A DNA stretch of 64,000 nucleotides, from assembly GCF_017641085.1 (NCBI RefSeq), contig NZ_JAEPPI010000002.1:682001-746000 (forward strand), given 5' to 3'. The notes below the pieces were generated by a model. That model saw nothing but the letters and a program-made list of their open reading frames with translations. It was not told the DNA's origin and did not search any database. Below, in pieces: positions 1 through 64,000 of the stretch (position 1 is the stretch's first letter; every line of letters begins with the position of its first letter). The position numbers were made by a program, and so were the translations under genes. The DNA is from Gracilimonas sp. (GTDB lineage Bacteria; Bacteroidota; Rhodothermia; Balneolales; Balneolaceae).

Positions 1-1
1 T

Positions 2-124
2 GAGGCCCCTTCACGTTCGGCCTTTGTTATTGATACAGATGGTACTATTTTGGGCACTGTTGAAAAAGTGAATACCAAAGACCACGCTGGAGAGCTAAAA
101 GAGCTGGTCGAAAGTTTGAAATAA
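2..124 (+). CDS. Peroxiredoxin (AhpC/TSA-type), C-terminal 40 residues only
   Basis: The open frame enters from the left edge and ends with TAA at 122-124. The 40 residues include RSAFVIDTDGTI followed by a short tail with a His (KDHAGELKELVESL). This is the usual end of thioredoxin-fold peroxiredoxins, where the R-[ST]-x-FVID-x-[DE]-G strand precedes the last helix. Such enzymes reduce peroxides with a catalytic Cys that lies upstream of this window, so activity cannot be judged. topA starts 14 bp after the stop, so the two may be cotranscribed. The exact subfamily (Bcp/thiol peroxidase against a redoxin-domain protein) cannot be fixed from the tail. Confidence 0.7.
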   Translation, partial: EAPSRSAFVIDTDGTILGTVEKVNTKDHAGELKELVESLK

Positions 125-137
125 TTATCCTTATCGC

Positions 138-2681
138 ATGAAAAGCCTTGTCATTGTAGAGTCCCCTACAAAAACGAAAACGATTAAAAAATACCTGCCC
201 AAAGGGTACGTAGTGGACTCCTCTATGGGTCACATCCGTGATCTTCCTTCCTCAGCTAAAGAAATTCCCGCCAAGTATAAAAAAGAGAGCTGGTCAAATT
301 TAGGAATTAATGTAGATGATCGTTTTGATCCTTTATATGTGGTTCCTTCTTCCAAAAAGAAAGTGGTTACCAAGCTCAAAAAGTTATTGAAAGATGCGGA
401 TGAACTCATTCTCGCAACGGATGAGGACCGGGAAGGAGAGGCTATTTCATGGCATCTGATGGAAGTGTTGAAGCCTAAGATTCCGGTAAAACGAATGGCG
501 TTTCGGGAGATTACCAAAGAGGCCGTTCTGAACGCACTGGAAAATACCCGGGATATTGACATGAACCTGGTGCATGCCCAGGAAACCAGAAGAATCCTGG
601 ACCGGCTGGCGGGCTATACCGTTTCACCTTTATTGTGGAAAAAGATTTCTCCCGGACTTTCAGCCGGACGTGTACAATCGGTGGCTGTTGAGTTTTTGGT
701 TGAGCGCGAACGCGAACGTATGAAGTTCAAAAGCGCTACCTATTATGATTTGAAAGCACAGCTTCATAAAGAGGGAGAGAATGACAAGTTTGATGCAGAC
801 CTGACTCACCTCAACGAAAAACGCCTTGCCAGCGGAAAAGACTTTGATGAAAATACCGGCAAGCTGAAGAAGCCGGATTCGGTAGTTCTGCTGGACGAAG
901 ACAAGGCATCGGCTTTGGTTGATGACCTGAAGTCTGCAAGCTGGTCGGTGATTAATGTGGATGTGAAAACACAGAAGCGAAATCCGGCGCCTCCGTTTAT
1001 TACGTCAACCCTGCAGCAGGAAGCTAACCGTAAGTTTGGATTCTCTGCCCGCGACACCATGAGTGTTGCTCAGAAGCTGTACGAAAAAGGATTTATCACT
1101 TACATGCGTACGGATTCTACCCGGTTATCAGGTCAGGCCATTGGTGCTGCCCGTGATGCGGTGACCGAAGAATACGGCGAAGATTACCTGTTTGAGCGCG
1201 TGCGGAATTACAACAAGAAAGGGAAGTCGGCACAGGAAGCTCACGAAGCTATTCGTCCGTCAGGCTCCCGTTTTGTGAAGCCGGATAAAGCCGGGCTGCG
1301 GGACCGTGAGTTTAAGCTCTACGATCTGATCTGGAAGCGAACCATTGCTACTCAGATGGCCGAAGCTGAACTTGAGTTCACAAACGTTACCATTCGGGCA
1401 ACCAATAATGGAACCGATGCAGACTTCCGTGCGGGCGGTAAGAAAATTCTTTTCCCGGGATATTTTCGGGCATATGTAGAAGGAAGCGATGATCCGGAAG
1501 CGGCTCTTGAGAACCAGGAAAACTTTCTTCCTGCAATGAATGAAGGTGATGCCACGGCGCTGGATGATCTGAACTTTGTGAGCCACGAAACCAAGCCTCC
1601 TGCACGATTTACGGAGGCAACGCTGGTTAAGGAATTGGAGAAAAGAGGAGTAGGTCGCCCGAGTACCTACGCTTCTATTATCAGTACCATTCAGGATCGC
1701 GGGTATGCCAAGAGCGAAGGCAAAACACTGATCCCGACTTTCACCGCCTTTGCTGTTTCATCCCTCTTAGAAAAACATTTTCCGGACTTGGTAGATAGTG
1801 ATTTTACATCCGAGCTGGAAGATAAGCTGGATGCGGTAGCTACCGGAAACCAAGACCCGGTGAAATACCTCGAAGATTTTTACAATGGTGAAAATGGCCT
1901 CAAAGCCAAAGTGGATACGCAGGAAGACAAGATTGACCCACAGGAAGCAAAACTGCTTGATCTGCCTTTAGAGGGGTTAGAGGGAATCAAAGTTGCGGTG
2001 GGCCGATTTGGTCCCTATGCCCGCATGGAGAAAAACGGGGAAGAAGTAACTACTTCGCTCCCCAACGATATGGATCCAAGCGATATCTCATCAGAAAAGC
2101 TGGAAGAGCTGATTAAGATTTCTGAGGAACAGGACAAACCCATTGGTGAAGATCCTGAAACCGGAGAACCCATATTTCTGCTTTCCGGCCGATACGGTCC
2201 ATATGTGCAGAGGGGTGAAGTAACCGAGGAAAACAAAAAGCCGAAGCGTGTTTCTCTGCTGAAGGGAATGGAACCAAAGGATGTGGGTCTCGATTTGGCT
2301 TTGCAACTGCTTGAACTACCACGACCACTCGGTAAGCACCCGGAAGACGATAAAGTAGTGAAAGCCGGTGTTGGACGTTACGGCCCTTTTGTAGTGCATG
2401 ACGGTAAGTTTAAGTCCATTCCTAAATCAGACAGTGTACTGGATATTGAGTTGGATCGGGCGGTGGAGCTGCTCAATCAAAAATCTAAATCCCGCCGCGG
2501 AAGTAACGAGATTAAAGACTTAGGCAAACACCCGGAAACCGACAAGCAGGTTCGGGTGATGACCGGGCGGTATGGTCCATACATCAAGCATGGCAAGAAG
2601 AACATCAGCCTTCCCAAAGGGGAAACTCCTGAAGACTTCACCATGGACAAAGCGGTTGACCTGATTAAGGAAAAAGGGTAA
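138..2681 (+). CDS. topA: DNA topoisomerase I (type IA)
   Basis: An 847-residue type IA topoisomerase, which relaxes negatively supercoiled DNA by cutting one strand through a 5'-phosphotyrosine. The Toprim domain starts at residue 1 (SLVIVESPTKTKTI) and has the acidic metal-binding motif TDEDREGE at 94-101. The strand-passage signature SAGRVQSVAVE lies near 175-185, and the catalytic Tyr is Y322 in ITYMRTDSTR. In place of the Cys4 zinc fingers of E. coli TopA, the C-terminal third carries four Topo_C-type repeats around a GR[YF]GP[YF] core (about residues 620-840). This zinc-free tail is common outside proteobacteria. The ATG at 138 gives an N-terminus flush with the Toprim strand. Confidence 0.97.
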   Translation: MKSLVIVESPTKTKTIKKYLPKGYVVDSSMGHIRDLPSSAKEIPAKYKKESWSNLGINVDDRFDPLYVVPSSKKKVVTKLKKLLKDADELILATDEDREGEAISWHLMEVLKPKIPVKRMAFREITKEAVLNALENTRDIDMNLVHAQETRRILDRLAGYTVSPLLWKKISPGLSAGRVQSVAVEFLVERERERMKFKSATYYDLKAQLHKEGENDKFDADLTHLNEKRLASGKDFDENTGKLKKPDSVVLLDEDKASALVDDLKSASWSVINVDVKTQKRNPAPPFITSTLQQEANRKFGFSARDTMSVAQKLYEKGFITYMRTDSTRLSGQAIGAARDAVTEEYGEDYLFERVRNYNKKGKSAQEAHEAIRPSGSRFVKPDKAGLRDREFKLYDLIWKRTIATQMAEAELEFTNVTIRATNNGTDADFRAGGKKILFPGYFRAYVEGSDDPEAALENQENFLPAMNEGDATALDDLNFVSHETKPPARFTEATLVKELEKRGVGRPSTYASIISTIQDRGYAKSEGKTLIPTFTAFAVSSLLEKHFPDLVDSDFTSELEDKLDAVATGNQDPVKYLEDFYNGENGLKAKVDTQEDKIDPQEAKLLDLPLEGLEGIKVAVGRFGPYARMEKNGEEVTTSLPNDMDPSDISSEKLEELIKISEEQDKPIGEDPETGEPIFLLSGRYGPYVQRGEVTEENKKPKRVSLLKGMEPKDVGLDLALQLLELPRPLGKHPEDDKVVKAGVGRYGPFVVHDGKFKSIPKSDSVLDIELDRAVELLNQKSKSRRGSNEIKDLGKHPETDKQVRVMTGRYGPYIKHGKKNISLPKGETPEDFTMDKAVDLIKEKG

Positions 2682-2690
2682 TAGCTGAAG

Positions 2691-2726
2691 GAACATTGAA
2701 TAGTCAATAATGAATGTTCAATGTCG
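2691..2726. repeat. Word-permuted inverted repeat, vocabulary ATTGAA/AATGTTC
   Basis: In the spacer after topA, ACATTGAA (2693-2700) pairs with TTCAATGT (2717-2724). The loop between contains further shuffled copies of the same words (TCAATAATGAATG). It has no U-tract, so it is not a standard terminator. It belongs to a class seen in several other spacers of this window, where each hairpin is built from its own small set of repeated words. Confidence 0.6.
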
Positions 2727-2797
2727 AAGTGGCTTTGAAATTTTTTTTGTAGATTTCTTACCGATGCTGTCAAACCAAATAGACAGGAAACAGGTAC

Positions 2798-3364
2798 ATG
2801 CAAAAACGAAGCGATTTTTACTTCAGGTATCCTCCTAACATTGGAGAATTAGATCTCGCCACCATGGTGAATATGTTTCGTACCCGGGGCGAGCCGCGCA
2901 AAGCCGGACCCGGCCAACATTTTGCCTGTGCAATGAGCGGTCATTTACTTCGTGAAGCCAAATCCTGGTTTGGGCTGTACTACTCTCAAAAAACCTGGGA
3001 CAATCTGCTTACCAAAGGCAGCGAAGGATTCCCTCTCACTGATGTTGAACTAAATGTGCTCGGCCTGGTGTATGTAAGTGAAGAAGAGCCACCCCATCGT
3101 GAATATGTAGAGAAAAACTCCGGCGTAACGGAAAAGCTGGCTTACCTGATTGTCAACGACTTACGTCAGTTTGGTTTCCTGGATGAAGATGACAGCGGTT
3201 TTCTCCGAATCCCACCCCGTGGTGAAAAAGCCCTGCACGGAATTGCACGCCGCATCTATGAAAAACGGTTCATGCCTGAAATGCTCAAAACCTTCACCCC
3301 AACTGAAGAACCCCAGATAGAGCAAGCCCAAAAAGAAGACCGCGAGCAAACGAGTTTGTTTTAA
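2798..3364 (+). CDS. Unknown protein with possible winged-helix region and C-terminal clamp-binding motif
   Basis: A 188-residue soluble protein with no signal peptide or membrane segment; I do not recognise the family. Residues 85-160 (TDVELNVLGLVYVSEEEP ... VTEKLAYLIVNDLRQFGFL ... IPPRGEKALHGIARRIYEKRF) read like a winged-helix or MarR-like helix set with a basic C-terminal helix. The last residues, EQTSLF, fit the QxxLF peptide by which DNA polymerases and repair proteins dock on the beta sliding clamp, and a free C-terminus is a typical place for it. A role at DNA is therefore inferred, not shown. It follows topA after 116 bp holding a word-permuted inverted repeat. The ATG at 2798 is the only convincing start. 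Confidence 0.7.
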   Translation: MQKRSDFYFRYPPNIGELDLATMVNMFRTRGEPRKAGPGQHFACAMSGHLLREAKSWFGLYYSQKTWDNLLTKGSEGFPLTDVELNVLGLVYVSEEEPPHREYVEKNSGVTEKLAYLIVNDLRQFGFLDEDDSGFLRIPPRGEKALHGIARRIYEKRFMPEMLKTFTPTEEPQIEQAQKEDREQTSLF

Positions 3365-3453
3365 ACCACTACTTGTAAAGAGTTATCACCTCTTCTTTAC
3401 TCTCCTCTTTGTTTGATTATATTCCGCAAGCACATCAATTAATACGGGATATT

Positions 3454-6400
3454 ATGAAACGTTTATTCGGATATACATTAACACTTTTACTAACCCTAAA
3501 TTTTACAGCTGAACTCTTTGCTCAGGGAACGCAACTTTTGCGTGAGCCTACTATTTCAGAAAACAGTATCGTATTTGTTCATGCCAATGATCTATGGAAG
3601 GTGGATAAAGCCGGGGGCGATGCGGTTCGTCTTACCAGCAATATCGGAGGAGAGTCGAACCCGCATTTTTCACCGGATGGCAGCATGATTGCATTTACCG
3701 GAGAGTATGATGGGAACTCCGATGTTTTTGTAATTCCGACTGAAGGCGGATCACCAAAAAGACTTACCTGGCATCCTGTTGATGATGTGGTAACGGGATG
3801 GACTTCTGATGGTGAAGTTCTGTTTCGTTCAACCCGTACGGCTCACCCCACACAACTAAACCGCATTTGGAAAGTGAGTACGGAAGGTGGAATGCCGGAA
3901 GTGTTGCCAATTCCAAGAGCTGCTACGGGGGAGATGTCGGCCGATGGAAAATACCTGGCCTATAACCCGATTACATTTTGGGATCCCGAGTGGAGAAATT
4001 ACCGGGGCGGACAAGCGCAGCCCATCTGGATTGTGAATTTGAATAATTACGAATTAATCCAAACACCAAGAACCGATAACGAACGTCATACCGATCCGGT
4101 ATGGCATGAGGGTTCTGTGTTTTATTTATCCGAAAGGGATTTCGCAAATAACATCTGGTCTTTCAACCCGGAATCCGGTGAAGAAAAACAATGGACGTTT
4201 CACTCTGACTTTGACGCTAAAAGCCTTGATGCCGGTTTTGGTATGATTGTGTATGAACAAGGTGGGTATCTGCATTTGCTGAATCCCGAAAACGGAGAAA
4301 CCGAACAGGTCGAAATTCACGTTGCCGGAGACATGAATTGGGGTCGACCTCGCTGGGAAGAACCCAATGCCTACTCGCTGGATAATGCGGCTATTTCCCC
4401 AACCGGTAAACGAGCGGTTTTTCAGTTTCGGGGGGAGATTATTACGGTTCCAAAAGAAATGGGAACGTGGAGAAACCTGAGTAACTCATCGGCAAGTGCA
4501 GAGCGCTATCCAATTTGGTCGCCTGATGGTAGTAAGGTAGCCTGGTTCTCCGATCAAAGTGGAGAATATACTCTGATGATTGGTGATCAATATGGGCTGG
4601 AAGAACCGAAGTCAATATCACTCCCAAACCCTACTTTCTATTTCCGGCCGGACTGGTCGCCCGATGGTAAATACATAGCCTATACCGATACCGATTATAA
4701 TCTTTGGTATGTGAATGTAGAATCCGGAGAAGCCAAAAAAGTAGATACCGATGGATATGCACATCCTAACCGAACCATGAACCCGGTTTGGTCGCCCGAC
4801 AGTAAGTGGATTGCCTACGTCAAAATTTTGGACAATCAATTTAAGGCAGTGAAGGTACACAATGTGAAATCCGGGAAAACACATCAACTGATTGACGGAA
4901 TGTCGGATACAATCACACCGGTATGGAGTGAAGATGGAAAATACCTCTATTTCCTCGCCAGCACCGATTATGGATTAAATACCGGCTGGCTGGATATGAG
5001 TTCCTACAACATGCCGGTAACCCGTGCCTTGTATATGATTGTGTTATCGGATAACGAGCCTTCTCCACTTCTTCCTAAAAGCGATGACGAAGAAACTTCC
5101 GAAGAAGGGAGTTCCTCCGATGAAAGCGGAGAGGTAGAAGTGGTAATCGATTTGGAAGGAATTGATGAACGTACTTTGGCTGTGGATATCCCCCAACGAA
5201 ATTATACAGGACTGATGCCGGGGCCGGGCGGAGATGTATTTTATATGGAGTTGGTGGAAAATGAAGGAATCCGGCTTCACAAATTCAGCCTGGATGATCG
5301 AAAAGGAAGTTTGTTCATGGCTAACTTCAATGAAGGTGTAGTTTCTCAGGACCGAAAGAGTTTGCTTTACAGAAGTGGCGGAACCTGGGGAATTGTCGGT
5401 ACCGATGGCAGTGAAAAGAAAGCCGGTGATGGCAGTTTGAACATCTCAGATATTAAGATAAAAGTAGATCCTCAGGAAGAGTTTGTTCAAATATTCCGGG
5501 ATGGCTGGCGGTTTATGCGAGATTTTCTCTACGTTGATAATATGCACGGAGCACCCTGGAAAGAGATATATGAATGGTATGCTCCCTGGGTAGAACATGC
5601 TAAACATCGCTCTGACCTCAATTATGTGCTGGATATAATGAGTGGTGAAGTTGCCGTTGGTCACTCCTATGTAGCCGGAGGAGATTATCCCGATCTTGAA
5701 GAAGTACAAGCCGGGTTATTAGGAGCGGATATTTCTCATCATAACGGAGCCTATCGCATCGATAAGATATATACCGGCGAAAGCTGGAATCCAGACCTGA
5801 GAGCACCTCTTTCAGGTCCGGGCATAGACGTGAATGAAGGAGATTATATACTTGCCGTAAATGGAAAAGAAATTTCGGCGGAAGAGAATTTCTACAAGCC
5901 TTTTGAAGGAACCGCTAATCGTCAGGTACAGTTGTTAGTCAATAATCGGCCTCGAACGGAAGGAGCTCGCCTGGTGACGGTAGTTCCGGTTTCCGGTGAA
6001 TATGGCCTGAGAACACGTGCCTGGATAGAAGGTAACAGACGCAAGGTAGATGAAATGTCAGATGGAAAGCTGGCCTATGTATGGGTGCCAAATACCGGTG
6101 GTAGCGGCTACGAATATTTTAACAGATACTATTTTGCCCAACAGGATAAGCTGGGTGCGGTAATTGACGAACGAAATAACGGAGGAGGTTCAGCAGCTGA
6201 TTACATGGTTAATGTTATGGATCGTGAACTGCATGGCTTTTTTAACAGTAAGGCCGGCGATTGCAAGCCATTCACTACACCGGGAGCCGGTATCTGGGGA
6301 CCTAAAGTAATGGTGATCAACGAGCGAGCCGGATCGGGTGGAGACCTGCTTCCATACTTATTCCGTAAGATGGAAATCGGTCCATTAGTTGGGGCTAAAA

Positions 6401-6702
6401 CCTGGGGTGGACTGGTAGGAACTTGGGATACTCCTCCGTTTGTAGATGGTGGCCGGTTTGTAGCTCCCCGTGGTGGTTTCTATAACATGGACGGAGAATG
6501 GGCCGTGGAAGGAGAAGGCATCGCTCCGGATATAGAAGTAATGCAAACACCTAAAGAGGTTATAAACGGACACGACCCCCAGCTGGAAGCAGCCATCAAC
6601 GAAGCCATGCGACTTCTTCAGAATTACGATAACCCCATCATTCCAACACCTGAAGATCCGGTAAGATGGAAGCGACCTGAAAGGGCTTCGGGGGATAATT
6701 AA
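3454..6702 (+). CDS. Tricorn protease homologue (S41 family), exported
   Basis: An upstream TTG at 3409 also opens this frame, but the ATG at 3454 begins a clean signal peptide (MKRLFGYTLTLLLTLNFTAELFAQ), so it is preferred and gives 1082 residues. The first two thirds hold WD40-like/PD40 beta-propeller blades (SPDGSMIAFTGEYDG, SPDGSKVAWFSDQSG, SPDGKYIAYTDTD, SPDSKWIAYV). An acidic linker follows (DDEETSEEGSSSDESGE), then the C1/PDZ region (VNEGDYILAVNGKEI), then the S41 core. The nucleophile is S961 in AGSGGD, close to S965 of Thermoplasma Tricorn; IDERNNGGGSA is the oxyanion/substrate loop. Tricorn degrades oligopeptides; the signal peptide places this one in the periplasm. It appears to be a single-gene unit. 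Confidence 0.93.
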   Translation: MKRLFGYTLTLLLTLNFTAELFAQGTQLLREPTISENSIVFVHANDLWKVDKAGGDAVRLTSNIGGESNPHFSPDGSMIAFTGEYDGNSDVFVIPTEGGSPKRLTWHPVDDVVTGWTSDGEVLFRSTRTAHPTQLNRIWKVSTEGGMPEVLPIPRAATGEMSADGKYLAYNPITFWDPEWRNYRGGQAQPIWIVNLNNYELIQTPRTDNERHTDPVWHEGSVFYLSERDFANNIWSFNPESGEEKQWTFHSDFDAKSLDAGFGMIVYEQGGYLHLLNPENGETEQVEIHVAGDMNWGRPRWEEPNAYSLDNAAISPTGKRAVFQFRGEIITVPKEMGTWRNLSNSSASAERYPIWSPDGSKVAWFSDQSGEYTLMIGDQYGLEEPKSISLPNPTFYFRPDWSPDGKYIAYTDTDYNLWYVNVESGEAKKVDTDGYAHPNRTMNPVWSPDSKWIAYVKILDNQFKAVKVHNVKSGKTHQLIDGMSDTITPVWSEDGKYLYFLASTDYGLNTGWLDMSSYNMPVTRALYMIVLSDNEPSPLLPKSDDEETSEEGSSSDESGEVEVVIDLEGIDERTLAVDIPQRNYTGLMPGPGGDVFYMELVENEGIRLHKFSLDDRKGSLFMANFNEGVVSQDRKSLLYRSGGTWGIVGTDGSEKKAGDGSLNISDIKIKVDPQEEFVQIFRDGWRFMRDFLYVDNMHGAPWKEIYEWYAPWVEHAKHRSDLNYVLDIMSGEVAVGHSYVAGGDYPDLEEVQAGLLGADISHHNGAYRIDKIYTGESWNPDLRAPLSGPGIDVNEGDYILAVNGKEISAEENFYKPFEGTANRQVQLLVNNRPRTEGARLVTVVPVSGEYGLRTRAWIEGNRRKVDEMSDGKLAYVWVPNTGGSGYEYFNRYYFAQQDKLGAVIDERNNGGGSAADYMVNVMDRELHGFFNSKAGDCKPFTTPGAGIWGPKVMVINERAGSGGDLLPYLFRKMEIGPLVGAKTWGGLVGTWDTPPFVDGGRFVAPRGGFYNMDGEWAVEGEGIAPDIEVMQTPKEVINGHDPQLEAAINEAMRLLQNYDNPIIPTPEDPVRWKRPERASGDN

Positions 6703-6940
6703 TACAAAAAACAGATCAAGTTCTGATATCAAAGCCGTGTAACTGACCTCACTTTCCAGGAAATCGGGACACCTTCGCAAGGAGAGGGCTTTGTTTTGAG
6801 GGGAACCTGATTATTGCTTAAGGTTATAATAAGGAGTCCTCCTCCTTTTGAAGGAGGAGGCAGAGGAGGTCGAAGATTTTTGAATGGGTAGATTTCCAGT
6901 TACCGCAACTCGCTCTGACGCTCTGAGTCGGAGCAAAATT
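6703..6940. repeat. Convergent spacer with CTCC hairpin and REP-like palindrome
   Basis: The spacer between the Tricorn gene and the convergent barrel gene has two elements. At 6838-6860 there is a perfect 10-bp hairpin (CCTCCTCCTT, loop TTG, AAGGAGGAGG) without a T-tract on either side; it is followed by CAGAGGAGG. At 6911-6934 there is CGCTCTGACGCTCTGAGTCG plus GAGC, which matches the reverse complement of 25591-25614 at all but one base. Both look like members of dispersed repeat families rather than gene parts. Confidence 0.6.
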
Positions 6941-9169
6941 CTACAGCAGAATCAAATACGTCAGCTTCACCACGGCGGCCTGGCTGTTCATGATCACATC
7001 TTTTCGGGGATCAAAAAGCGTTTCATTATCTCCGGTGAGGTGGTAGGAGGTGTTGAATACGAGAAACAGGTCACTACCGGGTGTATGAATCCAGTCGATG
7101 CGAATGTTGGCTTGAAGATCACGGGAGAAATTGTCGTACTGAATAAGGGCTTTGGCGAATAACTTGCGACTTACAGCTCCGAGTATGGAAGTGGAAACGG
7201 TGGTAGCATCAAACTCGCCGTTAGGTATAGGCAGGTCGATCATGGAGTGGCTCAGGCGTCCTTCAATGTGAAGATGTTTGGATTGCCGGAACCCGATGCT
7301 GCCTTCCAGGTCGGTGCGGTTCCCATGGTAGAACTGTCCCGTGCTGGCTTCAACGGTGCCGAACACGCGTTTACTTTCATCGGTAACCCCGCGAATGCCT
7401 ATTGAATTAAAGGTATAATCCCCGGCGGGAATGATGGCATTCTGCCGTATCGGAAAATCTGCAAAAAGCCGTTCAAATTGTTGGTTTCCGCTGATACGAA
7501 TACTTTGCCGGCTGGCAAACTCAGCGGTAGCAGACCCGCTAAGTTGGGTGGTTTGTTTAACACCATCCTGCCCTTCGATGTAGTTGTAGGAAGTACCAAA
7601 ATTGAACCTTCGCAGTGATGGCAGAACATCAAATTCTACGGTAGGATTGTACCCAAGATTCCCGGAATATTGTCTCATGTTACGGCGGCGGACAAATCCG
7701 AGGGCCGGGTTGTAGTTTTCTCCCACATTGGTGTAAGAAAATCCGCCTGAATAGGTTTCATTCTGCAGCTGAAGGCTTCCGTGGCCCGCTGCATCGTTAA
7801 GGGCATCGGTATCATCCCAAACCCTGGTGTACCAGGCGTTAAACTCGCTGGAGCTCCAGAATCGGTACTTGGTATCAAAACCGAGGGCGCGGTTATATCC
7901 ATTTGGTGATTCAACGTTTGTGATGATGGTACCTACGGTAGCGCGTGGAAATACGTTGGTTCTGATTCGTGCAACTGTGTTATTTGTAGATTGGCTGCCA
8001 AAAACATCTCCCATTTCATTTCCGGTTTCGATGTTCATCGCGCCAACGGAAAAACGCCCCAACTGCCCGGTCATGCGGGCACCGGTCAGGATATCATTGG
8101 TGAGGCCGATTCGGCGTGAGAAAAAAGTTTGTGTGGAACGGGTATTTCCGTGTTCAAAAAGTCCGGCGCGCTCCAGAAAGAATTCCCGTTTTTCCGGAAA
8201 GAAAAGATTAAAACGGGAGAGGTTTAACTGTACATTATCGGCTTCAACCTGTGCAAAATCTGTGTTAACGGTCAGGTCGAGGGTGAGGTTTGACGTGATA
8301 CCCCATTTCATATCCCCACCGATATCATAGGTATATTCAACGTCGGTTTGTTCATTCTGAAGATCTGGTCGGACTTCCTGTGCCCCGGAAATTACATAGG
8401 GCTTAATCTCGATATTATTTCCCCGGCGGATGTTCTTAATTCCTTTGAGGATTCCATACTGAGAGACGGCAGCTAATGCTCCAAAGCTGCCTCCGTACTC
8501 CATTCCGATGGCCGGCCATAGTACCCGCTCGTTTTTGCGGTTGATCATCCGGGAAATCATCAGTCCAAACTCGAGTTCTTCTCCCTCCGGAAACCGAAGC
8601 TGTCGAAAGGGGATCGAGACTTCCATGGTCCAGCCATCATCGTCAATTTTTGTTTCGCTTATGAATACGGCATTCCAGGAAAAGCTGTCGTAGCTGATGC
8701 TTTCATCGGTGATCAGGGCATCATCCTGAGTGCCCAGTGCATTCATTTCAAACAGGTAAGCATTCCGGCCATCCCGGTAGGTGTCGATGCCGATGTAAGC
8801 GTGATCATCGCGGTTATTTCGACCTCCGCGCTCGAGATTCTTGGCACGGATTAATTCCGGGTTATCATCATAAAAACGGAAAGCGAAGTATAGGTGGTCG
8901 CGGTCGTAGGCAATTTTTACTTCCGAATCTTCGGTTGCTGAGGCACCATCATTCGGCCAAACCTGTGTAAAGGTGGTGATGGGAGGGATATCTTCCCAAA
9001 CTTCATCATCCAGGTTACCATCGATGTAAGGAGCTTCTTCAGCAAAAACGGCGGTTACTTCATTGTTGGTTGGCGGGGGAACCAGCTCATCCGGTGTTTG
9101 CCCCAGAACATGTCCGTTTCCAATTCCACATAATACAGATATAGTAAGTGCTGATAATATCGATCTCAT
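6941..9169 (-). CDS. CBM9-like domain plus DUF5916-type outer-membrane barrel protein
   Basis: A 742-residue protein with a signal peptide (MRSILSALTISVLCGIGNGHVLGQ). Residues about 40-240 form a CBM9/DOMON-like beta-sandwich (PYIDGNLDDEVWEDIPPITTF, VKIAYDRDHLYFAFRFYDD). From about 250 on the sequence is a series of alternating amphipathic strands rich in Asn, Arg and aromatics, with FFPEKREFFLERAGLFEHG, the mark of DUF5916 proteins. The end FLVFNTSYHL ... VVKLTYLILL fits a beta-barrel C-terminus with alternating hydrophobics. It is probably an outer-membrane protein; the substrate is unknown and carbohydrate binding is not proven. It is convergent with the Tricorn gene. Confidence 0.85.
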   Translation of the reverse strand: MRSILSALTISVLCGIGNGHVLGQTPDELVPPPTNNEVTAVFAEEAPYIDGNLDDEVWEDIPPITTFTQVWPNDGASATEDSEVKIAYDRDHLYFAFRFYDDNPELIRAKNLERGGRNNRDDHAYIGIDTYRDGRNAYLFEMNALGTQDDALITDESISYDSFSWNAVFISETKIDDDGWTMEVSIPFRQLRFPEGEELEFGLMISRMINRKNERVLWPAIGMEYGGSFGALAAVSQYGILKGIKNIRRGNNIEIKPYVISGAQEVRPDLQNEQTDVEYTYDIGGDMKWGITSNLTLDLTVNTDFAQVEADNVQLNLSRFNLFFPEKREFFLERAGLFEHGNTRSTQTFFSRRIGLTNDILTGARMTGQLGRFSVGAMNIETGNEMGDVFGSQSTNNTVARIRTNVFPRATVGTIITNVESPNGYNRALGFDTKYRFWSSSEFNAWYTRVWDDTDALNDAAGHGSLQLQNETYSGGFSYTNVGENYNPALGFVRRRNMRQYSGNLGYNPTVEFDVLPSLRRFNFGTSYNYIEGQDGVKQTTQLSGSATAEFASRQSIRISGNQQFERLFADFPIRQNAIIPAGDYTFNSIGIRGVTDESKRVFGTVEASTGQFYHGNRTDLEGSIGFRQSKHLHIEGRLSHSMIDLPIPNGEFDATTVSTSILGAVSRKLFAKALIQYDNFSRDLQANIRIDWIHTPGSDLFLVFNTSYHLTGDNETLFDPRKDVIMNSQAAVVKLTYLILL

Positions 9170-9305
9170 TCCGACCCGGTTATTTATTTGTAACTCGTTG
9201 AGCGAGAGCCGGAAATTACTGATTTAACCAATAGTCAGGGTGTTAAAAAGTATAAAGGGTCGTAGGGTTTTATATTAGTGGTAAAAATATTCAGAAAATG
9301 TAGTT

Positions 9306-9899
9306 TTACCTCCGGTCTTCTAACATTAAACGGTATTCTCCATTAGTAATAGATAAAGTATCCTGATTAACACGCTGGCTGTATTGATCAGCCCTGGATT
9401 GAACGGCCACCTTCATTTCAAAGGTTCCATAAACTACTATTTCTCCATTTTCCAATTCTTTCATCTCTACCGTGATATAACCGTTTTCATCAAAGGCTTC
9501 ATACCAGGAAATTTTGGCGTCCCCGTCACTTTCAGAATATTTTCCACCAGGATATCTGTCATAGTATTCATTTACTTTAATTGTATCCTTTTTTGTAGGA
9601 AAGCTGTTTTTACTTTGCTGGTATATCAAAGAAATCCCTATGTACTCGTTGTATGGGAAAAGGTTTTTATTATATTGGTAAGCAGCTATAGTCAAATAAT
9701 GATAATCTCCTTGTTGAGTCATGCTTGCTTTAGCACTTTCCTCAAAATCGGTACCATCGAAAGATTCACCATTTATTTCGGCTTTGAATATAGGTTCAAA
9801 ATGATCCTCTTTTTCTGAATTTATAGCACAGCTGCCAAGAGCAATTATTATTAAAAGTATGGAAAAGGGAAGCCCAAGGTTATGAGATTTGTTCATCAC
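9306..9899 (-). CDS. Small lipoprotein of unknown function
   Basis: A 197-residue protein with a type II signal (PFSILLIIIALGSC, lipobox LGSC) and a linker of charged residues after the Cys. The body is beta-rich with FKAEINGESFDGTDF near the N-terminus, a pattern common in DUF6252-like lipoproteins of Bacteroidetes-type bacteria; the assignment is tentative. It lies 12 bp after the malic enzyme stop on the same strand and could be expressed with it, but no functional link is evident. Its AT-rich composition compared with the neighbours suggests weaker selection or later acquisition. Confidence 0.65.
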   Translation of the reverse strand: MMNKSHNLGLPFSILLIIIALGSCAINSEKEDHFEPIFKAEINGESFDGTDFEESAKASMTQQGDYHYLTIAAYQYNKNLFPYNEYIGISLIYQQSKNSFPTKKDTIKVNEYYDRYPGGKYSESDGDAKISWYEAFDENGYITVEMKELENGEIVVYGTFEMKVAVQSRADQYSQRVNQDTLSITNGEYRLMLEDRR

Positions 9900-9911
9900 A
9901 CATAAAGAATA

Positions 9912-11063
9912 TTATTGATTTTCCCGAATAGCATTTGCTACCTGCTGAGGAACCCGTTCATCAAATGGACTGGGGATGATTTTATCAGCTGAGAGATCAT
10001 CCACACAATCAGCAATGGCTTTGGCTGCGGTGATGAACATCTTGGTCGTCAGGTTGGTGATTCGTGCATCCAGGGCTCCGCGAAAAATTCCTGGGAAAGC
10101 CAGAACGTTGTTAATTTGATTAGGGAAGTCGGATCGCCCTGTTGCTACGATAGCGGCACCGGCGGCTTTAGCGTCTTCGGGCATAATTTCGGGGATGGGG
10201 TTCGACATCGCAAAAATCATCGGGTCCTTATTCATGGTTTTCACCATATCCTGTGTTAACACACCCGGCACCGAAACTCCTATAAATACATCACTGCCCG
10301 AAATGGCATCTTTCAGCTGTCCGGTTCGGTGGCCTTTATTGGTGATTTCAGCCATACGCTTCTTGGTGTCATTTAAGTCGGTCCGCTCTTTATGGATAAT
10401 GCCCCGGCTGTCACACATAACCACGTCTTTTACGCCCGCTTCAAACAGCAGGTTTACAATAGCCACTCCGGCTGCGCCGGAACCGTTCACCACTACGTAC
10501 ATATCTTCCAGCTTCTTGCCGGTGAGTCGCATAGCGTTATACATACCTGCCAGTGTTACGATGGCCGTTCCGTGCTGGTCGTCATGAAAAACGGGGATAT
10601 TTAATTCCTCTTTGAGGCGACGTTCAATTTCAAAACACCGGGGTGCTGAAATATCTTCCAGGTTAATGCCTCCAAATCCGGGAGCAATCATTTTTACCGT
10701 TTGCACAATTTGGTCGGTATCCTGCGTGTCTAGTACGATGGGGAAAGCATCTACATTAGCGAACTTTTTAAACAGCACCGATTTTCCTTCCATTACCGGT
10801 AGGGAAGCTTCCGGCCCGATATTACCCAATCCAAGAACGGCAGAACCGTCGCTGACCACCGCCACCATATTTCCTTTAGCGGTGTAGTTGTATGCTTTTT
10901 CTTTATCCTCTGCTATTTCTTCGCAGGGCCTTGCTACTCCGGGCGTATAGGCAATGCTGAGATCATCTTTGGTCTCCAGAGGCATTTTAGGCTCAACAGA
11001 GATTTTTCCTTTATGCTTTTGATGGGCTTCAATAGCTAATTTCGCGTAGTCTTTTTTAGACAT
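9912..11063 (-). CDS. Malic enzyme, short form without phosphotransacetylase domain
   Basis: A 383-residue malate dehydrogenase (oxaloacetate-decarboxylating), which converts malate to pyruvate and CO2 with reduction of NAD(P). Catalytic Tyr lies in AYTPGVARP (Y39), acidic metal ligands are near ED136-137 and DD161-162 (PVFHDDQHGTAIV), and the Rossmann loop is GSGAAG at 194-199. It ends at residue 383, so it is the stand-alone type, not the MaeB fusion with a PTA-like domain. The cofactor cannot be settled from sequence by eye. It connects the TCA cycle to pyruvate and NADPH supply. The preceding M1 peptidase gene is separated by a terminator. Confidence 0.93.
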   Translation of the reverse strand: MSKKDYAKLAIEAHQKHKGKISVEPKMPLETKDDLSIAYTPGVARPCEEIAEDKEKAYNYTAKGNMVAVVSDGSAVLGLGNIGPEASLPVMEGKSVLFKKFANVDAFPIVLDTQDTDQIVQTVKMIAPGFGGINLEDISAPRCFEIERRLKEELNIPVFHDDQHGTAIVTLAGMYNAMRLTGKKLEDMYVVVNGSGAAGVAIVNLLFEAGVKDVVMCDSRGIIHKERTDLNDTKKRMAEITNKGHRTGQLKDAISGSDVFIGVSVPGVLTQDMVKTMNKDPMIFAMSNPIPEIMPEDAKAAGAAIVATGRSDFPNQINNVLAFPGIFRGALDARITNLTTKMFITAAKAIADCVDDLSADKIIPSPFDERVPQQVANAIRENQ

Positions 11064-11094
11064 GTGGTTTTGTTTCGGGTAAGAATTTTATCAA

Positions 11095-11128
11095 ATAAAA
11101 AAGGTGTCGCACTTGGGTACGACACCTT
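11095..11128 (-). terminator. Rho-independent terminator after the M1 peptidase gene
   Basis: On the minus strand AAGGTGTCG (11128-11120) pairs with CGACACCTT (11109-11101) across a 10-nt loop, and a T-run follows at 11102-11097. It lies 17 bp past the M1 stop and 30 bp before the malic enzyme start, so it separates the two genes. Confidence 0.85.
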
Positions 11129-11144
11129 AAAGTTAAAGTCAGAA

Positions 11145-13028
11145 TTAATCGTTCAGCATCGCTGATACATCAAAAGAATTGTTTTTTCGGTTGATGTCAG
11201 CCAGTCGCTGAGAAGGATCTATAGTGATTGTTTTAATGGAAGAAGCGGCTTTGTTGATGGTCATGGTATAGCTTGGTTCAACCCACGGCCAGTCTTTCAG
11301 TACCGTTCGCTTCATATCCATTTCGTTAGGCTTTTCGCCACGCATCACGCGTAAGGGTATGTAAAATAATTCACGGCTGCCATCCTGATATTCAACCACA
11401 ATATCGAGCGGCATCGGCATCAAATTAATGCGTTCAATTTTTACGGACGTTTTATTTTCATTTCCGATTACAGAAGTAATGCCGTAGTCGATGGTCTTGG
11501 TGGTTTGAACGAAATATTCATAATACCAATCCAGGATCATGCCGGATTCTTTTTCCATGATACTGAGGAAGTCGAGCGCCGTTGGATGCTTCATCTTCCA
11601 CTCTTTATGGTAATTCAGCATTCCATTTCGGAAATCTTCCTTCCCAATAATGTATTCCATTTGCCCCAGGAATACGGCTCCTTTGGAGTAAGCAGCCCGA
11701 CCATAGGCAAAATTGGTTTCATAGTGATCGGCATGGGTGGTCATGGGTTCTTCCAGGCCTGATTCTACCAGTGAGTAATAGCCGTTGTAAGAACCGGCAT
11801 ATGGGAAGTCGGAATTTCGGCCAAATAAATGAGCCATGGTTTCAGCGGAAGCATAACTGGTAAAGCCTTCATCCATCCATTCTAACAAGCTTTCGTTGGT
11901 GGCCAGTACATTCTGGAACCAGCTGTGATACATTTCGTGTACCATTACGCCCACCAAGCTTCCGAGGCTTCTGCCACCAGTAATCAATGTTCCCATGGGA
12001 TATTCCATGCCGCCGTCACCGCCCTGCAGGTTGGTGTATTGCGGATAAGGATACTCGCCGAAGTTTTCATTGGCATACTCAACAGCACGAATAGTGTAGT
12101 CCACCAGCTGCTCCCAGTTCTGGGTGTACTGCGCATTTTGTTCATCGGAAGCTCCTTCAACTACAGCAGGCTGCTGATACAGAAAGTGAAGTTTGGGTCC
12201 GTTGGGAACCTGAGCAGTAACGTGTTTGAAATCGGGGTCGGCTCCCCAGAAAAAGTCGATGACATTTTCAGCTTTAAAATGCCAGGTCATTTTATCGCCC
12301 CGGGGTCGGTTTACTTCAGCCCCTTCCTCCTCGTATCCATATCCAATTTCATTAGGGTTTTGAAGGACTCCGGTTCCACCTAACACATAGTCTTTATCGA
12401 TGGAAATCTTGACATCAAAATCACCAAAAACTCCATGGAACTCACGTCCGACATAAGGATTTGGATGCCATCCCTGAAAATCATACTCAGACAGTTTAGG
12501 GTACCACTGGCTCATTGAGAATTCTACACCTTCGGCATTATTCCACCCGGATCGGCGAATTTGAAGAGGCACCTGTGCATCCCATTCCATTTTGAAAGTG
12601 GTGGAAGCTCCGGGTTGAATCGGCTTATTCAGTTCCACAACTAATATTGTGCCGTCAGTTTCGTATTCAACCGGTTTGCCATCCTGTGTAAGAGAATTAA
12701 CCCGCTGGTAACCAATTTCATCTTCGGATAATCCTGCAATACGATCACCCACTCTTCGGTCAGGATCTTCAATAGTCCGGGAGCGGACGTCCATCATGCT
12801 ACCCGGCTGAAACGCGTTGAAATACAGGTGATAATAAACCCGGTCTAATACATCAGGGGAGTTGTTGGTATAAACCAGAGTTTGCTTACCGGAATACTGG
12901 TGGTTTTCAGCGTCCACGTCAATTTCCATGGTGTAATCAACATGCTGCTGCCAGTAGGTTCGGTTTTGGGCGTTAAGGGTCGAAAAGGCCAACAAAGTGA
13001 CCAGAAAAAAAGATATTAACTGTTTCAT
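11145..13028 (-). CDS. M1 family metallopeptidase, exported
   Basis: A 627-residue zinc aminopeptidase-like enzyme with a signal peptide (MKQLISFFLVTLLAFSTLNA). The zinc site is H364-E-M-Y-H368 followed 18 residues later by E387 (WMDEGF), the exact HExxH-x18-E spacing of clan MA(E) M1 enzymes. The exopeptidase motif reads GGMEYP, where classic aminopeptidases have GAMEN or GGMEN, a change frequent in secreted Bacteroidetes-type members. The N-terminal 250 residues form the M1 beta-saddle. It likely trims peptides in the periplasm. The gene stands alone, with a terminator after it and an inverted repeat before it. Confidence 0.94.
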   Translation of the reverse strand: MKQLISFFLVTLLAFSTLNAQNRTYWQQHVDYTMEIDVDAENHQYSGKQTLVYTNNSPDVLDRVYYHLYFNAFQPGSMMDVRSRTIEDPDRRVGDRIAGLSEDEIGYQRVNSLTQDGKPVEYETDGTILVVELNKPIQPGASTTFKMEWDAQVPLQIRRSGWNNAEGVEFSMSQWYPKLSEYDFQGWHPNPYVGREFHGVFGDFDVKISIDKDYVLGGTGVLQNPNEIGYGYEEEGAEVNRPRGDKMTWHFKAENVIDFFWGADPDFKHVTAQVPNGPKLHFLYQQPAVVEGASDEQNAQYTQNWEQLVDYTIRAVEYANENFGEYPYPQYTNLQGGDGGMEYPMGTLITGGRSLGSLVGVMVHEMYHSWFQNVLATNESLLEWMDEGFTSYASAETMAHLFGRNSDFPYAGSYNGYYSLVESGLEEPMTTHADHYETNFAYGRAAYSKGAVFLGQMEYIIGKEDFRNGMLNYHKEWKMKHPTALDFLSIMEKESGMILDWYYEYFVQTTKTIDYGITSVIGNENKTSVKIERINLMPMPLDIVVEYQDGSRELFYIPLRVMRGEKPNEMDMKRTVLKDWPWVEPSYTMTINKAASSIKTITIDPSQRLADINRKNNSFDVSAMLND

Positions 13029-13044
13029 GTTTGGTGGTTGGGTT

Positions 13045-13118
13045 AATTCAAAATGAAAAATTTAAAATTAGGATCGCTGTTACGCTAATTTAAAATTTTG
13101 AATTTTTCATTCTTAATT
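13045..13118. repeat. Word-permuted inverted repeat, vocabulary TTCAAAAT/GAAAAATT/TAAAATTAG
   Basis: In the spacer between recR and the M1 gene, one arm (13047-13071) reads TTCAAAATGAAAAATTTAAA then ATTAG. The other arm (13085-13113), read in reverse complement, is AAGAATGAAAAATTCAAAAT then TTTAAATTAG. The words GAAAAATT, TTCAAAAT and AAATTAG occur in both but in a different order. It has no terminator-like GC stem. Confidence 0.65.
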
Positions 13119-13122
13119 TCTT

Positions 13123-13725
13123 TTAAAAACTGTTACGGCTGGCGAAGGCACGGCTTAGGGTTGCCTCATCAATGAACTCGAGTTCAGTTCCCATCGGGAT
13201 GCCGTAGGCGATACGGGTCACGTCAACTTCATAGTTCTTCAGAAGTTTGTTAATGTAATAAGAAGTTGCTTCCCCTTCAGCGTCGGGGTTCAGGGCCAGG
13301 ATTACTTCATTAATTTGATCATCTTCCCCCACTCGTTTCAATAGCTCCTGAATCCGCAGTTTATCCGGGCCGATGTTATCCATGGGAGAAATGACCCCTC
13401 CCAGCACGTGATAACGGCCTCTGAACTCATTCGATTTTTCGATGATATACACGTCGTTGAATTCCTCAACCACACAAATGGCGGACGGGTCTCTTTTCGG
13501 ATTATCACAGATTTTACAGGGGTCGGAGTCACTCACATTTCCACAAACGGAGCAGCGGGTAACTTTTTCTTTCAGATCTACAATGGCCTGAGCCAATTTT
13601 TGAGCGTACTCATCATTCTGTTTCAATAAATGAATGGCAATGCGCTGGGCTGATTTACGTCCCGTTCCCGGGAGCTTGGCGAGCTGCTCGATGGCCCGCT
13701 CCAAATATTCTGAGGTTATCTGCAT
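13123..13725 (-). CDS. recR: Recombination mediator protein RecR
   Basis: A 200-residue RecR, the usual length. It has an N-terminal helix-hairpin-helix (AKLPGTGRKSAQRIAIHLL), a Cys4 zinc finger (CSVCGNVSDSDPCKIC) near residues 57-72, a Toprim domain (ICVVEEFNDVYIIEKSNEFRG, with the acidic LNPDAEGEAT later), and a C-terminal Walker-B-like TRIAYGIPMGTELEF. RecR works with RecO and RecF to load RecA on gapped DNA. It is the third gene of a dnaX-ybaB-recR cluster that is conserved widely in bacteria; here a 74-bp spacer with an inverted repeat separates it from ybaB. Confidence 0.97.
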   Translation of the reverse strand: MQITSEYLERAIEQLAKLPGTGRKSAQRIAIHLLKQNDEYAQKLAQAIVDLKEKVTRCSVCGNVSDSDPCKICDNPKRDPSAICVVEEFNDVYIIEKSNEFRGRYHVLGGVISPMDNIGPDKLRIQELLKRVGEDDQINEVILALNPDAEGEATSYYINKLLKNYEVDVTRIAYGIPMGTELEFIDEATLSRAFASRNSF

Positions 13726-13736
13726 GTATTAAGTGG

Positions 13737-13798
13737 CAAGGTGTCAGGTGTTAGGTTTTAGGTATGCTAAAGCCTAACACCTTGTAACTAAAACCTAA
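13737..13798. repeat. Word-permuted inverted repeat, vocabulary GGTGTTAGG/TTTTAGG
   Basis: Between ybaB and recR. The left arm reads CAAGGTGTCAGGTGTTAGGT then TTTAGG. The right arm, reverse-complemented, reads TTAGGTTTTAGTTACAAGGT then GTTAGGC. Both use CAAGGTGT, GTGTTAGG and TTAGGTTTTAG, but in a different order. The same vocabulary returns at 54443-54600. It sits inside a probable operon, so it would form a hairpin in the mRNA. Confidence 0.7.
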
Positions 13799-13799
13799 A

Positions 13800-14147
13800 T
13801 TATAGTCCAAATTTTGACATATCCATTCCGGGAATTCCGCCGCCGGGGATCATGCCTTTATACATTTCCTGCATTTTTTCTTTAGAGGCTTCTTCGGCTT
13901 TTTCAAGGGCTTTGTTTACGCCGGCTACAATCAGGTCTTCCAGCATTTCTTTATCCTGTGGGTCAACCACATCGTCATCCATCTCGATAGATACGATTTG
14001 TTTGTTGCCATTGGCTTTTACCTTCACCATTCCGCCGCCGGCTTCGGCTTCCACAATCACATCTTGTAAGCCTTCCTGGGCTTCCTGCATTTTGGATTGC
14101 ATTTCCTGAATCTTGCCAAACATATCGGCCATATTGAAGTTGCTCAT
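13800..14147 (-). CDS. ybaB: YbaB/EbfC family nucleoid-associated protein
   Basis: A 115-residue protein of the YbaB/EbfC family, small dimeric DNA-binding proteins of the nucleoid, encoded next to dnaX and recR in most bacteria. It has the family features: a Met/Gln-rich first helix (MADMFGKIQEMQSKMQEAQE), the strand set VEAEAGGGMVKVKANGNKQIVSIEMDDDVVD, a long second helix, and a Gly/Pro/Met-rich tail (GMIPGGGIPGMDMSKFGL). Length is normal. Spacers of about 100 bp to dnaX and 74 bp to recR each contain an inverted repeat. Confidence 0.93.
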   Translation of the reverse strand: MSNFNMADMFGKIQEMQSKMQEAQEGLQDVIVEAEAGGGMVKVKANGNKQIVSIEMDDDVVDPQDKEMLEDLIVAGVNKALEKAEEASKEKMQEMYKGMIPGGGIPGMDMSKFGL

Positions 14148-14177
14148 AATTCTGAATTGGATTTAAAATTTATTTTA

Positions 14178-14247
14178 GCTGTCAGGCTTCAGCTTTCAGC
14201 CATCAGCATAAATGGACTGAGAGCTGAAAGCTGCTACCTGATAGCTA
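14178..14247. repeat. Word-permuted inverted repeat, vocabulary AGCTTTCAGC/TCAG
   Basis: Between dnaX and ybaB. The left arm (14178-14208) starts AGCTGTCAGGCTTCAGCTTT. The right arm (14218-14247), reverse-complemented, starts AGCTATCAGGTAGCAGCTTT. The arms are about 80 percent identical, and each is itself a chain of TCAG and AGCT words. There is no T-tract, so read-through to ybaB is expected. Confidence 0.7.
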
Positions 14248-14248
14248 T

Positions 14249-16117
14249 CTAATACTCAAGTTCGGCCCCGAAAATCTCAACGATATCACGGATAATGGGA
14301 TCTTTTTGTTGTATTTGTTTGAAGCGTTCATACACGCTCATCGGTTTTTCGCGTTCCTGCTGCTCACCAACCGACACATTAAAACGCAGCAATGCGCCCA
14401 CACATTCCTTTAACTTCTTCTGGAGTTCGGATTTCTGCTCATCCAGCATTTTTTGGGCAAACTGATTATCACACTCCAAAAACAGCTCAGATCCTTTCAG
14501 CTTTACTACTTTTACCCGTTCCATTTGCAGGTGCAGCAACATGGGGAAATCGCCTTTCAGAGAGTCCAGATATTCCGGCCAGGAGTTTTGGATGTATTCA
14601 AGCGTGAGTTTCTCGGGTGCCTTTTTAGGCTCTTTTGGAGAAGGCTTTGAGGGCGACTCAGCAGCTCCGTTTGGGGTAGATGCTTTCTTTGAAGCCGCCG
14701 CCGTTTTTCTGGAAAGACTGGTCATAAGTGCCGGGGTGCCAATATCAAAATCGTCGTCTTCCTCTACCGGTTCCGGATCAGGTTCTTCATAATCAACTTC
14801 CCCGGCCTCAAACTCTTCTTCTAATTCCTCCTGTGCATCTTCCTCTTGAACAGCCTCGCTTTTGGGTTCTTCGGTCTCCGGTTTCTGAGGCTCATTTTGT
14901 TCAACCTGATGCCCGTTGGAAGAAGATTCCGGATTTTGTGCAGACTCAGGCTCAGTTTCTTTTTGGGTTGAACCGTTTTGAGAAGAGCTTACGAAGTTAC
15001 CGGAGTTTTTTTTTAACTCCTCCAAACCGGCCAATAACTCGGATAGCTGCTCAGATCGCTTCATGTGAATCAGCTTCAACAAGGTAATTTCAAACTGAAT
15101 ACGTGGCTGACTCGCATCTTTTAACTTAATCTGAGCTTCGCTGATAATGTGCAGCATCCGCATTAAATCATCCCGGGAAAAATCCTTGGCCGTTTGCTGA
15201 TACCGTTTCTTCGTTTCCTCAGAAGCCTCAACCAAATAAAGCTGTGCTGACTCTTGGGCGATGTATAAATTTCGCAGGTGTTCAGTCAGCCCAATCAGGT
15301 ATTCCTGAATGTCGTATCCTTCCTGCAGTAAGGTGTTGATAAGTTCCAGTCCTTTGTCGGCATCATGCTCTTTCACACAATCCATAAACTGAAACAGGCG
15401 GTCGGTACCCACCACATTCAGTGCCTGCAGCAGTTCATCGTGGGTGATGGTATCCCCGCAAAAAGCGATGGCCTGATCCATTAGTCCAAGAGCATCACGA
15501 AGCGCTCCATCGGCTTTTTTGGCGATTACATGTAGGGATTCTTCATCAATGGAAATATCCTCATCCAGGGAAATCTTACGCAAGCGCTGTACGATTTCAT
15601 CTACGGAAATTCGCTTAAAATCAAATCGCTGAACACGAGAAAGGATGGTAGGCAGCACCTTGTGAGGTTCGGTAGTCGCAAAGATAAAGATAGCGTGTTC
15701 TGGCGGTTCTTCCAGCGTTTTCAGCAGCGCATTAAAAGCTGCTTTACTGAGCATATGAACCTCATCCACAATAAAAACTTTGTAGCGGCCATTTTGAGGA
15801 GGAATACGAACGCTTTCCCGAAGGTGATGAACGTCATCAACCTTGTTGTTGGAAGCGGCATCCATCTCCACGATGTTGAGCGTCTGGTTCAGCGACTCGC
15901 CATCAACACTGGTGTCAATTTCGTTAATCGTTCGGGCAAGCACACGCGCCATGGTGGTTTTCCCAACACCTCGGGGACCGCAAAACATATAGGCATGAGA
16001 CAGCCTGTTTTGCTTAATGGCATTCTTTATGGTATTGCTCACATGCTCTTGCGAGACAATATCCTCAAAGGTATGCGGTCGATATTTTCGGGTAAGTGCG
16101 CGGTACGTTTCTGACAT
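14249..16117 (-). CDS. dnaX: DNA polymerase III subunit gamma/tau
   Basis: A 622-residue clamp-loader ATPase (tau form). Walker A is GPRGVGKT at 47-54, Walker B is VDEVHM near 117-122, and the sensor/SRC region reads LLKTLEEPPEHAIFIFATTEPHKVLPTILSRVQRF. The collar domain follows to about residue 365. An acidic, Ser/Pro/Glu-rich linker fills about 375-500, then a C-terminal domain (residues 510-622) ends in FGAELEY. Two features are unusual. The Cys4 zinc module normally found between Walker A and DAAS is absent: only 14 residues separate ARTIN from LNIVEMDAASN, with no Cys. And codons 368-371 contain an A9 run that could give a 373-residue gamma product (see the regulatory entry). Confidence 0.97.
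   Translation of the reverse strand: MSETYRALTRKYRPHTFEDIVSQEHVSNTIKNAIKQNRLSHAYMFCGPRGVGKTTMARVLARTINEIDTSVDGESLNQTLNIVEMDAASNNKVDDVHHLRESVRIPPQNGRYKVFIVDEVHMLSKAAFNALLKTLEEPPEHAIFIFATTEPHKVLPTILSRVQRFDFKRISVDEIVQRLRKISLDEDISIDEESLHVIAKKADGALRDALGLMDQAIAFCGDTITHDELLQALNVVGTDRLFQFMDCVKEHDADKGLELINTLLQEGYDIQEYLIGLTEHLRNLYIAQESAQLYLVEASEETKKRYQQTAKDFSRDDLMRMLHIISEAQIKLKDASQPRIQFEITLLKLIHMKRSEQLSELLAGLEELKKNSGNFVSSSQNGSTQKETEPESAQNPESSSNGHQVEQNEPQKPETEEPKSEAVQEEDAQEELEEEFEAGEVDYEEPDPEPVEEDDDFDIGTPALMTSLSRKTAAASKKASTPNGAAESPSKPSPKEPKKAPEKLTLEYIQNSWPEYLDSLKGDFPMLLHLQMERVKVVKLKGSELFLECDNQFAQKMLDEQKSELQKKLKECVGALLRFNVSVGEQQEREKPMSVYERFKQIQQKDPIIRDIVEIFGAELEY
15006..15023 (-). promoter_or_regulatory. 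Putative slippage/frameshift site in dnaX (A9 after GGAGGAG)
   Basis: On the coding strand, GGAGGAG (15023-15017), TT and nine A residues (15014-15006) are followed by CTCCGG. The frame reads GAG GAG TTA AAA AAA AAC TCC. Adding one A, or a -1 ribosomal shift, gives AAA CTC CGG TAA, a stop after residue 373. Losing one A, or a +1 shift, gives ACT CCG GTA ACT TCG TAA, a stop after residue 375. The short product would contain the ATPase and collar domains but no tau tail. Thermus dnaX uses an A9 run for transcriptional slippage and E. coli uses A6G with an upstream SD; this site has parts of both. Function is inferred. Confidence 0.65.
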
Positions 16118-16220
16118 TCTAAAGGTCGCTTTGACTCTGCGACAATGTACAAAATGATCGACTAAAAATTAGGTGGAAATGTTGAATCATTTCGAGTCAT
16201 ATATAGACCATTCGCGTGGG

Positions 16221-17282
16221 TTATTGAACCTGAAAACTATCCCCCTCAGTAAGTAACTTAAAGTTCACTCCGCTGTTTTCGGGTTGTTGCATGGCTTTGG
16301 CAAAATCATTTTCGGGATCTTTCATGCCATCGTCGGCAAGGGGAAAGGTGCCGAAGTGCATACCAAAGGATATTTCAGCTCCAACATCTTTATGGATTTG
16401 GATGGCTTCTTCCGGGTTTACATGCATCGGCTTCATAAACCAGCGGGGTTTGTAGGCCCCTATGGGTATCAGCCCAACTTTAATTTCCGGGTGTTTCTCC
16501 CCGATATTGGTGAAAAAGTCTCCATAACCGGTATCTCCGGCAAAGTACACGCTGCCTGAGGGAGTGTCGATTACATAACCAGACCAAAGGGTTTTATCCC
16601 GGTCGAATAAACCGCGTGCTGAAAAGTGCTGTGCCTGAACGGAGTGAACAGTAATGTCGCTGTCGATGGGCTGATTCTCTTCCCAATCCAGGGGAATGGT
16701 ATTTTGAATGCCTTCCTGATTCAGGTAAACATCGACGCCAAGCGGTACAATCACTCGTGGTTCAAATTTTTCATTCAGCTTCTTCAGGGTGCTGATATCC
16801 AAGTGATCATAATGATTATGACTGATAATGATCAGGTCGATGGGCGGAAGGTCTTCGAACCGTACTCCGGGTGGGCGAAATCTTTTTGGGCCTGTAAACG
16901 ACATCGGGCTTACCCTCTTACTCCAAACAGGGTCGGTGAGAATATTAACCCCGGCTGTTTGAATCAGAAAAGTGGAATGGTTGACATAAGTGATTTTCAA
17001 GCCTGATGTGACATTATCATCAGGGCGCTCGGCAAAGGTGATTTCTTCTTCAGGAACTTCATTCCATTCACCCTGCTCCCGCTGGAAATACCACTTCATT
17101 ACATCGAAAAAGTCTTTGGAGGGTACATCGCCGGGATTCTCAAAGGTAGTTCCATTGAAATGGTCCGATTCCGGCCCCTGATACCCGGGTTTGGAAACCG
17201 CCCAGCCAACAATGGTTATAAACAAGGAGGCGGTAATCAGAAGGCCGGCAATCCAGAGCATTATTTTCTTAAATAGGTTCAT
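16221..17282 (-). CDS. MBL-fold metal-dependent hydrolase (UlaG/NAPE-PLD-like), membrane-anchored
   Basis: A 353-residue protein with an N-terminal hydrophobic segment (IMLWIAGLLITASLFITIVGWAVS), probably a membrane anchor or uncleaved signal. The metallo-beta-lactamase fold shows VNHSTFLIQTAGVNILTDPVW, the metal motif SHNHYDHLD, FAGDTGYGD, and the final His in FGMHFGTFPL. The layout (WEENQ, PIGAYKPRWFMKPMHVNPEEA) matches the bacterial relatives of NAPE-hydrolysing phospholipase D. The substrate is unknown; a lipid phosphodiester is plausible but not shown. It stands as a single gene between dnaX and the S9 peptidase on the same strand. Confidence 0.88.
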   Translation of the reverse strand: MNLFKKIMLWIAGLLITASLFITIVGWAVSKPGYQGPESDHFNGTTFENPGDVPSKDFFDVMKWYFQREQGEWNEVPEEEITFAERPDDNVTSGLKITYVNHSTFLIQTAGVNILTDPVWSKRVSPMSFTGPKRFRPPGVRFEDLPPIDLIIISHNHYDHLDISTLKKLNEKFEPRVIVPLGVDVYLNQEGIQNTIPLDWEENQPIDSDITVHSVQAQHFSARGLFDRDKTLWSGYVIDTPSGSVYFAGDTGYGDFFTNIGEKHPEIKVGLIPIGAYKPRWFMKPMHVNPEEAIQIHKDVGAEISFGMHFGTFPLADDGMKDPENDFAKAMQQPENSGVNFKLLTEGDSFQVQ

Positions 17283-17349
17283 GGCAGTAATAAGTGATTC
17301 TCCGGATGATAACTTTAATTACCCGAAATAAATTTCAGAACGGTTCCGC

Positions 17350-19422
17350 TTACTTCAAATGTTTTTCAAAGAATTCATAAATGCGGCGGTATTCGTCATA
17401 CCAGGCATCTTCATCCCGGAAGCTGTGTCGCTCGGTTGGGTACATCATCATCTCGAATTCTTCATTTCCACTTTGGATGAGGATCTCAATGTAATGCACG
17501 GCATCCTGGAAACCTACATTATCATCAATCAACCCATGTAACAGTATAACCGGTTGTTCCAGCGAATCTGCATAGGTGATGGGCGAGCTTCGGGCGTAGT
17601 TCTCGGGATGGTCTTCCGGAGTTCCTAATCTCGGCAGGGTGTACCAGGGGTTGGCGTAATAATAATTTTCCCAATTGGTGACCGACCGCAATCCGGCTGC
17701 TGCGTCAAAGCGTTCAGGAGAAACGCCCACCGCATACAGCGCCATGAAGCCGCCGTAACTTCCGCCATAAATTCCTACGCGCGAGGTATCAGCTTTGTCA
17801 TAATTATCAGCCAGGAATGCGAGTCCGTCTTCGATGTCTTCGGTTTCGTATTTGCCCATCCAGTTGGTGACGTCTTCGCGGAATTTGCGTCCATATCCGG
17901 TGCTGTGTCGGTAGTCCACTTCAATCACATAATACCCCTGCAGGGTTAAATATTGATGAAACATATACTCCCGCCAGTAATTATTTGACCAGCCTTTGTA
18001 CACATTTTGAAGTGATCCGGCACCGTGTACAAAAACTACCACCGGGTTGCCGTCCGGATTTCTTTTGGCCGGTTTCAATACCGACATAGACAGCCGGGTT
18101 TCTCCATCTCGGCCGTTAAATCGCACATAATCCTCTTGCTGCCAGTCATATTCATAAAAAGAATCGGGAACGGTGTTGGTAAGCTGAGTTTCTCTTTGGG
18201 GAATCATGGTATCTACCACGTACAAATCGAAGGGCTCGTTGAAAAAGGTTTTTTCATACACTACATACCTGCGGTCGTGGCTGATTTCGAAATCTCTTCG
18301 GTAGCCTTCTTCTGTGGTGAGTTTAGTTGGCAGGTTGGTGATGATGTCCAGCTTGTATAGCTGTCGCTCGCCGGGATCCATTTCAGAAGAGGCCATCACA
18401 ATGGTGCGCTCATCAATCCAGGTTGCCCACGGGATATCATATTGGCCAAACGTATGCTGTTCAAATCCGGTACCGTCCGGGTTAACGGTGTAGATATGAT
18501 TCCAGCCGTCCTGCTCACTTTGAAACATCAGCCGGTCGGTAATGGGGGCAAATTCCATGTTGGTGTTGTACATCCAGCCTTCTGTTTCATCCTCAAAAAG
18601 CGTCTTGGCCTCCAGGGTGTTCACGTTATACACAGTGATGGTTCGGTTTTTCATGGCGGGATCCAGGTAGTCGATGGCGAGATGGTTTCCTGATGAACTT
18701 ACATCGGTATCCAGATATCCTTTATGAGTAAAAATGATTTCAACATCTCCCGAATCAACACCGGCAATAGATACCATTCGGGTTGGGATGCCGCGGCCAT
18801 CACCTCCGGGCTCTACGAAGGTGTCCGCGTATTCGGGAAAGAACACCTCCCGGTAATCTGAACGGTCGGTTTGTGTGAGTACTAATTTGTTGCCGGCCCA
18901 GTGTTCCACATTATAAGAAGGCCGGCCTTCTTTACGATTGGTGATTTGCTTCATAAAAGCCTGTTCAACACCGGAAACCCAGACGTCTCCGTTCTGAACA
19001 AAAGCAAAGCGTGAGCCATCGGCACTCCAAACGGGATCGTAATCAAAACCTTTTGAGGCCACAATTACTCGTTCATTCTCGAAGCTTTTATCCGCCAGCA
19101 CCAAGTCTCCGTCTTTGGTGTAAAGGACGTGATTACCGTTGGGTGACAGCTCATAATTTCGGACTACATTATCCTCGGCCTTCTGCTGATTTTTACCACT
19201 TAACCCAACACGGAAGAGATCGGTATCTGAAGTGCCCGAGTCGCTCCAGGTATAATAGATGGTTTTGCCATCCGGTGAGAAATGAGAAAAGGATGGACGG
19301 GCACCGGGAATAAACGGCTCGTGAAAAATGTCTTTGAATTCCAGCTGTTTGGGAAACTGCCGGGCGTTGAGGTCAGCGCCAAATAATAACAGAACGAGAG
19401 TAAATGAAATCAGTTTTTTCAT
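17350..19422 (-). CDS. S9 family peptidase (dipeptidyl-peptidase/prolyl oligopeptidase type)
   Basis: A 690-residue secreted serine peptidase with a signal peptide (MKKLISFTLVLLLFGADLNA). An N-terminal beta-propeller of PD40-type blades (FSPDGKTIYYTWSDSG, WSADGSRFAFVQNGDV) spans to about residue 420, and the alpha/beta-hydrolase domain follows. The catalytic triad is S555 (GIYGGSYGGFMAL), D633 or D634 (LHGLIDDNVG) and H666 (PTERHSF). It would cleave short peptides, often after Pro or Ala, in the periplasm. It fits with the other exported peptidases in the window as a protein-scavenging set. Confidence 0.94.
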   Translation of the reverse strand: MKKLISFTLVLLLFGADLNARQFPKQLEFKDIFHEPFIPGARPSFSHFSPDGKTIYYTWSDSGTSDTDLFRVGLSGKNQQKAEDNVVRNYELSPNGNHVLYTKDGDLVLADKSFENERVIVASKGFDYDPVWSADGSRFAFVQNGDVWVSGVEQAFMKQITNRKEGRPSYNVEHWAGNKLVLTQTDRSDYREVFFPEYADTFVEPGGDGRGIPTRMVSIAGVDSGDVEIIFTHKGYLDTDVSSSGNHLAIDYLDPAMKNRTITVYNVNTLEAKTLFEDETEGWMYNTNMEFAPITDRLMFQSEQDGWNHIYTVNPDGTGFEQHTFGQYDIPWATWIDERTIVMASSEMDPGERQLYKLDIITNLPTKLTTEEGYRRDFEISHDRRYVVYEKTFFNEPFDLYVVDTMIPQRETQLTNTVPDSFYEYDWQQEDYVRFNGRDGETRLSMSVLKPAKRNPDGNPVVVFVHGAGSLQNVYKGWSNNYWREYMFHQYLTLQGYYVIEVDYRHSTGYGRKFREDVTNWMGKYETEDIEDGLAFLADNYDKADTSRVGIYGGSYGGFMALYAVGVSPERFDAAAGLRSVTNWENYYYANPWYTLPRLGTPEDHPENYARSSPITYADSLEQPVILLHGLIDDNVGFQDAVHYIEILIQSGNEEFEMMMYPTERHSFRDEDAWYDEYRRIYEFFEKHLK

Positions 19423-19957
19423 GGATAAATCGGTGTTAAGAATGAAGCATGAGAATAAAAACTTTGACGGAGAAAAATTGCAAAAATTGGTTTATGTGTC
19501 ATCATTGTTAGTTAACGGGAGCCATGATTTTTAGGATATAAGGATTGCGGGGATTTTTTTGGTTGTGTTCAGCCTATAACTCAGCTCTGAAGGGCATGCT
19601 TGTTTACCGGAAGATATTGTGGGTATGGTTGGACTTCATTTATAGCACCGATGTATTGCACTACATAAGCAAGTGGTTTGATTCTCTTTGGCATAGCAGC
19701 TATGGAGTCTCCTTCCCTTCAGAAAAGGGAAGGAACAAGGATGGGTTAGCCAACGAAGGGCACATTTTTGATAACCGGCATTGAACCATGATTTGCAGGA
19801 TTGAAGGATGGCCTTGATGTCTGTTTTGGTGCGCAGGCTAAAACCCTGCCGTCACTAAATATGTTGAGATGACAGAATAGTGTAAACATCAGTCAATATT
19901 CAGCATTTCAGGAAGTGGTGAGAGACTTATCTTGAATAAAATTCAAAAACCAATGCT
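19423..19957. repeat. Long spacer with repeats (AGGAT words, CTTCCC hairpin)
   Basis: I see no credible gene in these 535 bp between the divergent S9 peptidase and copZ genes. At 19521-19555 and 19783-19810 two related segments share the order ATGATTT, AGGAT, AGGAT, about 260 bp apart in direct orientation. At 19711-19733 a 9-bp hairpin (CCTTCCCTT / AAGGGAAGG) is preceded by GGAGTCT, like the CTCC hairpin at 6838-6860. The copZ promoter should lie at the right end. Confidence 0.5.
19907..19934 (+). promoter_or_regulatory. Putative copZ-copA promoter
   Basis: TTATCTTG at 19927-19934 lies 23 bp before the copZ ATG and is close to the TA-N2-TTTG -7 element of Bacteroidetes-type sigma factors. 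The same octamer, together with the same TTCAGGAA word (here 19907-19914), occurs upstream of the DUF411 gene at 22461-22478, although the spacing between the two words differs (12 against 2 bp). A shared promoter type for the copper genes is a weak inference. Confidence 0.35.
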
Positions 19958-20176
19958 ATGAAGACAATCACATTAAATATATCAGGAATGGGATGTAGCG
20001 GATGTGTAAACACCGTTGAATCTGCACTGCAATCATTAGAAGGAGTTGGGTCTGTAAAAGTGGAACTCGATAAGGAAACGGCTGAGGTCTTGTATGATGA
20101 TTCCCGCGTTCAGCTGACCGATTTCGAAAAAGCTATTGATGACTCTGGTTATACTATGAAAGGAGTGAAAGCATAA
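19958..20176 (+). CDS. copZ: Heavy-metal-associated (HMA) copper chaperone
   Basis: A 72-residue single HMA domain with the copper(I) site GMGCSGC (C13 and C16) and the ferredoxin-like beta-alpha-beta-beta-alpha-beta pattern ([48 protein letters not shown]). Such proteins carry Cu(I) to the CopA ATPase. It lies 2 bp before copA, so the two are almost certainly translated from one mRNA. The partner HMA in CopA has GMHCAGC. The symbol follows function; silver or another soft metal cannot be excluded. Confidence 0.9.
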
Positions 20177-20178
20177 CC

Positions 20179-22440
20179 ATGAAAGTCACACTTCAAATTG
20201 ATGGGATGCATTGCGCAGGCTGTGCCAATGCAGTGGATAAACAGCTTGAGAACCTGGAAGGGGTAAAGTCTGCCAGCGTAAATCTGGCTACAGAATCAGC
20301 GGTGGTGGAATATGAGGGCGACCTTACCATGGATGATTTCGGGGAAGCAGTATCAAAAGCGGGTTATACACTTATTCGCGATGACTCTGATTCGGAATCC
20401 AAAGCAGACAAGGTGGAGGAGAGGGAGCAAAAAAAGTACGAGACCGCCAGAAGAAATATGGTGTGGTCGTGGGCCCCTACCGCAGTGATGCTGTTGTGGA
20501 TGCTCCCGATGTGGATTGCCCATTATATGTTTTTAGGGCCGGTGGGAATGGAGTTGGGAATGATCCTGCTCTCCGGATTTGCCATTTTTGTACCCGGATG
20601 GGAAACCATCAAAAGTGCGTGGAAGTCATCGGTAAACCTGAGTCCCAATATGGATGTGTTGATTGCCATGGGAGCCCTGGCTTCGCTTTCTACCGGTTTT
20701 GTAAAGCTGGCCCATGAACTGGGATATGGGCCTGATTTCCACAGCTTCGCCATGATCGGAGGGATGATCATGGCCTTTCACTTAACCGGCCGGTTTATTG
20801 AAACGAAAGCCAAAGGGAGTGCTTCACAGGCCATCCGGAAGTTATTGACGCTGGGTGCCAAAGAAGCTTCCGTTCTGAGAGAGGGGGAAGAAGTAAAAAT
20901 CCCAATTAAAGAATTACAAGTTGGGGACGTCATGCTGGTGCGGCCGGGAGAAAAAATCCCAACCGATGGAGAAGTTATTGAAGGAAGCAGCAGCGTGGAC
21001 GAGTCCATCGCAACCGGAGAATCGATGCCCGTGGAAAAATCGGAAGGAGATGAAGTAATCGGCGCCACCCTGAATACCAACAGCGTGTTAAAGGTGAAGG
21101 CAACAAAAGTGGGAAATGAGACTTTCCTGAACCAGGTCATAAAATTGGTAGAGGAAGCGCAGGGAAGTAAAATTCCTATTCAGGATTTTGCCGATCGGGT
21201 CACCAGTATATTTGTCCCGGTAGTTTTATTGTTGGCGCTGGTTACACTTGCCTCATGGCTGCTATTTCCGGACTTTTTCGGAGGAATTGTGGAGTGGGCT
21301 TCTGCTTTTATTCCCTGGGTAAATCCGGATTTAGGGTCAACCGCGTTGGCTTTTTATGCGATGATTGCCGTTCTGGTAATTGCCTGTCCCTGTGCACTCG
21401 GGTTGGCAACTCCAACGGCCCTGATGGTGGGCTCAGGACTTGGAGCCGAAAATGGAATCCTTATCCGAAAAGGGGAAGCCATTCAGCGCATGAAAGATGT
21501 GAATGCCATTGTGCTGGATAAAACGGGCACCATCACAAAAGGACAACCAACGGTGACAGATGTGATCCCATTTGGCGAAACCAAAGAAGTTGACCTGTTG
21601 AAATGGGCGGCATCAGTAGAAAACAATTCCGAACATCCGCTCGCCCGGGCAGTTGTAAACTATGCTTCCGAGAAAGACATTAAACCGACGGAAGTCTCGG
21701 GATTTGAATCTATGACGGGCAAGGGAGTTTATGCTGAACTGGATGGCAAAAAGGTGGGGGTTGGAACGCCATCGCTGATGGAAAAGCTGGGGGTAGAAAT
21801 ATCTTCGGATGTTTCATCTCAGAAACAGCAGTTGGAAGAAAAAGCTAAAACAGCAGTGTTGGTCAGTTTTGATGGCGAAGTAGCCGGTCTGCTTGGCATT
21901 GCCGATGAAGTAAAAGAAGACAGTAAGCAAGCCATTGATGAACTCAAAAAACTGGGACTCAAAACCATTATGCTTACGGGAGACAATCAGAAAACAGCCC
22001 GGGCAATTGCCGATCAGGTTGGTATTGATGAAGTAATCGCGGAAGTACTACCTGATCAAAAATCCAATGAAGTGAAACGCCTTCAGGATTCCGGAGATGT
22101 AGTAGCTATGGTCGGTGACGGCATCAACGATGCTCCGGCACTTACCCTGGCTGATGTCGGAATTGCCATTGGAACCGGAACGGATGTAGCGATAGAATCC
22201 GGTGATATTGTGCTGGTGAAAGGCGACCTTTCAGCAGTGATCCGGGCGATTAACCTGAGTAAGAAAACGTTCACCAAAATTAAGCAGAATTTATTCTGGG
22301 CCTTTTTCTACAACCTGATTATGATACCGCTGGCTTTTGTGGGATGGCTGCATCCGCTGCTGGCCGAAGCCGCGATGGCATTCAGTTCCATCAACGTGGT
22401 GTTTAATTCCCGCAGACTTGGGAAGGCAAAATTGAACTAA
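20179..22440 (+). CDS. copA: Copper-exporting P1B-type ATPase
   Basis: A 753-residue P1B-1 ATPase that exports Cu(I). One N-terminal HMA domain has C12 and C15 (GMHCAGC). About eight membrane segments follow. The intramembrane site is C403-P-C405 ([12 protein letters not shown]), the phosphorylated Asp is D447 (DKTGTITKG), the TGES loop is [10 protein letters not shown], the nucleotide-binding His is in [10 protein letters not shown], and the hinge is [12 protein letters not shown]. The last two helices hold YNLIMIPLA and [15 protein letters not shown], the Cu(I) specificity residues of subgroup 1B-1. It follows copZ directly and is followed by a DUF411 gene. Confidence 0.97.
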
Positions 22441-22460
22441 ATCCGGTAAAACAAAATTGC

Positions 22461-22478
22461 TTCAGGAAAGTTATCTTG
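22461..22478 (+). promoter_or_regulatory. Putative promoter of the DUF411 gene
   Basis: TTCAGGAA (22461-22468) and TTATCTTG (22471-22478) repeat the words found upstream of copZ. TTATCTTG lies 29 bp before the ATG at 22508. A coordinated copper response is possible; no known CueR-type dyad is visible. Confidence 0.3.
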
Positions 22479-22507
22479 TCGCAAATCATTTTAAACAAAC
22501 GAAGAAT

Positions 22508-22987
22508 ATGAATAACACGAAAATTTTAGTTGTTGGATTATTAGTAACGGTAGGTGTTGCTGCTTTTTTATTCTGGCCGGGTAATTCTCCGCAAAGCATC
22601 CTGTCCGATAAAACCGAAGTGGTGATGTATAAAAATGAAGGCTGCCAGTGTTGCACTAAGTGGGGCGATCATATGGAAGAGGGGGAGTTTTCTGTAGAAG
22701 AAGTTCCGACTCCGGTCCTCATGCAGGTGAAACAGCAAAACGGAATTACCCGTGAATTGGCTTCCTGCCACACCGCGATGATTGGCGATTATGTTGTGGA
22801 AGGACACGTGCCCCGCGAAGATGTGGAGCGCCTGCTTCAGGAAAAACCGGAAGATGTAATTGGTTTAGCAGTTCCGGGAATGCCGACCGGATCACCCGGA
22901 ATGGAAATGCCGGGGCGTCCCGCTGACAATTATGATGTATTACTCCTGAAAAAGGACGGAACCACCAGCGTATATGCATCACACTAA
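22508..22987 (+). CDS. DUF411 family metal-binding protein, exported
   Basis: A TTG at 22457 could extend this frame, but the ATG at 22508 starts a clean hydrophobic leader (MNNTKILVVGLLVTVGVAAFLFWPG), giving 159 residues. The DUF411 domain shows YKNEGCQCCTKWGDHM and later LASCHTAMIGDYVVEGHVP, with Cys and His/Met groups that fit copper binding. A Met-rich segment (PGMPTGSPGMEMPGRPADN) lies near the C-terminus. DUF411 proteins are regularly found beside copper efflux genes. It follows copA with a 67-bp gap and its own possible promoter. A terminator follows. Confidence 0.9.
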   Translation: MNNTKILVVGLLVTVGVAAFLFWPGNSPQSILSDKTEVVMYKNEGCQCCTKWGDHMEEGEFSVEEVPTPVLMQVKQQNGITRELASCHTAMIGDYVVEGHVPREDVERLLQEKPEDVIGLAVPGMPTGSPGMEMPGRPADNYDVLLLKKDGTTSVYASH

Positions 22988-23010
22988 AAAAGCATTTAGG
23001 TAATTATAAA

Positions 23011-23041
23011 AGGCTTGCCGATAACCGGTAAGCCTTTTTTT
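23011..23041 (+). terminator. Rho-independent terminator after the copper genes
   Basis: AGGCTTGCCG (23011-23020) pairs with CGGTAAGCCT (23026-23035) through a 5-nt loop with one G-T pair, and a run of T follows. It lies 23 bp after the DUF411 stop. Confidence 0.9.
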
Positions 23042-23150
23042 ATATGTGTGATACACGAAATAAATTATTTAACAATGATTTTGCAAAATAAATGAAACAA
23101 AATACCGCTGAAAGTCTTTAATAAGGTGAATACAAACAAAACAAAGACAT

Positions 23151-23354
23151 ATGAAAAAGACTATAGGCGGCATGTTAACCGCAGGTGGATTAATAGGAAT
23201 TATCTATTTTGGATACCAGTATATGCAGGAATCCGAATCTTTTGAGGCCTTTGGTGCAGATGTTGCCATCAGTACCGGAGACTACACTCCCATTATCATC
23301 TCAGCAGTTGTAATGGTTGCCGGCATTGTAATTTCGAAGCTGAACCTGAAATAA
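23151..23354 (+). CDS. Small two-helix membrane protein
   Basis: A 67-residue protein with two predicted membrane helices (GGMLTAGGLIGIIYFGYQYM and YTPIIISAVVMVAGIVISKL) joined by an acidic loop (QESESFEAFGADVAISTGD). The pattern is like DUF3185-type small membrane proteins; I am not certain of the family. The ATG at 23151 follows a spacer of about 110 bp after a terminator, so it has its own promoter. Confidence 0.65.
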   Translation: MKKTIGGMLTAGGLIGIIYFGYQYMQESESFEAFGADVAISTGDYTPIIISAVVMVAGIVISKLNLK

Positions 23355-23370
23355 CTCGAGAATAAAAAGA

Positions 23371-23434
23371 GCAGTCATCGCGAGGAGCCCAATGCTTGAA
23401 TTGGTTTGAAGTGTTCGTCGACGAAGCGATCTCC
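23371..23434. repeat. GTCATCGCGAGGAGC-type dispersed repeat
   Basis: GCAGTCATCGCGAGGAGC (23371-23388) and GTCGACGAAGCGATCTCC (23417-23434) bracket a short unrelated stretch between the small membrane protein and the dehydrogenase genes. This pair of words is one I know as an intergenic repeat in several bacterial phyla. Only one copy is in this window, so repetition here is from memory, not seen. Confidence 0.4.
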
Positions 23435-23486
23435 AAGAAAAGGTTGAAAATTTTCTTTAGTTGGTCGATTAATCAATGGCAAAGAT

Positions 23487-24323
23487 CTATAAACCACATA
23501 GCTTTTCGCTCATTTTCCACAACTCCCGGGCTGCATCGGCATCGCGGGCGGTTTTACTGGGGGTGGCTGCCTTTTTGTTTTTGAAGTAAGCGCCATTCAC
23601 ATTCTCTACATCCGCTGAGGCAGCAAGATAAATGGATGTTTGAGCTCCTTTACGGGAAGAGGCCATGAACGGCTTACCGATTGTAAAGAGCGTTTTCATA
23701 ATCCAGCTGGCACTGTTGGCAAAATTGGAGGCTATGACACCGGGATGAAGGCAGTTTGCCGTAACATGGGAATCAACCAGGCGGTGGGCCAGTTCTTTGG
23801 TGAACAGGATATTGAACAGCTTAGAATTTCCATAGGCCTTAATGGGTTTGTATGCTTCGGAAAGCTGCAGGTTTTCCGGGTCAAACTCTCCGCGGCGGTG
23901 GGCTTCTGAGGCCACACTGATTATACGGGCATAGTCAGAGGCTTTGATGTGATCCAAAAGCAGGTTGGTAAACAAAAAGTAGCCGATGTGATTTACTGCA
24001 AAGGTCTTTTCAAGCCCGTCCACTGTTTCTTCCCGGTCGGAAGCCAAAAAGCCGTGATTATTGATTAGCACATCCACTTTATCATAATCGGCTTTAATCT
24101 TCTCTGCAGCGTCCCGTATTTCTGACTGGATGGCAAAATCGCAGAGTACAATATCGATTCCGGGGTTTGAAGTTTGGTCGATGATTTGCTGCCGGGCTTC
24201 CACGGCTTTGTCTTCATTCCGGCAAACCATCACAATGTAGGCACCTTTTTTTGCCAGCGCTTTGGTGGTTTCAAATCCAATACCGGAATTGGCTCCGGTA
24301 ATCACACATAATTTGTTGTTCAT
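23487..24323 (-). CDS. Short-chain dehydrogenase/reductase (retinol-dehydrogenase-like)
   Basis: A 278-residue classical SDR. The cofactor loop is TGANSGIGFE at the N-terminus, followed by CRNEDKA, where the Arg after the second strand favours NADP(H). The NNHG variant of the NNAG motif reads LINNHGFLAS. The catalytic Ser is in IISVASEAH and the Tyr-Lys pair in YGNSK. The overall pattern resembles retinol dehydrogenases and WW-domain oxidoreductases; the true substrate is unknown. It stands alone on the minus strand. Confidence 0.9.
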   Translation of the reverse strand: MNNKLCVITGANSGIGFETTKALAKKGAYIVMVCRNEDKAVEARQQIIDQTSNPGIDIVLCDFAIQSEIRDAAEKIKADYDKVDVLINNHGFLASDREETVDGLEKTFAVNHIGYFLFTNLLLDHIKASDYARIISVASEAHRRGEFDPENLQLSEAYKPIKAYGNSKLFNILFTKELAHRLVDSHVTANCLHPGVIASNFANSASWIMKTLFTIGKPFMASSRKGAQTSIYLAASADVENVNGAYFKNKKAATPSKTARDADAARELWKMSEKLCGL

Positions 24324-24469
24324 AGAGAATGTCCTTCGTTTATACCTGACTTTATCGGGTTAATAGCTTCGAAAGTTTCAAAGGAATAATCAGGGGTATA
24401 ATTGATGTATGCAAACGGTTTACCAAAGCATCAAATTCCGTATCTTTACAGAAAATTTCGAAGCAAGCT

Positions 24470-24841
24470 ATGATACAAGAATATCTGAACTCCATTGAGA
24501 AATTTGTGGTTGTGGGCGACCGGGTACTCATCAAGCCGCGGGAGATGGAAACCCACACCCGGAGCGGCCTTGTGCTCCCGGCTTCCGTAAAGGAAAAAGA
24601 GGAAATTCAAAGTGGCTATATCGTAAAAACCGGCCCGGGTTATCCCATCCCAAACACCGATATTGAGGAGACCTGGAAGGGAAGTACCGACACTAAGTAC
24701 ATTGGCATGCAGGCTATTGAAGGAGATTTAGCCATTTTCCTGAAAAAGCAGGCCTACGAAATTGAATTTGAAAACGAAAAATATTTAATCGTCCCGCACG
24801 CAGCTATCCTGTTGCTCATCAGGGATGAACAAATCACTTAA
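24470..24841 (+). CDS. GroES-like co-chaperone, not adjacent to groEL
   Basis: A 123-residue protein with the GroES/Cpn10 fold: VVVGDRVLIKPREMETHTRSGLVLP at the N-terminus, SGYIVKTGPG, then the final strand YEIEFENEKYLIVPHAAILLLI. The family is usually 90-100 residues; the extra length is an N-terminal tail and an insertion around DIEETWKGSTDTKYIGMQAIEGD. The mobile loop that contacts GroEL is only partly recognisable (ETHTRSGLVLP). There is no groEL in the window, so it may be a second, specialised GroES-like protein. Its TAA is followed directly by the ATG of a YitT-family gene with no gap, which points to coupled translation. Confidence 0.85.
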   Translation: MIQEYLNSIEKFVVVGDRVLIKPREMETHTRSGLVLPASVKEKEEIQSGYIVKTGPGYPIPNTDIEETWKGSTDTKYIGMQAIEGDLAIFLKKQAYEIEFENEKYLIVPHAAILLLIRDEQIT

Positions 24842-25510
24842 ATGGACCAAGAGAAAACACTGACTGACGATAAGAGAGAACAACAAGAACCAAACGAAAT
24901 CGACCAACCGGAACCACCGAAACACTCTGTTTTTGATGACATCCAGGGCATTGTAATTGGCTCGCTGTTGGCGGCTTTTGGTATCGCCATCTTTTCGCAT
25001 ATGAACTTCCTGATTGGTGGTACGGCGGGGGTGTCGTTCTTAGTACAGTACACCACGGACTTCAGCTTTGGAGTCGTTTTCTTTGTGATCAACCTGCCCT
25101 TTTATGTGCTTGCTGTGAAAAAGCTGGGATGGGAGTTTACCATCAAGACTTTTTTGGCAGTATTTGGAGTTTCATTTCTTACCGAATTCATTCCAATGAT
25201 CTTTGAGTTCGGGGAAATTAATCCCTGGTTTGCGGCTATTTTCGGCGGCTTCCTGATCGGGAGTGGCTTGCTGATGTTATTCAGGCATAAAGCCAGCCTG
25301 GGTGGGTTGAATATCCTGTCCATTTATGTGCAGGAATATTTTCAAATCAGTGCCGGTAAGTTTCAAATGGTGGCGGATACCCTCATCATCCTGGCGGCCT
25401 TTTTCGTGGTTGACTGGAAAGCTCTCGCTTTTTCGGTACTGGCATCGGTTGCTCTGAATATCATTCTGGCCATTAATCACAAGCCCGGCCGCTATCGCGG
25501 AATGAGTTAG
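24842..25510 (+). CDS. YitT family (DUF161) membrane protein
   Basis: A 222-residue integral membrane protein. A charged 40-residue cytoplasmic tail precedes about five or six helices (GIVIGSLLAAFGIAIFSH, FGVVFFVINLPFYVLAV, IFGGFLIGSGLLMLFRH, LIILAAFFVVDWKALAF). The motif NFLIGGTAGVSFL and the loop RHKASLGGLNILSIY identify the YitT/DUF161 type. Full YitT proteins carry a C-terminal DUF2179 domain; this one stops after the membrane part. Function is unknown. It starts on the base after the stop of the GroES-like gene. Confidence 0.85.
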   Translation: MDQEKTLTDDKREQQEPNEIDQPEPPKHSVFDDIQGIVIGSLLAAFGIAIFSHMNFLIGGTAGVSFLVQYTTDFSFGVVFFVINLPFYVLAVKKLGWEFTIKTFLAVFGVSFLTEFIPMIFEFGEINPWFAAIFGGFLIGSGLLMLFRHKASLGGLNILSIYVQEYFQISAGKFQMVADTLIILAAFFVVDWKALAFSVLASVALNIILAINHKPGRYRGMS

Positions 25511-25851
25511 AAGCCTGTTCGACCTTGGGAATGGAACGCCGATGAGGCGGGTGGAGCAGATGTTTGCGGTTTAGAGTAGACTTGTAGGTACGCTCCGACG
25601 CAGAGCGTCAGAGCGAGTGATAGGTCGGAGCGAGGGGTATAGAAAAATCGTCCATCTAAAGTCGGTCGCTCGATCTATCGCCATTCAATAAAGGTTTCTA
25701 ATACTTTCTTGCAGCCTCCTCGTGCCTGAGGCTCTGCGTTGGCACGAATTACGCTGCTGATTGGAGAACCAATATCTCCAAACTTGCACGGAATGTTTTG
25801 TCTTTTATATTGCGTTGACTGATCATTCTATATTCAACCTAATCAAAGCCT
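25511..25851. repeat. Gene-free spacer with two REP-like palindromes
   Basis: No gene is visible in these 341 bp. At 25591-25615 there is an imperfect palindrome (CGCTCCGACGCAGAGCGTCA then GAGCG) whose inverse copy occurs at 6911-6934. At 25721-25748 a second palindrome, TCGTGCC ... GGCACGA, has the related core CTGAGGCTCTGCGTTGG. On opposite strands both contain ACGCAGAGC[CG]TCAG. This is the form expected of REP elements mobilised by RAYT transposases, but no such gene is in the window. Confidence 0.55.
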
Positions 25852-26766
25852 ATGAAACGCCGGGAATTTTTGCTGAAATCAGCCTTAATGGGAGCTGCCG
25901 CTACATTGCCACTCCATAAATTTTTTGCGGCCGTGCAGGAAAGTCCGTTTACCACCCTTCGAAGAAATGTGGGGACTTTTGTTGGCCAGGGAGGAACCAT
26001 TGGCTGGCTGGTAAATGACGATGCAGTGGTGATTGTAGATTCTCAGTTTCCTGAGTCGGCTCAAACCTGCATCTCGGGACTGGAAGAAATGACGGACATA
26101 GCTTTTGATATGCTGATTAATACGCATCATCATGGCGATCATACAGCAGGTAATCCGGTCTTCAAAGGAAAAGTGAAGCGTATTGGTGCTCATAAAAATG
26201 TACCGGATCTGCAGAAAGCTTCAGCGGAATCACGTGGTCAGGAAGCACTGGATGCTCAGGTTTATCCGGACACCACCTATGAAGAAAAATGGTCGGAAGA
26301 TGTGGGGGATGAGACCGTTCATCTGACTCACTACGGCCCGGCGCACACCGGAGGGGACTCAGTCATTTATTTCGAGAAAGCGAATATAGCTCACATGGGC
26401 GACTTGATGTTTAACCGTGTTCATCCCTTTATTGATCGCGGAGCCGGAGCTTCCATTTCAAACTGGATTACCACACTGAGCCGAACAGCGGATGACCTCC
26501 CGTCTGATGCGATGTATATTTTCGGGCATGGCAATTCAAATTACGGAATTACGGGAAGTGCGGAAGACCTGGAAGTAATGAGCGATTTTCTGTCAGCTCT
26601 CTTAGATTATACCCAAAAAGGAATGGACGCCGGGATGTCAAAAGAGGAACTGATGAATAAAGAAACGCTGGACGGTTTTGAGGATTTCAAGGCTCCGGGC
26701 TGGAGACTTCCGCTAAGCGCGAATATAGAAGTGGCTTATGCTGAATTAACAGAAGACAATGGATAA
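25852..26766 (+). CDS. MBL-fold hydrolase with Tat signal
   Basis: A 304-residue metallo-beta-lactamase-fold protein. The N-terminus MKRREFLLKSALMGAAATLPLH is a twin-arginine type signal (RREFLLK), so it would be exported folded, with metals loaded in the cytoplasm. The metal site is NTHHHGDHTAG, with a later His in HYGPAHTGGDSVIY, then AHMGDLMFN and FGHGNSNYG. The arrangement is close to the class B/SoxH-like exported hydrolases; the substrate is unknown and antibiotic resistance is not implied. Its last bases overlap the start of a 55-codon Cys-rich gene. Confidence 0.9.
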   Translation: MKRREFLLKSALMGAAATLPLHKFFAAVQESPFTTLRRNVGTFVGQGGTIGWLVNDDAVVIVDSQFPESAQTCISGLEEMTDIAFDMLINTHHHGDHTAGNPVFKGKVKRIGAHKNVPDLQKASAESRGQEALDAQVYPDTTYEEKWSEDVGDETVHLTHYGPAHTGGDSVIYFEKANIAHMGDLMFNRVHPFIDRGAGASISNWITTLSRTADDLPSDAMYIFGHGNSNYGITGSAEDLEVMSDFLSALLDYTQKGMDAGMSKEELMNKETLDGFEDFKAPGWRLPLSANIEVAYAELTEDNG

Positions 26767-26926
26767 CAATACTTCACCACCCCAAACTGAACCACCTAAA
26801 AAAGCAAAACGCCGGTGTTTATTCTGCGGGCAGGAGGCAGAGTTAGTCTGGGTTCATGGCCACGGACAATGTGCTGCCTGCGGGACCAATGCCGAAGAAT
26901 GCTGCCGGGGAGAGGTAAAGTGTTAA
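26759..26926 (+). CDS. Small Cys-rich (zinc-ribbon-like) protein, 55 residues
   Basis: An ATG at 26759-26761 inside the last codons of the MBL gene opens a 55-codon frame ending with TAA at 26924-26926. The protein starts with a Pro/Lys-rich segment (SPPQTEPPKKAKRR), then has CLFCG, HGHGQC, CAACG, ECC and a final Cys. Eight Cys and two His in 36 residues suggest one or two zinc sites. The overlap with the MBL stop suggests translational coupling. Similar tiny proteins with a CxxC-H-x-H-x2-C-x2-C pattern occur in Bacteroidetes-type genomes; function is unknown. Confidence 0.7.
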   Translation: MDNNTSPPQTEPPKKAKRRCLFCGQEAELVWVHGHGQCAACGTNAEECCRGEVKC

Positions 26927-27003
26927 TGTGCTGACGTGCTGACGTGTTAAAGTTCGAAAGTGTTAACACTGCAACTTTCGCACGTAAATACATTAGCACT
27001 TTC
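26920..27003. repeat. Word-permuted inverted repeat, vocabulary GTGTTAA/ACGTG/AAAGT
   Basis: This lies between the Cys-rich gene and tamB (convergent). The left half has GTGTTAATGTGCTGACGTGC, TGACGTGTTAAAG, TTCGAAAGTGTTAAC. The right half, reverse-complemented, has AAAGTGCTAATGT, ACGTGCGAAAGTTGCAGTG. The words AAAGTG[CT]TAATGT and ACGTG-x-x-AAAGTT are shared, with order and copy number changed. Hairpin formation is likely on both transcripts. Confidence 0.65.
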
Positions 27004-30000
27004 TTAATAATCATACTGCCAGCGGATGTCGATGCCTTGCCGGTTGTCGTCGCCCTGTGTAAGGATGAGGTCAAGATTCTTGGTGAGCAGATATTCGAGG
27101 ATAAACAGGGTTTCCGGCGTTGCTCCGCTTATCTCATTCACGATTGCGAAGAACGTTCGGCGATTCAGATACCAGCCGGTTTTAATGGATGGGTTTCCAT
27201 TTGCCCCCGAGTTATCAATCTGGACCACATCAATTCCAAGCTGTTGGGTAGCTAGTGTTTCAAATTCATCCAGCAGCACATCTACCAGTAAATCAGTAGG
27301 GGATGAACCACTGCTTCCACTTACCACTTGCTGCCACGACTCTAAAGCATAACACGGCTTATTGAAGAGAGTGTAGCAAACGATATCCTGCTGTTCCATT
27401 TGAGGAGTACTTTCAAATCTGAAATCAGGATCCTCTGCTTGCCCTTCGATGATGTAATATAGGATGATGGGGTCGCCCTGCTTTTGGGAAGATTGTGGAA
27501 CATAACTGGTTTTGATGAACAAGTCGGGATTTGTAACCGGACCGCTGAATGTGAAGGTTCCTTCATCAAGGGTAAACTGTTTGCCTAAAGGTCGAACATA
27601 TCCACGCTGGGCGTTCAGTGTCCCAAACAGTTGCAGGTCCTGCTCAACCTGTTTTTGCGCATCCAATTCGCCGGTTAGAGCAATTTCCATGTCAAGGTAG
27701 CGACGGTTACGAATCAGGAAGTTTCGCTCAATTACGAAACGCATGTCAATGGACAATGAATCGTAGGCACTGAATGAGGAGGTTTCTTCCCCTTCCAGCT
27801 CTACGGTTTCTACTGATCTTTCACCAAAATCCTGCAGGTACACAAATCCATTCTTAACGCGCAATTCACCCGAGGCTTCCGGGCGTGTTGGCTTGCCGGA
27901 CAACTTGCTGTCCAGGTCAATGGTAAGGTTGTAATCAGATGTGTTGGCCAGGCGGAAGCGAGTAGCTTTAGCATCAATATTGAGGTTTGTTGGGGTTATA
28001 CCCTCCATGGCAATGGACCCATTGGCATTAAACCGGCCGCTTCCGCTTCTGGCGGTTAGTTCTTTTAGCCGCAGGCCGGATTCATTGAAATCCAGTTCAG
28101 ACTTAATCTGAGTTAATTTAATGCCTGCTATGGGCACGGAAAGCTCCCCTTTGTCGAGCCGCAGATATCCCTCAGGTGTAAGTGTGCTCTTGGTACCGGC
28201 AATTTTGATGTCAGCATTAAGCATGCCCCTCAACTTGTTCATGTACTGCTTATCCAGAAAATCGTTGAACACCGATAAGTTGAAATCATCGGTAACCATA
28301 CTGATGTAAAGCGAATCATCTTCATCCGGCATATTCATGGATAAAGTCCGGAAATCAACAGAGATCGGTAGTTCAGAACGGATAGAAGCCGCTTGCTGCC
28401 CTTGTGCCCGGATTTCAGCATTTGCCGTTACATTTTTTTGCTGGTGATGATATCGGAATTCGGCAAAGGCGGAGTCAATTTTAATCCCGGAAAGCGTGGG
28501 GTCGGCAAGTTGAAAAATTCCTTCCATGTCAGGTTCCCCTGCTGTACCGGAAAGAACTCCATTGAAGGAGAGTATTCCGCGGGTACCGGTTATACCAAAA
28601 GCATTCAGCAGGTTCTGGAACTCACTTAGTTGAACAGGGTTTATTACAAACTGCCCGCTTACCGGTTCTTCAAAAAAGGAATCGTCAAGAGAAGCGGGAT
28701 CGGCGGCTACAAAAGGGACATCCAGACGGCCTGATACTTTTTCTTCCCCGTTCATTTTTAGCCCGAGTTCAGCCTTCAACCGCTCGGCAACCAGGCTGAA
28801 ATTCAAATTCATGGTATCAACTTCGGTACCCTGATAGGCAAGATTAGTGAACGTCAGGAGCCCGTCACCGGATAGATCCTGAGGACTGTTTGCGAACCGC
28901 ATATTTCCGGAAAGAATGCCATCCACAAAACGCTCGTCAAAAATAATTTCCTGTATCACCCCAAAGTCAAAGTCCCGGCCGCGAATCCAGCCTTCCTGTT
29001 TCAAAGAATCAGCATAGGGAATAGCCATAGTTAAATAGGTGCCGCCATCCGATTGCAGGTGAAGGGTATCGGTTTGAATGGTTGCATCCTGGTAAGTCAG
29101 CCGGAATGGAGATTGGAGAGAAAGCACCCGGGCAGGGGTTGTAAAATCAAATTTCTGCCACATCAGGTGGGTGCGTAGTGACGCAAGATTGATTTCATAA
29201 TTTCCTGACTGGGTGATTTCCCCGGCATCGTCACTTTCAATATCCAGCATAAATGTACCATTCATGGAGTCGGGAGAAGCAATGCCAATGGTTTCAAAAT
29301 GAATGTCTTGCAGGGCAAAGTCAGAGTAAGCAGGCTGACCGAAGTTGAGCGTCAGATCGTAGCTGTAATTATCGCCAATACCTATCAGCGTGTTTCCTTC
29401 AATGGATTGTGCAGAAAGGAGCGTGTCGTATTTGAAGTCTTGCAAGTCCACGTTGCCGTCAAACTGAAGCCGTTTTTCTTTTTCGGTGATGTTTCCGGTC
29501 ACGGTTCCTTGCGCACTCAGTAGCTGTATGCCAAGCACGGATGCTAAAGGCTGCAGGTTTTTGATCTTCATATCCACCGCCAACTTATTCATCGGGTCCG
29601 ATTGATCCTGAAGGTTACGGCGACCGGAAAAAGTTCCTTCAATAACCTCGCTGTTAAGGTCACCTTCCGAGATAGTGAGAATATTCCCGTTCAGGTTGGC
29701 CATGATGTTGAGGCGGTCGAAAGCAGCGCCGTTTACATAGCTTGAATCAATGAGTAGATTGGATTGCAGTTCGATCTTATCAGGATCAAAATAACGGCCG
29801 AACCCATCGGCTTTGAGATTGATACTGGTGGGTAAATCCTCAACCCCGGCAATTTCTGAAGCATTAAACGACAAGGTGTTTACATTATATGAATAAGAAG
29901 GCGCCTCACCGAGATAATCCGCAACGGCACTGTTAAACGAAATCTTACTATCAATCAGCTGTACAAAACCTCCGGCTTTTAGAGAGTCTTTGGTGACGGA

Positions 30001-31539
30001 ACCCTGAATATTGAAATCCGATATTACCTGACCATTGATTGTAAGTGTATCAGTACCCACGTGAGGAATCATGCGCTTTGGTTCGCCGGGTTTATTTACA
30101 AAAGCAGGTCGGCTCTTGGCAGACGAACTCGGATATAACCGGAATGTCCATGGTTGTTCCGAGGGTTGAAATCCCTTCCCATCAAACCGGCCTCTGAGGC
30201 TTAATTTCCCATTGAGTTCAGGGTTTTGTAACCACCAACCAATGTCCAGGTTTGAAACAACAACGGGCACTTGCCATGAAGGATGCTCATCAAAAAGTTG
30301 TTGAACAGATGGGTTGGCAATAATCCTATCTTCGCCATCGCTTAACTCAAAGTTGGCACGTAGTTCTTCATTTGCGATAGTTCCGCTACCAAAAAATTCT
30401 TCAAACACATAATCCTGATAACGAATGCCGCTGAGTGTGTATCCCCAGGTCGCATTCATATTCTGATAGTTCTGTGTAATCTGTCCTTCAACGGTGGCCT
30501 GAAACCCTTCGACATATGCTTTTACAGAATCGTTGGTAAAATAGCCGACATCAATATTTTGAGCACTTATTCCGAGTTTTTTGAGTGTGGGGGCTCCGGA
30601 AAACGAGAGATCAGTAATGGCCAGAAATTCATCAAAGCCTTCCCCTTCTGCGGTCACTTCTATATGGAGGGAGTCGGCACTGCCTCCTACTTTTAAGCCT
30701 AATTGTAGTTCCTGAGCAGGAATGTCATTCTGTAGATACGCTTGTAGGTCTATTAGCGAGAAGGGGTTGGTTTCGGCCCGGGCATTAAAGGTAGAATCCT
30801 GAAGGTTTGCAAAGGCACTGGCGTTAAGCAACGATCGGCCGGTTTCAACAACCAGTCGGTTTAAAGTTATTTCCTGATTTTGATAGGATCCGGCTGTTTC
30901 AACAGCGATGGCTGACGGGAGCCGCCCTTCCTTCACCTTAAAAGAAAGAGAAGACAGGGAACCGGAAATCTCTTCGTCTAAATAAAAGCCGGCTGAGGCG
31001 TTAAGGTTTTCAATAGTCAGGGCAGAGTCGGGTAAGTAGGAAGACGAGCGCACGAAAACCGAACTGTTTTCTACGAGGATTTTTTCCAGATAAAGACCAA
31101 ATGCCGATTCTGAAGAAGGCTGAGTCGGCTCGGCTTCCTTAACCAGGTTTTGAACATTGAAGGTTGTGTCGGCTTCTTCAATAATTGACGCATTCAGTCC
31201 ATTTACCCGGATCTGCTGAGCCTGAAATGAGCTGTTCAGCAGCGACCAAATATTATACCGGATACCCAGCGTGTCTATACTTGCGAGGGTATCGGTTTGT
31301 TGTAGGGTGATGGAGGTTACGATAAAATCATTCCATAAATCCCCATCGATATCTCCAATAGATAAGGTGCCATTGAGTTGCTGGTTTGCCAGCGAGGTAA
31401 TTTTATTTTTGGCTAAATTGTGAACCGGTGAGGTTTTCAGGGAAAGACGCAGTGCTGCACCCAGAATGAAAAGTGCGAGCAGAGTCCAGCCGGTGACTTT
31501 CAAAATACGAACCATGATATGTGTGTTCTTTTCACTCAT
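27004..31539 (-). CDS. tamB: Translocation and assembly module subunit TamB-like (AsmA-like/DUF490)
   Basis: A 1511-residue inner-membrane-anchored protein. An N-terminal helix (ILKVTGWTLLALFILGAALRL) anchors a very long chain of beta-strand repeats with alternating hydrophobics (for example LSIGDIDGDLWNDFIVTSITLQQ, near the N-terminus, which is typical of TamB). The C-terminal DUF490/TamB domain shows LRVKNGFVYLQDFG, LNAQRGYVRPLGKQFTLDEG, FTFSGPVTNPDLFI and the end LILTQGDDNRQGIDIRWQYDY. TamB-type proteins form a hydrophobic groove between the two membranes, implicated in outer-membrane protein assembly and lipid transport. It starts 3 bp after the tamA stop. Confidence 0.9.
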   Translation of the reverse strand: MSEKNTHIMVRILKVTGWTLLALFILGAALRLSLKTSPVHNLAKNKITSLANQQLNGTLSIGDIDGDLWNDFIVTSITLQQTDTLASIDTLGIRYNIWSLLNSSFQAQQIRVNGLNASIIEEADTTFNVQNLVKEAEPTQPSSESAFGLYLEKILVENSSVFVRSSSYLPDSALTIENLNASAGFYLDEEISGSLSSLSFKVKEGRLPSAIAVETAGSYQNQEITLNRLVVETGRSLLNASAFANLQDSTFNARAETNPFSLIDLQAYLQNDIPAQELQLGLKVGGSADSLHIEVTAEGEGFDEFLAITDLSFSGAPTLKKLGISAQNIDVGYFTNDSVKAYVEGFQATVEGQITQNYQNMNATWGYTLSGIRYQDYVFEEFFGSGTIANEELRANFELSDGEDRIIANPSVQQLFDEHPSWQVPVVVSNLDIGWWLQNPELNGKLSLRGRFDGKGFQPSEQPWTFRLYPSSSAKSRPAFVNKPGEPKRMIPHVGTDTLTINGQVISDFNIQGSVTKDSLKAGGFVQLIDSKISFNSAVADYLGEAPSYSYNVNTLSFNASEIAGVEDLPTSINLKADGFGRYFDPDKIELQSNLLIDSSYVNGAAFDRLNIMANLNGNILTISEGDLNSEVIEGTFSGRRNLQDQSDPMNKLAVDMKIKNLQPLASVLGIQLLSAQGTVTGNITEKEKRLQFDGNVDLQDFKYDTLLSAQSIEGNTLIGIGDNYSYDLTLNFGQPAYSDFALQDIHFETIGIASPDSMNGTFMLDIESDDAGEITQSGNYEINLASLRTHLMWQKFDFTTPARVLSLQSPFRLTYQDATIQTDTLHLQSDGGTYLTMAIPYADSLKQEGWIRGRDFDFGVIQEIIFDERFVDGILSGNMRFANSPQDLSGDGLLTFTNLAYQGTEVDTMNLNFSLVAERLKAELGLKMNGEEKVSGRLDVPFVAADPASLDDSFFEEPVSGQFVINPVQLSEFQNLLNAFGITGTRGILSFNGVLSGTAGEPDMEGIFQLADPTLSGIKIDSAFAEFRYHHQQKNVTANAEIRAQGQQAASIRSELPISVDFRTLSMNMPDEDDSLYISMVTDDFNLSVFNDFLDKQYMNKLRGMLNADIKIAGTKSTLTPEGYLRLDKGELSVPIAGIKLTQIKSELDFNESGLRLKELTARSGSGRFNANGSIAMEGITPTNLNIDAKATRFRLANTSDYNLTIDLDSKLSGKPTRPEASGELRVKNGFVYLQDFGERSVETVELEGEETSSFSAYDSLSIDMRFVIERNFLIRNRRYLDMEIALTGELDAQKQVEQDLQLFGTLNAQRGYVRPLGKQFTLDEGTFTFSGPVTNPDLFIKTSYVPQSSQKQGDPIILYYIIEGQAEDPDFRFESTPQMEQQDIVCYTLFNKPCYALESWQQVVSGSSGSSPTDLLVDVLLDEFETLATQQLGIDVVQIDNSGANGNPSIKTGWYLNRRTFFAIVNEISGATPETLFILEYLLTKNLDLILTQGDDNRQGIDIRWQYDY

Positions 31540-31542
31540 ATG

Positions 31543-33498
31543 CTAAAATGCCTGCCCGATGCTAAAGTGAAGTCCCCACCGATCCCAGGCACTGCCGAAA
31601 TTTCGCCCCCGATAAATTTGAAGGTCTTCATCAGTTGGGTTGATTTTATACGCTATATCGATACGGATAGGGCCTATGGGCGATTGGTAACGAAGTCCGC
31701 CTCCAACCCCAAACTGAATGGGGGTGGTGCCGATATCACTGAAATTTCTCCAAACCTGTCCGCCATCCACAAAGGTAGCAACGCCAAAGCCTTTGATTAG
31801 CTGGTTAAGCTGAAACCTGAGCTCGGTGTTGAAGCTAAACATACCTCGTCCTCCAACAGGCACAAATTGCTCAAACTCACCCTGCTCATTTATGATGGGC
31901 CGTTTAGGGCCCAGCTCTTGTCGGCTCCAGCCACGCACCGAGTTGGTGCCACCGCTGTAAAGGCGGATGTCGGAAGGCAGGGAATCCTGTTTTGCATAAT
32001 AGATTCCGGCGAAGTTTATGCGTTTTGCAAATACAATATTTTGGTTAAGGGCTGAGAATTTACGGATGTCCATTCCCGCTTCCTGAAAACTGTAGGTTGC
32101 TTCTCCAAACAAGCCGGACAATTCCCAAAATGGCTGTATCGACCAGCCCTTTTTCCCTCGTTGCAAGTTTCGGGCATAAAATGCATTCAGGTTAAAAGAA
32201 GAAACATTGTAAGCTTGAATACTGTCGGGCAGGCTTTCCTGGGAATTCCGGTTAATCTCGTTGTTCAGTGTAAATTCGTGAGATATTGTACCGGTTAAAT
32301 TAGAGCTGTACTGGTAGATGAAGCTGTTGGTTATACCTCCGCGAACAATCTCATAGGAAGGCTCCAGTTTATGCTCAAAAAATGGAGATAAAATAATCGA
32401 AGTCTTTGTGTTGTACACATAAGGGAACAGGTAATTGGCGCCAAGGCGTTGTTCAATAGCCGAGGCATTTCCGGTAATACTGAATCGTTCTCCGCGTTCG
32501 CGAACATTGCGGTGGGTCCATGAAGCCTGTCCCCGAAATAACTTGTAGAAGTCGGCCCAGCCATCATCGATACGGGTTAGGTTTCCGATTCCAAACTGAA
32601 GCTGAACCGTGCGCAGGGGAGTTTCTTTCACCCTCACCTTTACACTTATGGTAGAGTCTTGCGGCTGCTCAGGAATGTTGATAAGCGCAAAGCGAAACAT
32701 GTGGTGACTGAAGACTTCCCGCTGGGCCTCTCTAAGTTTATTTTCGCTGAACATTTCACCTTGCTCTATACCTGTCTCTCTGATAATGTATTTTTCAGCA
32801 AGATTCTCTTCTCCTTCTACAATTACTGAGTCAAATCGTGCTCGTGGCCCCGGGTTGGTTACCAGAGTTACGTTCGCTGCTTTGGAAATGCTGTCTATCT
32901 GAGCATTAACCTCACTTGTTGCATAAGGATAACCAAGGTTGCGAAGCCGCCCCACAAGCTTTCCTTCCACTTCTGTTTTATTGATGGTTTCGTAGCGCTG
33001 ACCGACCTTATATGGTAGATTTTTCTTTATATCCTGGAAATCCTCATCATCCGTAATTAAAGCCCGGTCTTCGCTGCTTGTGGAAACCAGGAAGTCCACC
33101 TTCTTAATCCTGATGGGGGTGTTCTCAGTGATTTCAAATATGATGGATTTTCGCCATTCTTTACTCAGCGTTTCAATGCGGTAGTTTACAATTACATCGT
33201 CAAATCCCCTTCGCTGGTAAAAGCGTTTGATTCGGATGACATCACGTTTTACATCATTCTCGTTGAGGATCATTCCCGGCTGTCGCCAAAACAGGAGTTT
33301 CTTAAATGGTGAAGGTGGCTCATTATAAATCACATCTTTAATTACTAACGCTTCAAACGTTCGGTTTCCTTCAATGTTAATGCTCCAAACCCGTGCGGGG
33401 TCAGGTTCTTCCTGGGCAGCCACTTGTACGGTAACAAGATGGAAAACACCCAGCAGCGTGAAGAGATGGATTAGAAGTTTTAAATTAGTAGTAACCAA
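31543..33498 (-). CDS. tamA: Outer-membrane assembly protein TamA-like (Omp85/BamA family)
   Basis: A 651-residue Omp85 protein with a signal peptide (LIHLFTLLGVFHLVTVQVAAQ). POTRA-like domains occupy about residues 30-300 (WSINIEGNRTFEALVIKDVIY, RFDSVIVEGEENLAEKYII). The barrel follows, with the conserved loop 6 motif VRGW (GGTNSVRGWSRQELGP) and ends in GLHFSIGQAF, a C-terminal aromatic typical of barrel signals. The first POTRA reads VWSINIEGNRTF. It is cotranscribed with tamB (3-bp gap). Such pairs insert complex outer-membrane proteins. Confidence 0.92.
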   Translation of the reverse strand: MVTTNLKLLIHLFTLLGVFHLVTVQVAAQEEPDPARVWSINIEGNRTFEALVIKDVIYNEPPSPFKKLLFWRQPGMILNENDVKRDVIRIKRFYQRRGFDDVIVNYRIETLSKEWRKSIIFEITENTPIRIKKVDFLVSTSSEDRALITDDEDFQDIKKNLPYKVGQRYETINKTEVEGKLVGRLRNLGYPYATSEVNAQIDSISKAANVTLVTNPGPRARFDSVIVEGEENLAEKYIIRETGIEQGEMFSENKLREAQREVFSHHMFRFALINIPEQPQDSTISVKVRVKETPLRTVQLQFGIGNLTRIDDGWADFYKLFRGQASWTHRNVRERGERFSITGNASAIEQRLGANYLFPYVYNTKTSIILSPFFEHKLEPSYEIVRGGITNSFIYQYSSNLTGTISHEFTLNNEINRNSQESLPDSIQAYNVSSFNLNAFYARNLQRGKKGWSIQPFWELSGLFGEATYSFQEAGMDIRKFSALNQNIVFAKRINFAGIYYAKQDSLPSDIRLYSGGTNSVRGWSRQELGPKRPIINEQGEFEQFVPVGGRGMFSFNTELRFQLNQLIKGFGVATFVDGGQVWRNFSDIGTTPIQFGVGGGLRYQSPIGPIRIDIAYKINPTDEDLQIYRGRNFGSAWDRWGLHFSIGQAF

Positions 33499-33609
33499 GT
33501 GAGTGATTTATATTAATAAAGATAAGTATAACTGAATGTTTGCTATCTTTGAAATCTTAGTTGTACTGCTCAGTTTTTAAATGAGCCATAACGTTAATTG
33601 CGCTTATAT

Positions 33610-34887
33610 ATGTATAAGTATTTTCAGGTCCTTATTGTTTCTTTGATACTGGTTTCATGCAAAAGCACGGAAGAGTTCTCAGGCTTCTCTTACGATCCTC
33701 CGGATGTAACCAACACCACCGACAAAGTCATTCAAAAACAGGCTCGCCGGACCATTGGGGTAGATTCGCCCAAGGTCTGGATTAGCAATGAATTTGATGG
33801 AGCTCGTATGAATGATGTTTACGCGTATAGTGACTCAGCGGTTGAGGTTTTTATTGCACCTGAAAATGGCCCAATCAATAATAGTCCCTGGTACGCCTTC
33901 AAAATATGGAGTGATACCGTCCGGATGGCAAAGATACGGCTTAATTACCTGGATGCAACGCATAGATACCTCCCAAAATTGCAAAGTTGGGTTCAGCCCG
34001 ACAGCACGTGGAAACAGCAGATGGAGCTGCCCGTTCAGTACGATTCTGCCACCGGTACAGCTACCTTTGAAGTGTTATTGGCCCCGGACCCCATAATTAT
34101 CAGCGGGCAACCGCTTCATACCTCATCCGATTTACTTTCCACTTTAACCCATCGCGGGGTTTTGGGTAATTCTTTTGTTGAGATGAAAGAAGTGGGTAAA
34201 TCAAAATTGGGGCGGCCGATTTGGGAGCTTGGAATCACAGAAGTTGAGCAAAATCAAAAAGCTCCGGTTTTAGCTATCGTGAGCCGTCAGCATCCGCCGG
34301 AAGTAACGGGTTATCTTGCTTCGCTAATTTTCCTGGAAGAATTGACGGCCGACAATGCGTTAGCCCGGGAGTTCAGGGAGACCTTCGTGGTAAAAGCATT
34401 CCCAATGCTAAATCCTGACGGGGTTGATATGGGCCACTGGCGACATAATGCCGGCGGGGTTGATTTAAATCGCGACTGGGAAAATTTCAATCAGCCCGAA
34501 ACAAGAATCGTGAAAGAAACTCTGGAGCCGCTAAAAAATTCTGACTTACGGCAGATGTTCTATGCCATCGATTTTCACTCTACCAACGAAAATATTTTCT
34601 ATCCCATAAATGAGGAGGTAAAAACCAATCCGGATAATATTACCCAGCAGTGGGTAGAACGTATTCAGGAAGACAATGAAGAGGTTGAATTTAACATTGA
34701 GCCGTTCGACACCTCATCGCCTATCGCTAAAAACTGGTTCTATCATGCCTTCGGCATTGATGCACTGACCTATGAGGTAGATGATCAAATCAGTGATGAA
34801 AAGCTTGGGCAGGTTTCGCGATCGGCTGCAAAATCATTGATGAGAGTTCTGCTCGAAAATTGGGATAAAACAAGTGTTGAAAACTAA
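33610..34887 (+). CDS. M14 family zinc carboxypeptidase-like lipoprotein
   Basis: A TTG at 33598 extends the frame by four codons, but the ATG at 33610 starts the lipoprotein signal MYKYFQVLIVSLILVSC directly. The mature protein has an N-terminal beta-domain (to about residue 165) and then an M14 domain. Zinc ligands are seen in SRQHPPEVTG (HxxE) and IDFHSTN, the substrate Arg region in VDLNRDWENF, and the catalytic Glu in LTYEVDDQ. This fits the M14 peptidases with a pre-domain (cytosolic carboxypeptidase-like arrangement). TATCTTTG at 33544-33551 matches the TA-N2-TTTG -7 element and could be its promoter. Confidence 0.88.
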   Translation: MYKYFQVLIVSLILVSCKSTEEFSGFSYDPPDVTNTTDKVIQKQARRTIGVDSPKVWISNEFDGARMNDVYAYSDSAVEVFIAPENGPINNSPWYAFKIWSDTVRMAKIRLNYLDATHRYLPKLQSWVQPDSTWKQQMELPVQYDSATGTATFEVLLAPDPIIISGQPLHTSSDLLSTLTHRGVLGNSFVEMKEVGKSKLGRPIWELGITEVEQNQKAPVLAIVSRQHPPEVTGYLASLIFLEELTADNALAREFRETFVVKAFPMLNPDGVDMGHWRHNAGGVDLNRDWENFNQPETRIVKETLEPLKNSDLRQMFYAIDFHSTNENIFYPINEEVKTNPDNITQQWVERIQEDNEEVEFNIEPFDTSSPIAKNWFYHAFGIDALTYEVDDQISDEKLGQVSRSAAKSLMRVLLENWDKTSVEN

Positions 34888-34929
34888 TTCAGGGATACAC
34901 ATATTCAAATAAAAGCTAAATAGAAAAGC

Positions 34930-35391
34930 ATGAAGGGTTCGCAAGTATTATTGGAAGGGATTTACAACTGGAAGCTGCGTCTTGTGTTAAGCGCACTGCT
35001 ATGTATAATCGGGCTGGGGATACTAATAAGTATGGCATTAGGGATATTTCTCGAGCTTACCGTGTTGGATAAATCTATTGTGGGGATTGCCATTTTTATG
35101 GTGGGAACGCCCGCTTACCTCATTGTCAGTAATTTGGGGAAAGTTGATCAATACACCATCGCTGGGTTTTTGAACGAAAGCCTTAAAGAGGTTGATGGTG
35201 ACGCAGAAGTGCTGGTTAAAAAAGAGGATGAGTTGGATCCGGAAGAAAAAACACGCCGGGAACAGCTTGAAGAATTCTTTCGGGAAAATCCATTGTATAA
35301 CTTCCTGCCCGACCGCCCGGTGAAGCAAGCTTATTTTCTGTTCTTGATTTCCCTTCTAGCAAGTTTTGCTATTTGGTATTTCGGGCCCTGA
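34930..35391 (+). CDS. Membrane protein of unknown function, three helices
   Basis: A 153-residue protein with two helices near the N-terminus (LVLSALLCIIGLGILISMAL, IVGIAIFMVGTPAYLIV) and one at the C-terminus (AYFLFLISLLASFAIWYF). A charged cytoplasmic domain of about 60 residues lies between them (EVLVKKEDELDPEEKTRREQ). I do not recognise the family. It follows the M14 gene after 42 bp on the same strand and may be cotranscribed. Its stop lies 16 bp from the convergent haem lipoprotein gene. Confidence 0.7.
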   Translation: MKGSQVLLEGIYNWKLRLVLSALLCIIGLGILISMALGIFLELTVLDKSIVGIAIFMVGTPAYLIVSNLGKVDQYTIAGFLNESLKEVDGDAEVLVKKEDELDPEEKTRREQLEEFFRENPLYNFLPDRPVKQAYFLFLISLLASFAIWYFGP

Positions 35392-35406
35392 TAATTCAGT
35401 AGCTAA

Positions 35407-35913
35407 TTATTCATCGGCAGCAGGAGAATAATCCTGATTGTATGGATTTCCGCTGGGCACCGTTACCTTAACGGCTCCATAGTTAGCCGCCTCATGACAC
35501 TGATTGCAGGTTTGAATCATGGTTTGATAATTGTCCTCAAACATAGCTTGGTCTTTGGCGTCTATTGCAGCTTCAACCTTTTCAATTTGGGGAATGAGCA
35601 TGGTTTCGAGCAGTTTGCTCACATTCACTCCATCATCCAGATGGTTGCCGTCAATGATGGTTTCAGATAGTTCTTCGATTTCATGAGAATATACATAGGC
35701 CAGCTCCCAATTTTCTTCCTTACCTGCAAGATATAATTTATGGCTATACCGCTGCATAAAAGACATGTGGTAAATCAAAGGAACCGTATCCTCATATTGC
35801 TCATCGGTATCCGGGTGATCATTGGATTTAGCTTGATCCGTTTGGCAGGAAATGCCGATGAAAACAGTGGAAACTAAAAATAAAAAGCCACCTAACTTGA
35901 TGCGATACTCCAT
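35407..35913 (-). CDS. Haem-binding (CxxCH) lipoprotein, cytochrome c-like
   Basis: An upstream start at 35982 is possible, but the ATG at 35911-35913 begins a lipoprotein signal (MEYRIKLGGFLFLVSTVFIGISC), giving 168 residues. The body is helical, with MSFMQRYSHKLYLAGKEENW and a haem c site CNQCHEA near residue 140. The four-helix arrangement with a late CxxCH resembles cytochrome c'-like or DUF-type c proteins; no distal ligand can be named. It is divergent from the SCO gene, so it may share the respiratory context of the SCO/PCuAC pair. Confidence 0.75.
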   Translation of the reverse strand: MEYRIKLGGFLFLVSTVFIGISCQTDQAKSNDHPDTDEQYEDTVPLIYHMSFMQRYSHKLYLAGKEENWELAYVYSHEIEELSETIIDGNHLDDGVNVSKLLETMLIPQIEKVEAAIDAKDQAMFEDNYQTMIQTCNQCHEAANYGAVKVTVPSGNPYNQDYSPAADE

Positions 35914-35985
35914 GATAAATGATGAATATTGATTAATTGAGGGAACAATGGCTAAGTTATTTGTGAATACTCTTACATTCAACCT

Positions 35986-36561
35986 ATGAAGAAATTAATA
36001 CTGCTTTTTATCCCCCTTTTTATAATCGCTTGTGGCAATAACCCCGAGGTTATTGAGGATATGGGTGACGCCTCTTTTCAGCTGGTTAACAGTGACAGTG
36101 CCGAAGTCGTCTTTCCGGATGACTTTGAAGGCGATTACGTGGTGATGGGATTTATATACACCAACTGTCCGGATATCTGTTCGCTCATCACGCAAAATCT
36201 CGTCAAAATTCAGAAAGAGCTGAATTACCCGGAGGATGTGCAATTTGTAGCCGCAACATTTGATCCGGTCCGGGATACTCCATCGAAGCTAAAACAGTAC
36301 GGGAAGGCTTTTGAGGTTGATGAAAACTTCACCTTTATAACCGGCGATTCAACCGAGGTTTTTGCCTTGATGGACAGCGCCCGCGTTCGAAGCCAGGTTT
36401 CTTTCACGCAGCAAACCGAAAGCGGAAAAGAGCTTTACTTCATCAATCACTCCGATAAAATAATGGTGTTAGATAAACAGGCGCGGGTAATTTTTGAATA
36501 TGGAGGAAGCCAGCCGATAATTCCTTCTCTTGTAGTTGAAGATCTAAATAAAGTCCGATGA
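35986..36561 (+). CDS. SCO family copper/thiol protein (SCO1/SenC-like)
   Basis: A 191-residue thioredoxin-fold lipoprotein (LILLFIPLFIIACG, lipobox IACG). The copper site is YTNCPDIC (CxxxC) near residues 60-67, with the distal His in FINHSDKIMV. SCO proteins help insert copper into the CuA centre of cytochrome c oxidase. Its stop overlaps the start of the next gene (PCuAC) by 4 bp, so the two act together. TTATTTG at about 35957-35963 may be a -7 element. Confidence 0.93.
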   Translation: MKKLILLFIPLFIIACGNNPEVIEDMGDASFQLVNSDSAEVVFPDDFEGDYVVMGFIYTNCPDICSLITQNLVKIQKELNYPEDVQFVAATFDPVRDTPSKLKQYGKAFEVDENFTFITGDSTEVFALMDSARVRSQVSFTQQTESGKELYFINHSDKIMVLDKQARVIFEYGGSQPIIPSLVVEDLNKVR

Positions 36562-37007
36562 GAAAAACAGTTTTCCTTTTATTGATTAGTGGTTTGATGC
36601 TTTCAGTGGCCTGCACCAACCAAAAAGCGGAGAAAGAAAATGTGAGTGAGGAACCAGATGTGATAAGAGAGCGGGTTCGTCCGGCCGCTTCCGGTGGAAC
36701 AAGTGCAGCTTATTTTGTTTATACAAATTCACTGGACAAAGCGGACACCTTACGTTCGGTTGAGGCAGATTTTGCAGATATGGTGCAGGTGCATGAGTCT
36801 TACGAAACAGAAGAAGGGATGATGGGGATGCGGGAACAAAAAGAAGTTATGGTACAGCCCGGACAAGAAATCCGGTTCCGGCAGGGAGGCCTTCACATCA
36901 TGCTGATGGGCTTGAACCAGGAATTAAAAGCCGGCGATTCCGTGGCTATAAGATTGAAGTTTGCAGGAGCCGGTGAGGTTGTTAGAAAGCTTCAGGTTCA
37001 GCCCTGA
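36558..37007 (+). CDS. PCuAC-type periplasmic copper chaperone
   Basis: A 149-residue lipoprotein (LLLISGLMLSVAC) with the PCuA(C) domain. The Cu(I) motif H-x-M is spread over VHESYETEEGMMGMRE and GGLHIMLMGL. It begins within the SCO stop (ATGA overlap). PCuAC delivers Cu(I) to the CuA or CuB sites of oxidases, often together with SCO. The sequence AASGGTSAAYFVYTNSLDKADTL is the family N-strand. Confidence 0.92.
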   Translation: MRKTVFLLLISGLMLSVACTNQKAEKENVSEEPDVIRERVRPAASGGTSAAYFVYTNSLDKADTLRSVEADFADMVQVHESYETEEGMMGMREQKEVMVQPGQEIRFRQGGLHIMLMGLNQELKAGDSVAIRLKFAGAGEVVRKLQVQP

Positions 37008-37019
37008 AATTCCTTCAAA

Positions 37020-37052
37020 TAAAAAAAGGCTGCCGGGTCCTCCGACAGCCTC
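37020..37052 (-). terminator. Rho-independent terminator for the four-repeat lipoprotein gene
   Basis: On the minus strand GGCTGTCGG pairs with CCGGCAGCC (one G-T pair, 5-nt loop) and a run of seven T follows toward 37021. It lies 20-50 bp after the gene's stop. On the plus strand the hairpin lacks a T-tract, so it may stop PCuAC transcripts only weakly. Confidence 0.85.
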
Positions 37053-37071
37053 AACCACTTAACGCCTCAGT

Positions 37072-38586
37072 TTATTGAATAGTAAACTGAACCATTACAA
37101 TGTTTTGCATTGAATCAAATACGGGTGGGTCGTCACTTCCTTCAGAACCATCAAAATCATAAGATCCGATTGTTCCGTTGTCGATGTGCAACATCGCCCA
37201 TACTTTCTCTCCTGACTCCAGGGTTTCGTCGTCGTTAAGTTCAATAACAAGGTCGGTATTTTGGCCGGTGTAAACTTGTCCGTGGCCAATACTTGCCGGT
37301 ACTACAGGAGAATCGTTTCCGGTATCTCTGTGAAGTACTACGAATCCTATCTGGCCGGTCATGGTTTCAGAGATGGTAAGTGTTCCGTCTTCCACAGCCT
37401 GGTCTTCTGCAACTACAGCCGGAGCAGCGGAGCCACTTACGGTAATGCTGGTCAGCAGAATTCCATCAGCTGTAATAACCGGTTGGTCATGCGGTCCTTG
37501 TCCGTCAAATTCATAGGTACCGATTGTTCCGGTATCATAGTGAACCATAGGGTATAGCACGTCGCCATCTTCCACTACAACGCCGTCATCAAAAGTAATT
37601 TGAACGTCTGTGTTCATTCCTTCCTGAATTGGTGCTTTACCAATAATTTCAGGAATCTGGGGACCGTCATTGGCTTCATTAGAAGCATGCACAACCACCC
37701 ATCCGTCGGTATCCGATTCCACATCAACCATGATAGAATTGTTCATAACGGTTTGGTCTTCCGCCATCAGTGTTGACATATTTTCAATTACTTCAAAAGA
37801 AGCAAGAACGATGTCACCTTCTGCAGTGATAACAGGTTGGTCTAAACCGCTTTGGCCGTCAAACTCATACTCACCGTCTGTTCCGGTATCATAATGAAGC
37901 ATTGGGAAGAGGTTGTCTCCGGTAGATACTTCTTCACCTTCATTCAGCACAATTTCCACATTCTCATTTACGCCTGCAGAAACCGGTGCTTTACCAATGA
38001 TTTCCGGAATTTGAGGTCCATCGTTGTTGGCATTAGGTCCGTGAATTACAATCCAGCCGTCTTCAGCAGCAGATACGGATCCAATAACGAAAATATTACC
38101 TCGATCAACCTGATCACTGACTGTAATAGCCGGATCGGTTTGGGAAATCATGAAAGATGTCATCACGATTTCGTCATTTAAGGTAACCGGCAGGTCTAAT
38201 CCGTTTTGCCCGTCAAATTCGTATTCACCCAGAGTTCCTGTGTCTTCATGCAGCATGGCCCAAAGGGTTTCTTCATTAGAAACGCCTTCTTCAAGCTGGA
38301 TGGTTACATCGGTATTTACACCGGCTTCAACCATAGATTTTCCGATGATTTCAGGAACCTGAGGTCCGTTGCCCTCAGCGTTTGAGCGGTGAATAACGAT
38401 CCATCCATTTTCGGGGGATACCACATTTGAAATGGTAACCTGGTTACCATTACTGGTGCCCTGTGTATTGGCTTCTACGGCCGGGATGTCTGTATCGTCT
38501 TCTCCCGACGAATTGTTATTTTCACAAGCTGTGAAGGATAGCCCAACAGCAGCCAGCATAATGAATAGTTTGTTTAGTGATTTCAT
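37072..38586 (-). CDS. Lipoprotein with four tandem DUF7282-like domains
   Basis: A 504-residue lipoprotein (LFIMLAAVGLSFTAC). After a short acidic linker it has four tandem domains of about 115 residues. Each follows the plan V-x-G-WIVIH-x-[SP]-N, then GPQ[IV]PEIIGK, then AGVN-x-[DN]V-x-I-x-[LF], then LWAMLH-x-DTGT, then YEFDGQ-x-G-x-D-x-PV, then a final strand ending in a V-x-F-x-I pattern. This is the pattern I associate with DUF7282, a domain known mainly from haloarchaea; the family name is from memory. Repeats 1-3 are closer to each other than to repeat 4 (VLHRDTGNDSPVVPASIGHGQ). It is probably a surface protein. Confidence 0.8.
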   Translation of the reverse strand: MKSLNKLFIMLAAVGLSFTACENNNSSGEDDTDIPAVEANTQGTSNGNQVTISNVVSPENGWIVIHRSNAEGNGPQVPEIIGKSMVEAGVNTDVTIQLEEGVSNEETLWAMLHEDTGTLGEYEFDGQNGLDLPVTLNDEIVMTSFMISQTDPAITVSDQVDRGNIFVIGSVSAAEDGWIVIHGPNANNDGPQIPEIIGKAPVSAGVNENVEIVLNEGEEVSTGDNLFPMLHYDTGTDGEYEFDGQSGLDQPVITAEGDIVLASFEVIENMSTLMAEDQTVMNNSIMVDVESDTDGWVVVHASNEANDGPQIPEIIGKAPIQEGMNTDVQITFDDGVVVEDGDVLYPMVHYDTGTIGTYEFDGQGPHDQPVITADGILLTSITVSGSAAPAVVAEDQAVEDGTLTISETMTGQIGFVVLHRDTGNDSPVVPASIGHGQVYTGQNTDLVIELNDDETLESGEKVWAMLHIDNGTIGSYDFDGSEGSDDPPVFDSMQNIVMVQFTIQ

Positions 38587-38810
38587 AATAGTTTTTACTT
38601 GATGAATTTTATTACTTGTTCACTCGAGAATACGAGCGGATCTTTAAAGCAGATTGCAAAAAATTTAAAATGGTTTTCCCTCAGAAATAATTGGAGGGAT
38701 TGCTACATGAAAAGCCGCTGTTTGGTGTGCAGGTAAATGAGAAAAGAAAATGCTTTCAGAAGGTCGTGTCCCAAAAATAGAAAAAGATTAAAGTCATAGA
38801 ACCAAGAGAA

Positions 38811-39461
38811 GTGGCCAACAGAACAGAGTTGAGTAAAGATGAAACCGCCGAGAGCTACGATGCCCTCGCATCCAAATACGATGTTCGGTGGAAGGGGTAC
38901 CTCGAGAATACACATCAAAAATTATTGGGTCAGCTTAGAATACATCCATCCGATCGGGTGTTGGATATAAGTGCCGGAACCGGTTACCTGGCAAGGTATC
39001 TTCAGCAGAATGACCGGGAATTCGGTGAGTTTGTGCTGAATGATGTGTCCTCTGAAATGCTTGCGAAGGCCCGGGAAAAGGTGGGCTCTGATGATCGTTA
39101 TCGTTTTACCGGATACAGTGCAGAGCAGATGAGTTTTGAGTCCAATTCCTTTGACCGGGTCATTTCAATGAATGCGTTTCACAATTACCCGAATCAGGAG
39201 GGTGCCATCCGGGAGGTTTATCGGGTGCTAAAGCCCGGCGGGATGTTTTATTTGCTGGATTGGAACAAAGAAGGGCTATTCAGGGCAGTCAATTACTGGA
39301 TCGATAAGCTTACCCGTGAAACCATTCAAACCGTTTCCGTGAATGATGCTGAAAAATTACTCAGTTCAGTTCATTTCAACATTAAGCACAAACAAACCTG
39401 GCACTACATGTATTGGAATTTGTACCTCATCACCGCAAACAAGCCTGAACAGGGGAAATAG
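38811..39461 (+). CDS. Class I SAM-dependent methyltransferase
   Basis: A 216-residue methyltransferase of the UbiE/Methyltransf_11 type. The SAM site is VLDISAGTGYLARYL, with the acidic residue after strand 2 in LNDVSSEML, and the post-II motif in YSAEQMSFESNSFDRVISM. The GTG at 38811 is used as start, since the only nearby ATG is out of frame; an in-frame TTG at 38826 is an alternative. The substrate is unknown; the C-terminus (TWHYMYWNLYLITANKP) does not match ubiquinone or menaquinone enzymes clearly. Confidence 0.82.
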   Translation: MANRTELSKDETAESYDALASKYDVRWKGYLENTHQKLLGQLRIHPSDRVLDISAGTGYLARYLQQNDREFGEFVLNDVSSEMLAKAREKVGSDDRYRFTGYSAEQMSFESNSFDRVISMNAFHNYPNQEGAIREVYRVLKPGGMFYLLDWNKEGLFRAVNYWIDKLTRETIQTVSVNDAEKLLSSVHFNIKHKQTWHYMYWNLYLITANKPEQGK

Positions 39462-39463
39462 AA

Positions 39464-39498
39464 AAAGCCCTGGTCGATCAAAACCGGGGCTTTATTTG
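39464..39498 (+). terminator. Probable terminator after the methyltransferase gene
   Basis: AAAGCCCTGG (39464-39473) pairs with CCGGGGCTTT (39484-39493) across a 10-nt loop, followed by ATTTG. The stem is 10 bp with one G-T pair; the T-tract is weak, and because of the A-rich 5' side it may work in both directions. Confidence 0.7.
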
Positions 39499-39678
39499 AG
39501 TTATTCGGAGTATATGTTTGCTAATCACTTAAAATCAGCACTGAAATAGTACGAGAATCAAAGGCCGCCGGATTGGAAAAAACTATTTAAGATTCTGCAA
39601 GAGGGGACGATAAGCGGGTACAGAATCCCTGCAAGGGGAAGAGGTGATGGTTACCGGTATTGAGTGCTTAGGAATTCC

Positions 39679-40098
39679 TTACAGGTATTCAATAACAGCG
39701 GTTACATCGCCCTGGTAGTGACCTCTTAATGAGCTTAGGTCTTTGATTTTACCGTTCAGGGAGATGTGGTGTTCACCGGTCTCCGTAGTTCTTTTATCTA
39801 CCTGAAGTGATTCAAACTCTATGGTTTCTCCGTCATAATTCTTTATGCCGGCGTTTTCAACGATTGAAACACTTACATCAGTGCCCGGTGAGGTTTGAAG
39901 CGAGAACCCGCCTGCTTTAACATTATTGTTAGTTGCATCCACGGAGCTTAAATCAATAAGCCCTTCTTCAATGGAAGACAAGCCGGCTCCGCTTACGATC
40001 TCTACCCGAACTTGCATAACAGCAGTTGTTTGTGCCTGAAGGGAAGCCCAAAAGCCGGAAACCAGGAGAATTAATATGTGGGTGATTGCTACTCTCAT
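39679..40098 (-). CDS. Small secreted protein, DUF4402-like
   Basis: A 139-residue exported protein with a signal peptide (ITHILILLVSGFWASLQAQ). The mature part is beta-rich with one short repeated style of strand (VMQVRVEIVSGAGL, SVSIVENAGIKNY, HISLNGKIKDL) and ends GHYQGDVTAVIEYL, which resembles the last strand of DUF4402 proteins. The assignment is tentative. The gene stands alone. The 230-bp spacer before it (40099-40328) is AT-rich, with TAATATTA words and a small hairpin GGAATCGTTGATTCC (40280-40294), and no gene. Confidence 0.6.
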   Translation of the reverse strand: MRVAITHILILLVSGFWASLQAQTTAVMQVRVEIVSGAGLSSIEEGLIDLSSVDATNNNVKAGGFSLQTSPGTDVSVSIVENAGIKNYDGETIEFESLQVDKRTTETGEHHISLNGKIKDLSSLRGHYQGDVTAVIEYL

Positions 40099-40328
40099 TT
40101 TTATTTATCTCACCCAAATAATATTAATTTCCTCTAATATTAAAAAATCTTAATTTTAATAAAGCGGAAATAATTTCCCTATGCTTATAGCAAAACTGCC
40201 CTGAAGCACACCTGGAGAGGGATATTTACAAATGTTAGAAATTAAAACTCTCTAATGTTAGGAAGGCCTGCCTTGAGGAATCGTTGATTCCCGACAGTAT
40301 CAGAGGTTTTTATATGAAGGGGGCGGGA

Positions 40329-40826
40329 CTAAATTCTGAAGAATCTCTTCAGTTTTATCTTTTTTGCTTTCTTTTTGAGAGCGGTAAGTTTTTCCTCATC
40401 CAGTTCAAGGTCGTCCGGATGGAGTTCTATCTCTTGAAGGGAGTCCATTGGGTGGAGTATCCCAAGATGTTTGATGAAGGTATTGAGGTTGCTTCGAAGA
40501 TACTTCTTCCGGTTCTTGTCCAGGACCTCAATGATCTCTTCCCATTTTTTGGGCTTAACGGAGCATTCAATTCCAAGCCCGATTGCATCTGAGTCGTCGG
40601 GACTGTTGAGGCAAATCTCCAGTTGCAGTTCCAGGTTTTCAGGAAGCGGTTCGGGGCGGAGCAATTTTGGGCCCTGGTGTTTTCGGTATCCGCGAGGAAA
40701 AAAGCTCTTCCAAAGCTCTCCGGTAGAGGGGTCGTGATAAAAGACTTCATAGGTATCCATATTCTTTCGCACGGTAACCATGTCTTTTATACGCTCTATT
40801 TGTCTCTTATTATTAATGATATACAT
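40329..40826 (-). CDS. Unknown cytoplasmic protein
   Basis: A 165-residue protein with no signal peptide or membrane helix; I do not recognise it. It contains YEVFYHDPSTGELWKSFFPRGYRKHQGPKLLR near the N-terminus, then an acidic, Leu-rich centre (ENLELQLEICLNSPDDSD) and a strongly basic C-terminus (ALKKKAKKIKLKRFFRI). The basic tail could bind nucleic acid or membranes. It lies between single genes on the same strand with spacers of more than 150 bp, so it is probably a single-gene unit. Alternative ATG starts exist at M16 and M23. Confidence 0.55.
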   Translation of the reverse strand: MYIINNKRQIERIKDMVTVRKNMDTYEVFYHDPSTGELWKSFFPRGYRKHQGPKLLRPEPLPENLELQLEICLNSPDDSDAIGLGIECSVKPKKWEEIIEVLDKNRKKYLRSNLNTFIKHLGILHPMDSLQEIELHPDDLELDEEKLTALKKKAKKIKLKRFFRI

Positions 40827-40981
40827 AATATTGCCTGCCTCGTAGATATATACTTTCGCCTATAGTAAAAGTTCCGTACAGCTGATTTGTTACAAATTAT
40901 TTTAGCCTGAAAAGATCATTCAGGTTTTTATTTCATTTGCAGATGCGCTGAACCATTCCTGATTCAGCGGTTTCTTATTAC

Positions 40982-42259
40982 TTACTGTACGCGTTCAATG
41001 ATGATGAGTGTTATATCGTCACTTTGGGGCTGACCTTTACTAAAATTATCGATTGTTTTTAGCAGGTTCATCATCATTTGAGAAGGAGTGAGGGATTTAT
41101 GTTCCAGAAGCCATTGCTCAAAACCTTCGTCTGAGAAAAATTCTCCCTCCGTATTACGGGCCTCAGGGATTCCATCCGAAAAGAGAATTAGCTTATTGCC
41201 TGAATACAGTTTTATCGAATCTCCTTTAAAATCCACAGGGTCCATAATTCCCAGCATCACACCACCCACTTCGAGTTGGCTAAGATTATGGTTGTGTACA
41301 TCCAGCAAATAGGGGTTATTATGGCCGGCATTCACGTAATTGAAGGTGTGAGTTTCGGTATCAAGTTCACCATAAACAGCGGTGATAAACTTGTCGATGG
41401 GAGAATCTTCGTAGATAAGTTTATTTACGCTGTTGATGGAATCTCCAACATTTTTGTTGTTCTCCACATGAGAACGAAGGGAGGCACGCATGGTAGCCAT
41501 TAACAGGGAAGCGGGAACACCCTTGCCGGTTACATCAGCCACGGTAAAACCCCAGCGTTTGGTCCCGGGGATGGGGATATAATCATAGTAATCGCCTCCA
41601 ACGCTTTTTGCAGGTTTACTGCATCCGGCAATACGGTAATGGGGAATATTGGGGACCTCCTTGGGCCAAAAGCCGGATTGGATGGTGCGCGCAACTTCAA
41701 GCTCTTTATCCATCAGCTCTTTCTCGATGCGCTCTTGCTGCAGTTTGGCATTCTCAATAGCAATAGCGGCCTGATTGGCCATGGTCTGAAAAACAGGAAT
41801 TAAATCTTCGGAAAGCTCTTCGGGATTCTTTTTGTTGATAGCCTGAAGGGCCCCAATCACCTTTCCGTTATGGTTTATCAGGGGCACGCAGATCAGGTCT
41901 TTGGTGGTGAATGAAGAACTCACACTGAGCTCTCCGGCAAACCGGGGATCTTTTTGAACATCCCTGACCAACACCGGTTCCACATTCTGTACCACCCAGC
42001 CACTTAACCCTTGATTGGAGGGCATACTTTTCCCGGATAACTCTGCTGTAGCAGGTCCGGTTGGTATAGTTAAAGTGAGTTTTGATTTATCTTCGGAAAG
42101 CAGAAAAAGCGAGCTTGCCTCCGTGTCCATAATGATTTTGGCGGAATCCATAATCTCACGGAGCAGCTTATCCAACTCAAGGTTAGAATTTATTTTTCCA
42201 ACCAATTCCATCAGCAGGTTAAGCTGTTCAATATTGATAGATTGTGATGTCGTTTTCAT
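40982..42259 (-). CDS. GAF-domain PP2C-type phosphatase (SpoIIE/RsbU family)
   Basis: A TTG at 42352 could extend it, but the ATG at 42257-42259 gives a normal GAF start (MKTTSQSINIEQLNLLMELVGKINSNLELDKLL), 425 residues. The GAF domain spans about 10-165. A coiled-coil (QQERIEKELMDKELEVARTIQSGFWPK) precedes the SpoIIE domain. Metal-binding acidic residues are in VGGDYYDYIP, TVADVTGKGVPASL, ILFSDGIPEA and SDDITLIII. Such proteins dephosphorylate anti-anti-sigma factors in partner-switching cascades. No STAS or HPK-like anti-sigma gene is adjacent; the SulP STAS domain at 57.8 kb is not a likely partner. Confidence 0.92.
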   Translation of the reverse strand: MKTTSQSINIEQLNLLMELVGKINSNLELDKLLREIMDSAKIIMDTEASSLFLLSEDKSKLTLTIPTGPATAELSGKSMPSNQGLSGWVVQNVEPVLVRDVQKDPRFAGELSVSSSFTTKDLICVPLINHNGKVIGALQAINKKNPEELSEDLIPVFQTMANQAAIAIENAKLQQERIEKELMDKELEVARTIQSGFWPKEVPNIPHYRIAGCSKPAKSVGGDYYDYIPIPGTKRWGFTVADVTGKGVPASLLMATMRASLRSHVENNKNVGDSINSVNKLIYEDSPIDKFITAVYGELDTETHTFNYVNAGHNNPYLLDVHNHNLSQLEVGGVMLGIMDPVDFKGDSIKLYSGNKLILFSDGIPEARNTEGEFFSDEGFEQWLLEHKSLTPSQMMMNLLKTIDNFSKGQPQSDDITLIIIERVQ

Positions 42260-42525
42260 ACCCGATACCCGTACATAATAATTTACTCTGTTAAGCTCTT
42301 TGAGATTCACCCCTTTTGAAGCGTACTCCAAAGCGTTTCTCACCTTGATCAAATTGCATCAAACCCCAAAAAGAAGCACTTCAATATAAATAAGAAGAGT
42401 CAATATACTATAACGATTCATAGGAATACAATGCCTGTTCAGATAGGTGAAAACACGTATTGATTTTAGAAATTTATTTCTCGTGATTGTGATCATAACG
42501 ACTAAATAATTAGCGGGAAGGGTAC

Positions 42526-43260
42526 ATGGATTTGCTGAAGAAAAAAATTATGATAGCCGGGGTTCTGTTCTGTATAAGCCACTCTATATTGGCACAGAAC
42601 ACAAATAAGAAAGAGTTGGTAATTCGGGGTGAACCGGTAATTTCTTCCGACCAGATCATTGCTGACCGGGACGTGAACTACGATGTAAACGGAAAGCTGG
42701 CGGCGGGGCTATTAGTTAAAGCTTCCCAGATGGACTTGACCATACAGTCGACTTTAGGAGTGCTCAGTATAATGGGTTACAAAAATTCAGTTTTGGTTCT
42801 CCTTTCACCACAGGAAGATAAAGTAACCATCATTAAAGAAGGACTCGAGCCGCTGGATATTTTACTGAGCCAGGCGGGCATAGAATTAGAGAGCGGTAAA
42901 GTGTGGGAAATTGAGGTAACAGAGCAGCTAAAGAAGAATACTTCTGATGAGTTGAGCATTGTAAAGGAGCTGGAATATCTTAAAAATGAACTGGTAGCCA
43001 ATCGGAGAGATAATAAAAATGCGGAAGGGATTTTGGCTGCAGGGTTAAAGATTTATTCAGACTGGGAAAACCTGGAAATTTCTGTTTCAGACCCGGATAA
43101 ATTGTTAAAGGTTCAGGAAGGGGAAAACTATTACCTGGTCTATGTACTACCCGAAGTTCAGGAGCTTCGGATTTCCATGCCCGGGAAAAAGCCACTAACC
43201 ATCAACCTGTCTCAAACTACCCTTGAAAGCGGCCGGGTATATAGTTTGAGTGTTGAGTAA
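42526..43260 (+). CDS. Exported protein with an internally duplicated domain
   Basis: A 244-residue protein with a signal peptide (KKIMIAGVLFCISHSILAQ). It contains two related segments. The first (about 55-133) reads GKLAAGLLVKASQMDLTIQS ... LLSQAGIELESGKVWEIEVTE. The second (about 167-244) reads GILAAGLKIYSDWENLEISV ... NLSQTTLESGRVYSLSVE. A charged helical linker (KKNTSDELSIVKELEYLKNE) separates them. I do not recognise the family; each unit resembles the PEGA-like beta-domains of surface proteins. It is divergent from the phosphatase gene across 267 bp. Confidence 0.65.
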   Translation: MDLLKKKIMIAGVLFCISHSILAQNTNKKELVIRGEPVISSDQIIADRDVNYDVNGKLAAGLLVKASQMDLTIQSTLGVLSIMGYKNSVLVLLSPQEDKVTIIKEGLEPLDILLSQAGIELESGKVWEIEVTEQLKKNTSDELSIVKELEYLKNELVANRRDNKNAEGILAAGLKIYSDWENLEISVSDPDKLLKVQEGENYYLVYVLPEVQELRISMPGKKPLTINLSQTTLESGRVYSLSVE

Positions 43261-43288
43261 GCCTATATATTCAAATATTTGAGCAAAC

Positions 43289-43321
43289 AAAAAAAGGGAC
43301 GTCAGTTTAAACCAACGTCCC
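43289..43321 (-). terminator. Rho-independent terminator for the tRNA-Pro transcript
   Basis: On the minus strand GGGACGT pairs with ACGTCCC around TGGTTTAAACTG, and seven T follow (43295-43289). The T-tract lies only on the minus side, so it ends leftward transcription from the tRNA region. The loop GGTTTAAAC resembles a tRNA T-loop. Confidence 0.75.
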
Positions 43322-43322
43322 T

Positions 43323-43362
43323 TGTTCTAACCGTCGGGGCGCTCTACTCACCTGAGCCACGC
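43323..43362 (-). pseudogene. Decayed tRNA fragment
   Basis: Reading the minus strand from 43362, GCGTGGCTCAG, GTGAGTAGAGCGC and CCCGACGG match the 5' acceptor side, D-arm (GCTC ... GAGC) and start of the anticodon arm of a tRNA, and align with tRNA-Pro 250 bp away. The anticodon stem does not close, and the rest runs into the terminator hairpin. It is most likely a degenerate tRNA copy. Confidence 0.5.
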
Positions 43363-43540
43363 TTGTTAAGCCAAGCTATTGCCCGTGTGGAGGTTTTATA
43401 TTTTTATTAGGAGAATATTCTGCGTAACAATGGGATAACAAATGATCAGATTTACCCCAATTTGAGAGAGAAAAGCAGAAATGGGCAAAAAAGAAAAGCC
43501 CTCAGATGACCCCTAAAGGCCATTTGAAGGCTTATACTTG

Positions 43541-43614
43541 TCGGGGCGACAAGATTTGAACTTGCGACCTCTCGACCCCCAGCCGAGCGCTCTACCTAGC
43601 TGAGCCACGCCCCG
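43541..43614 (-). tRNA. tRNA-Pro (anticodon GGG)
   Basis: A 74-nt cloverleaf on the minus strand. The acceptor CGGGGCG (43614-43608) pairs with CGCCCCG (43548-43542), with discriminator A at 43541. The D-arm is GCTC-AGCTAGGTA-GAGC, the anticodon arm CTCGG-CTGGGGG-TCGAG with anticodon GGG, and the T-arm GCAAG-TTCAAAT-CTTGT. It reads CCC and CCU proline codons. The 3' CCA is not encoded. The upstream spacer contains no other RNA that I can recognise. Confidence 0.93.
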
Positions 43615-43658
43615 ATCAATGAGCGCTAAAGATACGCATCAAATCAGGCAAAACTCAA

Positions 43659-44057
43659 TCATTTCTTACTCTGGCACAATTCCACCAAAACTCCGTGATT
43701 ATCTTTAGGGTGAACGAAGGCTACCAGCTTGTTATCAGCTCCGTCTTTGGGGTGTTCATTCAGAATGGTGAATCCTTCTTTGCGAAGACGATCCAGTTCG
43801 GCATGGATGTCATCTACTTCGAAGGCTACGTGATGAATGCCCTCACCTTTCTTATCCACATATTTGGCTATAACAGAATCATCACTGGTTGGGCCCAGCA
43901 GTTCCACTTTCGATTCGCCAGTCTGGAAAAAGACCGTTTCTACTTTTTCGCTTTCTACGGTCTCGGATTTGGTGGGGGAGGCGTTAAAGATTTTCGAATA
44001 GGTTTCCGTGGCTTTCTTTATGTCTTTTACGGCAATGCCAATGTGATCAATATGCAT
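43659..44057 (-). CDS. mce: Methylmalonyl-CoA epimerase
   Basis: A longer open frame reaches 44201, but the ATG at 44055-44057 starts exactly at the first strand of the VOC fold (MHIDHIGIAVKDIKKATETY), giving 133 residues, the normal length. Metal ligands appear in HIDHIGIAV, GIHHVAFEVDDI and HGVLVELCQ. It interconverts the R and S forms of methylmalonyl-CoA in the propionyl-CoA pathway. The mutase genes are not in this window. It lies 22 bp after the M24B peptidase stop on the same strand. Confidence 0.92.
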   Translation of the reverse strand: MHIDHIGIAVKDIKKATETYSKIFNASPTKSETVESEKVETVFFQTGESKVELLGPTSDDSVIAKYVDKKGEGIHHVAFEVDDIHAELDRLRKEGFTILNEHPKDGADNKLVAFVHPKDNHGVLVELCQSKK

Positions 44058-44079
44058 GAAAAAAGAGTTTAACGTTAGA

Positions 44080-45594
44080 TTAATTATCGATTGAAATAGG
44101 GTTTTTCTGAAGCAGCCCATCTTCCCGGACAAGCTTTTCGATGCTTTCAATATCGCGCGGGAGAAAGTCGCTGTAAATCTCGACTCCATCTTCAGTAGCA
44201 ATAATCATGTCTTCCAGGCGGATGTAAATTCGTTCTTCTGGTACCCGAAACTGAGGTTCAATCACAAATACCATTCCGGGCTCAATGGGAACGGCATAGT
44301 CCCCAACATCATGAACGGACATCCCCACTCCGTGCCCCAATCGCATGTCCGGGTCTTTGGCTCTTTCATGATAGCCGGCTACAAACTGCTCGGCAGCATT
44401 TCGATATAGCGGTTTGGAAAACTTGTGTTCTTCTAAAATGACGTCTATTTCTTTAAGGGCGTTTTGCATCACTTGCTGTGGTGTAAGCCCGAGTTTAATA
44501 TGGTAGAGAATAGCCTCGTAAAACTTCAGATAAAATGAGTACAACTCCCTTTGTACAGGATTGAATGTGCCATTAACGGGCCACATCCGACCAAGGTCGC
44601 TGGAGTAGTACCGGTCATATGCTCCGTAATCCATCAATATCATATCTCCGGCTTTTGCCGTTCGCTCGCTGTTGTGATAGTGGTTCATGTACGCGTCGGG
44701 ACCAACATGGATAAGCGGGTAGTAGGCATCATCCTGAATATTATGCTTCCAGTAAATGTATTTTGAGACAGCCTCCAGTTCATAGGGCTTTACTCCCGGT
44801 TCGGTCGATTTCATCGATTCGATAATAACTTCTGCCTGCAAGCGGGTGGAGCGGCGTATAAGTTCAAGCTCTTTCACACTCTTTATTTTCCGAAGTTCGT
44901 CGATAACGGAATCTAAATCTTCAATTTCTAAATTCGGTGCTGCTTCCTGTATTTCCTGAATGAAGTTTTGATGACGGGGTAAGCGTGTGTCAAGCGGATT
45001 GGCTTTCATATCCTCAATGTGGCGGTTGGCCATACTGCGCGTCATGGCCACTTCCTCGTAAGGACTGTGAGGTGTATATATAGTGGTAATTTCCGCAGAT
45101 TGATTCAGTGACTCCAGGTCGGTCATTAAATCTGAGTACGATCCCACATTCTCAATACCGGAAAGTTCTGTTACTAATTCAGCGTCTTCGAAAGAAAGTA
45201 TTTTGCCCTCCCCATACTCCCGGCGCTCTTTACGATTATACAAATAAACGGTGGCCTCCCGGGTTTGCCCATTCAGGATCAGGAAGGCATCGGGCGATTC
45301 TATACCGGATAAATAGTAGAACTCGTTGTTTTGTCTGAAATCAAGATATCCTTCCGGGCTTGGGGCACCCTGTAAAATAGCGATGCTCTCTTCTCCGATG
45401 GCCTCGTAAACCTTGTCTCGCCGTTCTGCAAATTCAGCCGGGGTGAAGTGTTCAGAAAACAAAGCCCGGTCTTCTTTTAAGGTTGATTGATTCCAGCTTG
45501 AAGATTGAGCCTGTAAAGAAGCAGAAAAAACGAAGAAAACAGAGAACAGAAACAGGCTGTTGATGCTAACAGCTAATCGAAGAGTGCGTGGCAT
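44080..45594 (-). CDS. Xaa-Pro aminopeptidase (M24B), exported
   Basis: A 504-residue peptidase with a signal peptide (SINSLFLFSVFFVFSASLQAQ). The N-terminal creatinase-like domain (about 40-215, RRDKVYEAIGEESIAILQGAP) precedes the pita-bread domain. The two-metal site residues are visible in LMDYGAYDRYYSSDLGRMWP (two Asp), RLGHGVGMSVHD (His), VFVIEPQFR (Glu) and IRLEDMI (Glu). It removes N-terminal residues before Pro. Most bacterial PepP proteins are cytoplasmic, so the signal peptide is a real difference and puts it with the secreted peptidase set. Confidence 0.93.
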   Translation of the reverse strand: MPRTLRLAVSINSLFLFSVFFVFSASLQAQSSSWNQSTLKEDRALFSEHFTPAEFAERRDKVYEAIGEESIAILQGAPSPEGYLDFRQNNEFYYLSGIESPDAFLILNGQTREATVYLYNRKERREYGEGKILSFEDAELVTELSGIENVGSYSDLMTDLESLNQSAEITTIYTPHSPYEEVAMTRSMANRHIEDMKANPLDTRLPRHQNFIQEIQEAAPNLEIEDLDSVIDELRKIKSVKELELIRRSTRLQAEVIIESMKSTEPGVKPYELEAVSKYIYWKHNIQDDAYYPLIHVGPDAYMNHYHNSERTAKAGDMILMDYGAYDRYYSSDLGRMWPVNGTFNPVQRELYSFYLKFYEAILYHIKLGLTPQQVMQNALKEIDVILEEHKFSKPLYRNAAEQFVAGYHERAKDPDMRLGHGVGMSVHDVGDYAVPIEPGMVFVIEPQFRVPEERIYIRLEDMIIATEDGVEIYSDFLPRDIESIEKLVREDGLLQKNPISIDN

Positions 45595-45715
45595 GGTTAC
45601 AGGACTGAGGTTTAAGTTTCACACAAAAAAAAGGGTAAATAAAAAGTAAGAAACAATGACGTTATAAAACTTTTTATCTACCCCGTAAAGAAGATGGTAC
45701 AAATATGTTTCTACG

Positions 45716-47020
45716 TTAATCCAATGAATTCATCAGGCGCTGAAACAATTCACTGCTGGTGTTACCGCTTCCGAGGTTGAGATCATCAATTTGCTCGTTA
45801 ATGGCTTCAATCCTTCGTTCCAGGGAAAGACCGCTCCATTCGGTAATGGCTTCGGTTTCTGAAATCTGAATTCGGTCCAGGTATTTAATCGCCTCATTGG
45901 GATTGTAGCCGGAAAGGTAGGTATAAATGATACCCCAGTAGTCGGCGTCAAACTCATAGGACTCCAGCCGCTCGCTGTTGGCAGCATCATAAAAACCATC
46001 GGTCCAATCGGTGATGCGCTGCTCATTTTCCCGCTCTTCCTCAGTGGCTTGGTCTTCAGCTCCTTCTTCAGCCAGTTTGCGACGCATCTCGTCCAGCAGG
46101 CTCTCGCGTTTTACCCGTGGCTCCTGCTCTTTATACTCAACCATGCCATGACTGAATACAAGGTGGGCGATTTCGTGAGCCAGGAAGTGAACCAATTCCG
46201 CTTCAGAGCGCATTTGTTTGAGGGCTCCTTTGGAAACAAAAATGTAGTTACCGGGCAGTGAATATCCCTGAACGGCTTCCGAATCAAGAATAAAGACTTT
46301 AAAGTCCAGTTCCGGCTTGTGGCTGTTCTCTACAATCAGCCCGGAAAGAAGATCCAGATACCGTTGCAGCTGGTAGTTGCTCACCAGCCCTCGTTGAGCT
46401 ACCGCACTGGCAACCGCATAGCCCACCTGGTCGATGGCAGGGTCGGTATAAGGAACAAAAATAGCATCCGGGTACAAGAGTCTTCGTTCTTGCTGGGGAT
46501 TCATTTTCCGTTCTCTCACACCAATAAAGTTTTGAAACTCAGTAGGAGAAGCAGGTTCGATCTGAAATTTCTCGAAATCAACGGTGTATTCGATGTTTCG
46601 AGCGCGTCGCCATTTTTCAGCAAAGCCTTTTACTGCAGCCGACACCTGAGTTGGTGAAGCCACCAGTTCCTCTTCTACGTCTGCATCGTCACCGTCAATT
46701 TGGGAGAACATCAGGTTCATCCGGCTTTGGAGGGAATCGGACTGAAGTTTGTCTTCACTAATCTTAGTGTCAGAAAGCGTGTAGCTTGGCACCCATCCCA
46801 ACGTTTCTTTGAACCAGATGCGATCCCAGTATCCCTGTGTGGAATCCAGCTCAACTTTATTGTTGATGTAGAGACGCAGTAAAAACTCATGATAGGCCGC
46901 AGGGCCTTTACGCATATCTGCCGTTTGGTTCGTGTATTTTACCTGGGCCAAAGCAGATTGGCCGAACATAACTGTGCAAAACAATAGCACCCCAAAAGAA
47001 GAAAGTAGTTTTTTCATCAT
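45716..47020 (-). CDS. M48 family metallopeptidase with N-terminal SH3-like domain
   Basis: A 434-residue exported protein (KKLLSSFGVLLFCTVMFGQSALA). An SH3-like domain (about 26-85, KYTNQTADMRKGPAAYHEFLLRLYINNKVEL ... WVPSYTL) precedes the M48 domain, whose zinc site is H282-E-I-A-H286 with the third ligand expected in SYEFDADYWGI. A charged insertion (KLAEEGAEDQATEEERENEQR) follows the zinc helix. M48 enzymes of the BepA/LoiP type work in outer-membrane protein quality control. Its start overlaps the stop of the upstream cyclase gene by 4 bp. Confidence 0.88.
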   Translation of the reverse strand: MMKKLLSSFGVLLFCTVMFGQSALAQVKYTNQTADMRKGPAAYHEFLLRLYINNKVELDSTQGYWDRIWFKETLGWVPSYTLSDTKISEDKLQSDSLQSRMNLMFSQIDGDDADVEEELVASPTQVSAAVKGFAEKWRRARNIEYTVDFEKFQIEPASPTEFQNFIGVRERKMNPQQERRLLYPDAIFVPYTDPAIDQVGYAVASAVAQRGLVSNYQLQRYLDLLSGLIVENSHKPELDFKVFILDSEAVQGYSLPGNYIFVSKGALKQMRSEAELVHFLAHEIAHLVFSHGMVEYKEQEPRVKRESLLDEMRRKLAEEGAEDQATEEERENEQRITDWTDGFYDAANSERLESYEFDADYWGIIYTYLSGYNPNEAIKYLDRIQISETEAITEWSGLSLERRIEAINEQIDDLNLGSGNTSSELFQRLMNSLD

Positions 47021-49188
47021 TTATTTGTTTGTTGATAGCTACCCTCCCAGTTGGCGCCGGGCGGATTCTTTTTAAATACCTCGATATTTTTTGAATAAAT
47101 TCGGCAGAGCATGTCCCCGTCTTTAAGCTCCAGTGCTTTTTCGAACTTAACTTCTGCCGCTTCCCATTCACGATTATAATAATGATTTAACGCACCATGG
47201 AAAAGCTCTACAAACGATTCCCATTTTGAGGACTCTTCTGTACCTTTTTCGCAAATAAGTTCAAAAATCCGGATGGGTTTTGTTTTACCCTTTGCCTTCA
47301 TTAGGGCGACTTCACGCGTCAAAAGGCGGTCTTTTACCTGTTCTCGGGTTGATTGTGAAATTAAAATCCGGGTGCCAAAATCCTTGTTGGCAGGTTCGAG
47401 GCGGGCGCCAAGGTTCACATTATCACCTAAAACCGTATAGCTGAACCGGTCTTTGGAGCCCATATTTCCCACAACCATAGGCCCGGAATTTAAACCATAG
47501 CGCACATGGGGAGCAGGTAACCCTTCACCCGTCCATTTTGCCTGTAATTCGGCCAGTTTTTCTTCCATCTCCAGGGCACATTTACAGGCGTAGTAAGCGT
47601 GATCTTCTTCCGGAACCGGAGCTCCCCAAAAAGCCATGATGGCATCGCCAATATATTTATCCAGCGTGCCTTTGTTTCTAAAAACGATATCGGTCATTTC
47701 ACTTAAATACTCATTCAGGAAGGTAACCAGCTCTTCGGGAGGGGTATCTTCAGAAATCGAAGTGAATCCGGCTAAATCGCTGAATAAAACAGTAAGTTCT
47801 TTTTTCTCCCCGCCTAATTTAAGCAGTTCAGGCTGCTCAATTATTTGTTCAACAAGTTCTTTTTGAAGGTAAAGGTCAAAGGCACTGCGAATGGCACGCT
47901 TCTGGGCATCCTCACTTACATATTTGGTTGTGTATCCTACGATAATCATCAACAACGAGGAAAGGAATATTTCAGCTGTAGGAAACCAAACCCGGTACAC
48001 ACTGAAGAGAATTAACCCGGCAATAATGATTGCTCCCATCAATACAGCAGAAAAAGAAATGTTCACTTTTGAAGGCGTCCAGAAAATCAGGATCAGAAGG
48101 ACGGCTGTGAAAATGAGAATGAGGATGTTTTTGGTAAAAGGAGAAACCGTGGTTATGAAGTCACTTTCCAGAAGGTTGTTGGTAACAGCGGCATGAATTT
48201 CTACACCCGGAAAAGGTTCAATCGGGCTCATGGGGGTTGACTTGATATCGGATAATCCGGCAGCATTGGCACCGACAAATACAATTTTGTCTTTTAGCTC
48301 TATTAAAGAATCAGCTTTGGGGTCGCCGGTCTGCCGAAATTCGAGCCCGGCTTTAAACAATCCGTAAAAAGAATAGTTTCGGAATGTACCGTCTTCACTT
48401 CCTCCTTTCTTGTACCAGTTAATCAGATACTTACCATCGGGTTGAAGCGGAACCTTTAGCGAGTCAAGTAAAAGCGAACGGCCGGTTCTTTCAACCGAAA
48501 CCTGTCCTCGTTGATACCCGAGATAAGCGGCCACTCCCAGAGAGGGAAGAGCACGGTCCCCGGAAATATTAAAAAACATAGGCACCCTGCGAATGATGGA
48601 CTCATTTTCAGTTGGGATGGCAACAGATCCAATTTTATGGGCGGTATTCAGAAACCGCGGGATCGGAACATTATGTACGGAATAGAGCTCCGAACTGTCT
48701 TCCAAAGCAAGCGGGTAGGTAAAGCGGGACAAGTCTGATCGGTTATATCCATCTTCACTTTCAATGGTTTGTGCAGACAGGACAGAGTTTTGATAAGTGC
48801 CAAACATTTGCTCCAGGTACAGGTCACTCCGCGCACCGGAAAGGCCGTTTCGGTCAAAGTCGGGTTGATCGAAAAGCACATCATAAACAACCAGCCGTGC
48901 TTGTTTGGCCATCAGATAATTGTGGACGGTTCCATACACTTCACGGGGCCAGGGCCAGTAGATGCCATGTTCTTTAGCGAAGGTATCCAGGCTTTTTTGG
49001 TCAATCATAGCCAGTGAAACCCGGTCTTTGGGAACATCCCGCTCGAAAGAACGGAATTTTTGATCGAGCAGGGAGTCCTCAATAGGGTTGAAAAAGCCCG
49101 CATATTGCAGAATAAAAAGTGAGCAGATTACGGCGGCGTACACCAAGCTCACTAGAGCTGCTTTACTAAGTTTTCTTCCTTTTTTCAT
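47017..49188 (-). CDS. CHASE2-domain class III adenylate cyclase
   Basis: A 723-residue membrane cyclase. Helix 1 (ALVSLVYAAVICSLFILQYAGF) is followed by an extracytoplasmic CHASE2 sensor domain (RDVPKDRVSLAMIDQKSLDTF ... PGVEIHAAVTNNLLES), then three helices (about 350-425) and the cyclase domain. Metal Asp residues are D471 (LFSDLAGFT) and D515 (IGDAIMAFWG). Lys in DKYIGDA and Asp in VLGDNVN are the ATP-specificity pair, so the product is probably cAMP. The end (LFHGALNHYYNREWEAAEVKFEKALELK) looks like one TPR. Its stop overlaps the M48 peptidase start. Confidence 0.94.
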   Translation of the reverse strand: MKKGRKLSKAALVSLVYAAVICSLFILQYAGFFNPIEDSLLDQKFRSFERDVPKDRVSLAMIDQKSLDTFAKEHGIYWPWPREVYGTVHNYLMAKQARLVVYDVLFDQPDFDRNGLSGARSDLYLEQMFGTYQNSVLSAQTIESEDGYNRSDLSRFTYPLALEDSSELYSVHNVPIPRFLNTAHKIGSVAIPTENESIIRRVPMFFNISGDRALPSLGVAAYLGYQRGQVSVERTGRSLLLDSLKVPLQPDGKYLINWYKKGGSEDGTFRNYSFYGLFKAGLEFRQTGDPKADSLIELKDKIVFVGANAAGLSDIKSTPMSPIEPFPGVEIHAAVTNNLLESDFITTVSPFTKNILILIFTAVLLILIFWTPSKVNISFSAVLMGAIIIAGLILFSVYRVWFPTAEIFLSSLLMIIVGYTTKYVSEDAQKRAIRSAFDLYLQKELVEQIIEQPELLKLGGEKKELTVLFSDLAGFTSISEDTPPEELVTFLNEYLSEMTDIVFRNKGTLDKYIGDAIMAFWGAPVPEEDHAYYACKCALEMEEKLAELQAKWTGEGLPAPHVRYGLNSGPMVVGNMGSKDRFSYTVLGDNVNLGARLEPANKDFGTRILISQSTREQVKDRLLTREVALMKAKGKTKPIRIFELICEKGTEESSKWESFVELFHGALNHYYNREWEAAEVKFEKALELKDGDMLCRIYSKNIEVFKKNPPGANWEGSYQQTNK

Positions 49189-49379
49189 TTTGTACCCGAA
49201 TTACAAGGCGAACAACAGATTTCTATAATAAGAATTTCAGTGTTGTTGTGCACTTTATAGCTTATCGTTTAATATCATTGGCTGCTGCTGATGTCAACAC
49301 TATTTATACGACATCTTAGAAATGCTTTAACTATCATTGCCTTTGCAGCACCGATGAACCCTGAACAATATAGTTTTTT

Positions 49380-50465
49380 ATGCCACATCATCGAATAAAA
49401 TCTACAGAAAAATATCCATTCTGGTTTAAGACTACCGTTACATTAATTGGCCTGTACTTACTGTTTCTGATTATGAGCTATGGCAAGTTTATCCTGATGC
49501 CGCTTGCTTTTTCGGCATTTTTCGCGATGCTTTTGAGTCCTATAGTAAAACTTTTTGAGCGCTGGAAACTGGGCAGGGCGTTCAGCATCATTCTTACGTT
49601 GTTGGTGGTATTGGTTGTTCTTGGAGGCATTTTATCGCTGATATCGGCTCAGTTTGTGCAGTTTGCTGAGCGCATACCGGAAGTAACCGAAAAGCTGAAG
49701 ACCGTTTCCAATAATGCCATTCAATACCTGGAAGAAACAGCCGGGATTTCCCAGGAAGAACAAAGTGAATACTTGCAGCAGGGCATAAACAACCTCATCG
49801 ATCAGAGCGGGAATTATGTAAGTTCCATCGTAAGTGCTACCACTAATATATTTACGGTGATGACGCTCATGCCCATCTTCATTTTCTTCATGCTGTACTA
49901 CCAGGAGATGTATCAAACCTTTTTTCAGAAGCTGTTTGTGTCCAGAAAAGGCGATTATTCCAATGTGGACAATTTATTAGGGCGGGTGCAGAATGTAACT
50001 CAAAACTACCTGGTTGGCATGCTCTCGGTGATTGGGATTTTAGCCATTCTAAATACAACCGGACTTTTTATCATCGGGCTGGAGCATGCACTGTTCTTTG
50101 GAGTTTTTGCCTCCCTGTTAGCCATCATTCCTTACATCGGGATTATTATCGGAGCATTGCCGCCGTTGTTATTTGCCCTGCTGCTTACCGATTCGCTGAT
50201 TACCCCGGTGTTGGTGGTGGCTGTATTTGGAACCGTGCAATTCCTTGAAGGTAACTTTATCACTCCCCGTATTGTCGGCTCTAAAGTATCTATCAATCCG
50301 TTTGTAGCTATGATTGCCTTGATTATTGGCGGGGAGTTATGGGGAATCTCAGGGATGATTTTGTTCGTACCGTTAATCGGTATTCTGAAAGTGATTTTTG
50401 ATCAAATACCGGAAATGAAACCCTATGGATACTTATTGGGTAATTCTGTTAACTATGAAGATTAG
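49380..50465 (+). CDS. AI-2E family transporter (PerM/YdiK type)
   Basis: A 361-residue polytopic membrane protein of the AI-2 exporter superfamily. Two helices near the N-terminus (YLLFLIMSYGKFILMPLAFSA, FSIILTLLVVLVVLGGILSLI) are followed by a long soluble stretch, then five or more helices. The family signatures PYIGIIIGALPPLLFALL and LEGNFITPRIVGSKVSINP are clear. Members are exporters or Na+/H+ antiporters, and AI-2 transport has been shown for few of them; the substrate here is open. The next gene starts 3 bp after its stop. Confidence 0.92.
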   Translation: MPHHRIKSTEKYPFWFKTTVTLIGLYLLFLIMSYGKFILMPLAFSAFFAMLLSPIVKLFERWKLGRAFSIILTLLVVLVVLGGILSLISAQFVQFAERIPEVTEKLKTVSNNAIQYLEETAGISQEEQSEYLQQGINNLIDQSGNYVSSIVSATTNIFTVMTLMPIFIFFMLYYQEMYQTFFQKLFVSRKGDYSNVDNLLGRVQNVTQNYLVGMLSVIGILAILNTTGLFIIGLEHALFFGVFASLLAIIPYIGIIIGALPPLLFALLLTDSLITPVLVVAVFGTVQFLEGNFITPRIVGSKVSINPFVAMIALIIGGELWGISGMILFVPLIGILKVIFDQIPEMKPYGYLLGNSVNYED

Positions 50466-50468
50466 ACC

Positions 50469-51233
50469 TTGAAAGCACAAAGCCCGGTAATATCGTTTTT
50501 CGCTGCACTTATATGCTTGCTTATTGTCGGCGCTTGTTCGGATCAAGAGGTTAAGGAAGAGCATTATTTTCTGGATGGGTATGATCATCTGGAATTCCGG
50601 GATTCAACCGGGCTGCCGGTTCCTCCCAATCAATACATAGTCTCTACCCAGGTAAATGGGGTGCGGATGTATGACATCAGAGATACCACCCTTATTCTGT
50701 TTAATACCCGGGCGAAAGAGCCATACAGAGGATATATCAGAACCTTTGACAGCAGGGACTATAACCTGCAGGGTGAATTTGAAAACGGGGAAATGTTTCG
50801 GCTGCGGTACTGGTACGCAAGCCGAAGGTTGGGAATGGATGCCGATTACCGGAAAAACACCGGAAGCATTTGGGATAAACTGGGTCGGCTGGCTATAAGC
50901 TGGAATGCCGATGAGTTATATTTTATAGACCCGGCCACGCAGAAAATCACTCAAATTCGAACCGACACCATGACCAGCTATTACAACAAATCCGGGGAGC
51001 TGACAAGCTATACGGTTCGTACCGACACCTCATTTGTTCAGTATTATGCCGACGGCCAGCCGCGCTTTAAATTTCCTTATTCCGAAGTGGGTCCGCGCAG
51101 CGGACAAGTCAGGAGATGGCACCCCAATGGCCAGGTTCAGGTAACCGGACAGTACAAGGATGGGGAGCAATCCGGGGTTTGGATTGAATATGACAGTTTG
51201 GGGAATGAGATTAAGAGGGAGAGCTACGACTAA
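50469..51233 (+). CDS. MORN-variant repeat lipoprotein
   Basis: A 254-residue lipoprotein starting at a TTG (50469) that fits the signal (SFFAALICLLIVGAC, lipobox VGAC) and a 3-bp spacing to the AI-2E gene. The C-terminal end has antitoxin-YwqK/MORN_2-like repeats (WHPNGQVQVTGQYKDGEQSGVWIEYDSLGNEI), which also appear in less regular form before (YYNKSGELTSYTV, YYADGQPRFKFPYSE). Function is unknown. It overlaps the convergent flavin reductase gene's stop by 4 bp. Confidence 0.75.
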   Translation: MKAQSPVISFFAALICLLIVGACSDQEVKEEHYFLDGYDHLEFRDSTGLPVPPNQYIVSTQVNGVRMYDIRDTTLILFNTRAKEPYRGYIRTFDSRDYNLQGEFENGEMFRLRYWYASRRLGMDADYRKNTGSIWDKLGRLAISWNADELYFIDPATQKITQIRTDTMTSYYNKSGELTSYTVRTDTSFVQYYADGQPRFKFPYSEVGPRSGQVRRWHPNGQVQVTGQYKDGEQSGVWIEYDSLGNEIKRESYD

Positions 51234-51829
51234 ATTTCTTCGGGAAAGAAGAGATCTCTCACATAGGTATAATTAGCCGCCATTCTTCCGATCGGATCGT
51301 ACTTGGCGTAATCTACCTTGTCATTTTCCATATACACATCATCCTGAATGTGATAGCAAACCAGTTCCCCGATCACCTGATTGAAATCACCCAGCTCCAT
51401 CACACGGTCTAACCTGCATTCCATACTGATAACGGCTTCTTCAACTCTCGGAGCAGTAACGAGATTGCTTTTTATTGGGGTGAGGCCTGTCTTCTCAAAC
51501 TCACTGATTTCTTTAGGATAAATGGTGCTGCTTTTGTGCATGTGATTAACCAGCCGGGCCGAAACCAGGTTGATGACATAATCACCGCTGTCCTTGATGT
51601 TCGCCAGGGTATCTTTGTCGCCATCTTTCCCCACATTCGCTCCCCGGCCTATGGAGGTGATAAACATGATAGGGTTATGGGAAATCACATTGAAATAACT
51701 GTAAGGAGCTAAATTTGGAATCCCGCTTTTGCCAACCGATGAAATCCATGCAATAGGCCGGGGCACCACCGATGCCTTTACTAGTTTGGCAATCTGATGT
51801 TCAGAAAACTGAGGCTTTTCTATAATCAC
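51230..51829 (-). CDS. Flavin reductase-like FMN-binding protein
   Basis: The frame is open from 51928, but the first 33 residues look unlike the family. A GTG at 51827-51829 (VIIEKPQFSEHQIAKLV) gives about 200 residues and a normal start; the choice is uncertain. Motifs of the flavin reductase/DIM6 fold are present: VVPRPIAWISSVGKSGIPNLAPYSYFNVISHNPIMFITS, then KDTLANIKDSGDYVINL and the C-terminal DYAKYDPIGRMAANYTYVRD. It binds FMN; the substrate is unknown. The gene is divergent from the toxin-antitoxin pair. Confidence 0.85.
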   Translation of the reverse strand: MIIEKPQFSEHQIAKLVKASVVPRPIAWISSVGKSGIPNLAPYSYFNVISHNPIMFITSIGRGANVGKDGDKDTLANIKDSGDYVINLVSARLVNHMHKSSTIYPKEISEFEKTGLTPIKSNLVTAPRVEEAVISMECRLDRVMELGDFNQVIGELVCYHIQDDVYMENDKVDYAKYDPIGRMAANYTYVRDLFFPEEI

Positions 51830-51960
51830 GGAAGTAGATTTTGAGTTAAAAAATCGGTGTTCGAAGGTAGCTATTTTTGGAAAGCTTGCATAATAAAGGT
51901 AGTTGCAGTTGGTTCTTGAAATAAACAAATTCCTTACATATCGAACAAAAAGTAAGAATT

Positions 51961-52212
51961 ATGCCTACAGCAACCATCACATCCAAAGGTCAGGTAACCA
52001 TCCCCAAAAAAATCCGGGATGAATTGGGTTTGAAGCCCGGTGATAAGCTCGATTTTGAAATAGATGAACAAGGAAAAATTGGGGTGTCCAAAAAGAAATT
52101 TTCCATTATGGATATGGCAGGTATTCTTCATAGACCGGGGCAAAAAGCAAAAACTATTGAAGAAATGAACAAAGGTGTTGCGGAGTATTTCAGAAAAAAA
52201 TACAAAAAGTAA
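51961..52212 (+). CDS. AbrB/MazE-type antitoxin (VapB-like)
   Basis: An 83-residue protein with an N-terminal SpoVT/AbrB swapped-hairpin DNA-binding domain (TATITSKGQVTIPKKIRDELGLKPGDKLDFEID) and a C-terminal basic tail (MNKGVAEYFRKKYKK) that would wrap the toxin. The last base of its TAA stop overlaps the first base of the toxin ATG. Antitoxins of this sort repress their own operon; no clear operator palindrome was spotted in the 131-bp spacer to the flavin reductase start. Confidence 0.9.
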   Translation: MPTATITSKGQVTIPKKIRDELGLKPGDKLDFEIDEQGKIGVSKKKFSIMDMAGILHRPGQKAKTIEEMNKGVAEYFRKKYKK

Positions 52213-52604
52213 TGCCTGCAATAGACACCAATATCCTGATCCGTTTCTTAGTTAGAGATGATGAAGAACAATTTCAAAAAGTACGGACCTTGTTTGAAGA
52301 ATATCATGAATCTCCATTGAAAATTAATCTGCCTGTAATAATGGAATCTTGTTGGGTACTTACTACTACTTACGGCTATTCTAAGATGAAATTCATAGAG
52401 ACTTTTCGGATGCTGTTAGATACTCAAGGATTTGAAGTTCAGTTGGACAGAGTTATTCAAAAAGCACTTGATGAGTTTGAAGAAACAAATGCAGGTTTTG
52501 AAGATTGTTTAATTAGTGAATTAAATAATGCGTCGAAAGATGATCCAACCTATACTTTCGATAAAAAAGCATCTAAACTGAAAGGAATGAAGCTTTTGAG
52601 ATAG
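52212..52604 (+). CDS. PIN-domain ribonuclease toxin (VapC-like)
   Basis: A 130-residue PIN domain. Acidic active-site residues are seen in AIDTNILIRFL (D5), PVIMESCWVL (E44), GFEDCLISE (the family usually has FADALIA) and TYTFDKKASKL. VapC proteins cut tRNA or rRNA when the antitoxin is lost. Its codon use and AT content differ slightly from neighbours, in agreement with mobility of such pairs, but no transposon is adjacent. The 1-bp overlap with the antitoxin supports coupled translation. Confidence 0.9.
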   Translation: MPAIDTNILIRFLVRDDEEQFQKVRTLFEEYHESPLKINLPVIMESCWVLTTTYGYSKMKFIETFRMLLDTQGFEVQLDRVIQKALDEFEETNAGFEDCLISELNNASKDDPTYTFDKKASKLKGMKLLR

Positions 52605-52613
52605 ACACTTTAT

Positions 52614-54374
52614 CTATCTTGCCTCAAAAAATGACCTTACCTCTTCCGCACTTTTCGCATTCAGTACACGGTCTTTCCCATACTTTCCTTTTCGGGCAAT
52701 GCGCACACCGTAGGGTATATCATCAATGCCATCGGTGGAGTGAGCATCAGGGTTGATGGAAGTCATAAGCCCGACTTCCATGGCTTTGTTGCCAAATCTC
52801 CAGTCAAGGTCAAGCCGGCGCGGATTGGCATTGATTTCAATTGCTGTATTATGTTCGGCTGCCAGGGCAACCAGTTCGTTAAGGTCTAAATCGCTGCCGT
52901 TTCTTTTCAGTAGCAACCGGCCGGTTGGGTGACCCAGAATTCTTGTGTATGGATTTTTGATAGCATTTCGCATCCGTTCCATCATTTTATCCCGGGGCAT
53001 TTCCAGTGACTGGTGCACACTGGCGATAACGAAATCAAAGCCTTCCAGGATGTCATCCTCATAATCTAAAGAACCATCGGCCAGAATATCGGATTCAATG
53101 CCTTTAAAAATCACAAAACTTTTGCCGGCATCCCTGAACTCCTCGTTCAGCTGATCAATTTCTTCCCACTGCTGTTTAATTTCATCCACTGTAAGTCCGC
53201 CTGCATAAGCCGCCGTTTTGGAGTGATCGGTTAGCCCAAGATATTCATACCCCCGCTCCATACATGCTTCGGCCATTTCTTTGATGGAGTACTTTCCATC
53301 ACTCCAGGTGCTGTGAGCATGAATAACACCCCGAATATCTTCATTAGAAACGAGGTCAAAATCCTGCTGTTCTTCGTAGATGTCGAACTCACCACGGTCT
53401 TCGCGAAGCTCAGGCGGCACAAAGTGCATATCCAGCTTCTCGTAAATATCCGACTCACTCGAAAATTCAACCGGAGCATCAAAGTTGGTGTCTCCGCTGT
53501 CGTTCAGCTTGAACAAACCATATTCATTCAGGCTCATTCCGCGGTCGCGGGCACGCTGCCTTAACACCACATTGTGTTCTTTACTTCCGGTGAAATACAT
53601 AAGTGCGGCCGGGAATTCCTCAGGCTTAACGATGCGTAAATCCACCTGGCGGCCTTCTTTGGTTCTAACCGAGCTCTTGGTGTCTCCTTTGCCAAGTACT
53701 TCCGTCACCCGTTCGTGATTGGTGAACACATCGAATAACGGGTTAATGTGTTTTTCGTCAGCGGCAATCAAAATGTCGATGTCGCCAATGGTTTCCAGTC
53801 CGCGACGGTAGGAGCCGGCCACTTCGATCTGCTGAACTCCTTCCTGATCTTTCAGGCTGTCAAAAATGGTGCTGGCGATTTCTTGGGCCTGATCTAAACG
53901 GCAGCGTTCATCAAACTTCTCCATCCATTCAATGGATTTCTTTATTTTCTCCGCCGATTTTTGCCCCAATCCTGAAAGTGATGCCACCGAGCCATCTTCA
54001 ATTTTTTCCTTCAGCTCATCAATAGTACTGATACCCAGCTCTTTATGGATTTTGTAAGCGTTCTTGGGGCCGAGTCCTGAAATTCCCAGCCAATCGATCA
54101 AACCTTCCGGTACTTTTTCTTTGAACGCTTCCAGTACGGGCATTTCCCCGGTTTCTTCCAGCGCATAAATGTCTTCAGCAATGGATTTACCAATCCCTTT
54201 TATATCCGTCAGGTTTTTTTCTTTGATGTACTCGTTGATGTCATCCCCAAGTCCCTCAATCGTCTGTGCGGCTTTATCAAAGGCAATAACTTTAAATCGA
54301 TTCTCTCCGGCGAGCTGCATAAGCTGAGATACTTCACGGAGTTTGGCGGCGATATCCTGATTGGTGTAGGGCAT
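52614..54374 (-). CDS. polX: DNA polymerase/3'-5' exonuclease PolX
   Basis: A 586-residue family X polymerase. The N-terminal helix-hairpin-helix 8-kDa domain (LMQLAGENRFKVIAFDKAAQTIEGL) and second HhH (PEGLIDWLGISGLGPKNAYKI) precede the Pol beta core, with the metal-binding Asp pair in GSYRRGLETIGDIDILIAA. The C-terminal PHP domain has HAHSTWSDG, LTDHSK, EINANPRR and NPDAHSTDG and would provide manganese-dependent 3'-5' exonuclease activity. PolX fills short gaps in base-excision repair. Full length, all motifs intact. Confidence 0.95.
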   Translation of the reverse strand: MPYTNQDIAAKLREVSQLMQLAGENRFKVIAFDKAAQTIEGLGDDINEYIKEKNLTDIKGIGKSIAEDIYALEETGEMPVLEAFKEKVPEGLIDWLGISGLGPKNAYKIHKELGISTIDELKEKIEDGSVASLSGLGQKSAEKIKKSIEWMEKFDERCRLDQAQEIASTIFDSLKDQEGVQQIEVAGSYRRGLETIGDIDILIAADEKHINPLFDVFTNHERVTEVLGKGDTKSSVRTKEGRQVDLRIVKPEEFPAALMYFTGSKEHNVVLRQRARDRGMSLNEYGLFKLNDSGDTNFDAPVEFSSESDIYEKLDMHFVPPELREDRGEFDIYEEQQDFDLVSNEDIRGVIHAHSTWSDGKYSIKEMAEACMERGYEYLGLTDHSKTAAYAGGLTVDEIKQQWEEIDQLNEEFRDAGKSFVIFKGIESDILADGSLDYEDDILEGFDFVIASVHQSLEMPRDKMMERMRNAIKNPYTRILGHPTGRLLLKRNGSDLDLNELVALAAEHNTAIEINANPRRLDLDWRFGNKAMEVGLMTSINPDAHSTDGIDDIPYGVRIARKGKYGKDRVLNAKSAEEVRSFFEAR

Positions 54375-54442
54375 AAAAAGTATGAGCTAAAATTTAATTT
54401 ATCGGATGATAGTAACTAATGGATTTGCATTCAAAAAGGTTC

Positions 54443-54600
54443 GGTAGGTGTTAGGGGCAAGGTTTTAGGTGTTAGGTTTTAGTGTGAAGCTACTGTCTTA
54501 GGGTCTTGGCCTTTGAAGCTTGGTGAGCAATTCAGGCAAAGGTTCTTTGCTTCCACTCAGACTACCACTAAAACCTAACACCTTGCACCTAAAACCTCTC
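54443..54600. repeat. Word-permuted inverted repeat, vocabulary GGTGTTAGG/TTTTAGG (second site)
   Basis: This is in the 225-bp spacer between yraN and polX. The left side (54443-54484) has GGTAGGTGTTAGGGGCAAGG and TTTTAGGTGTTAGGTTTTAG. The right side (54564-54600), reverse-complemented, has GAGAGGTTTTAGGTGCAAGG and TGTTAGGTTTTAGTGGT. The vocabulary is the same as at 13737-13798, but the arms lie about 80 bp apart with ordinary sequence between. Confidence 0.7.
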
Positions 54601-54965
54601 TACCTAAACGCATCCTCAATATGATTGAATTCCGGAGCTTCATTCTTTTTCTGCACAATCCCGACGATATCAAATCGCATGGGAGACCCCTCCATTTTTC
54701 GTTCGTACATCCATGCCTCGGCAGCTTTGAAGATATGCTGAACTTTCTCTTCGGTTACGTGCTCGAAAGGCTGTCCGAATTTTGTATTAGTACGGTACTT
54801 AACTTCAACGAATACGATAGCGGTGTCATCATACGCCACGATGTCCACTTCAGAGTGTTCAAAAAAATAGTTCCGCTCTAAAATTCTCCATCCTTTGGAT
54901 TCCAGATAGGCACAGGCGAGATCTTCCCCATCGTTTCCAATTTCTCGGTGCGACTTCTTAGTCAT
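54600..54965 (-). CDS. YraN/UPF0102 family nuclease-like protein
   Basis: A 121-residue protein of the UPF0102 family. The PD-(D/E)XK-like core reads GEDLACAYLESKGW, ERNYFFEHSEVDIVAYDDTAIVFVEVKYRT, with Glu, Asp and E-V-K in the expected places. The members are thought to be endonucleases related to Holliday junction resolvases; the role in this organism is not known. The start overlaps the 3' end of the GbsR-like gene by 8 bp, so they share an mRNA. Confidence 0.92.
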   Translation of the reverse strand: MTKKSHREIGNDGEDLACAYLESKGWRILERNYFFEHSEVDIVAYDDTAIVFVEVKYRTNTKFGQPFEHVTEEKVQHIFKAAEAWMYERKMEGSPMRFDIVGIVQKKNEAPEFNHIEDAFR

Positions 54966-55530
54966 CAGTATCCTTTTTTCCGGTCAGCGATTCTTTTACT
55001 TCTACAAGTTTAACGAGCTGCTTCAGGAATTTTAAATTCTTTTTGTTGATGTAGGGGAGAAGGGCTCCGGTAAAACGCTCAAACATCTCCAGGAACTCCA
55101 TGTAGTTCTCAATGCGGACTTTGAACTCTTTGCTTTCCTCGTCTGTCAGTCCTCCCGATTCCAGCGTCTGGATACACTTTTCCAGGTTTTCACGGATAGG
55201 CGCTATTTCGCGCTGTTGGCGCTCCCGGATAATGGTGGAAACGATTTTCCAGACATCGGTTTCGGCGGAGTAATAATCTTTGCGATCCCCGGGAAAGCTC
55301 TTTTTATGGATGAGTTCCCAATCCAGCAGCCGGCGGAGATTCATGTTGGCATTGCCGCGACTGATGTCGAGCGTATCCATGATGGAGTCGGTATCCAGCG
55401 GATGAGATTCCGCATACAGCAATGCATGAATCTGAGACATGGTTTTATTGATTCCCCATGCCGATGCCATTTCACCCCAGAGTAGGACAAATTGGTCTAA
55501 CGCTTCCTGATATGCTTTGCTGTGCTCCAT
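54958..55530 (-). CDS. GbsR/MarR-family transcriptional regulator
   Basis: A 190-residue winged-helix protein. The N-terminal helix (KAYQEALDQFVLLWGEMASAWGINKTMSQIHALLYAESHPLDTDSIMDTL) and recognition helix (ISRGNANMNLRRLLDWELIHK) follow the GbsR pattern, with the wing SFPGDRKDYYSAE. The C-terminal half is a long dimerisation coil. GbsR proteins control osmoprotectant genes in Bacillus, but related proteins in Bacteroidetes-type bacteria have unknown targets. It overlaps yraN by 8 bp. Confidence 0.9.
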   Translation of the reverse strand: MEHSKAYQEALDQFVLLWGEMASAWGINKTMSQIHALLYAESHPLDTDSIMDTLDISRGNANMNLRRLLDWELIHKKSFPGDRKDYYSAETDVWKIVSTIIRERQQREIAPIRENLEKCIQTLESGGLTDEESKEFKVRIENYMEFLEMFERFTGALLPYINKKNLKFLKQLVKLVEVKESLTGKKDTDD

Positions 55531-55612
55531 GGGATGATGCTATCCAATGGTTATGGGTTCATCGTTATTTGTGTAAAACAGAATATACAAATAACGATGA
55601 ACCATAAACGAC

Positions 55613-55906
55613 TTACGATTTGGTTTCTTTGTCGGCTTTTGCCTTCGGTGCTTCAGCTTTGGTTTCCGGAGCTCCATTATCCTTATCTGAACTTTCGGCG
55701 GGAGGAGTTGAGGCTGATTTCTTACCTCCGTTCTTGTAATCGGTTACATACCAGCCATCACCTTTGTAAACCACGCCTCCGCCACCGGAAATAATGCGCT
55801 TCACTTTTTGTCCGGTTGTAGGGCAGGTTTCCAAAGCAGGTTCACTCATCTTTTGGATGATTTCAAAAGTAGTTCCGTCTTCTCTTTTGTACTCGTATGT
55901 AGGCAT
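55613..55906 (-). CDS. FmdB-family protein lacking the zinc ribbon cysteines
   Basis: A 97-residue protein. MPTYEYKREDGTTFEIIQKM and CPTTGQKVKRIISGGGGVVYKGDGWYVTDYK correspond to the FmdB/CxxC_CXXC_SSSS N-domain, but YRCxxCG is replaced by YKREDG, and of the second CxxC only one Cys remains. No zinc ribbon can therefore form. The C-terminal tail is charged and low-complexity (PPAESSDKDNGAPETKAE). It stands 82 bp upstream of the GbsR-like gene on the same strand and may be the first gene of that unit. Confidence 0.8.
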   Translation of the reverse strand: MPTYEYKREDGTTFEIIQKMSEPALETCPTTGQKVKRIISGGGGVVYKGDGWYVTDYKNGGKKSASTPPAESSDKDNGAPETKAEAPKAKADKETKS

Positions 55907-56359
55907 TGTTCTGTTGATTTAAATTCGGGTCGAATATACGAACCAATTTCTATCAAATTCTGTGCCAATGAAAACTGGTCGGTAATTTTGATAGACACAT
56001 AGGAGCGGGCTCGCACAAAAGACAGGAAAAAGAAAGTCGGTGAGCAGGAAAACAGTCGTGAAACTTTGGAATTAATGTCACGATTTGAGGATGAAATCGA
56101 ATCAGGGTTTTTAAAGAACTGGGCTATCTCTTCAGAAAACCGCTTCCATGTTCAAAACGAACAGATACAACTAAGTTCATGATTTCATAACACGAAAAGT
56201 TTAGAAAGTGGTACTCTCGGAAAGTTAAAGTCCGTAGTTTAACTTGCTTCAAATAAAGAATCAGTCCGGCATTTTCCTTTCCCAATACGCCTTTCTTTTC
56301 GCACGGACATCTACAATAAAATCGATTTAGTTAACCCATTTAGTATTCCAAAAAAATAG
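55907..56359. other. Spacer of 453 bp without a clear gene
   Basis: Between the divergent FmdB-like and SulP genes. The only open frame of note runs from a stop at 56001 to TGA at 56180-56182; its internal ATG (56075) would encode 35 residues starting MSRFEDEIESGFLKNW. It has no recognisable motif and no upstream signal; it could be the remnant of a larger gene. Promoters for both flanking genes should be here. Confidence 0.4.
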
Positions 56360-57889
56360 ATGAAGAAGTATTTAGACCTGTTCGGTCTCAACGATAAAAT
56401 AGACTATAAGACTGAAATTTTAGCGGGTATCACGGTGTCTATGGCACTGATTCCCGAAGCCGTGGCATTCGCGATGATTGCCGGCCTTTCTCCTTTAACG
56501 GGCTTGTACGCTGCCTTTATGATGGGGTTGGTAACCTCCATTATTGGTGGCCGGCCGGGAATGATTTCCGGAGCAACCGGAGCTATTGCCGTGGTATTGG
56601 TTGCACTTGCACAATCTCATGGAGTGGAATATATATTCGGGGCAGTAATTTTAGCCGGTATCATTCAGATAGCTGCCGGAGCATTGAAGCTCGGTAAACT
56701 GATGCGACTTGTCCCTCACCCCGTAATCTTTGGGTTTGTAAACGGACTGGCAGTTATCATTTTTATGTCGCAGCTGGCTCAGTTTAAAACACCTTCAGGG
56801 GAATGGATGACCGGACAAAGCATGTATGTGTTATTAGGTCTGGTTGCTTTAACCATGCTCATTATCTGGGGGCTGCCGAAATTAACCAAAGCGGTGCCTG
56901 CATCTCTTGTTGCCATTTTAACCGTTTTCGGAGTGGTGGTAGTTCTCGGAATAGAAACCCGGACCGTGGGCGATATTGCTTCTATCTCAGGTGGATTTCC
57001 TCCGTTTCATATACCTGAAATTCCTTTCACCTGGGAGGCCTTTATGGTCATTCTTCCTTACTCAGCTATCATTGCCGGGGTTGGCTTAATTGAAAGTTTG
57101 CTAACGCTGAACATCATTGATGAAATCACCGAAACCCGTGGAAGCGGAAATCAGGAAGCCATCGCTCAGGGATCAGCAAATATTCTGTCCGGATTGTTTT
57201 CTGGAATGGGCGGTTGCGCCATGATCGGCCAGAGCTTGATTAACGTGTCTTCCGGAGCCCGAACCCGAATCTCGGGTATTGTTGCCTCGCTGATGCTGCT
57301 TGTTTTTATCATGTTTGGAGCGCCGGTAATTGAGTTGATGCCAATGGCAGCTCTTACAGGACTGATGATTATGGTTGCTATCGGTACTTTTGAATGGGCA
57401 AGTTTTCGGACCTTCAACCGAATGCCGGCTTCCGATATATTTGTGATGGTAACGGTGACGTTAGTAACAGCAGTTCTGCATAACCTGGCGCTGGCCGTTA
57501 TTGTTGGGGTGATTATCGCTGCTCTCGTTTTTGCCTGGGATAATGCCAAGCGAATTCGTGCCCGCAAGCATATCGACGAAGACGGTATTAAGCATTACGA
57601 AATTTACGGGCCACTTTTCTTTGGTTCCGTAACCGTTTTCAATTCAAAGTTTGATGTACTGAACGACCCGGACGAAGTGATCATCGATTTTGAGGAAAGC
57701 CGGGTAGTAGATATGTCAGCCATTGAGGCATTGAATAAAATCACTGAACGATATAACAAAGTTGGGAAGACCGTTCACCTGAAACACCTGAGCAAAGACT
57801 GTCGAAAACTCCTTCAGGATGCGGATGCCATCATTGACGTGAATGTGATGGAAGACCCCACCTACAAGCTGGCGATTGATAAGATTTAG
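56360..57889 (+). CDS. SulP family anion transporter with STAS domain
   Basis: A 509-residue SLC26/SulP transporter. The membrane part (residues 1-390) has GITVSMALIPEAVAFAMIAGLSPLTGLYAAF, the motif GRPGMISGATGAIAVVLVALA and GMGGCAMIGQSLINVSSGARTRISG. The C-terminal STAS domain (from about 415, VIIDFEESRVVDMSAIEALNKI) is standard. SulP members move sulfate, bicarbonate or other anions, usually with Na+ or H+. The related BicA-like set is a possibility, but the substrate cannot be assigned by eye. Confidence 0.94.
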   Translation: MKKYLDLFGLNDKIDYKTEILAGITVSMALIPEAVAFAMIAGLSPLTGLYAAFMMGLVTSIIGGRPGMISGATGAIAVVLVALAQSHGVEYIFGAVILAGIIQIAAGALKLGKLMRLVPHPVIFGFVNGLAVIIFMSQLAQFKTPSGEWMTGQSMYVLLGLVALTMLIIWGLPKLTKAVPASLVAILTVFGVVVVLGIETRTVGDIASISGGFPPFHIPEIPFTWEAFMVILPYSAIIAGVGLIESLLTLNIIDEITETRGSGNQEAIAQGSANILSGLFSGMGGCAMIGQSLINVSSGARTRISGIVASLMLLVFIMFGAPVIELMPMAALTGLMIMVAIGTFEWASFRTFNRMPASDIFVMVTVTLVTAVLHNLALAVIVGVIIAALVFAWDNAKRIRARKHIDEDGIKHYEIYGPLFFGSVTVFNSKFDVLNDPDEVIIDFEESRVVDMSAIEALNKITERYNKVGKTVHLKHLSKDCRKLLQDADAIIDVNVMEDPTYKLAIDKI

Positions 57890-57933
57890 AGGTTAATCTA
57901 CATCAATAATAAGATGAGTTGTGGTCGTCAACC

Positions 57934-58058
57934 GTCAAGCTGAATTTAATTCAGGTTCTGAATAGGGCTACCATCTTGCTACGGGGAAAATCCATCATTA
58001 TTTTGCCCTCTTCAGATGCTGAATCCAGCCTGCTTATCTGCAGGCAGGTTCAGCATGA
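57934..58058. repeat. Nested inverted repeat with GTCA[AT]GCTGAA ends
   Basis: GTCAAGCTGAATTTAATTCAGG (57934 on, split here for length) faces GGTTCAGCATGAC ending at 58058. Inside the right half a hairpin pairs GCTGAA-AGCCTGC with GCAGGCAGG-TTCAGC (58018-58053). It fills the spacer between the convergent SulP and aminotransferase genes. I know GTCATGCTGAAC as a common intergenic repeat word in Bacteroidetes-type genomes; only this copy is in the window. Confidence 0.5.
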
Positions 58059-58078
58059 CAACACTTATTTAATGTAGC

Positions 58079-59272
58079 TTACTTTAAACTGCTTAACCCC
58101 TTTTCAAAACGCTTCATCGCTTCTTCCAAATCATCCATCGAGGCTGCGTAGCTAAGCCGGACGCCACTCGGCTCACCGAAGGCATCACCGGGAACGAGGG
58201 CTAGACCAAACTCATCCAGCAGGTACAGGCACAGATCGGTGGAAGATTCAATGTCTGAACCATCCGGTTTGTGGGAGCCGATGTAATGTGAGATGTCCGG
58301 GAACACGTAAAACGCACCGCCTGGAGTGAAACAGCTTACCCCTTCCAGCGAATTGAGCGTTTCCACCAAATAATCACGTCGTTTTTTAAACTGTTCCCGC
58401 ATAGTTTCCACCTCCTCAAGACTGCCTTTATAAGCGGCCTCTCCTGCTTTTTGGGAGATGGAAGAAGGAGCAGACGTTTCCTGACTTTGAATTTTCGAAA
58501 CTGCACTCACAATTTCATTTGAAGCAGCAAGATAGCCCAGTCTCCAGCCGGTCATCGCGAATCCTTTAGAAAAACCGTTGATCAGCAATACGCGATCTTT
58601 AAGGTCCGGCGCCACGTTCAGGATGCTGACATGGTCGCCTTCAAAAACGATGTACTCATAAATCTCATCAGAAATTACATACACCTGAGGGTGTTTGCGC
58701 AGTACCTCAGCCAATCCCTCAAGCTCATCGGCGGTATACTGGGCCCCGGTTGGGTTGGATGGGGAACACAGAATCAAAGCTTTGGTCTTTTCGGTGATGG
58801 CATCTTCCAGCTGTTGAGGAGTCAGCTTGAAATTATTCTCGAAGGAAGTGCGAACCGTGACGGATTCTCCTTCGGCCAATCGGGTCATTTCAGGATAGGA
58901 AACCCAGTAAGGGGCGGGAATGATCACCTCATCCCCGGGATTGACCAGCGCGAGCAGGCTGAACCCAACCGACTGCTTAGCCCCGTTCGAGCAGATAATT
59001 TGGGAAGGGTCGTAATCCAGGTTGTTATCGCGTTTCAGCTTCGCACAAATAGCCTCGCGTAATTCCGGAGTTCCCGGGTTCATGGTGTATCCATGAAAGC
59101 CATCTTCAATTGCTTTGATGGCTGCATCGCAAATATGCTTGGGCGTTTTGAAATCCGGCTCACCGGCACTCAGCGAGACGATAGACTTTCCCTGTCGCTT
59201 TAACTCCTTGGCCCGGCCGGTAACTTTTAGCGTTGCAGATGGCTGTAAATTTTGTGCGCGATTTGAAATCAT
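58079..59272 (-). CDS. Pyridoxal-phosphate aminotransferase class I/II (aspartate aminotransferase type)
   Basis: The frame is open to 59371, but the ATG at 59270-59272 (MISNRAQNLQPSATLKV) gives the normal start and about 398 residues. It is a fold-type I aminotransferase of the Ib group: SLSAGEPDFKTPKH, the Asn-Pro loop SPSNPTGAQYT, the Asp that contacts the PLP ring in YVISDEIYEYIVF, the PLP-Lys in NGFSKGFAMTGWRLGY, and the substrate Arg in GVRLSYA. It probably transfers amino groups between aspartate and 2-oxoglutarate. Three dyad elements lie in its upstream spacer. Confidence 0.92.
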   Translation of the reverse strand: MISNRAQNLQPSATLKVTGRAKELKRQGKSIVSLSAGEPDFKTPKHICDAAIKAIEDGFHGYTMNPGTPELREAICAKLKRDNNLDYDPSQIICSNGAKQSVGFSLLALVNPGDEVIIPAPYWVSYPEMTRLAEGESVTVRTSFENNFKLTPQQLEDAITEKTKALILCSPSNPTGAQYTADELEGLAEVLRKHPQVYVISDEIYEYIVFEGDHVSILNVAPDLKDRVLLINGFSKGFAMTGWRLGYLAASNEIVSAVSKIQSQETSAPSSISQKAGEAAYKGSLEEVETMREQFKKRRDYLVETLNSLEGVSCFTPGGAFYVFPDISHYIGSHKPDGSDIESSTDLCLYLLDEFGLALVPGDAFGEPSGVRLSYAASMDDLEEAMKRFEKGLSSLK

Positions 59273-59359
59273 AATTTCGAAAATGGTGTGGGAGTGAGAT
59301 TCAGAACGATAAAAATATAAAGGCTGAAAGAAAGAAAAGTAGATTATTTTTTCCCAAAT

Positions 59360-59480
59360 TAACTTGTCCAAAGTTAAAATGGAACGACTGCCATAGAACG
59401 GTGTCTAAATAACTTTGGACAAGTTAGTTCAGGTGGTGCGCCTGCAATAAAACGGGGCCTTAGTAACTTTGGTCAAGTTT
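59360..59480. promoter_or_regulatory. Three AACTT-N5-AAGTT dyads at regular spacing
   Basis: The dyads are AACTTGTCCAAAGTT (59361-59375), AACTTTGGACAAGTT (59411-59425) and AACTTTGGTCAAGTT (59465-59479). Dyads 1 and 2, with their flanking T and A, form a perfect 17-bp inverted repeat. Centres are 50 and 54 bp apart, about five helical turns. The sequences between are also weakly related (AACGG-x-G-x-CT-x-A before the second and third). They lie upstream of the aminotransferase start and downstream of the coaD stop. A repressor operator or a small tandem repeat are both possible. Confidence 0.6.
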
Positions 59481-59490
59481 AAAGCAGTTT

Positions 59491-59988
59491 CTATCCCTTA
59501 TCCTTAAACTTTTCTTTAAGAGCCATGGCTACATTTTCGGGGACAAAAGAACTAAGGTCGCCGCCCCAGTATGCAACTTCCTTTACAATAGAAGCAGAGA
59601 TGAACGTGAACTCTTCATCAGGCATCAGGAAAACGGTGTCCACATTGGGGGCGAGGCGCTTGTTGGTGAGGGCCATCCTGAATTCGTATTCGAAATCAGA
59701 AATTTGGCGAACACCTCGCACCAGTGTATCTGCATTCATTTTTTGGGCATGATCAACCAGCAAACCCGTAAACTGATTTACCTCCACATTTTCTGACCAT
59801 GCTTTATTGGCTATGCAGGCCTCAATAAGGTTGACTCGTTCTTCCCCTGAAAAAACGGCTTTCTTTTTTTTGTTAACGGCAACGGTTACGATCACATGAT
59901 CAAACAGGTTGGTTGCACGTTCCAGAATGTCGAGGTGGCCATTGGTGATGGGATCAAACGACCCGGGATATAAAGCGATTGTTTTCAT
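59491..59988 (-). CDS. coaD: Phosphopantetheine adenylyltransferase
   Basis: A 165-residue enzyme of the nucleotidyltransferase fold that makes dephospho-CoA from 4'-phosphopantetheine and ATP. The ATP motif is LYPGSFDPITNGHLDIL, the substrate loop RGVRQISDFEYEFRMA (with catalytic-region Arg), and the second ATP motif FISASIVKEVAYWGGDL. The length is usual. The gene follows rsmD by 9 bp; rsmD-coaD adjacency is common in bacteria. Confidence 0.97.
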   Translation of the reverse strand: MKTIALYPGSFDPITNGHLDILERATNLFDHVIVTVAVNKKKKAVFSGEERVNLIEACIANKAWSENVEVNQFTGLLVDHAQKMNADTLVRGVRQISDFEYEFRMALTNKRLAPNVDTVFLMPDEEFTFISASIVKEVAYWGGDLSSFVPENVAMALKEKFKDKG

Positions 59989-59997
59989 AGGGTGTAT

Positions 59998-60552
59998 TTA
60001 TTCCGAATCTACCGGATGCTTTTGAAAGATGCTAACGATAGTTCGGCCATATGCCTTTGAAAAAGTGCACTTGGGGTGATCGGTGAAATCCTTGTATTTG
60101 TCGTGCTCCAGGATAAACCAGCCTTCATCCGTCAACCAATTTTCTTCAAAAACCTGGTCGATGAGTTCATCCATAAAAGGGTAGTCGTAGGGAGGATCAC
60201 AAAAAATAAAGTGATAGGGAATAGCCATGCCATTCAGAAAGCGTTGAGCATCGGAGCATACAATCCTCATTTGGTCATCAATGCCAAATTCGGCGGCCGT
60301 CTTTTCAATTTGCTTCACGTTCTGGGGGTCCAGTTCAACAGAAGTTACGTGCCGCGCTCCCCGTGAAATAGCTTCGAAGCCAAGGTTCCCCGATCCGGCA
60401 AAGAGATCCAGAATCTGGGTACCTTCCATAAAAACACGAGCTTCAATCAGGTTGAAGATGCTTTCTTTGGTGCGATCGGTGGTAGGGCGGACATCCAGTC
60501 CTTTCGGAATGTTGAAATTTCGGCCTTTCAGTTTTCCGGTAATTATCCGCAT
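59998..60552 (-). CDS. rsmD: 16S rRNA (guanine(966)-N(2))-methyltransferase
   Basis: A 184-residue RsmD. The N-terminal signature MRIITGKLKGRNFNIPKGLDVRPTTDRTKESIFNLI, SAM motif ILDLFAGSGNLGFEAISRGA, and catalytic DPPYDYP are all intact. It methylates G966 of 16S rRNA. It precedes coaD by 9 bp and follows the DUF3822 gene after a 227-bp spacer with an inverted repeat. Confidence 0.96.
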   Translation of the reverse strand: MRIITGKLKGRNFNIPKGLDVRPTTDRTKESIFNLIEARVFMEGTQILDLFAGSGNLGFEAISRGARHVTSVELDPQNVKQIEKTAAEFGIDDQMRIVCSDAQRFLNGMAIPYHFIFCDPPYDYPFMDELIDQVFEENWLTDEGWFILEHDKYKDFTDHPKCTFSKAYGRTIVSIFQKHPVDSE

Positions 60553-60673
60553 GGGATGTTTGGAGTTTTACATTAGAAATTAGGAATCGAAAACCATCCA
60601 TAAAGATATTCATAATCTCGCAATTCTCCCGAACGTGTCAGGGTTTAATCAGAAATCACAAACATGTAATTTT

Positions 60674-60759
60674 TCACGCAAAGAACGCTATGGATGCGCA
60701 GAGTTCGCAAAGTTACATACTCTTAGCGTACTCTGCGACTTCTTTGCGGGCTTTGCGCT
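60674..60759. repeat. Word-permuted inverted repeat, vocabulary CGCAAAG/CGCAGAG/ACGCTA
   Basis: Between the DUF3822 gene and rsmD. The left arm has CACGCAAAGAACGCTATGGA and TGCGCAGAGTTCGCAAAGTT. The right arm, reverse-complemented, has GCGCAAAGCCCGCAAAGAAG and TCGCAGAGTACGCTAAGAG. CGCAAAG, CGCAGAG and ACGCTA are shared, but their order differs. Confidence 0.7.
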
Positions 60760-60779
60760 AATAGATACGGGTCAGATAT

Positions 60780-61640
60780 TTAAAAATCGAGGCTTAATAG
60801 AATAGCAGGGAAAGCAGCGGCGAGGTCAAAGCCATAGGTTTTTTCTTCTGCTTTCACCCCGATGGTTTCCAGGGAATTGAGTTTAGTGATTTCAGCTGAA
60901 TCATCCCAAAAACCCTGAAGAGACTGCTCAATTTCATGGCAGTTGTGCCCAAAAAGATAGATGGTTTCATGTATACCACGCATCCAGCTGGAGTGCTTGG
61001 CATGCTGCAGCCAGTGGTAAGGCATGTCTTCGGGTTGATCGAAAGAGATGTAGGTGGCAGCTCTGAATTTCCCGAGTAAAAAAGAAGTGATGGAAATTAT
61101 GTTCTCATGGCAGCCGATCATCAAAAAAGAACCGCCCGGTTTAGCAAAGGCGGACCACTTCTGGGCCATTTCGAAATCACTGCTGAAGTCGGTAGTGGCA
61201 ACCTGGGTGGTGAGTTCATCAAAGCCGGACATCAAATTGCGCCGCCGAATCGATAGAAACTTGTACTCATTATTATGAACAGTATGCCAGGTGGGTTCAA
61301 TGTGTTCGCGTTCTACCCCTTTCATTAAAATAGCGAGGTGATCTTCGCGCTCATCGGCATTGTCATAAACAACTTTGGGAAATACGGTCCAGCATTCGTG
61401 GGCGGGGTGGGTGAGCGCACGCACCGACTTTATGTTGTGATTGGTACGAAACCGTTCGAAAGTGGAAAGGACGTGGGGGAAATGATCTTCGTGCTGACGC
61501 GTGATGGCGTCAATCACGTTGAAGTTGAAGTCAAAGGAGCCTATACGAAAAAGGTGTTTGTCGTTTTCCGGATCATTGATCGAGTAGAACAGGCGATCCG
61601 AAAAAAAACAAACACCTAAATTTGCAGAAGCGTCATCCAT
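60780..61640 (-). CDS. DUF3822 family protein
   Basis: A 286-residue protein of the DUF3822 family, found next to rsmD and coaD in Bacteroidetes-type bacteria. It has an actin/hexokinase-like layout: CFFSDRLFYSINDPEND at the N-terminus, FLMIGCHENIISITSFLLGKF in the middle, and IYLFGHNCHEIEQSLQ later. The function is unknown. Its first base overlaps the stop of the upstream small membrane protein gene. It is likely part of the operon with rsmD and coaD, though the 227-bp spacer could hold a second promoter. Confidence 0.85.
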   Translation of the reverse strand: MDDASANLGVCFFSDRLFYSINDPENDKHLFRIGSFDFNFNVIDAITRQHEDHFPHVLSTFERFRTNHNIKSVRALTHPAHECWTVFPKVVYDNADEREDHLAILMKGVEREHIEPTWHTVHNNEYKFLSIRRRNLMSGFDELTTQVATTDFSSDFEMAQKWSAFAKPGGSFLMIGCHENIISITSFLLGKFRAATYISFDQPEDMPYHWLQHAKHSSWMRGIHETIYLFGHNCHEIEQSLQGFWDDSAEITKLNSLETIGVKAEEKTYGFDLAAAFPAILLSLDF

Positions 61641-62113
61641 TAATTCCAGTTTGGAGCATTACGCATCGTCGTACGTTCGAGACTACCCACTGCATCATCA
61701 GATCCCGGATCTTCAAGCAGGTAAATTTGCGGTCTGAGCGTATCGTTCAACGTGTATTCCCATTTTGGGAACGGAGAACGAGGAGAATACACCAGGGAAT
61801 CGGGGTTGTACACGTCAAAAGTAGTGCCAAACAGGGAATCACCCATTGCGATCATTAATGAATCGGTTTTCAGGAATTTCACAAGGCTGTCGAGGCCACC
61901 TTCGGTTGGGGGGAAAGTCTCGTTTCGGGTTTGGTACTGGATGAGAGCATCTTTGGTGTCAATAAGGCGCTGCCTGACTTTCTCTTCCAACGCCTCCCGC
62001 TCTTTAACCTCTTGATAAGGGGTTACCAGAGAATCATACAGATAGTACGAAAGACCAAGAATGATTACTCCGAATACAATTGTCAAAATTTTATTACGCG
62101 ATTCAATGTCCAT
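61640..62113 (-). CDS. Small anchored protein with a GspG-like segment
   Basis: A 157-residue protein with an N-terminal helix (KILTIVFGVIILGLSYYLYDSLV), a short coiled coil (EVKEREALEEKVRQRLIDTKDALIQYQ) and a periplasmic end. FPPTEGGLDSLVKFLKTDS closely resembles the YPTTEQGL-x-ALV segment of type II secretion major pseudopilins. But the helix does not follow a prepilin cleavage site (no G-[FM]-T-L-[IV]-E), so it is probably not processed. It overlaps DUF3822 by 1 bp and begins the rsmD-coaD unit. Confidence 0.7.
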   Translation of the reverse strand: MDIESRNKILTIVFGVIILGLSYYLYDSLVTPYQEVKEREALEEKVRQRLIDTKDALIQYQTRNETFPPTEGGLDSLVKFLKTDSLMIAMGDSLFGTTFDVYNPDSLVYSPRSPFPKWEYTLNDTLRPQIYLLEDPGSDDAVGSLERTTMRNAPNWN

Positions 62114-62288
62114 GTGAAAAGCAAATGAGTTAATTAATTAAGTTTTATCCCAAGAAATTTCGGAAAAAGAAAATACACGCACACCCATAGATATGCAACT
62201 TTATAGGCGATTGAAAAATATGAATTCATAATTCTTTTTCAGCCCTTATTTTCAGGCTGCCGTTATTAATCTCTAAAGCCCCGTTTAA

Positions 62289-63587
62289 TTGAACCGGAAA
62301 ATACTCCGTCTTGCCATTCCAAACATCATAAGTAATCTTTCGGTACCCCTGCTCGGGGCCATTGATACGGCGGTTGTAGGGCGCCTTGAGCACGTTTATT
62401 ACCTGGGGGCCATAGCGGTAGGGAGCATCATATTTGATTTTATTTTTTGGGGATTCGGCTTTTTACGGATGGGAACAACCGGCATGGTTGCGCAGGCTTA
62501 TGGTGCTCAGGAGGAGCGAAAAACCCGAATCATTCTATTTCGGGTATTGCTGGTAGCTGCGGCCAGCAGTTTGTTAATCCTTCTCATTCAGTATCCACTG
62601 ATTGAAGTTTCGCTGTACCTGGTAAATGCCTCTCCCGAAGTGGAGGAATATACCCGCCTGTACTATCACATCCGCATTTTTGCCGCACCGGCCACCCTGG
62701 CTTTATTTGGGTTGAACGGTTGGTTCCTGGGAATGCAGAACTCAACCTACCCCATGATCGTCACCATTTTCTTAAACCTTGTAAATATTGCGCTGAACCT
62801 GATTTTTGTGTTCCGGTTCAATATGACGGTGGATGGAGTGGCTACGGGTAGTTTGGTTGCCAGCTTTCTGGCGCTCGGGCTGGCTTTCATTCTATATAAG
62901 AGGAGATACGGTGGTGTTAAGCTCAATATAAAATGGGATGAACTGATTGAAGCCGAAGAATTGAAAAAATTCTTTTCGGTGAACCGCGATATTGTAATCC
63001 GGACCTTATGTCTCATTTTCTCCTATGCTTTTTTTACGGCAAAATCGGCAGCGATGGGAGATGTGGTGCTGGCTGCAAATACGATTCTGCTGCAAATGTG
63101 GTACATCAGTTCATACGGAACCGACGGTTTTGCTTACGCAGCTGAGAGTTTGGTTGGTCGGTTTAAGGGAGCAAAAGACGACGACAAGCTAAAGAAAGCG
63201 GTAACTGCCAACATGCTTTGGGGATTGGGCCTGGGCCTGCTCGGTACCATCACTTATGCGTTCTTTGATGCAGAAATTATATCCCTTTTTACAGATAAAG
63301 AGAATGTGATTACCGTCGCCATGGGTGTTGTCATCTGGCTGATTGTAGCTCCGGTCGTTAACAGCGTATGTTTTATTTGGGATGGGATTTACATAGGAGC
63401 GACAGCAACCGGTGCTATGCGAAATTCCATGCTTGTTGCCACGGTTCTGGTATTTATTCCGGTATATTTTATAAGTGAACCGTTTGCAGGCATTCATGCG
63501 TTATGGATGGCGATGACGGCATTTATGGTAGCTCGAGGTGTAGTGCTGTCTGTCTATGCACCGTCCCGAATATTTGGTAAAAGGTAA
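62289..63587 (+). CDS. MATE family efflux transporter (DinF type)
   Basis: A 432-residue transporter with twelve helices, starting at a TTG (62289): the reading MNRKILRLAIPNIISNLSVPLLGAIDTAVVGRLEHVYYLGAIAVG matches family starts exactly, and no ATG lies nearby. The second half repeats the first (SVNRDIVIRTLCLIFSYAFFTAKSAAMGDVVLAANTILLQMW). It exports drugs or metabolites with Na+ or H+. The Asp in IDTAVVG is the usual cation-binding residue. It precedes the YihY gene by 7 bp. Confidence 0.93.
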   Translation: MNRKILRLAIPNIISNLSVPLLGAIDTAVVGRLEHVYYLGAIAVGSIIFDFIFWGFGFLRMGTTGMVAQAYGAQEERKTRIILFRVLLVAAASSLLILLIQYPLIEVSLYLVNASPEVEEYTRLYYHIRIFAAPATLALFGLNGWFLGMQNSTYPMIVTIFLNLVNIALNLIFVFRFNMTVDGVATGSLVASFLALGLAFILYKRRYGGVKLNIKWDELIEAEELKKFFSVNRDIVIRTLCLIFSYAFFTAKSAAMGDVVLAANTILLQMWYISSYGTDGFAYAAESLVGRFKGAKDDDKLKKAVTANMLWGLGLGLLGTITYAFFDAEIISLFTDKENVITVAMGVVIWLIVAPVVNSVCFIWDGIYIGATATGAMRNSMLVATVLVFIPVYFISEPFAGIHALWMAMTAFMVARGVVLSVYAPSRIFGKR

Positions 63588-63594
63588 TCAAGTG

Positions 63595-64000
63595 ATGAAA
63601 CTATTTAAGAGAACATCCAAAATCGTACTTAGTGCGATTAATTCATTTATAGAAGACAACTGTTTTCAATACAGTGCAGCAGTTTCCTTTTATACGCTTT
63701 TTTCTCTTGCTCCCATCGTAATGATAGCCGTTTACATCGCAGGTTTTTTTATAGGTGATGCCAGTGTGATGCGGGAGCTGACGAACTTTCTTGAAAAAAA
63801 CATCGGTCAGGCAAGTTCAGAGGCAGTCATGCTTTTGGTTGAAACCATACAAACAGATTCGCGGAATATTCTGTACTTATTTCTCAGTATCGCTTTTCTC
63901 ATCATTTCTGCCACAACGGTGTTCATTCAGTTCAAAGATTCTTTTAACCGGGTTTTAAATGTGGTAGCAAAGCCGGAGATCGGGTTTTCAAAAGTATTGA
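63595..64000 (+). CDS. YihY/BrkB family inner-membrane protein (N-terminal part)
   Basis: The ATG at 63595 opens a frame that runs off the right edge (135 codons seen). NCFQYSAAVSFYTLFSLAPIVMIAVYIAGFFIG and LTNFLEKNIGQAS match the YihY/UPF0761 pattern, with helices at about 30-55 and 85-110. The old label RNase BN is wrong for this family; transport is suspected. It follows the MATE gene by 7 bp. The rest is outside the window. Confidence 0.88.
   Translation, partial: MKLFKRTSKIVLSAINSFIEDNCFQYSAAVSFYTLFSLAPIVMIAVYIAGFFIGDASVMRELTNFLEKNIGQASSEAVMLLVETIQTDSRNILYLFLSIAFLIISATTVFIQFKDSFNRVLNVVAKPEIGFSKVL

Follow-up and report, generated by a model that had tools for sequence, protein, structure and literature searches.

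The window, by which we mean the whole 64-kb stretch of Gracilimonas sp. DNA that was analysed, carries on its minus strand dnaX, the gene for the tau and gamma subunits of the clamp loader. The gene forms a single open reading frame (ORF) of 622 codons, its product matches the Pfam families DNA_pol3_delta2, DNAX_ATPase_lid and DNA_pol3_gamma3, and it is followed by ybaB-like and recR-like ORFs, a gene order identical to that of E. coli. Orthologues were found in 87 of 92 genomes of the family Balneolaceae. Codons 366–377 of the coding strand read GAG GAG TTA AAA AAA AAC TCC GGT AAC TTC GTA AGC and include a run of nine A residues (A9), seen as T9 on the plus strand at 15006–15014. G. amylolytica (L121) has an identical site. 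The locus comprises the following features:

14249–16117, minus strand: dnaX, the clamp-loader tau/gamma gene, 622 codons, with tau as the product of the 0 frame (ORF and Pfam domains).
15041–15421, minus strand: collar domain III (PF12169, residues 233–359, from Pfam), the final domain that would remain in gamma.
15017–15023, minus strand: GGAGGAG, Shine-Dalgarno (SD)-like, probably only Glu-Glu codons (not conserved).
15006–15014, minus strand: the putative A9 slippery run, made up of the wobble A of TTA-368, AAA-369, AAA-370 and the AA of AAC-371 (from sequence; codon-invariant in 75 Balneolaceae genes).
15002–15020, minus strand: candidate 6-bp hairpin GGAGTT/AACTCC spanning the run, not a conserved part (pairing compared across genera).
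14997–14999, minus strand: -1-frame stop TAA, reached after the gain of one A, closing a 373-aa product, 6 nt past the run (from sequence).
14989–14991, minus strand: +1-frame stop TAA, reached after the loss of one A or the gain of two, closing a 375/376-aa product, 14 nt past the run (from sequence).
14249–14988, minus strand: acidic linker and tau C-terminal region, found in the 0-frame product only (conserved YERFKQIQQKDPI...FGAELEY end), which we take to be tau domains IV/V.

No 0-frame stop follows the run directly, and tau needs no frame change. Simulated dnaX transcripts with ten, eight and eleven A residues yield products of 373 aa ending in KKKLR, 375 aa ending in KKTPVTS and 376 aa ending in KKKTPVTS, respectively. 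The first-pass annotation had described an A9 slip site with nearby stops in both shifted frames, which we confirm to the base. It had further stated that the short products end exactly where the collar ends; they do end shortly after this domain, but the Pfam collar stops at residue 359, nine residues ahead of the run.

The run is the only stretch of at least nine A or T in the window, and the whole 3.49-Mb genome holds 25 such stretches, about seven of which lie in the A sense inside a long ORF. Since a coding A9 is thus uncommon but not unique in the genome, its presence in dnaX is by itself weak evidence, and on comparative grounds it is conservation, not rarity, that excludes a chance origin.

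We read dnaX in 86 Balneolaceae genes, 78 of which, from 18 of 20 genera, carry A9 or A10 in place, with a length of 9 in 67 genes and 10 in 11. The codon alignment comprised 75 genes; the lineages g19, g8 and g20, which either lack the run or have an inverted layout, were left out. Among its 95 columns with a conserved twofold-degenerate residue, only two are codon-invariant, and they are precisely the Lys columns within the run. The first-pass annotation had proposed a search for AAG interruptions in the run of related genes, and the site survived it: AAA AAA stands at the run in 75 of 75 genes, whereas the remaining conserved Lys columns have AAA in 38–88%. The constraint extends to both sides of the Lys pair. 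The preceding codon is TTA in 54 genes, GTA in 15, CTA in 5 and ATA in 1, i.e., Leu, Val or Ile with a final A in every one of the 75 genes, compared with conserved Leu columns, where a final A has a mean share of 15% (maximum 48%). The codon following AAA AAA is AAC in 47 genes, AAG in 19 and AAA in 9; where an Asn ends the run (AAC-371 at window positions 15005–15007 and the homologous sites), it is written AAC in 47 of 47 cases and never AAT, against 59% AAT in the pooled dnaX usage. Relatedness does not account for this invariance, because the control columns share both genes and phylogeny with the site. Collectively, these codon patterns show that strong selection acts on the DNA sequence of the dnaX run.

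The same comparison bears on an alternative in which a conserved Leu-Lys-Lys-Asn peptide, together with codon bias, gave rise to the run incidentally and no second product is made. An xKK[NK] peptide is indeed conserved over most of the family, and a few other genes of the genome also contain an A9. Nevertheless, the simple form of this explanation is refuted by the codon invariance relative to same-gene, same-phylogeny controls, and other Lys-Lys pairs in these dnaX genes are written AAA AAA in 136 of 329 instances and lie inside an A9 only once. Moreover, when three other coding A9s of the genome were followed as controls, two were not kept in the orthologues of the genus, and one persisted in just the two species closest to the window genome. 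Together with the stops in both shifted frames, this makes a pure by-product very improbable.

Outside the aligned set, the run is missing at this place in genus g19 and in one g8 genome. The g19 relatives (L079-L082, L088, L100 and L111) are without A9 and have instead TTA AAA AAG or TTA AAA AAA (A6–A8) roughly a dozen residues nearer the N-terminus, mostly with a -1 stop within 6 nt; possibly, the run has been replaced there by a ribosomal heptamer such as A_AAA_AAG. The run is also mostly missing in other families of the order and in GC-rich members of the class. The phylum-wide dnaX sample was picked partly for short ORFs, and its proportions are not frequencies.

The stops behind the run are likewise maintained. 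A stop is retained at the +1-frame place in all 10 species of the window genus, and both stops stand at +6 and +14 in these ten species, even where the surrounding codons have changed (L003, L005). In 64 of 76 genes a stop closes each shifted frame no more than 25 nt behind the run, as against 0–39%, depending on the genus, at linker positions of the same genes, and +1 stops, not just -1 stops, are raised behind the run relative to those positions. Synonymous recoding with the amino acids fixed pointed to weak additional selection for the -1 stop (Fisher P 0.04) but to no selection for the +1 stop (P 0.5). Set beside the clear contrast with linker positions, this weak or negative recoding result suggests that the first residues of the linker have been partly chosen along with the stops.

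The reading frame of the tau tail, in turn, differs among relatives. It is the 0 frame in all run-bearing genes of the family except in lineage g20 (L114, L115), where the layout is inverted: the site reads GCA AAA AAA AAA GAT TAA, and it is the -1 frame that encodes the tau tail. The same inverted layout, with an early 0-frame stop and the tail in -1, was observed in L254-L264, L266 and L267. A flavobacterial genus from the same phylum has near-identical sites, and tau is mostly in the 0 frame there, but in two species it is in -1 and in one in +1; the run is always kept, the other two frames are closed, and the shifted tails share 52–63% identity with the homologous 0-frame tail. The +1 case (L314, G185), unlike its congeners, has A10 followed directly by TAG with the tau tail in +1, and as a single genome it could reflect an assembly error. 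Such frame differences between species might be taken to mean that the tract is phase-variable, with slippage during replication turning tau on and off in the DNA itself. Against this stand the narrow length distribution given above, the constancy of the tau frame in the family outside g20 and the expectation that tau is essential, and two of the three flavobacterial frame changes look like insertions or deletions outside the run. The chance that the tract is phase-variable appears negligible.

We consider it likely that programmed transcriptional slippage of the Thermus type at the dnaX A9 makes both gamma and tau. According to this proposal, RNA polymerase would slip on the run and produce mRNAs with 8, 9, 10, 11 or more A residues. 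Transcripts with nine or twelve A residues would be read through to give tau (622 aa, 70.8 kDa, or one extra Lys), and the others would run into a stop located 6 or 14 nt beyond the A residues and yield a gamma-like subunit of 373–376 aa, about 43 kDa, which would retain the ATPase and collar domains and lack the tau-only C-terminal region. A single gene would thereby supply both clamp-loader forms. That slippage takes place in this organism, at what rate, and that both proteins are used, we infer from gene sequences.

A possible but improbable alternative is -1 ribosomal frameshifting of the E. coli type on A_AAA_AAA or A_AAA_AAC, acting alone or along with slippage and giving a gamma ending in KKKLR. 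Both heptamers are in frame, a -1 stop stands at +6, GGAGGAG lies upstream in the window species, and the codon after AAA AAA is AAC, AAG or AAA but never AAT. The invariably AAC-encoded Asn is a feature that slippage does not obviously explain and that a ribosomal A_AAA_AAC heptamer might; in E. coli, though, A_AAA_AAC is less shift-prone than A_AAA_AAG (PMC5009743). Slippage is favoured over a ribosomal shift because the length of the A9 is kept, including the wobble A present in 75 of 75 genes, which A_AAA_AAC/G does not need, and because +1 stops are over-represented, as only a process making both shifts would require. It is also favoured because the tau frame drifts through all three phases in the flavobacterial genus, and the +1-frame tau of one relative is impossible by a -1 shift. 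Among the predicted short products, KKKLR could arise by either mechanism, but the TPVTS ends of the A8 and A11 forms are out of reach for a -1 ribosomal shift and would tell the two apart.

The first-pass annotation had counted the SD-like sequence as part of the site; it is present in the window but not conserved, and its anti-SD duplex energies show no advantage over synonymous recoding (p 0.33 for g1). Nor was an enrichment of SD sequences found before the genes of the window (4 of 40, vs 11% at random places). Ribosomes of Bacteroidia have been reported to ignore SD sequences, in a paper whose coverage does not extend to Balneolaceae (PMC9976891). The flanking hairpin proposed at the same time fares no better: its arms are present, and full GGAGTT/AACTCC pairing is confined to g12, g14 and 8 of the 10 congeneric species, with 1–5 pairs elsewhere. 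Downstream structure at the run has a mean z of -0.20 over genera, in a test without power, since the E. coli dnaX positive control itself gives z -0.4. The earlier suggestion that gamma and tau come from one gene, possibly through a mix of mechanisms, holds for the slip site, which conservation supports, and as to the mix, the evidence leans towards transcriptional slippage.

Among the known systems, the closest is that of Thermus thermophilus. Its dnaX is described as having an A9 with stops in both non-zero frames and as producing gamma via transcriptional slippage, with gamma and tau near 1:1 (Larsen et al. 2000, as described in PMC1088944 and PMC5009743). The Gracilimonas gene shares with it the single ORF for tau, the sense-strand A9, the close stops in both frames and, by prediction, gamma as the shorter product. 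Unlike in Thermus, which belongs to an unrelated phylum, the run lies here directly after the collar, at codon 368 of 622, and slippage is predicted. Two-ORF dnaX genes with poly-A were described by Antonov et al. 2013 (17 genes from 12 genera, nine with A10), in a cluster with -1 frameshifts only, and the same authors took shifts in both directions serving one function as their mark of slippage (PMC3711429). Gene and kind of run are the same, and the two-ORF layout is shared by g20 and many flavobacterial genomes; in the window, by contrast, tau is the 0-frame product, and one relative in our set needs +1. E. coli dnaX likewise has a gamma ending just past the shift site, as predicted here, but it relies on a -1 programmed ribosomal frameshift at A_AAA_AAG with an SD sequence and a stem-loop, whereas the Balneolaceae genes have no conserved SD, mostly A_AAA_AAC, a run that exceeds the heptamer and stops in both frames.

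Outside the window, the genome has a 1407-codon gene in which a DnaQ-like exonuclease (residues 3–182) is fused to DNA polymerase III alpha, with PHP from residue 256; fusions of DnaQ to some DnaE1 are already known. One of the other coding A9s of the genome lies in the exonuclease–polymerase linker of this fused dnaE (G000:C3:818108-818116; L300, L332-L341, L350-L389). In all 10 species of the genus the linker contains an A9 or A10, behind which the -1 frame closes at +19 to +25 and the +1 frame at +30 to +36. Elsewhere in the family, A9/A10 runs occur at different linker positions in several genera and are absent from others. Given the amino acids, the probability of such a run is 0.03–0.5 per gene, and the case for slippage in dnaE is moderate for that reason. 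A literature search found no report of slippage in a fused DnaQ-DnaE. Only tentatively, and with some doubt, would we suggest that the replisome of this clade may use A-run slippage twice, in dnaX for gamma beside tau and in dnaE to provide a separate epsilon-like proofreading exonuclease in addition to the epsilon-alpha fusion.

In the literature searched, from which subscription papers were mostly absent, we found no paper on Gracilimonas dnaX, and only Antonov 2013 brings together dnaX, slippage and Bacteroidetes. The phenomenon is of a known kind (Larsen 2000; Antonov 2013), and the dnaX gene of the window appears to be a well-supported new member. The proposal extends programmed dnaX slippage to Balneolaceae, for which no earlier report was found in that literature, nor was a description of its wider distribution and of the frame drift among relatives. 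It also provides a codon-level comparative test for truncating slippage, a class called difficult to judge by comparison (PMC1088944). Among close relatives tau occupies any of the three frames while the run persists, which suggests that slippage, by supplying every frame, leaves the frame in the genome almost free to drift. If the proposal is true, there would be selection for two clamp-loader forms in bacteria in which gamma has apparently not been looked for.
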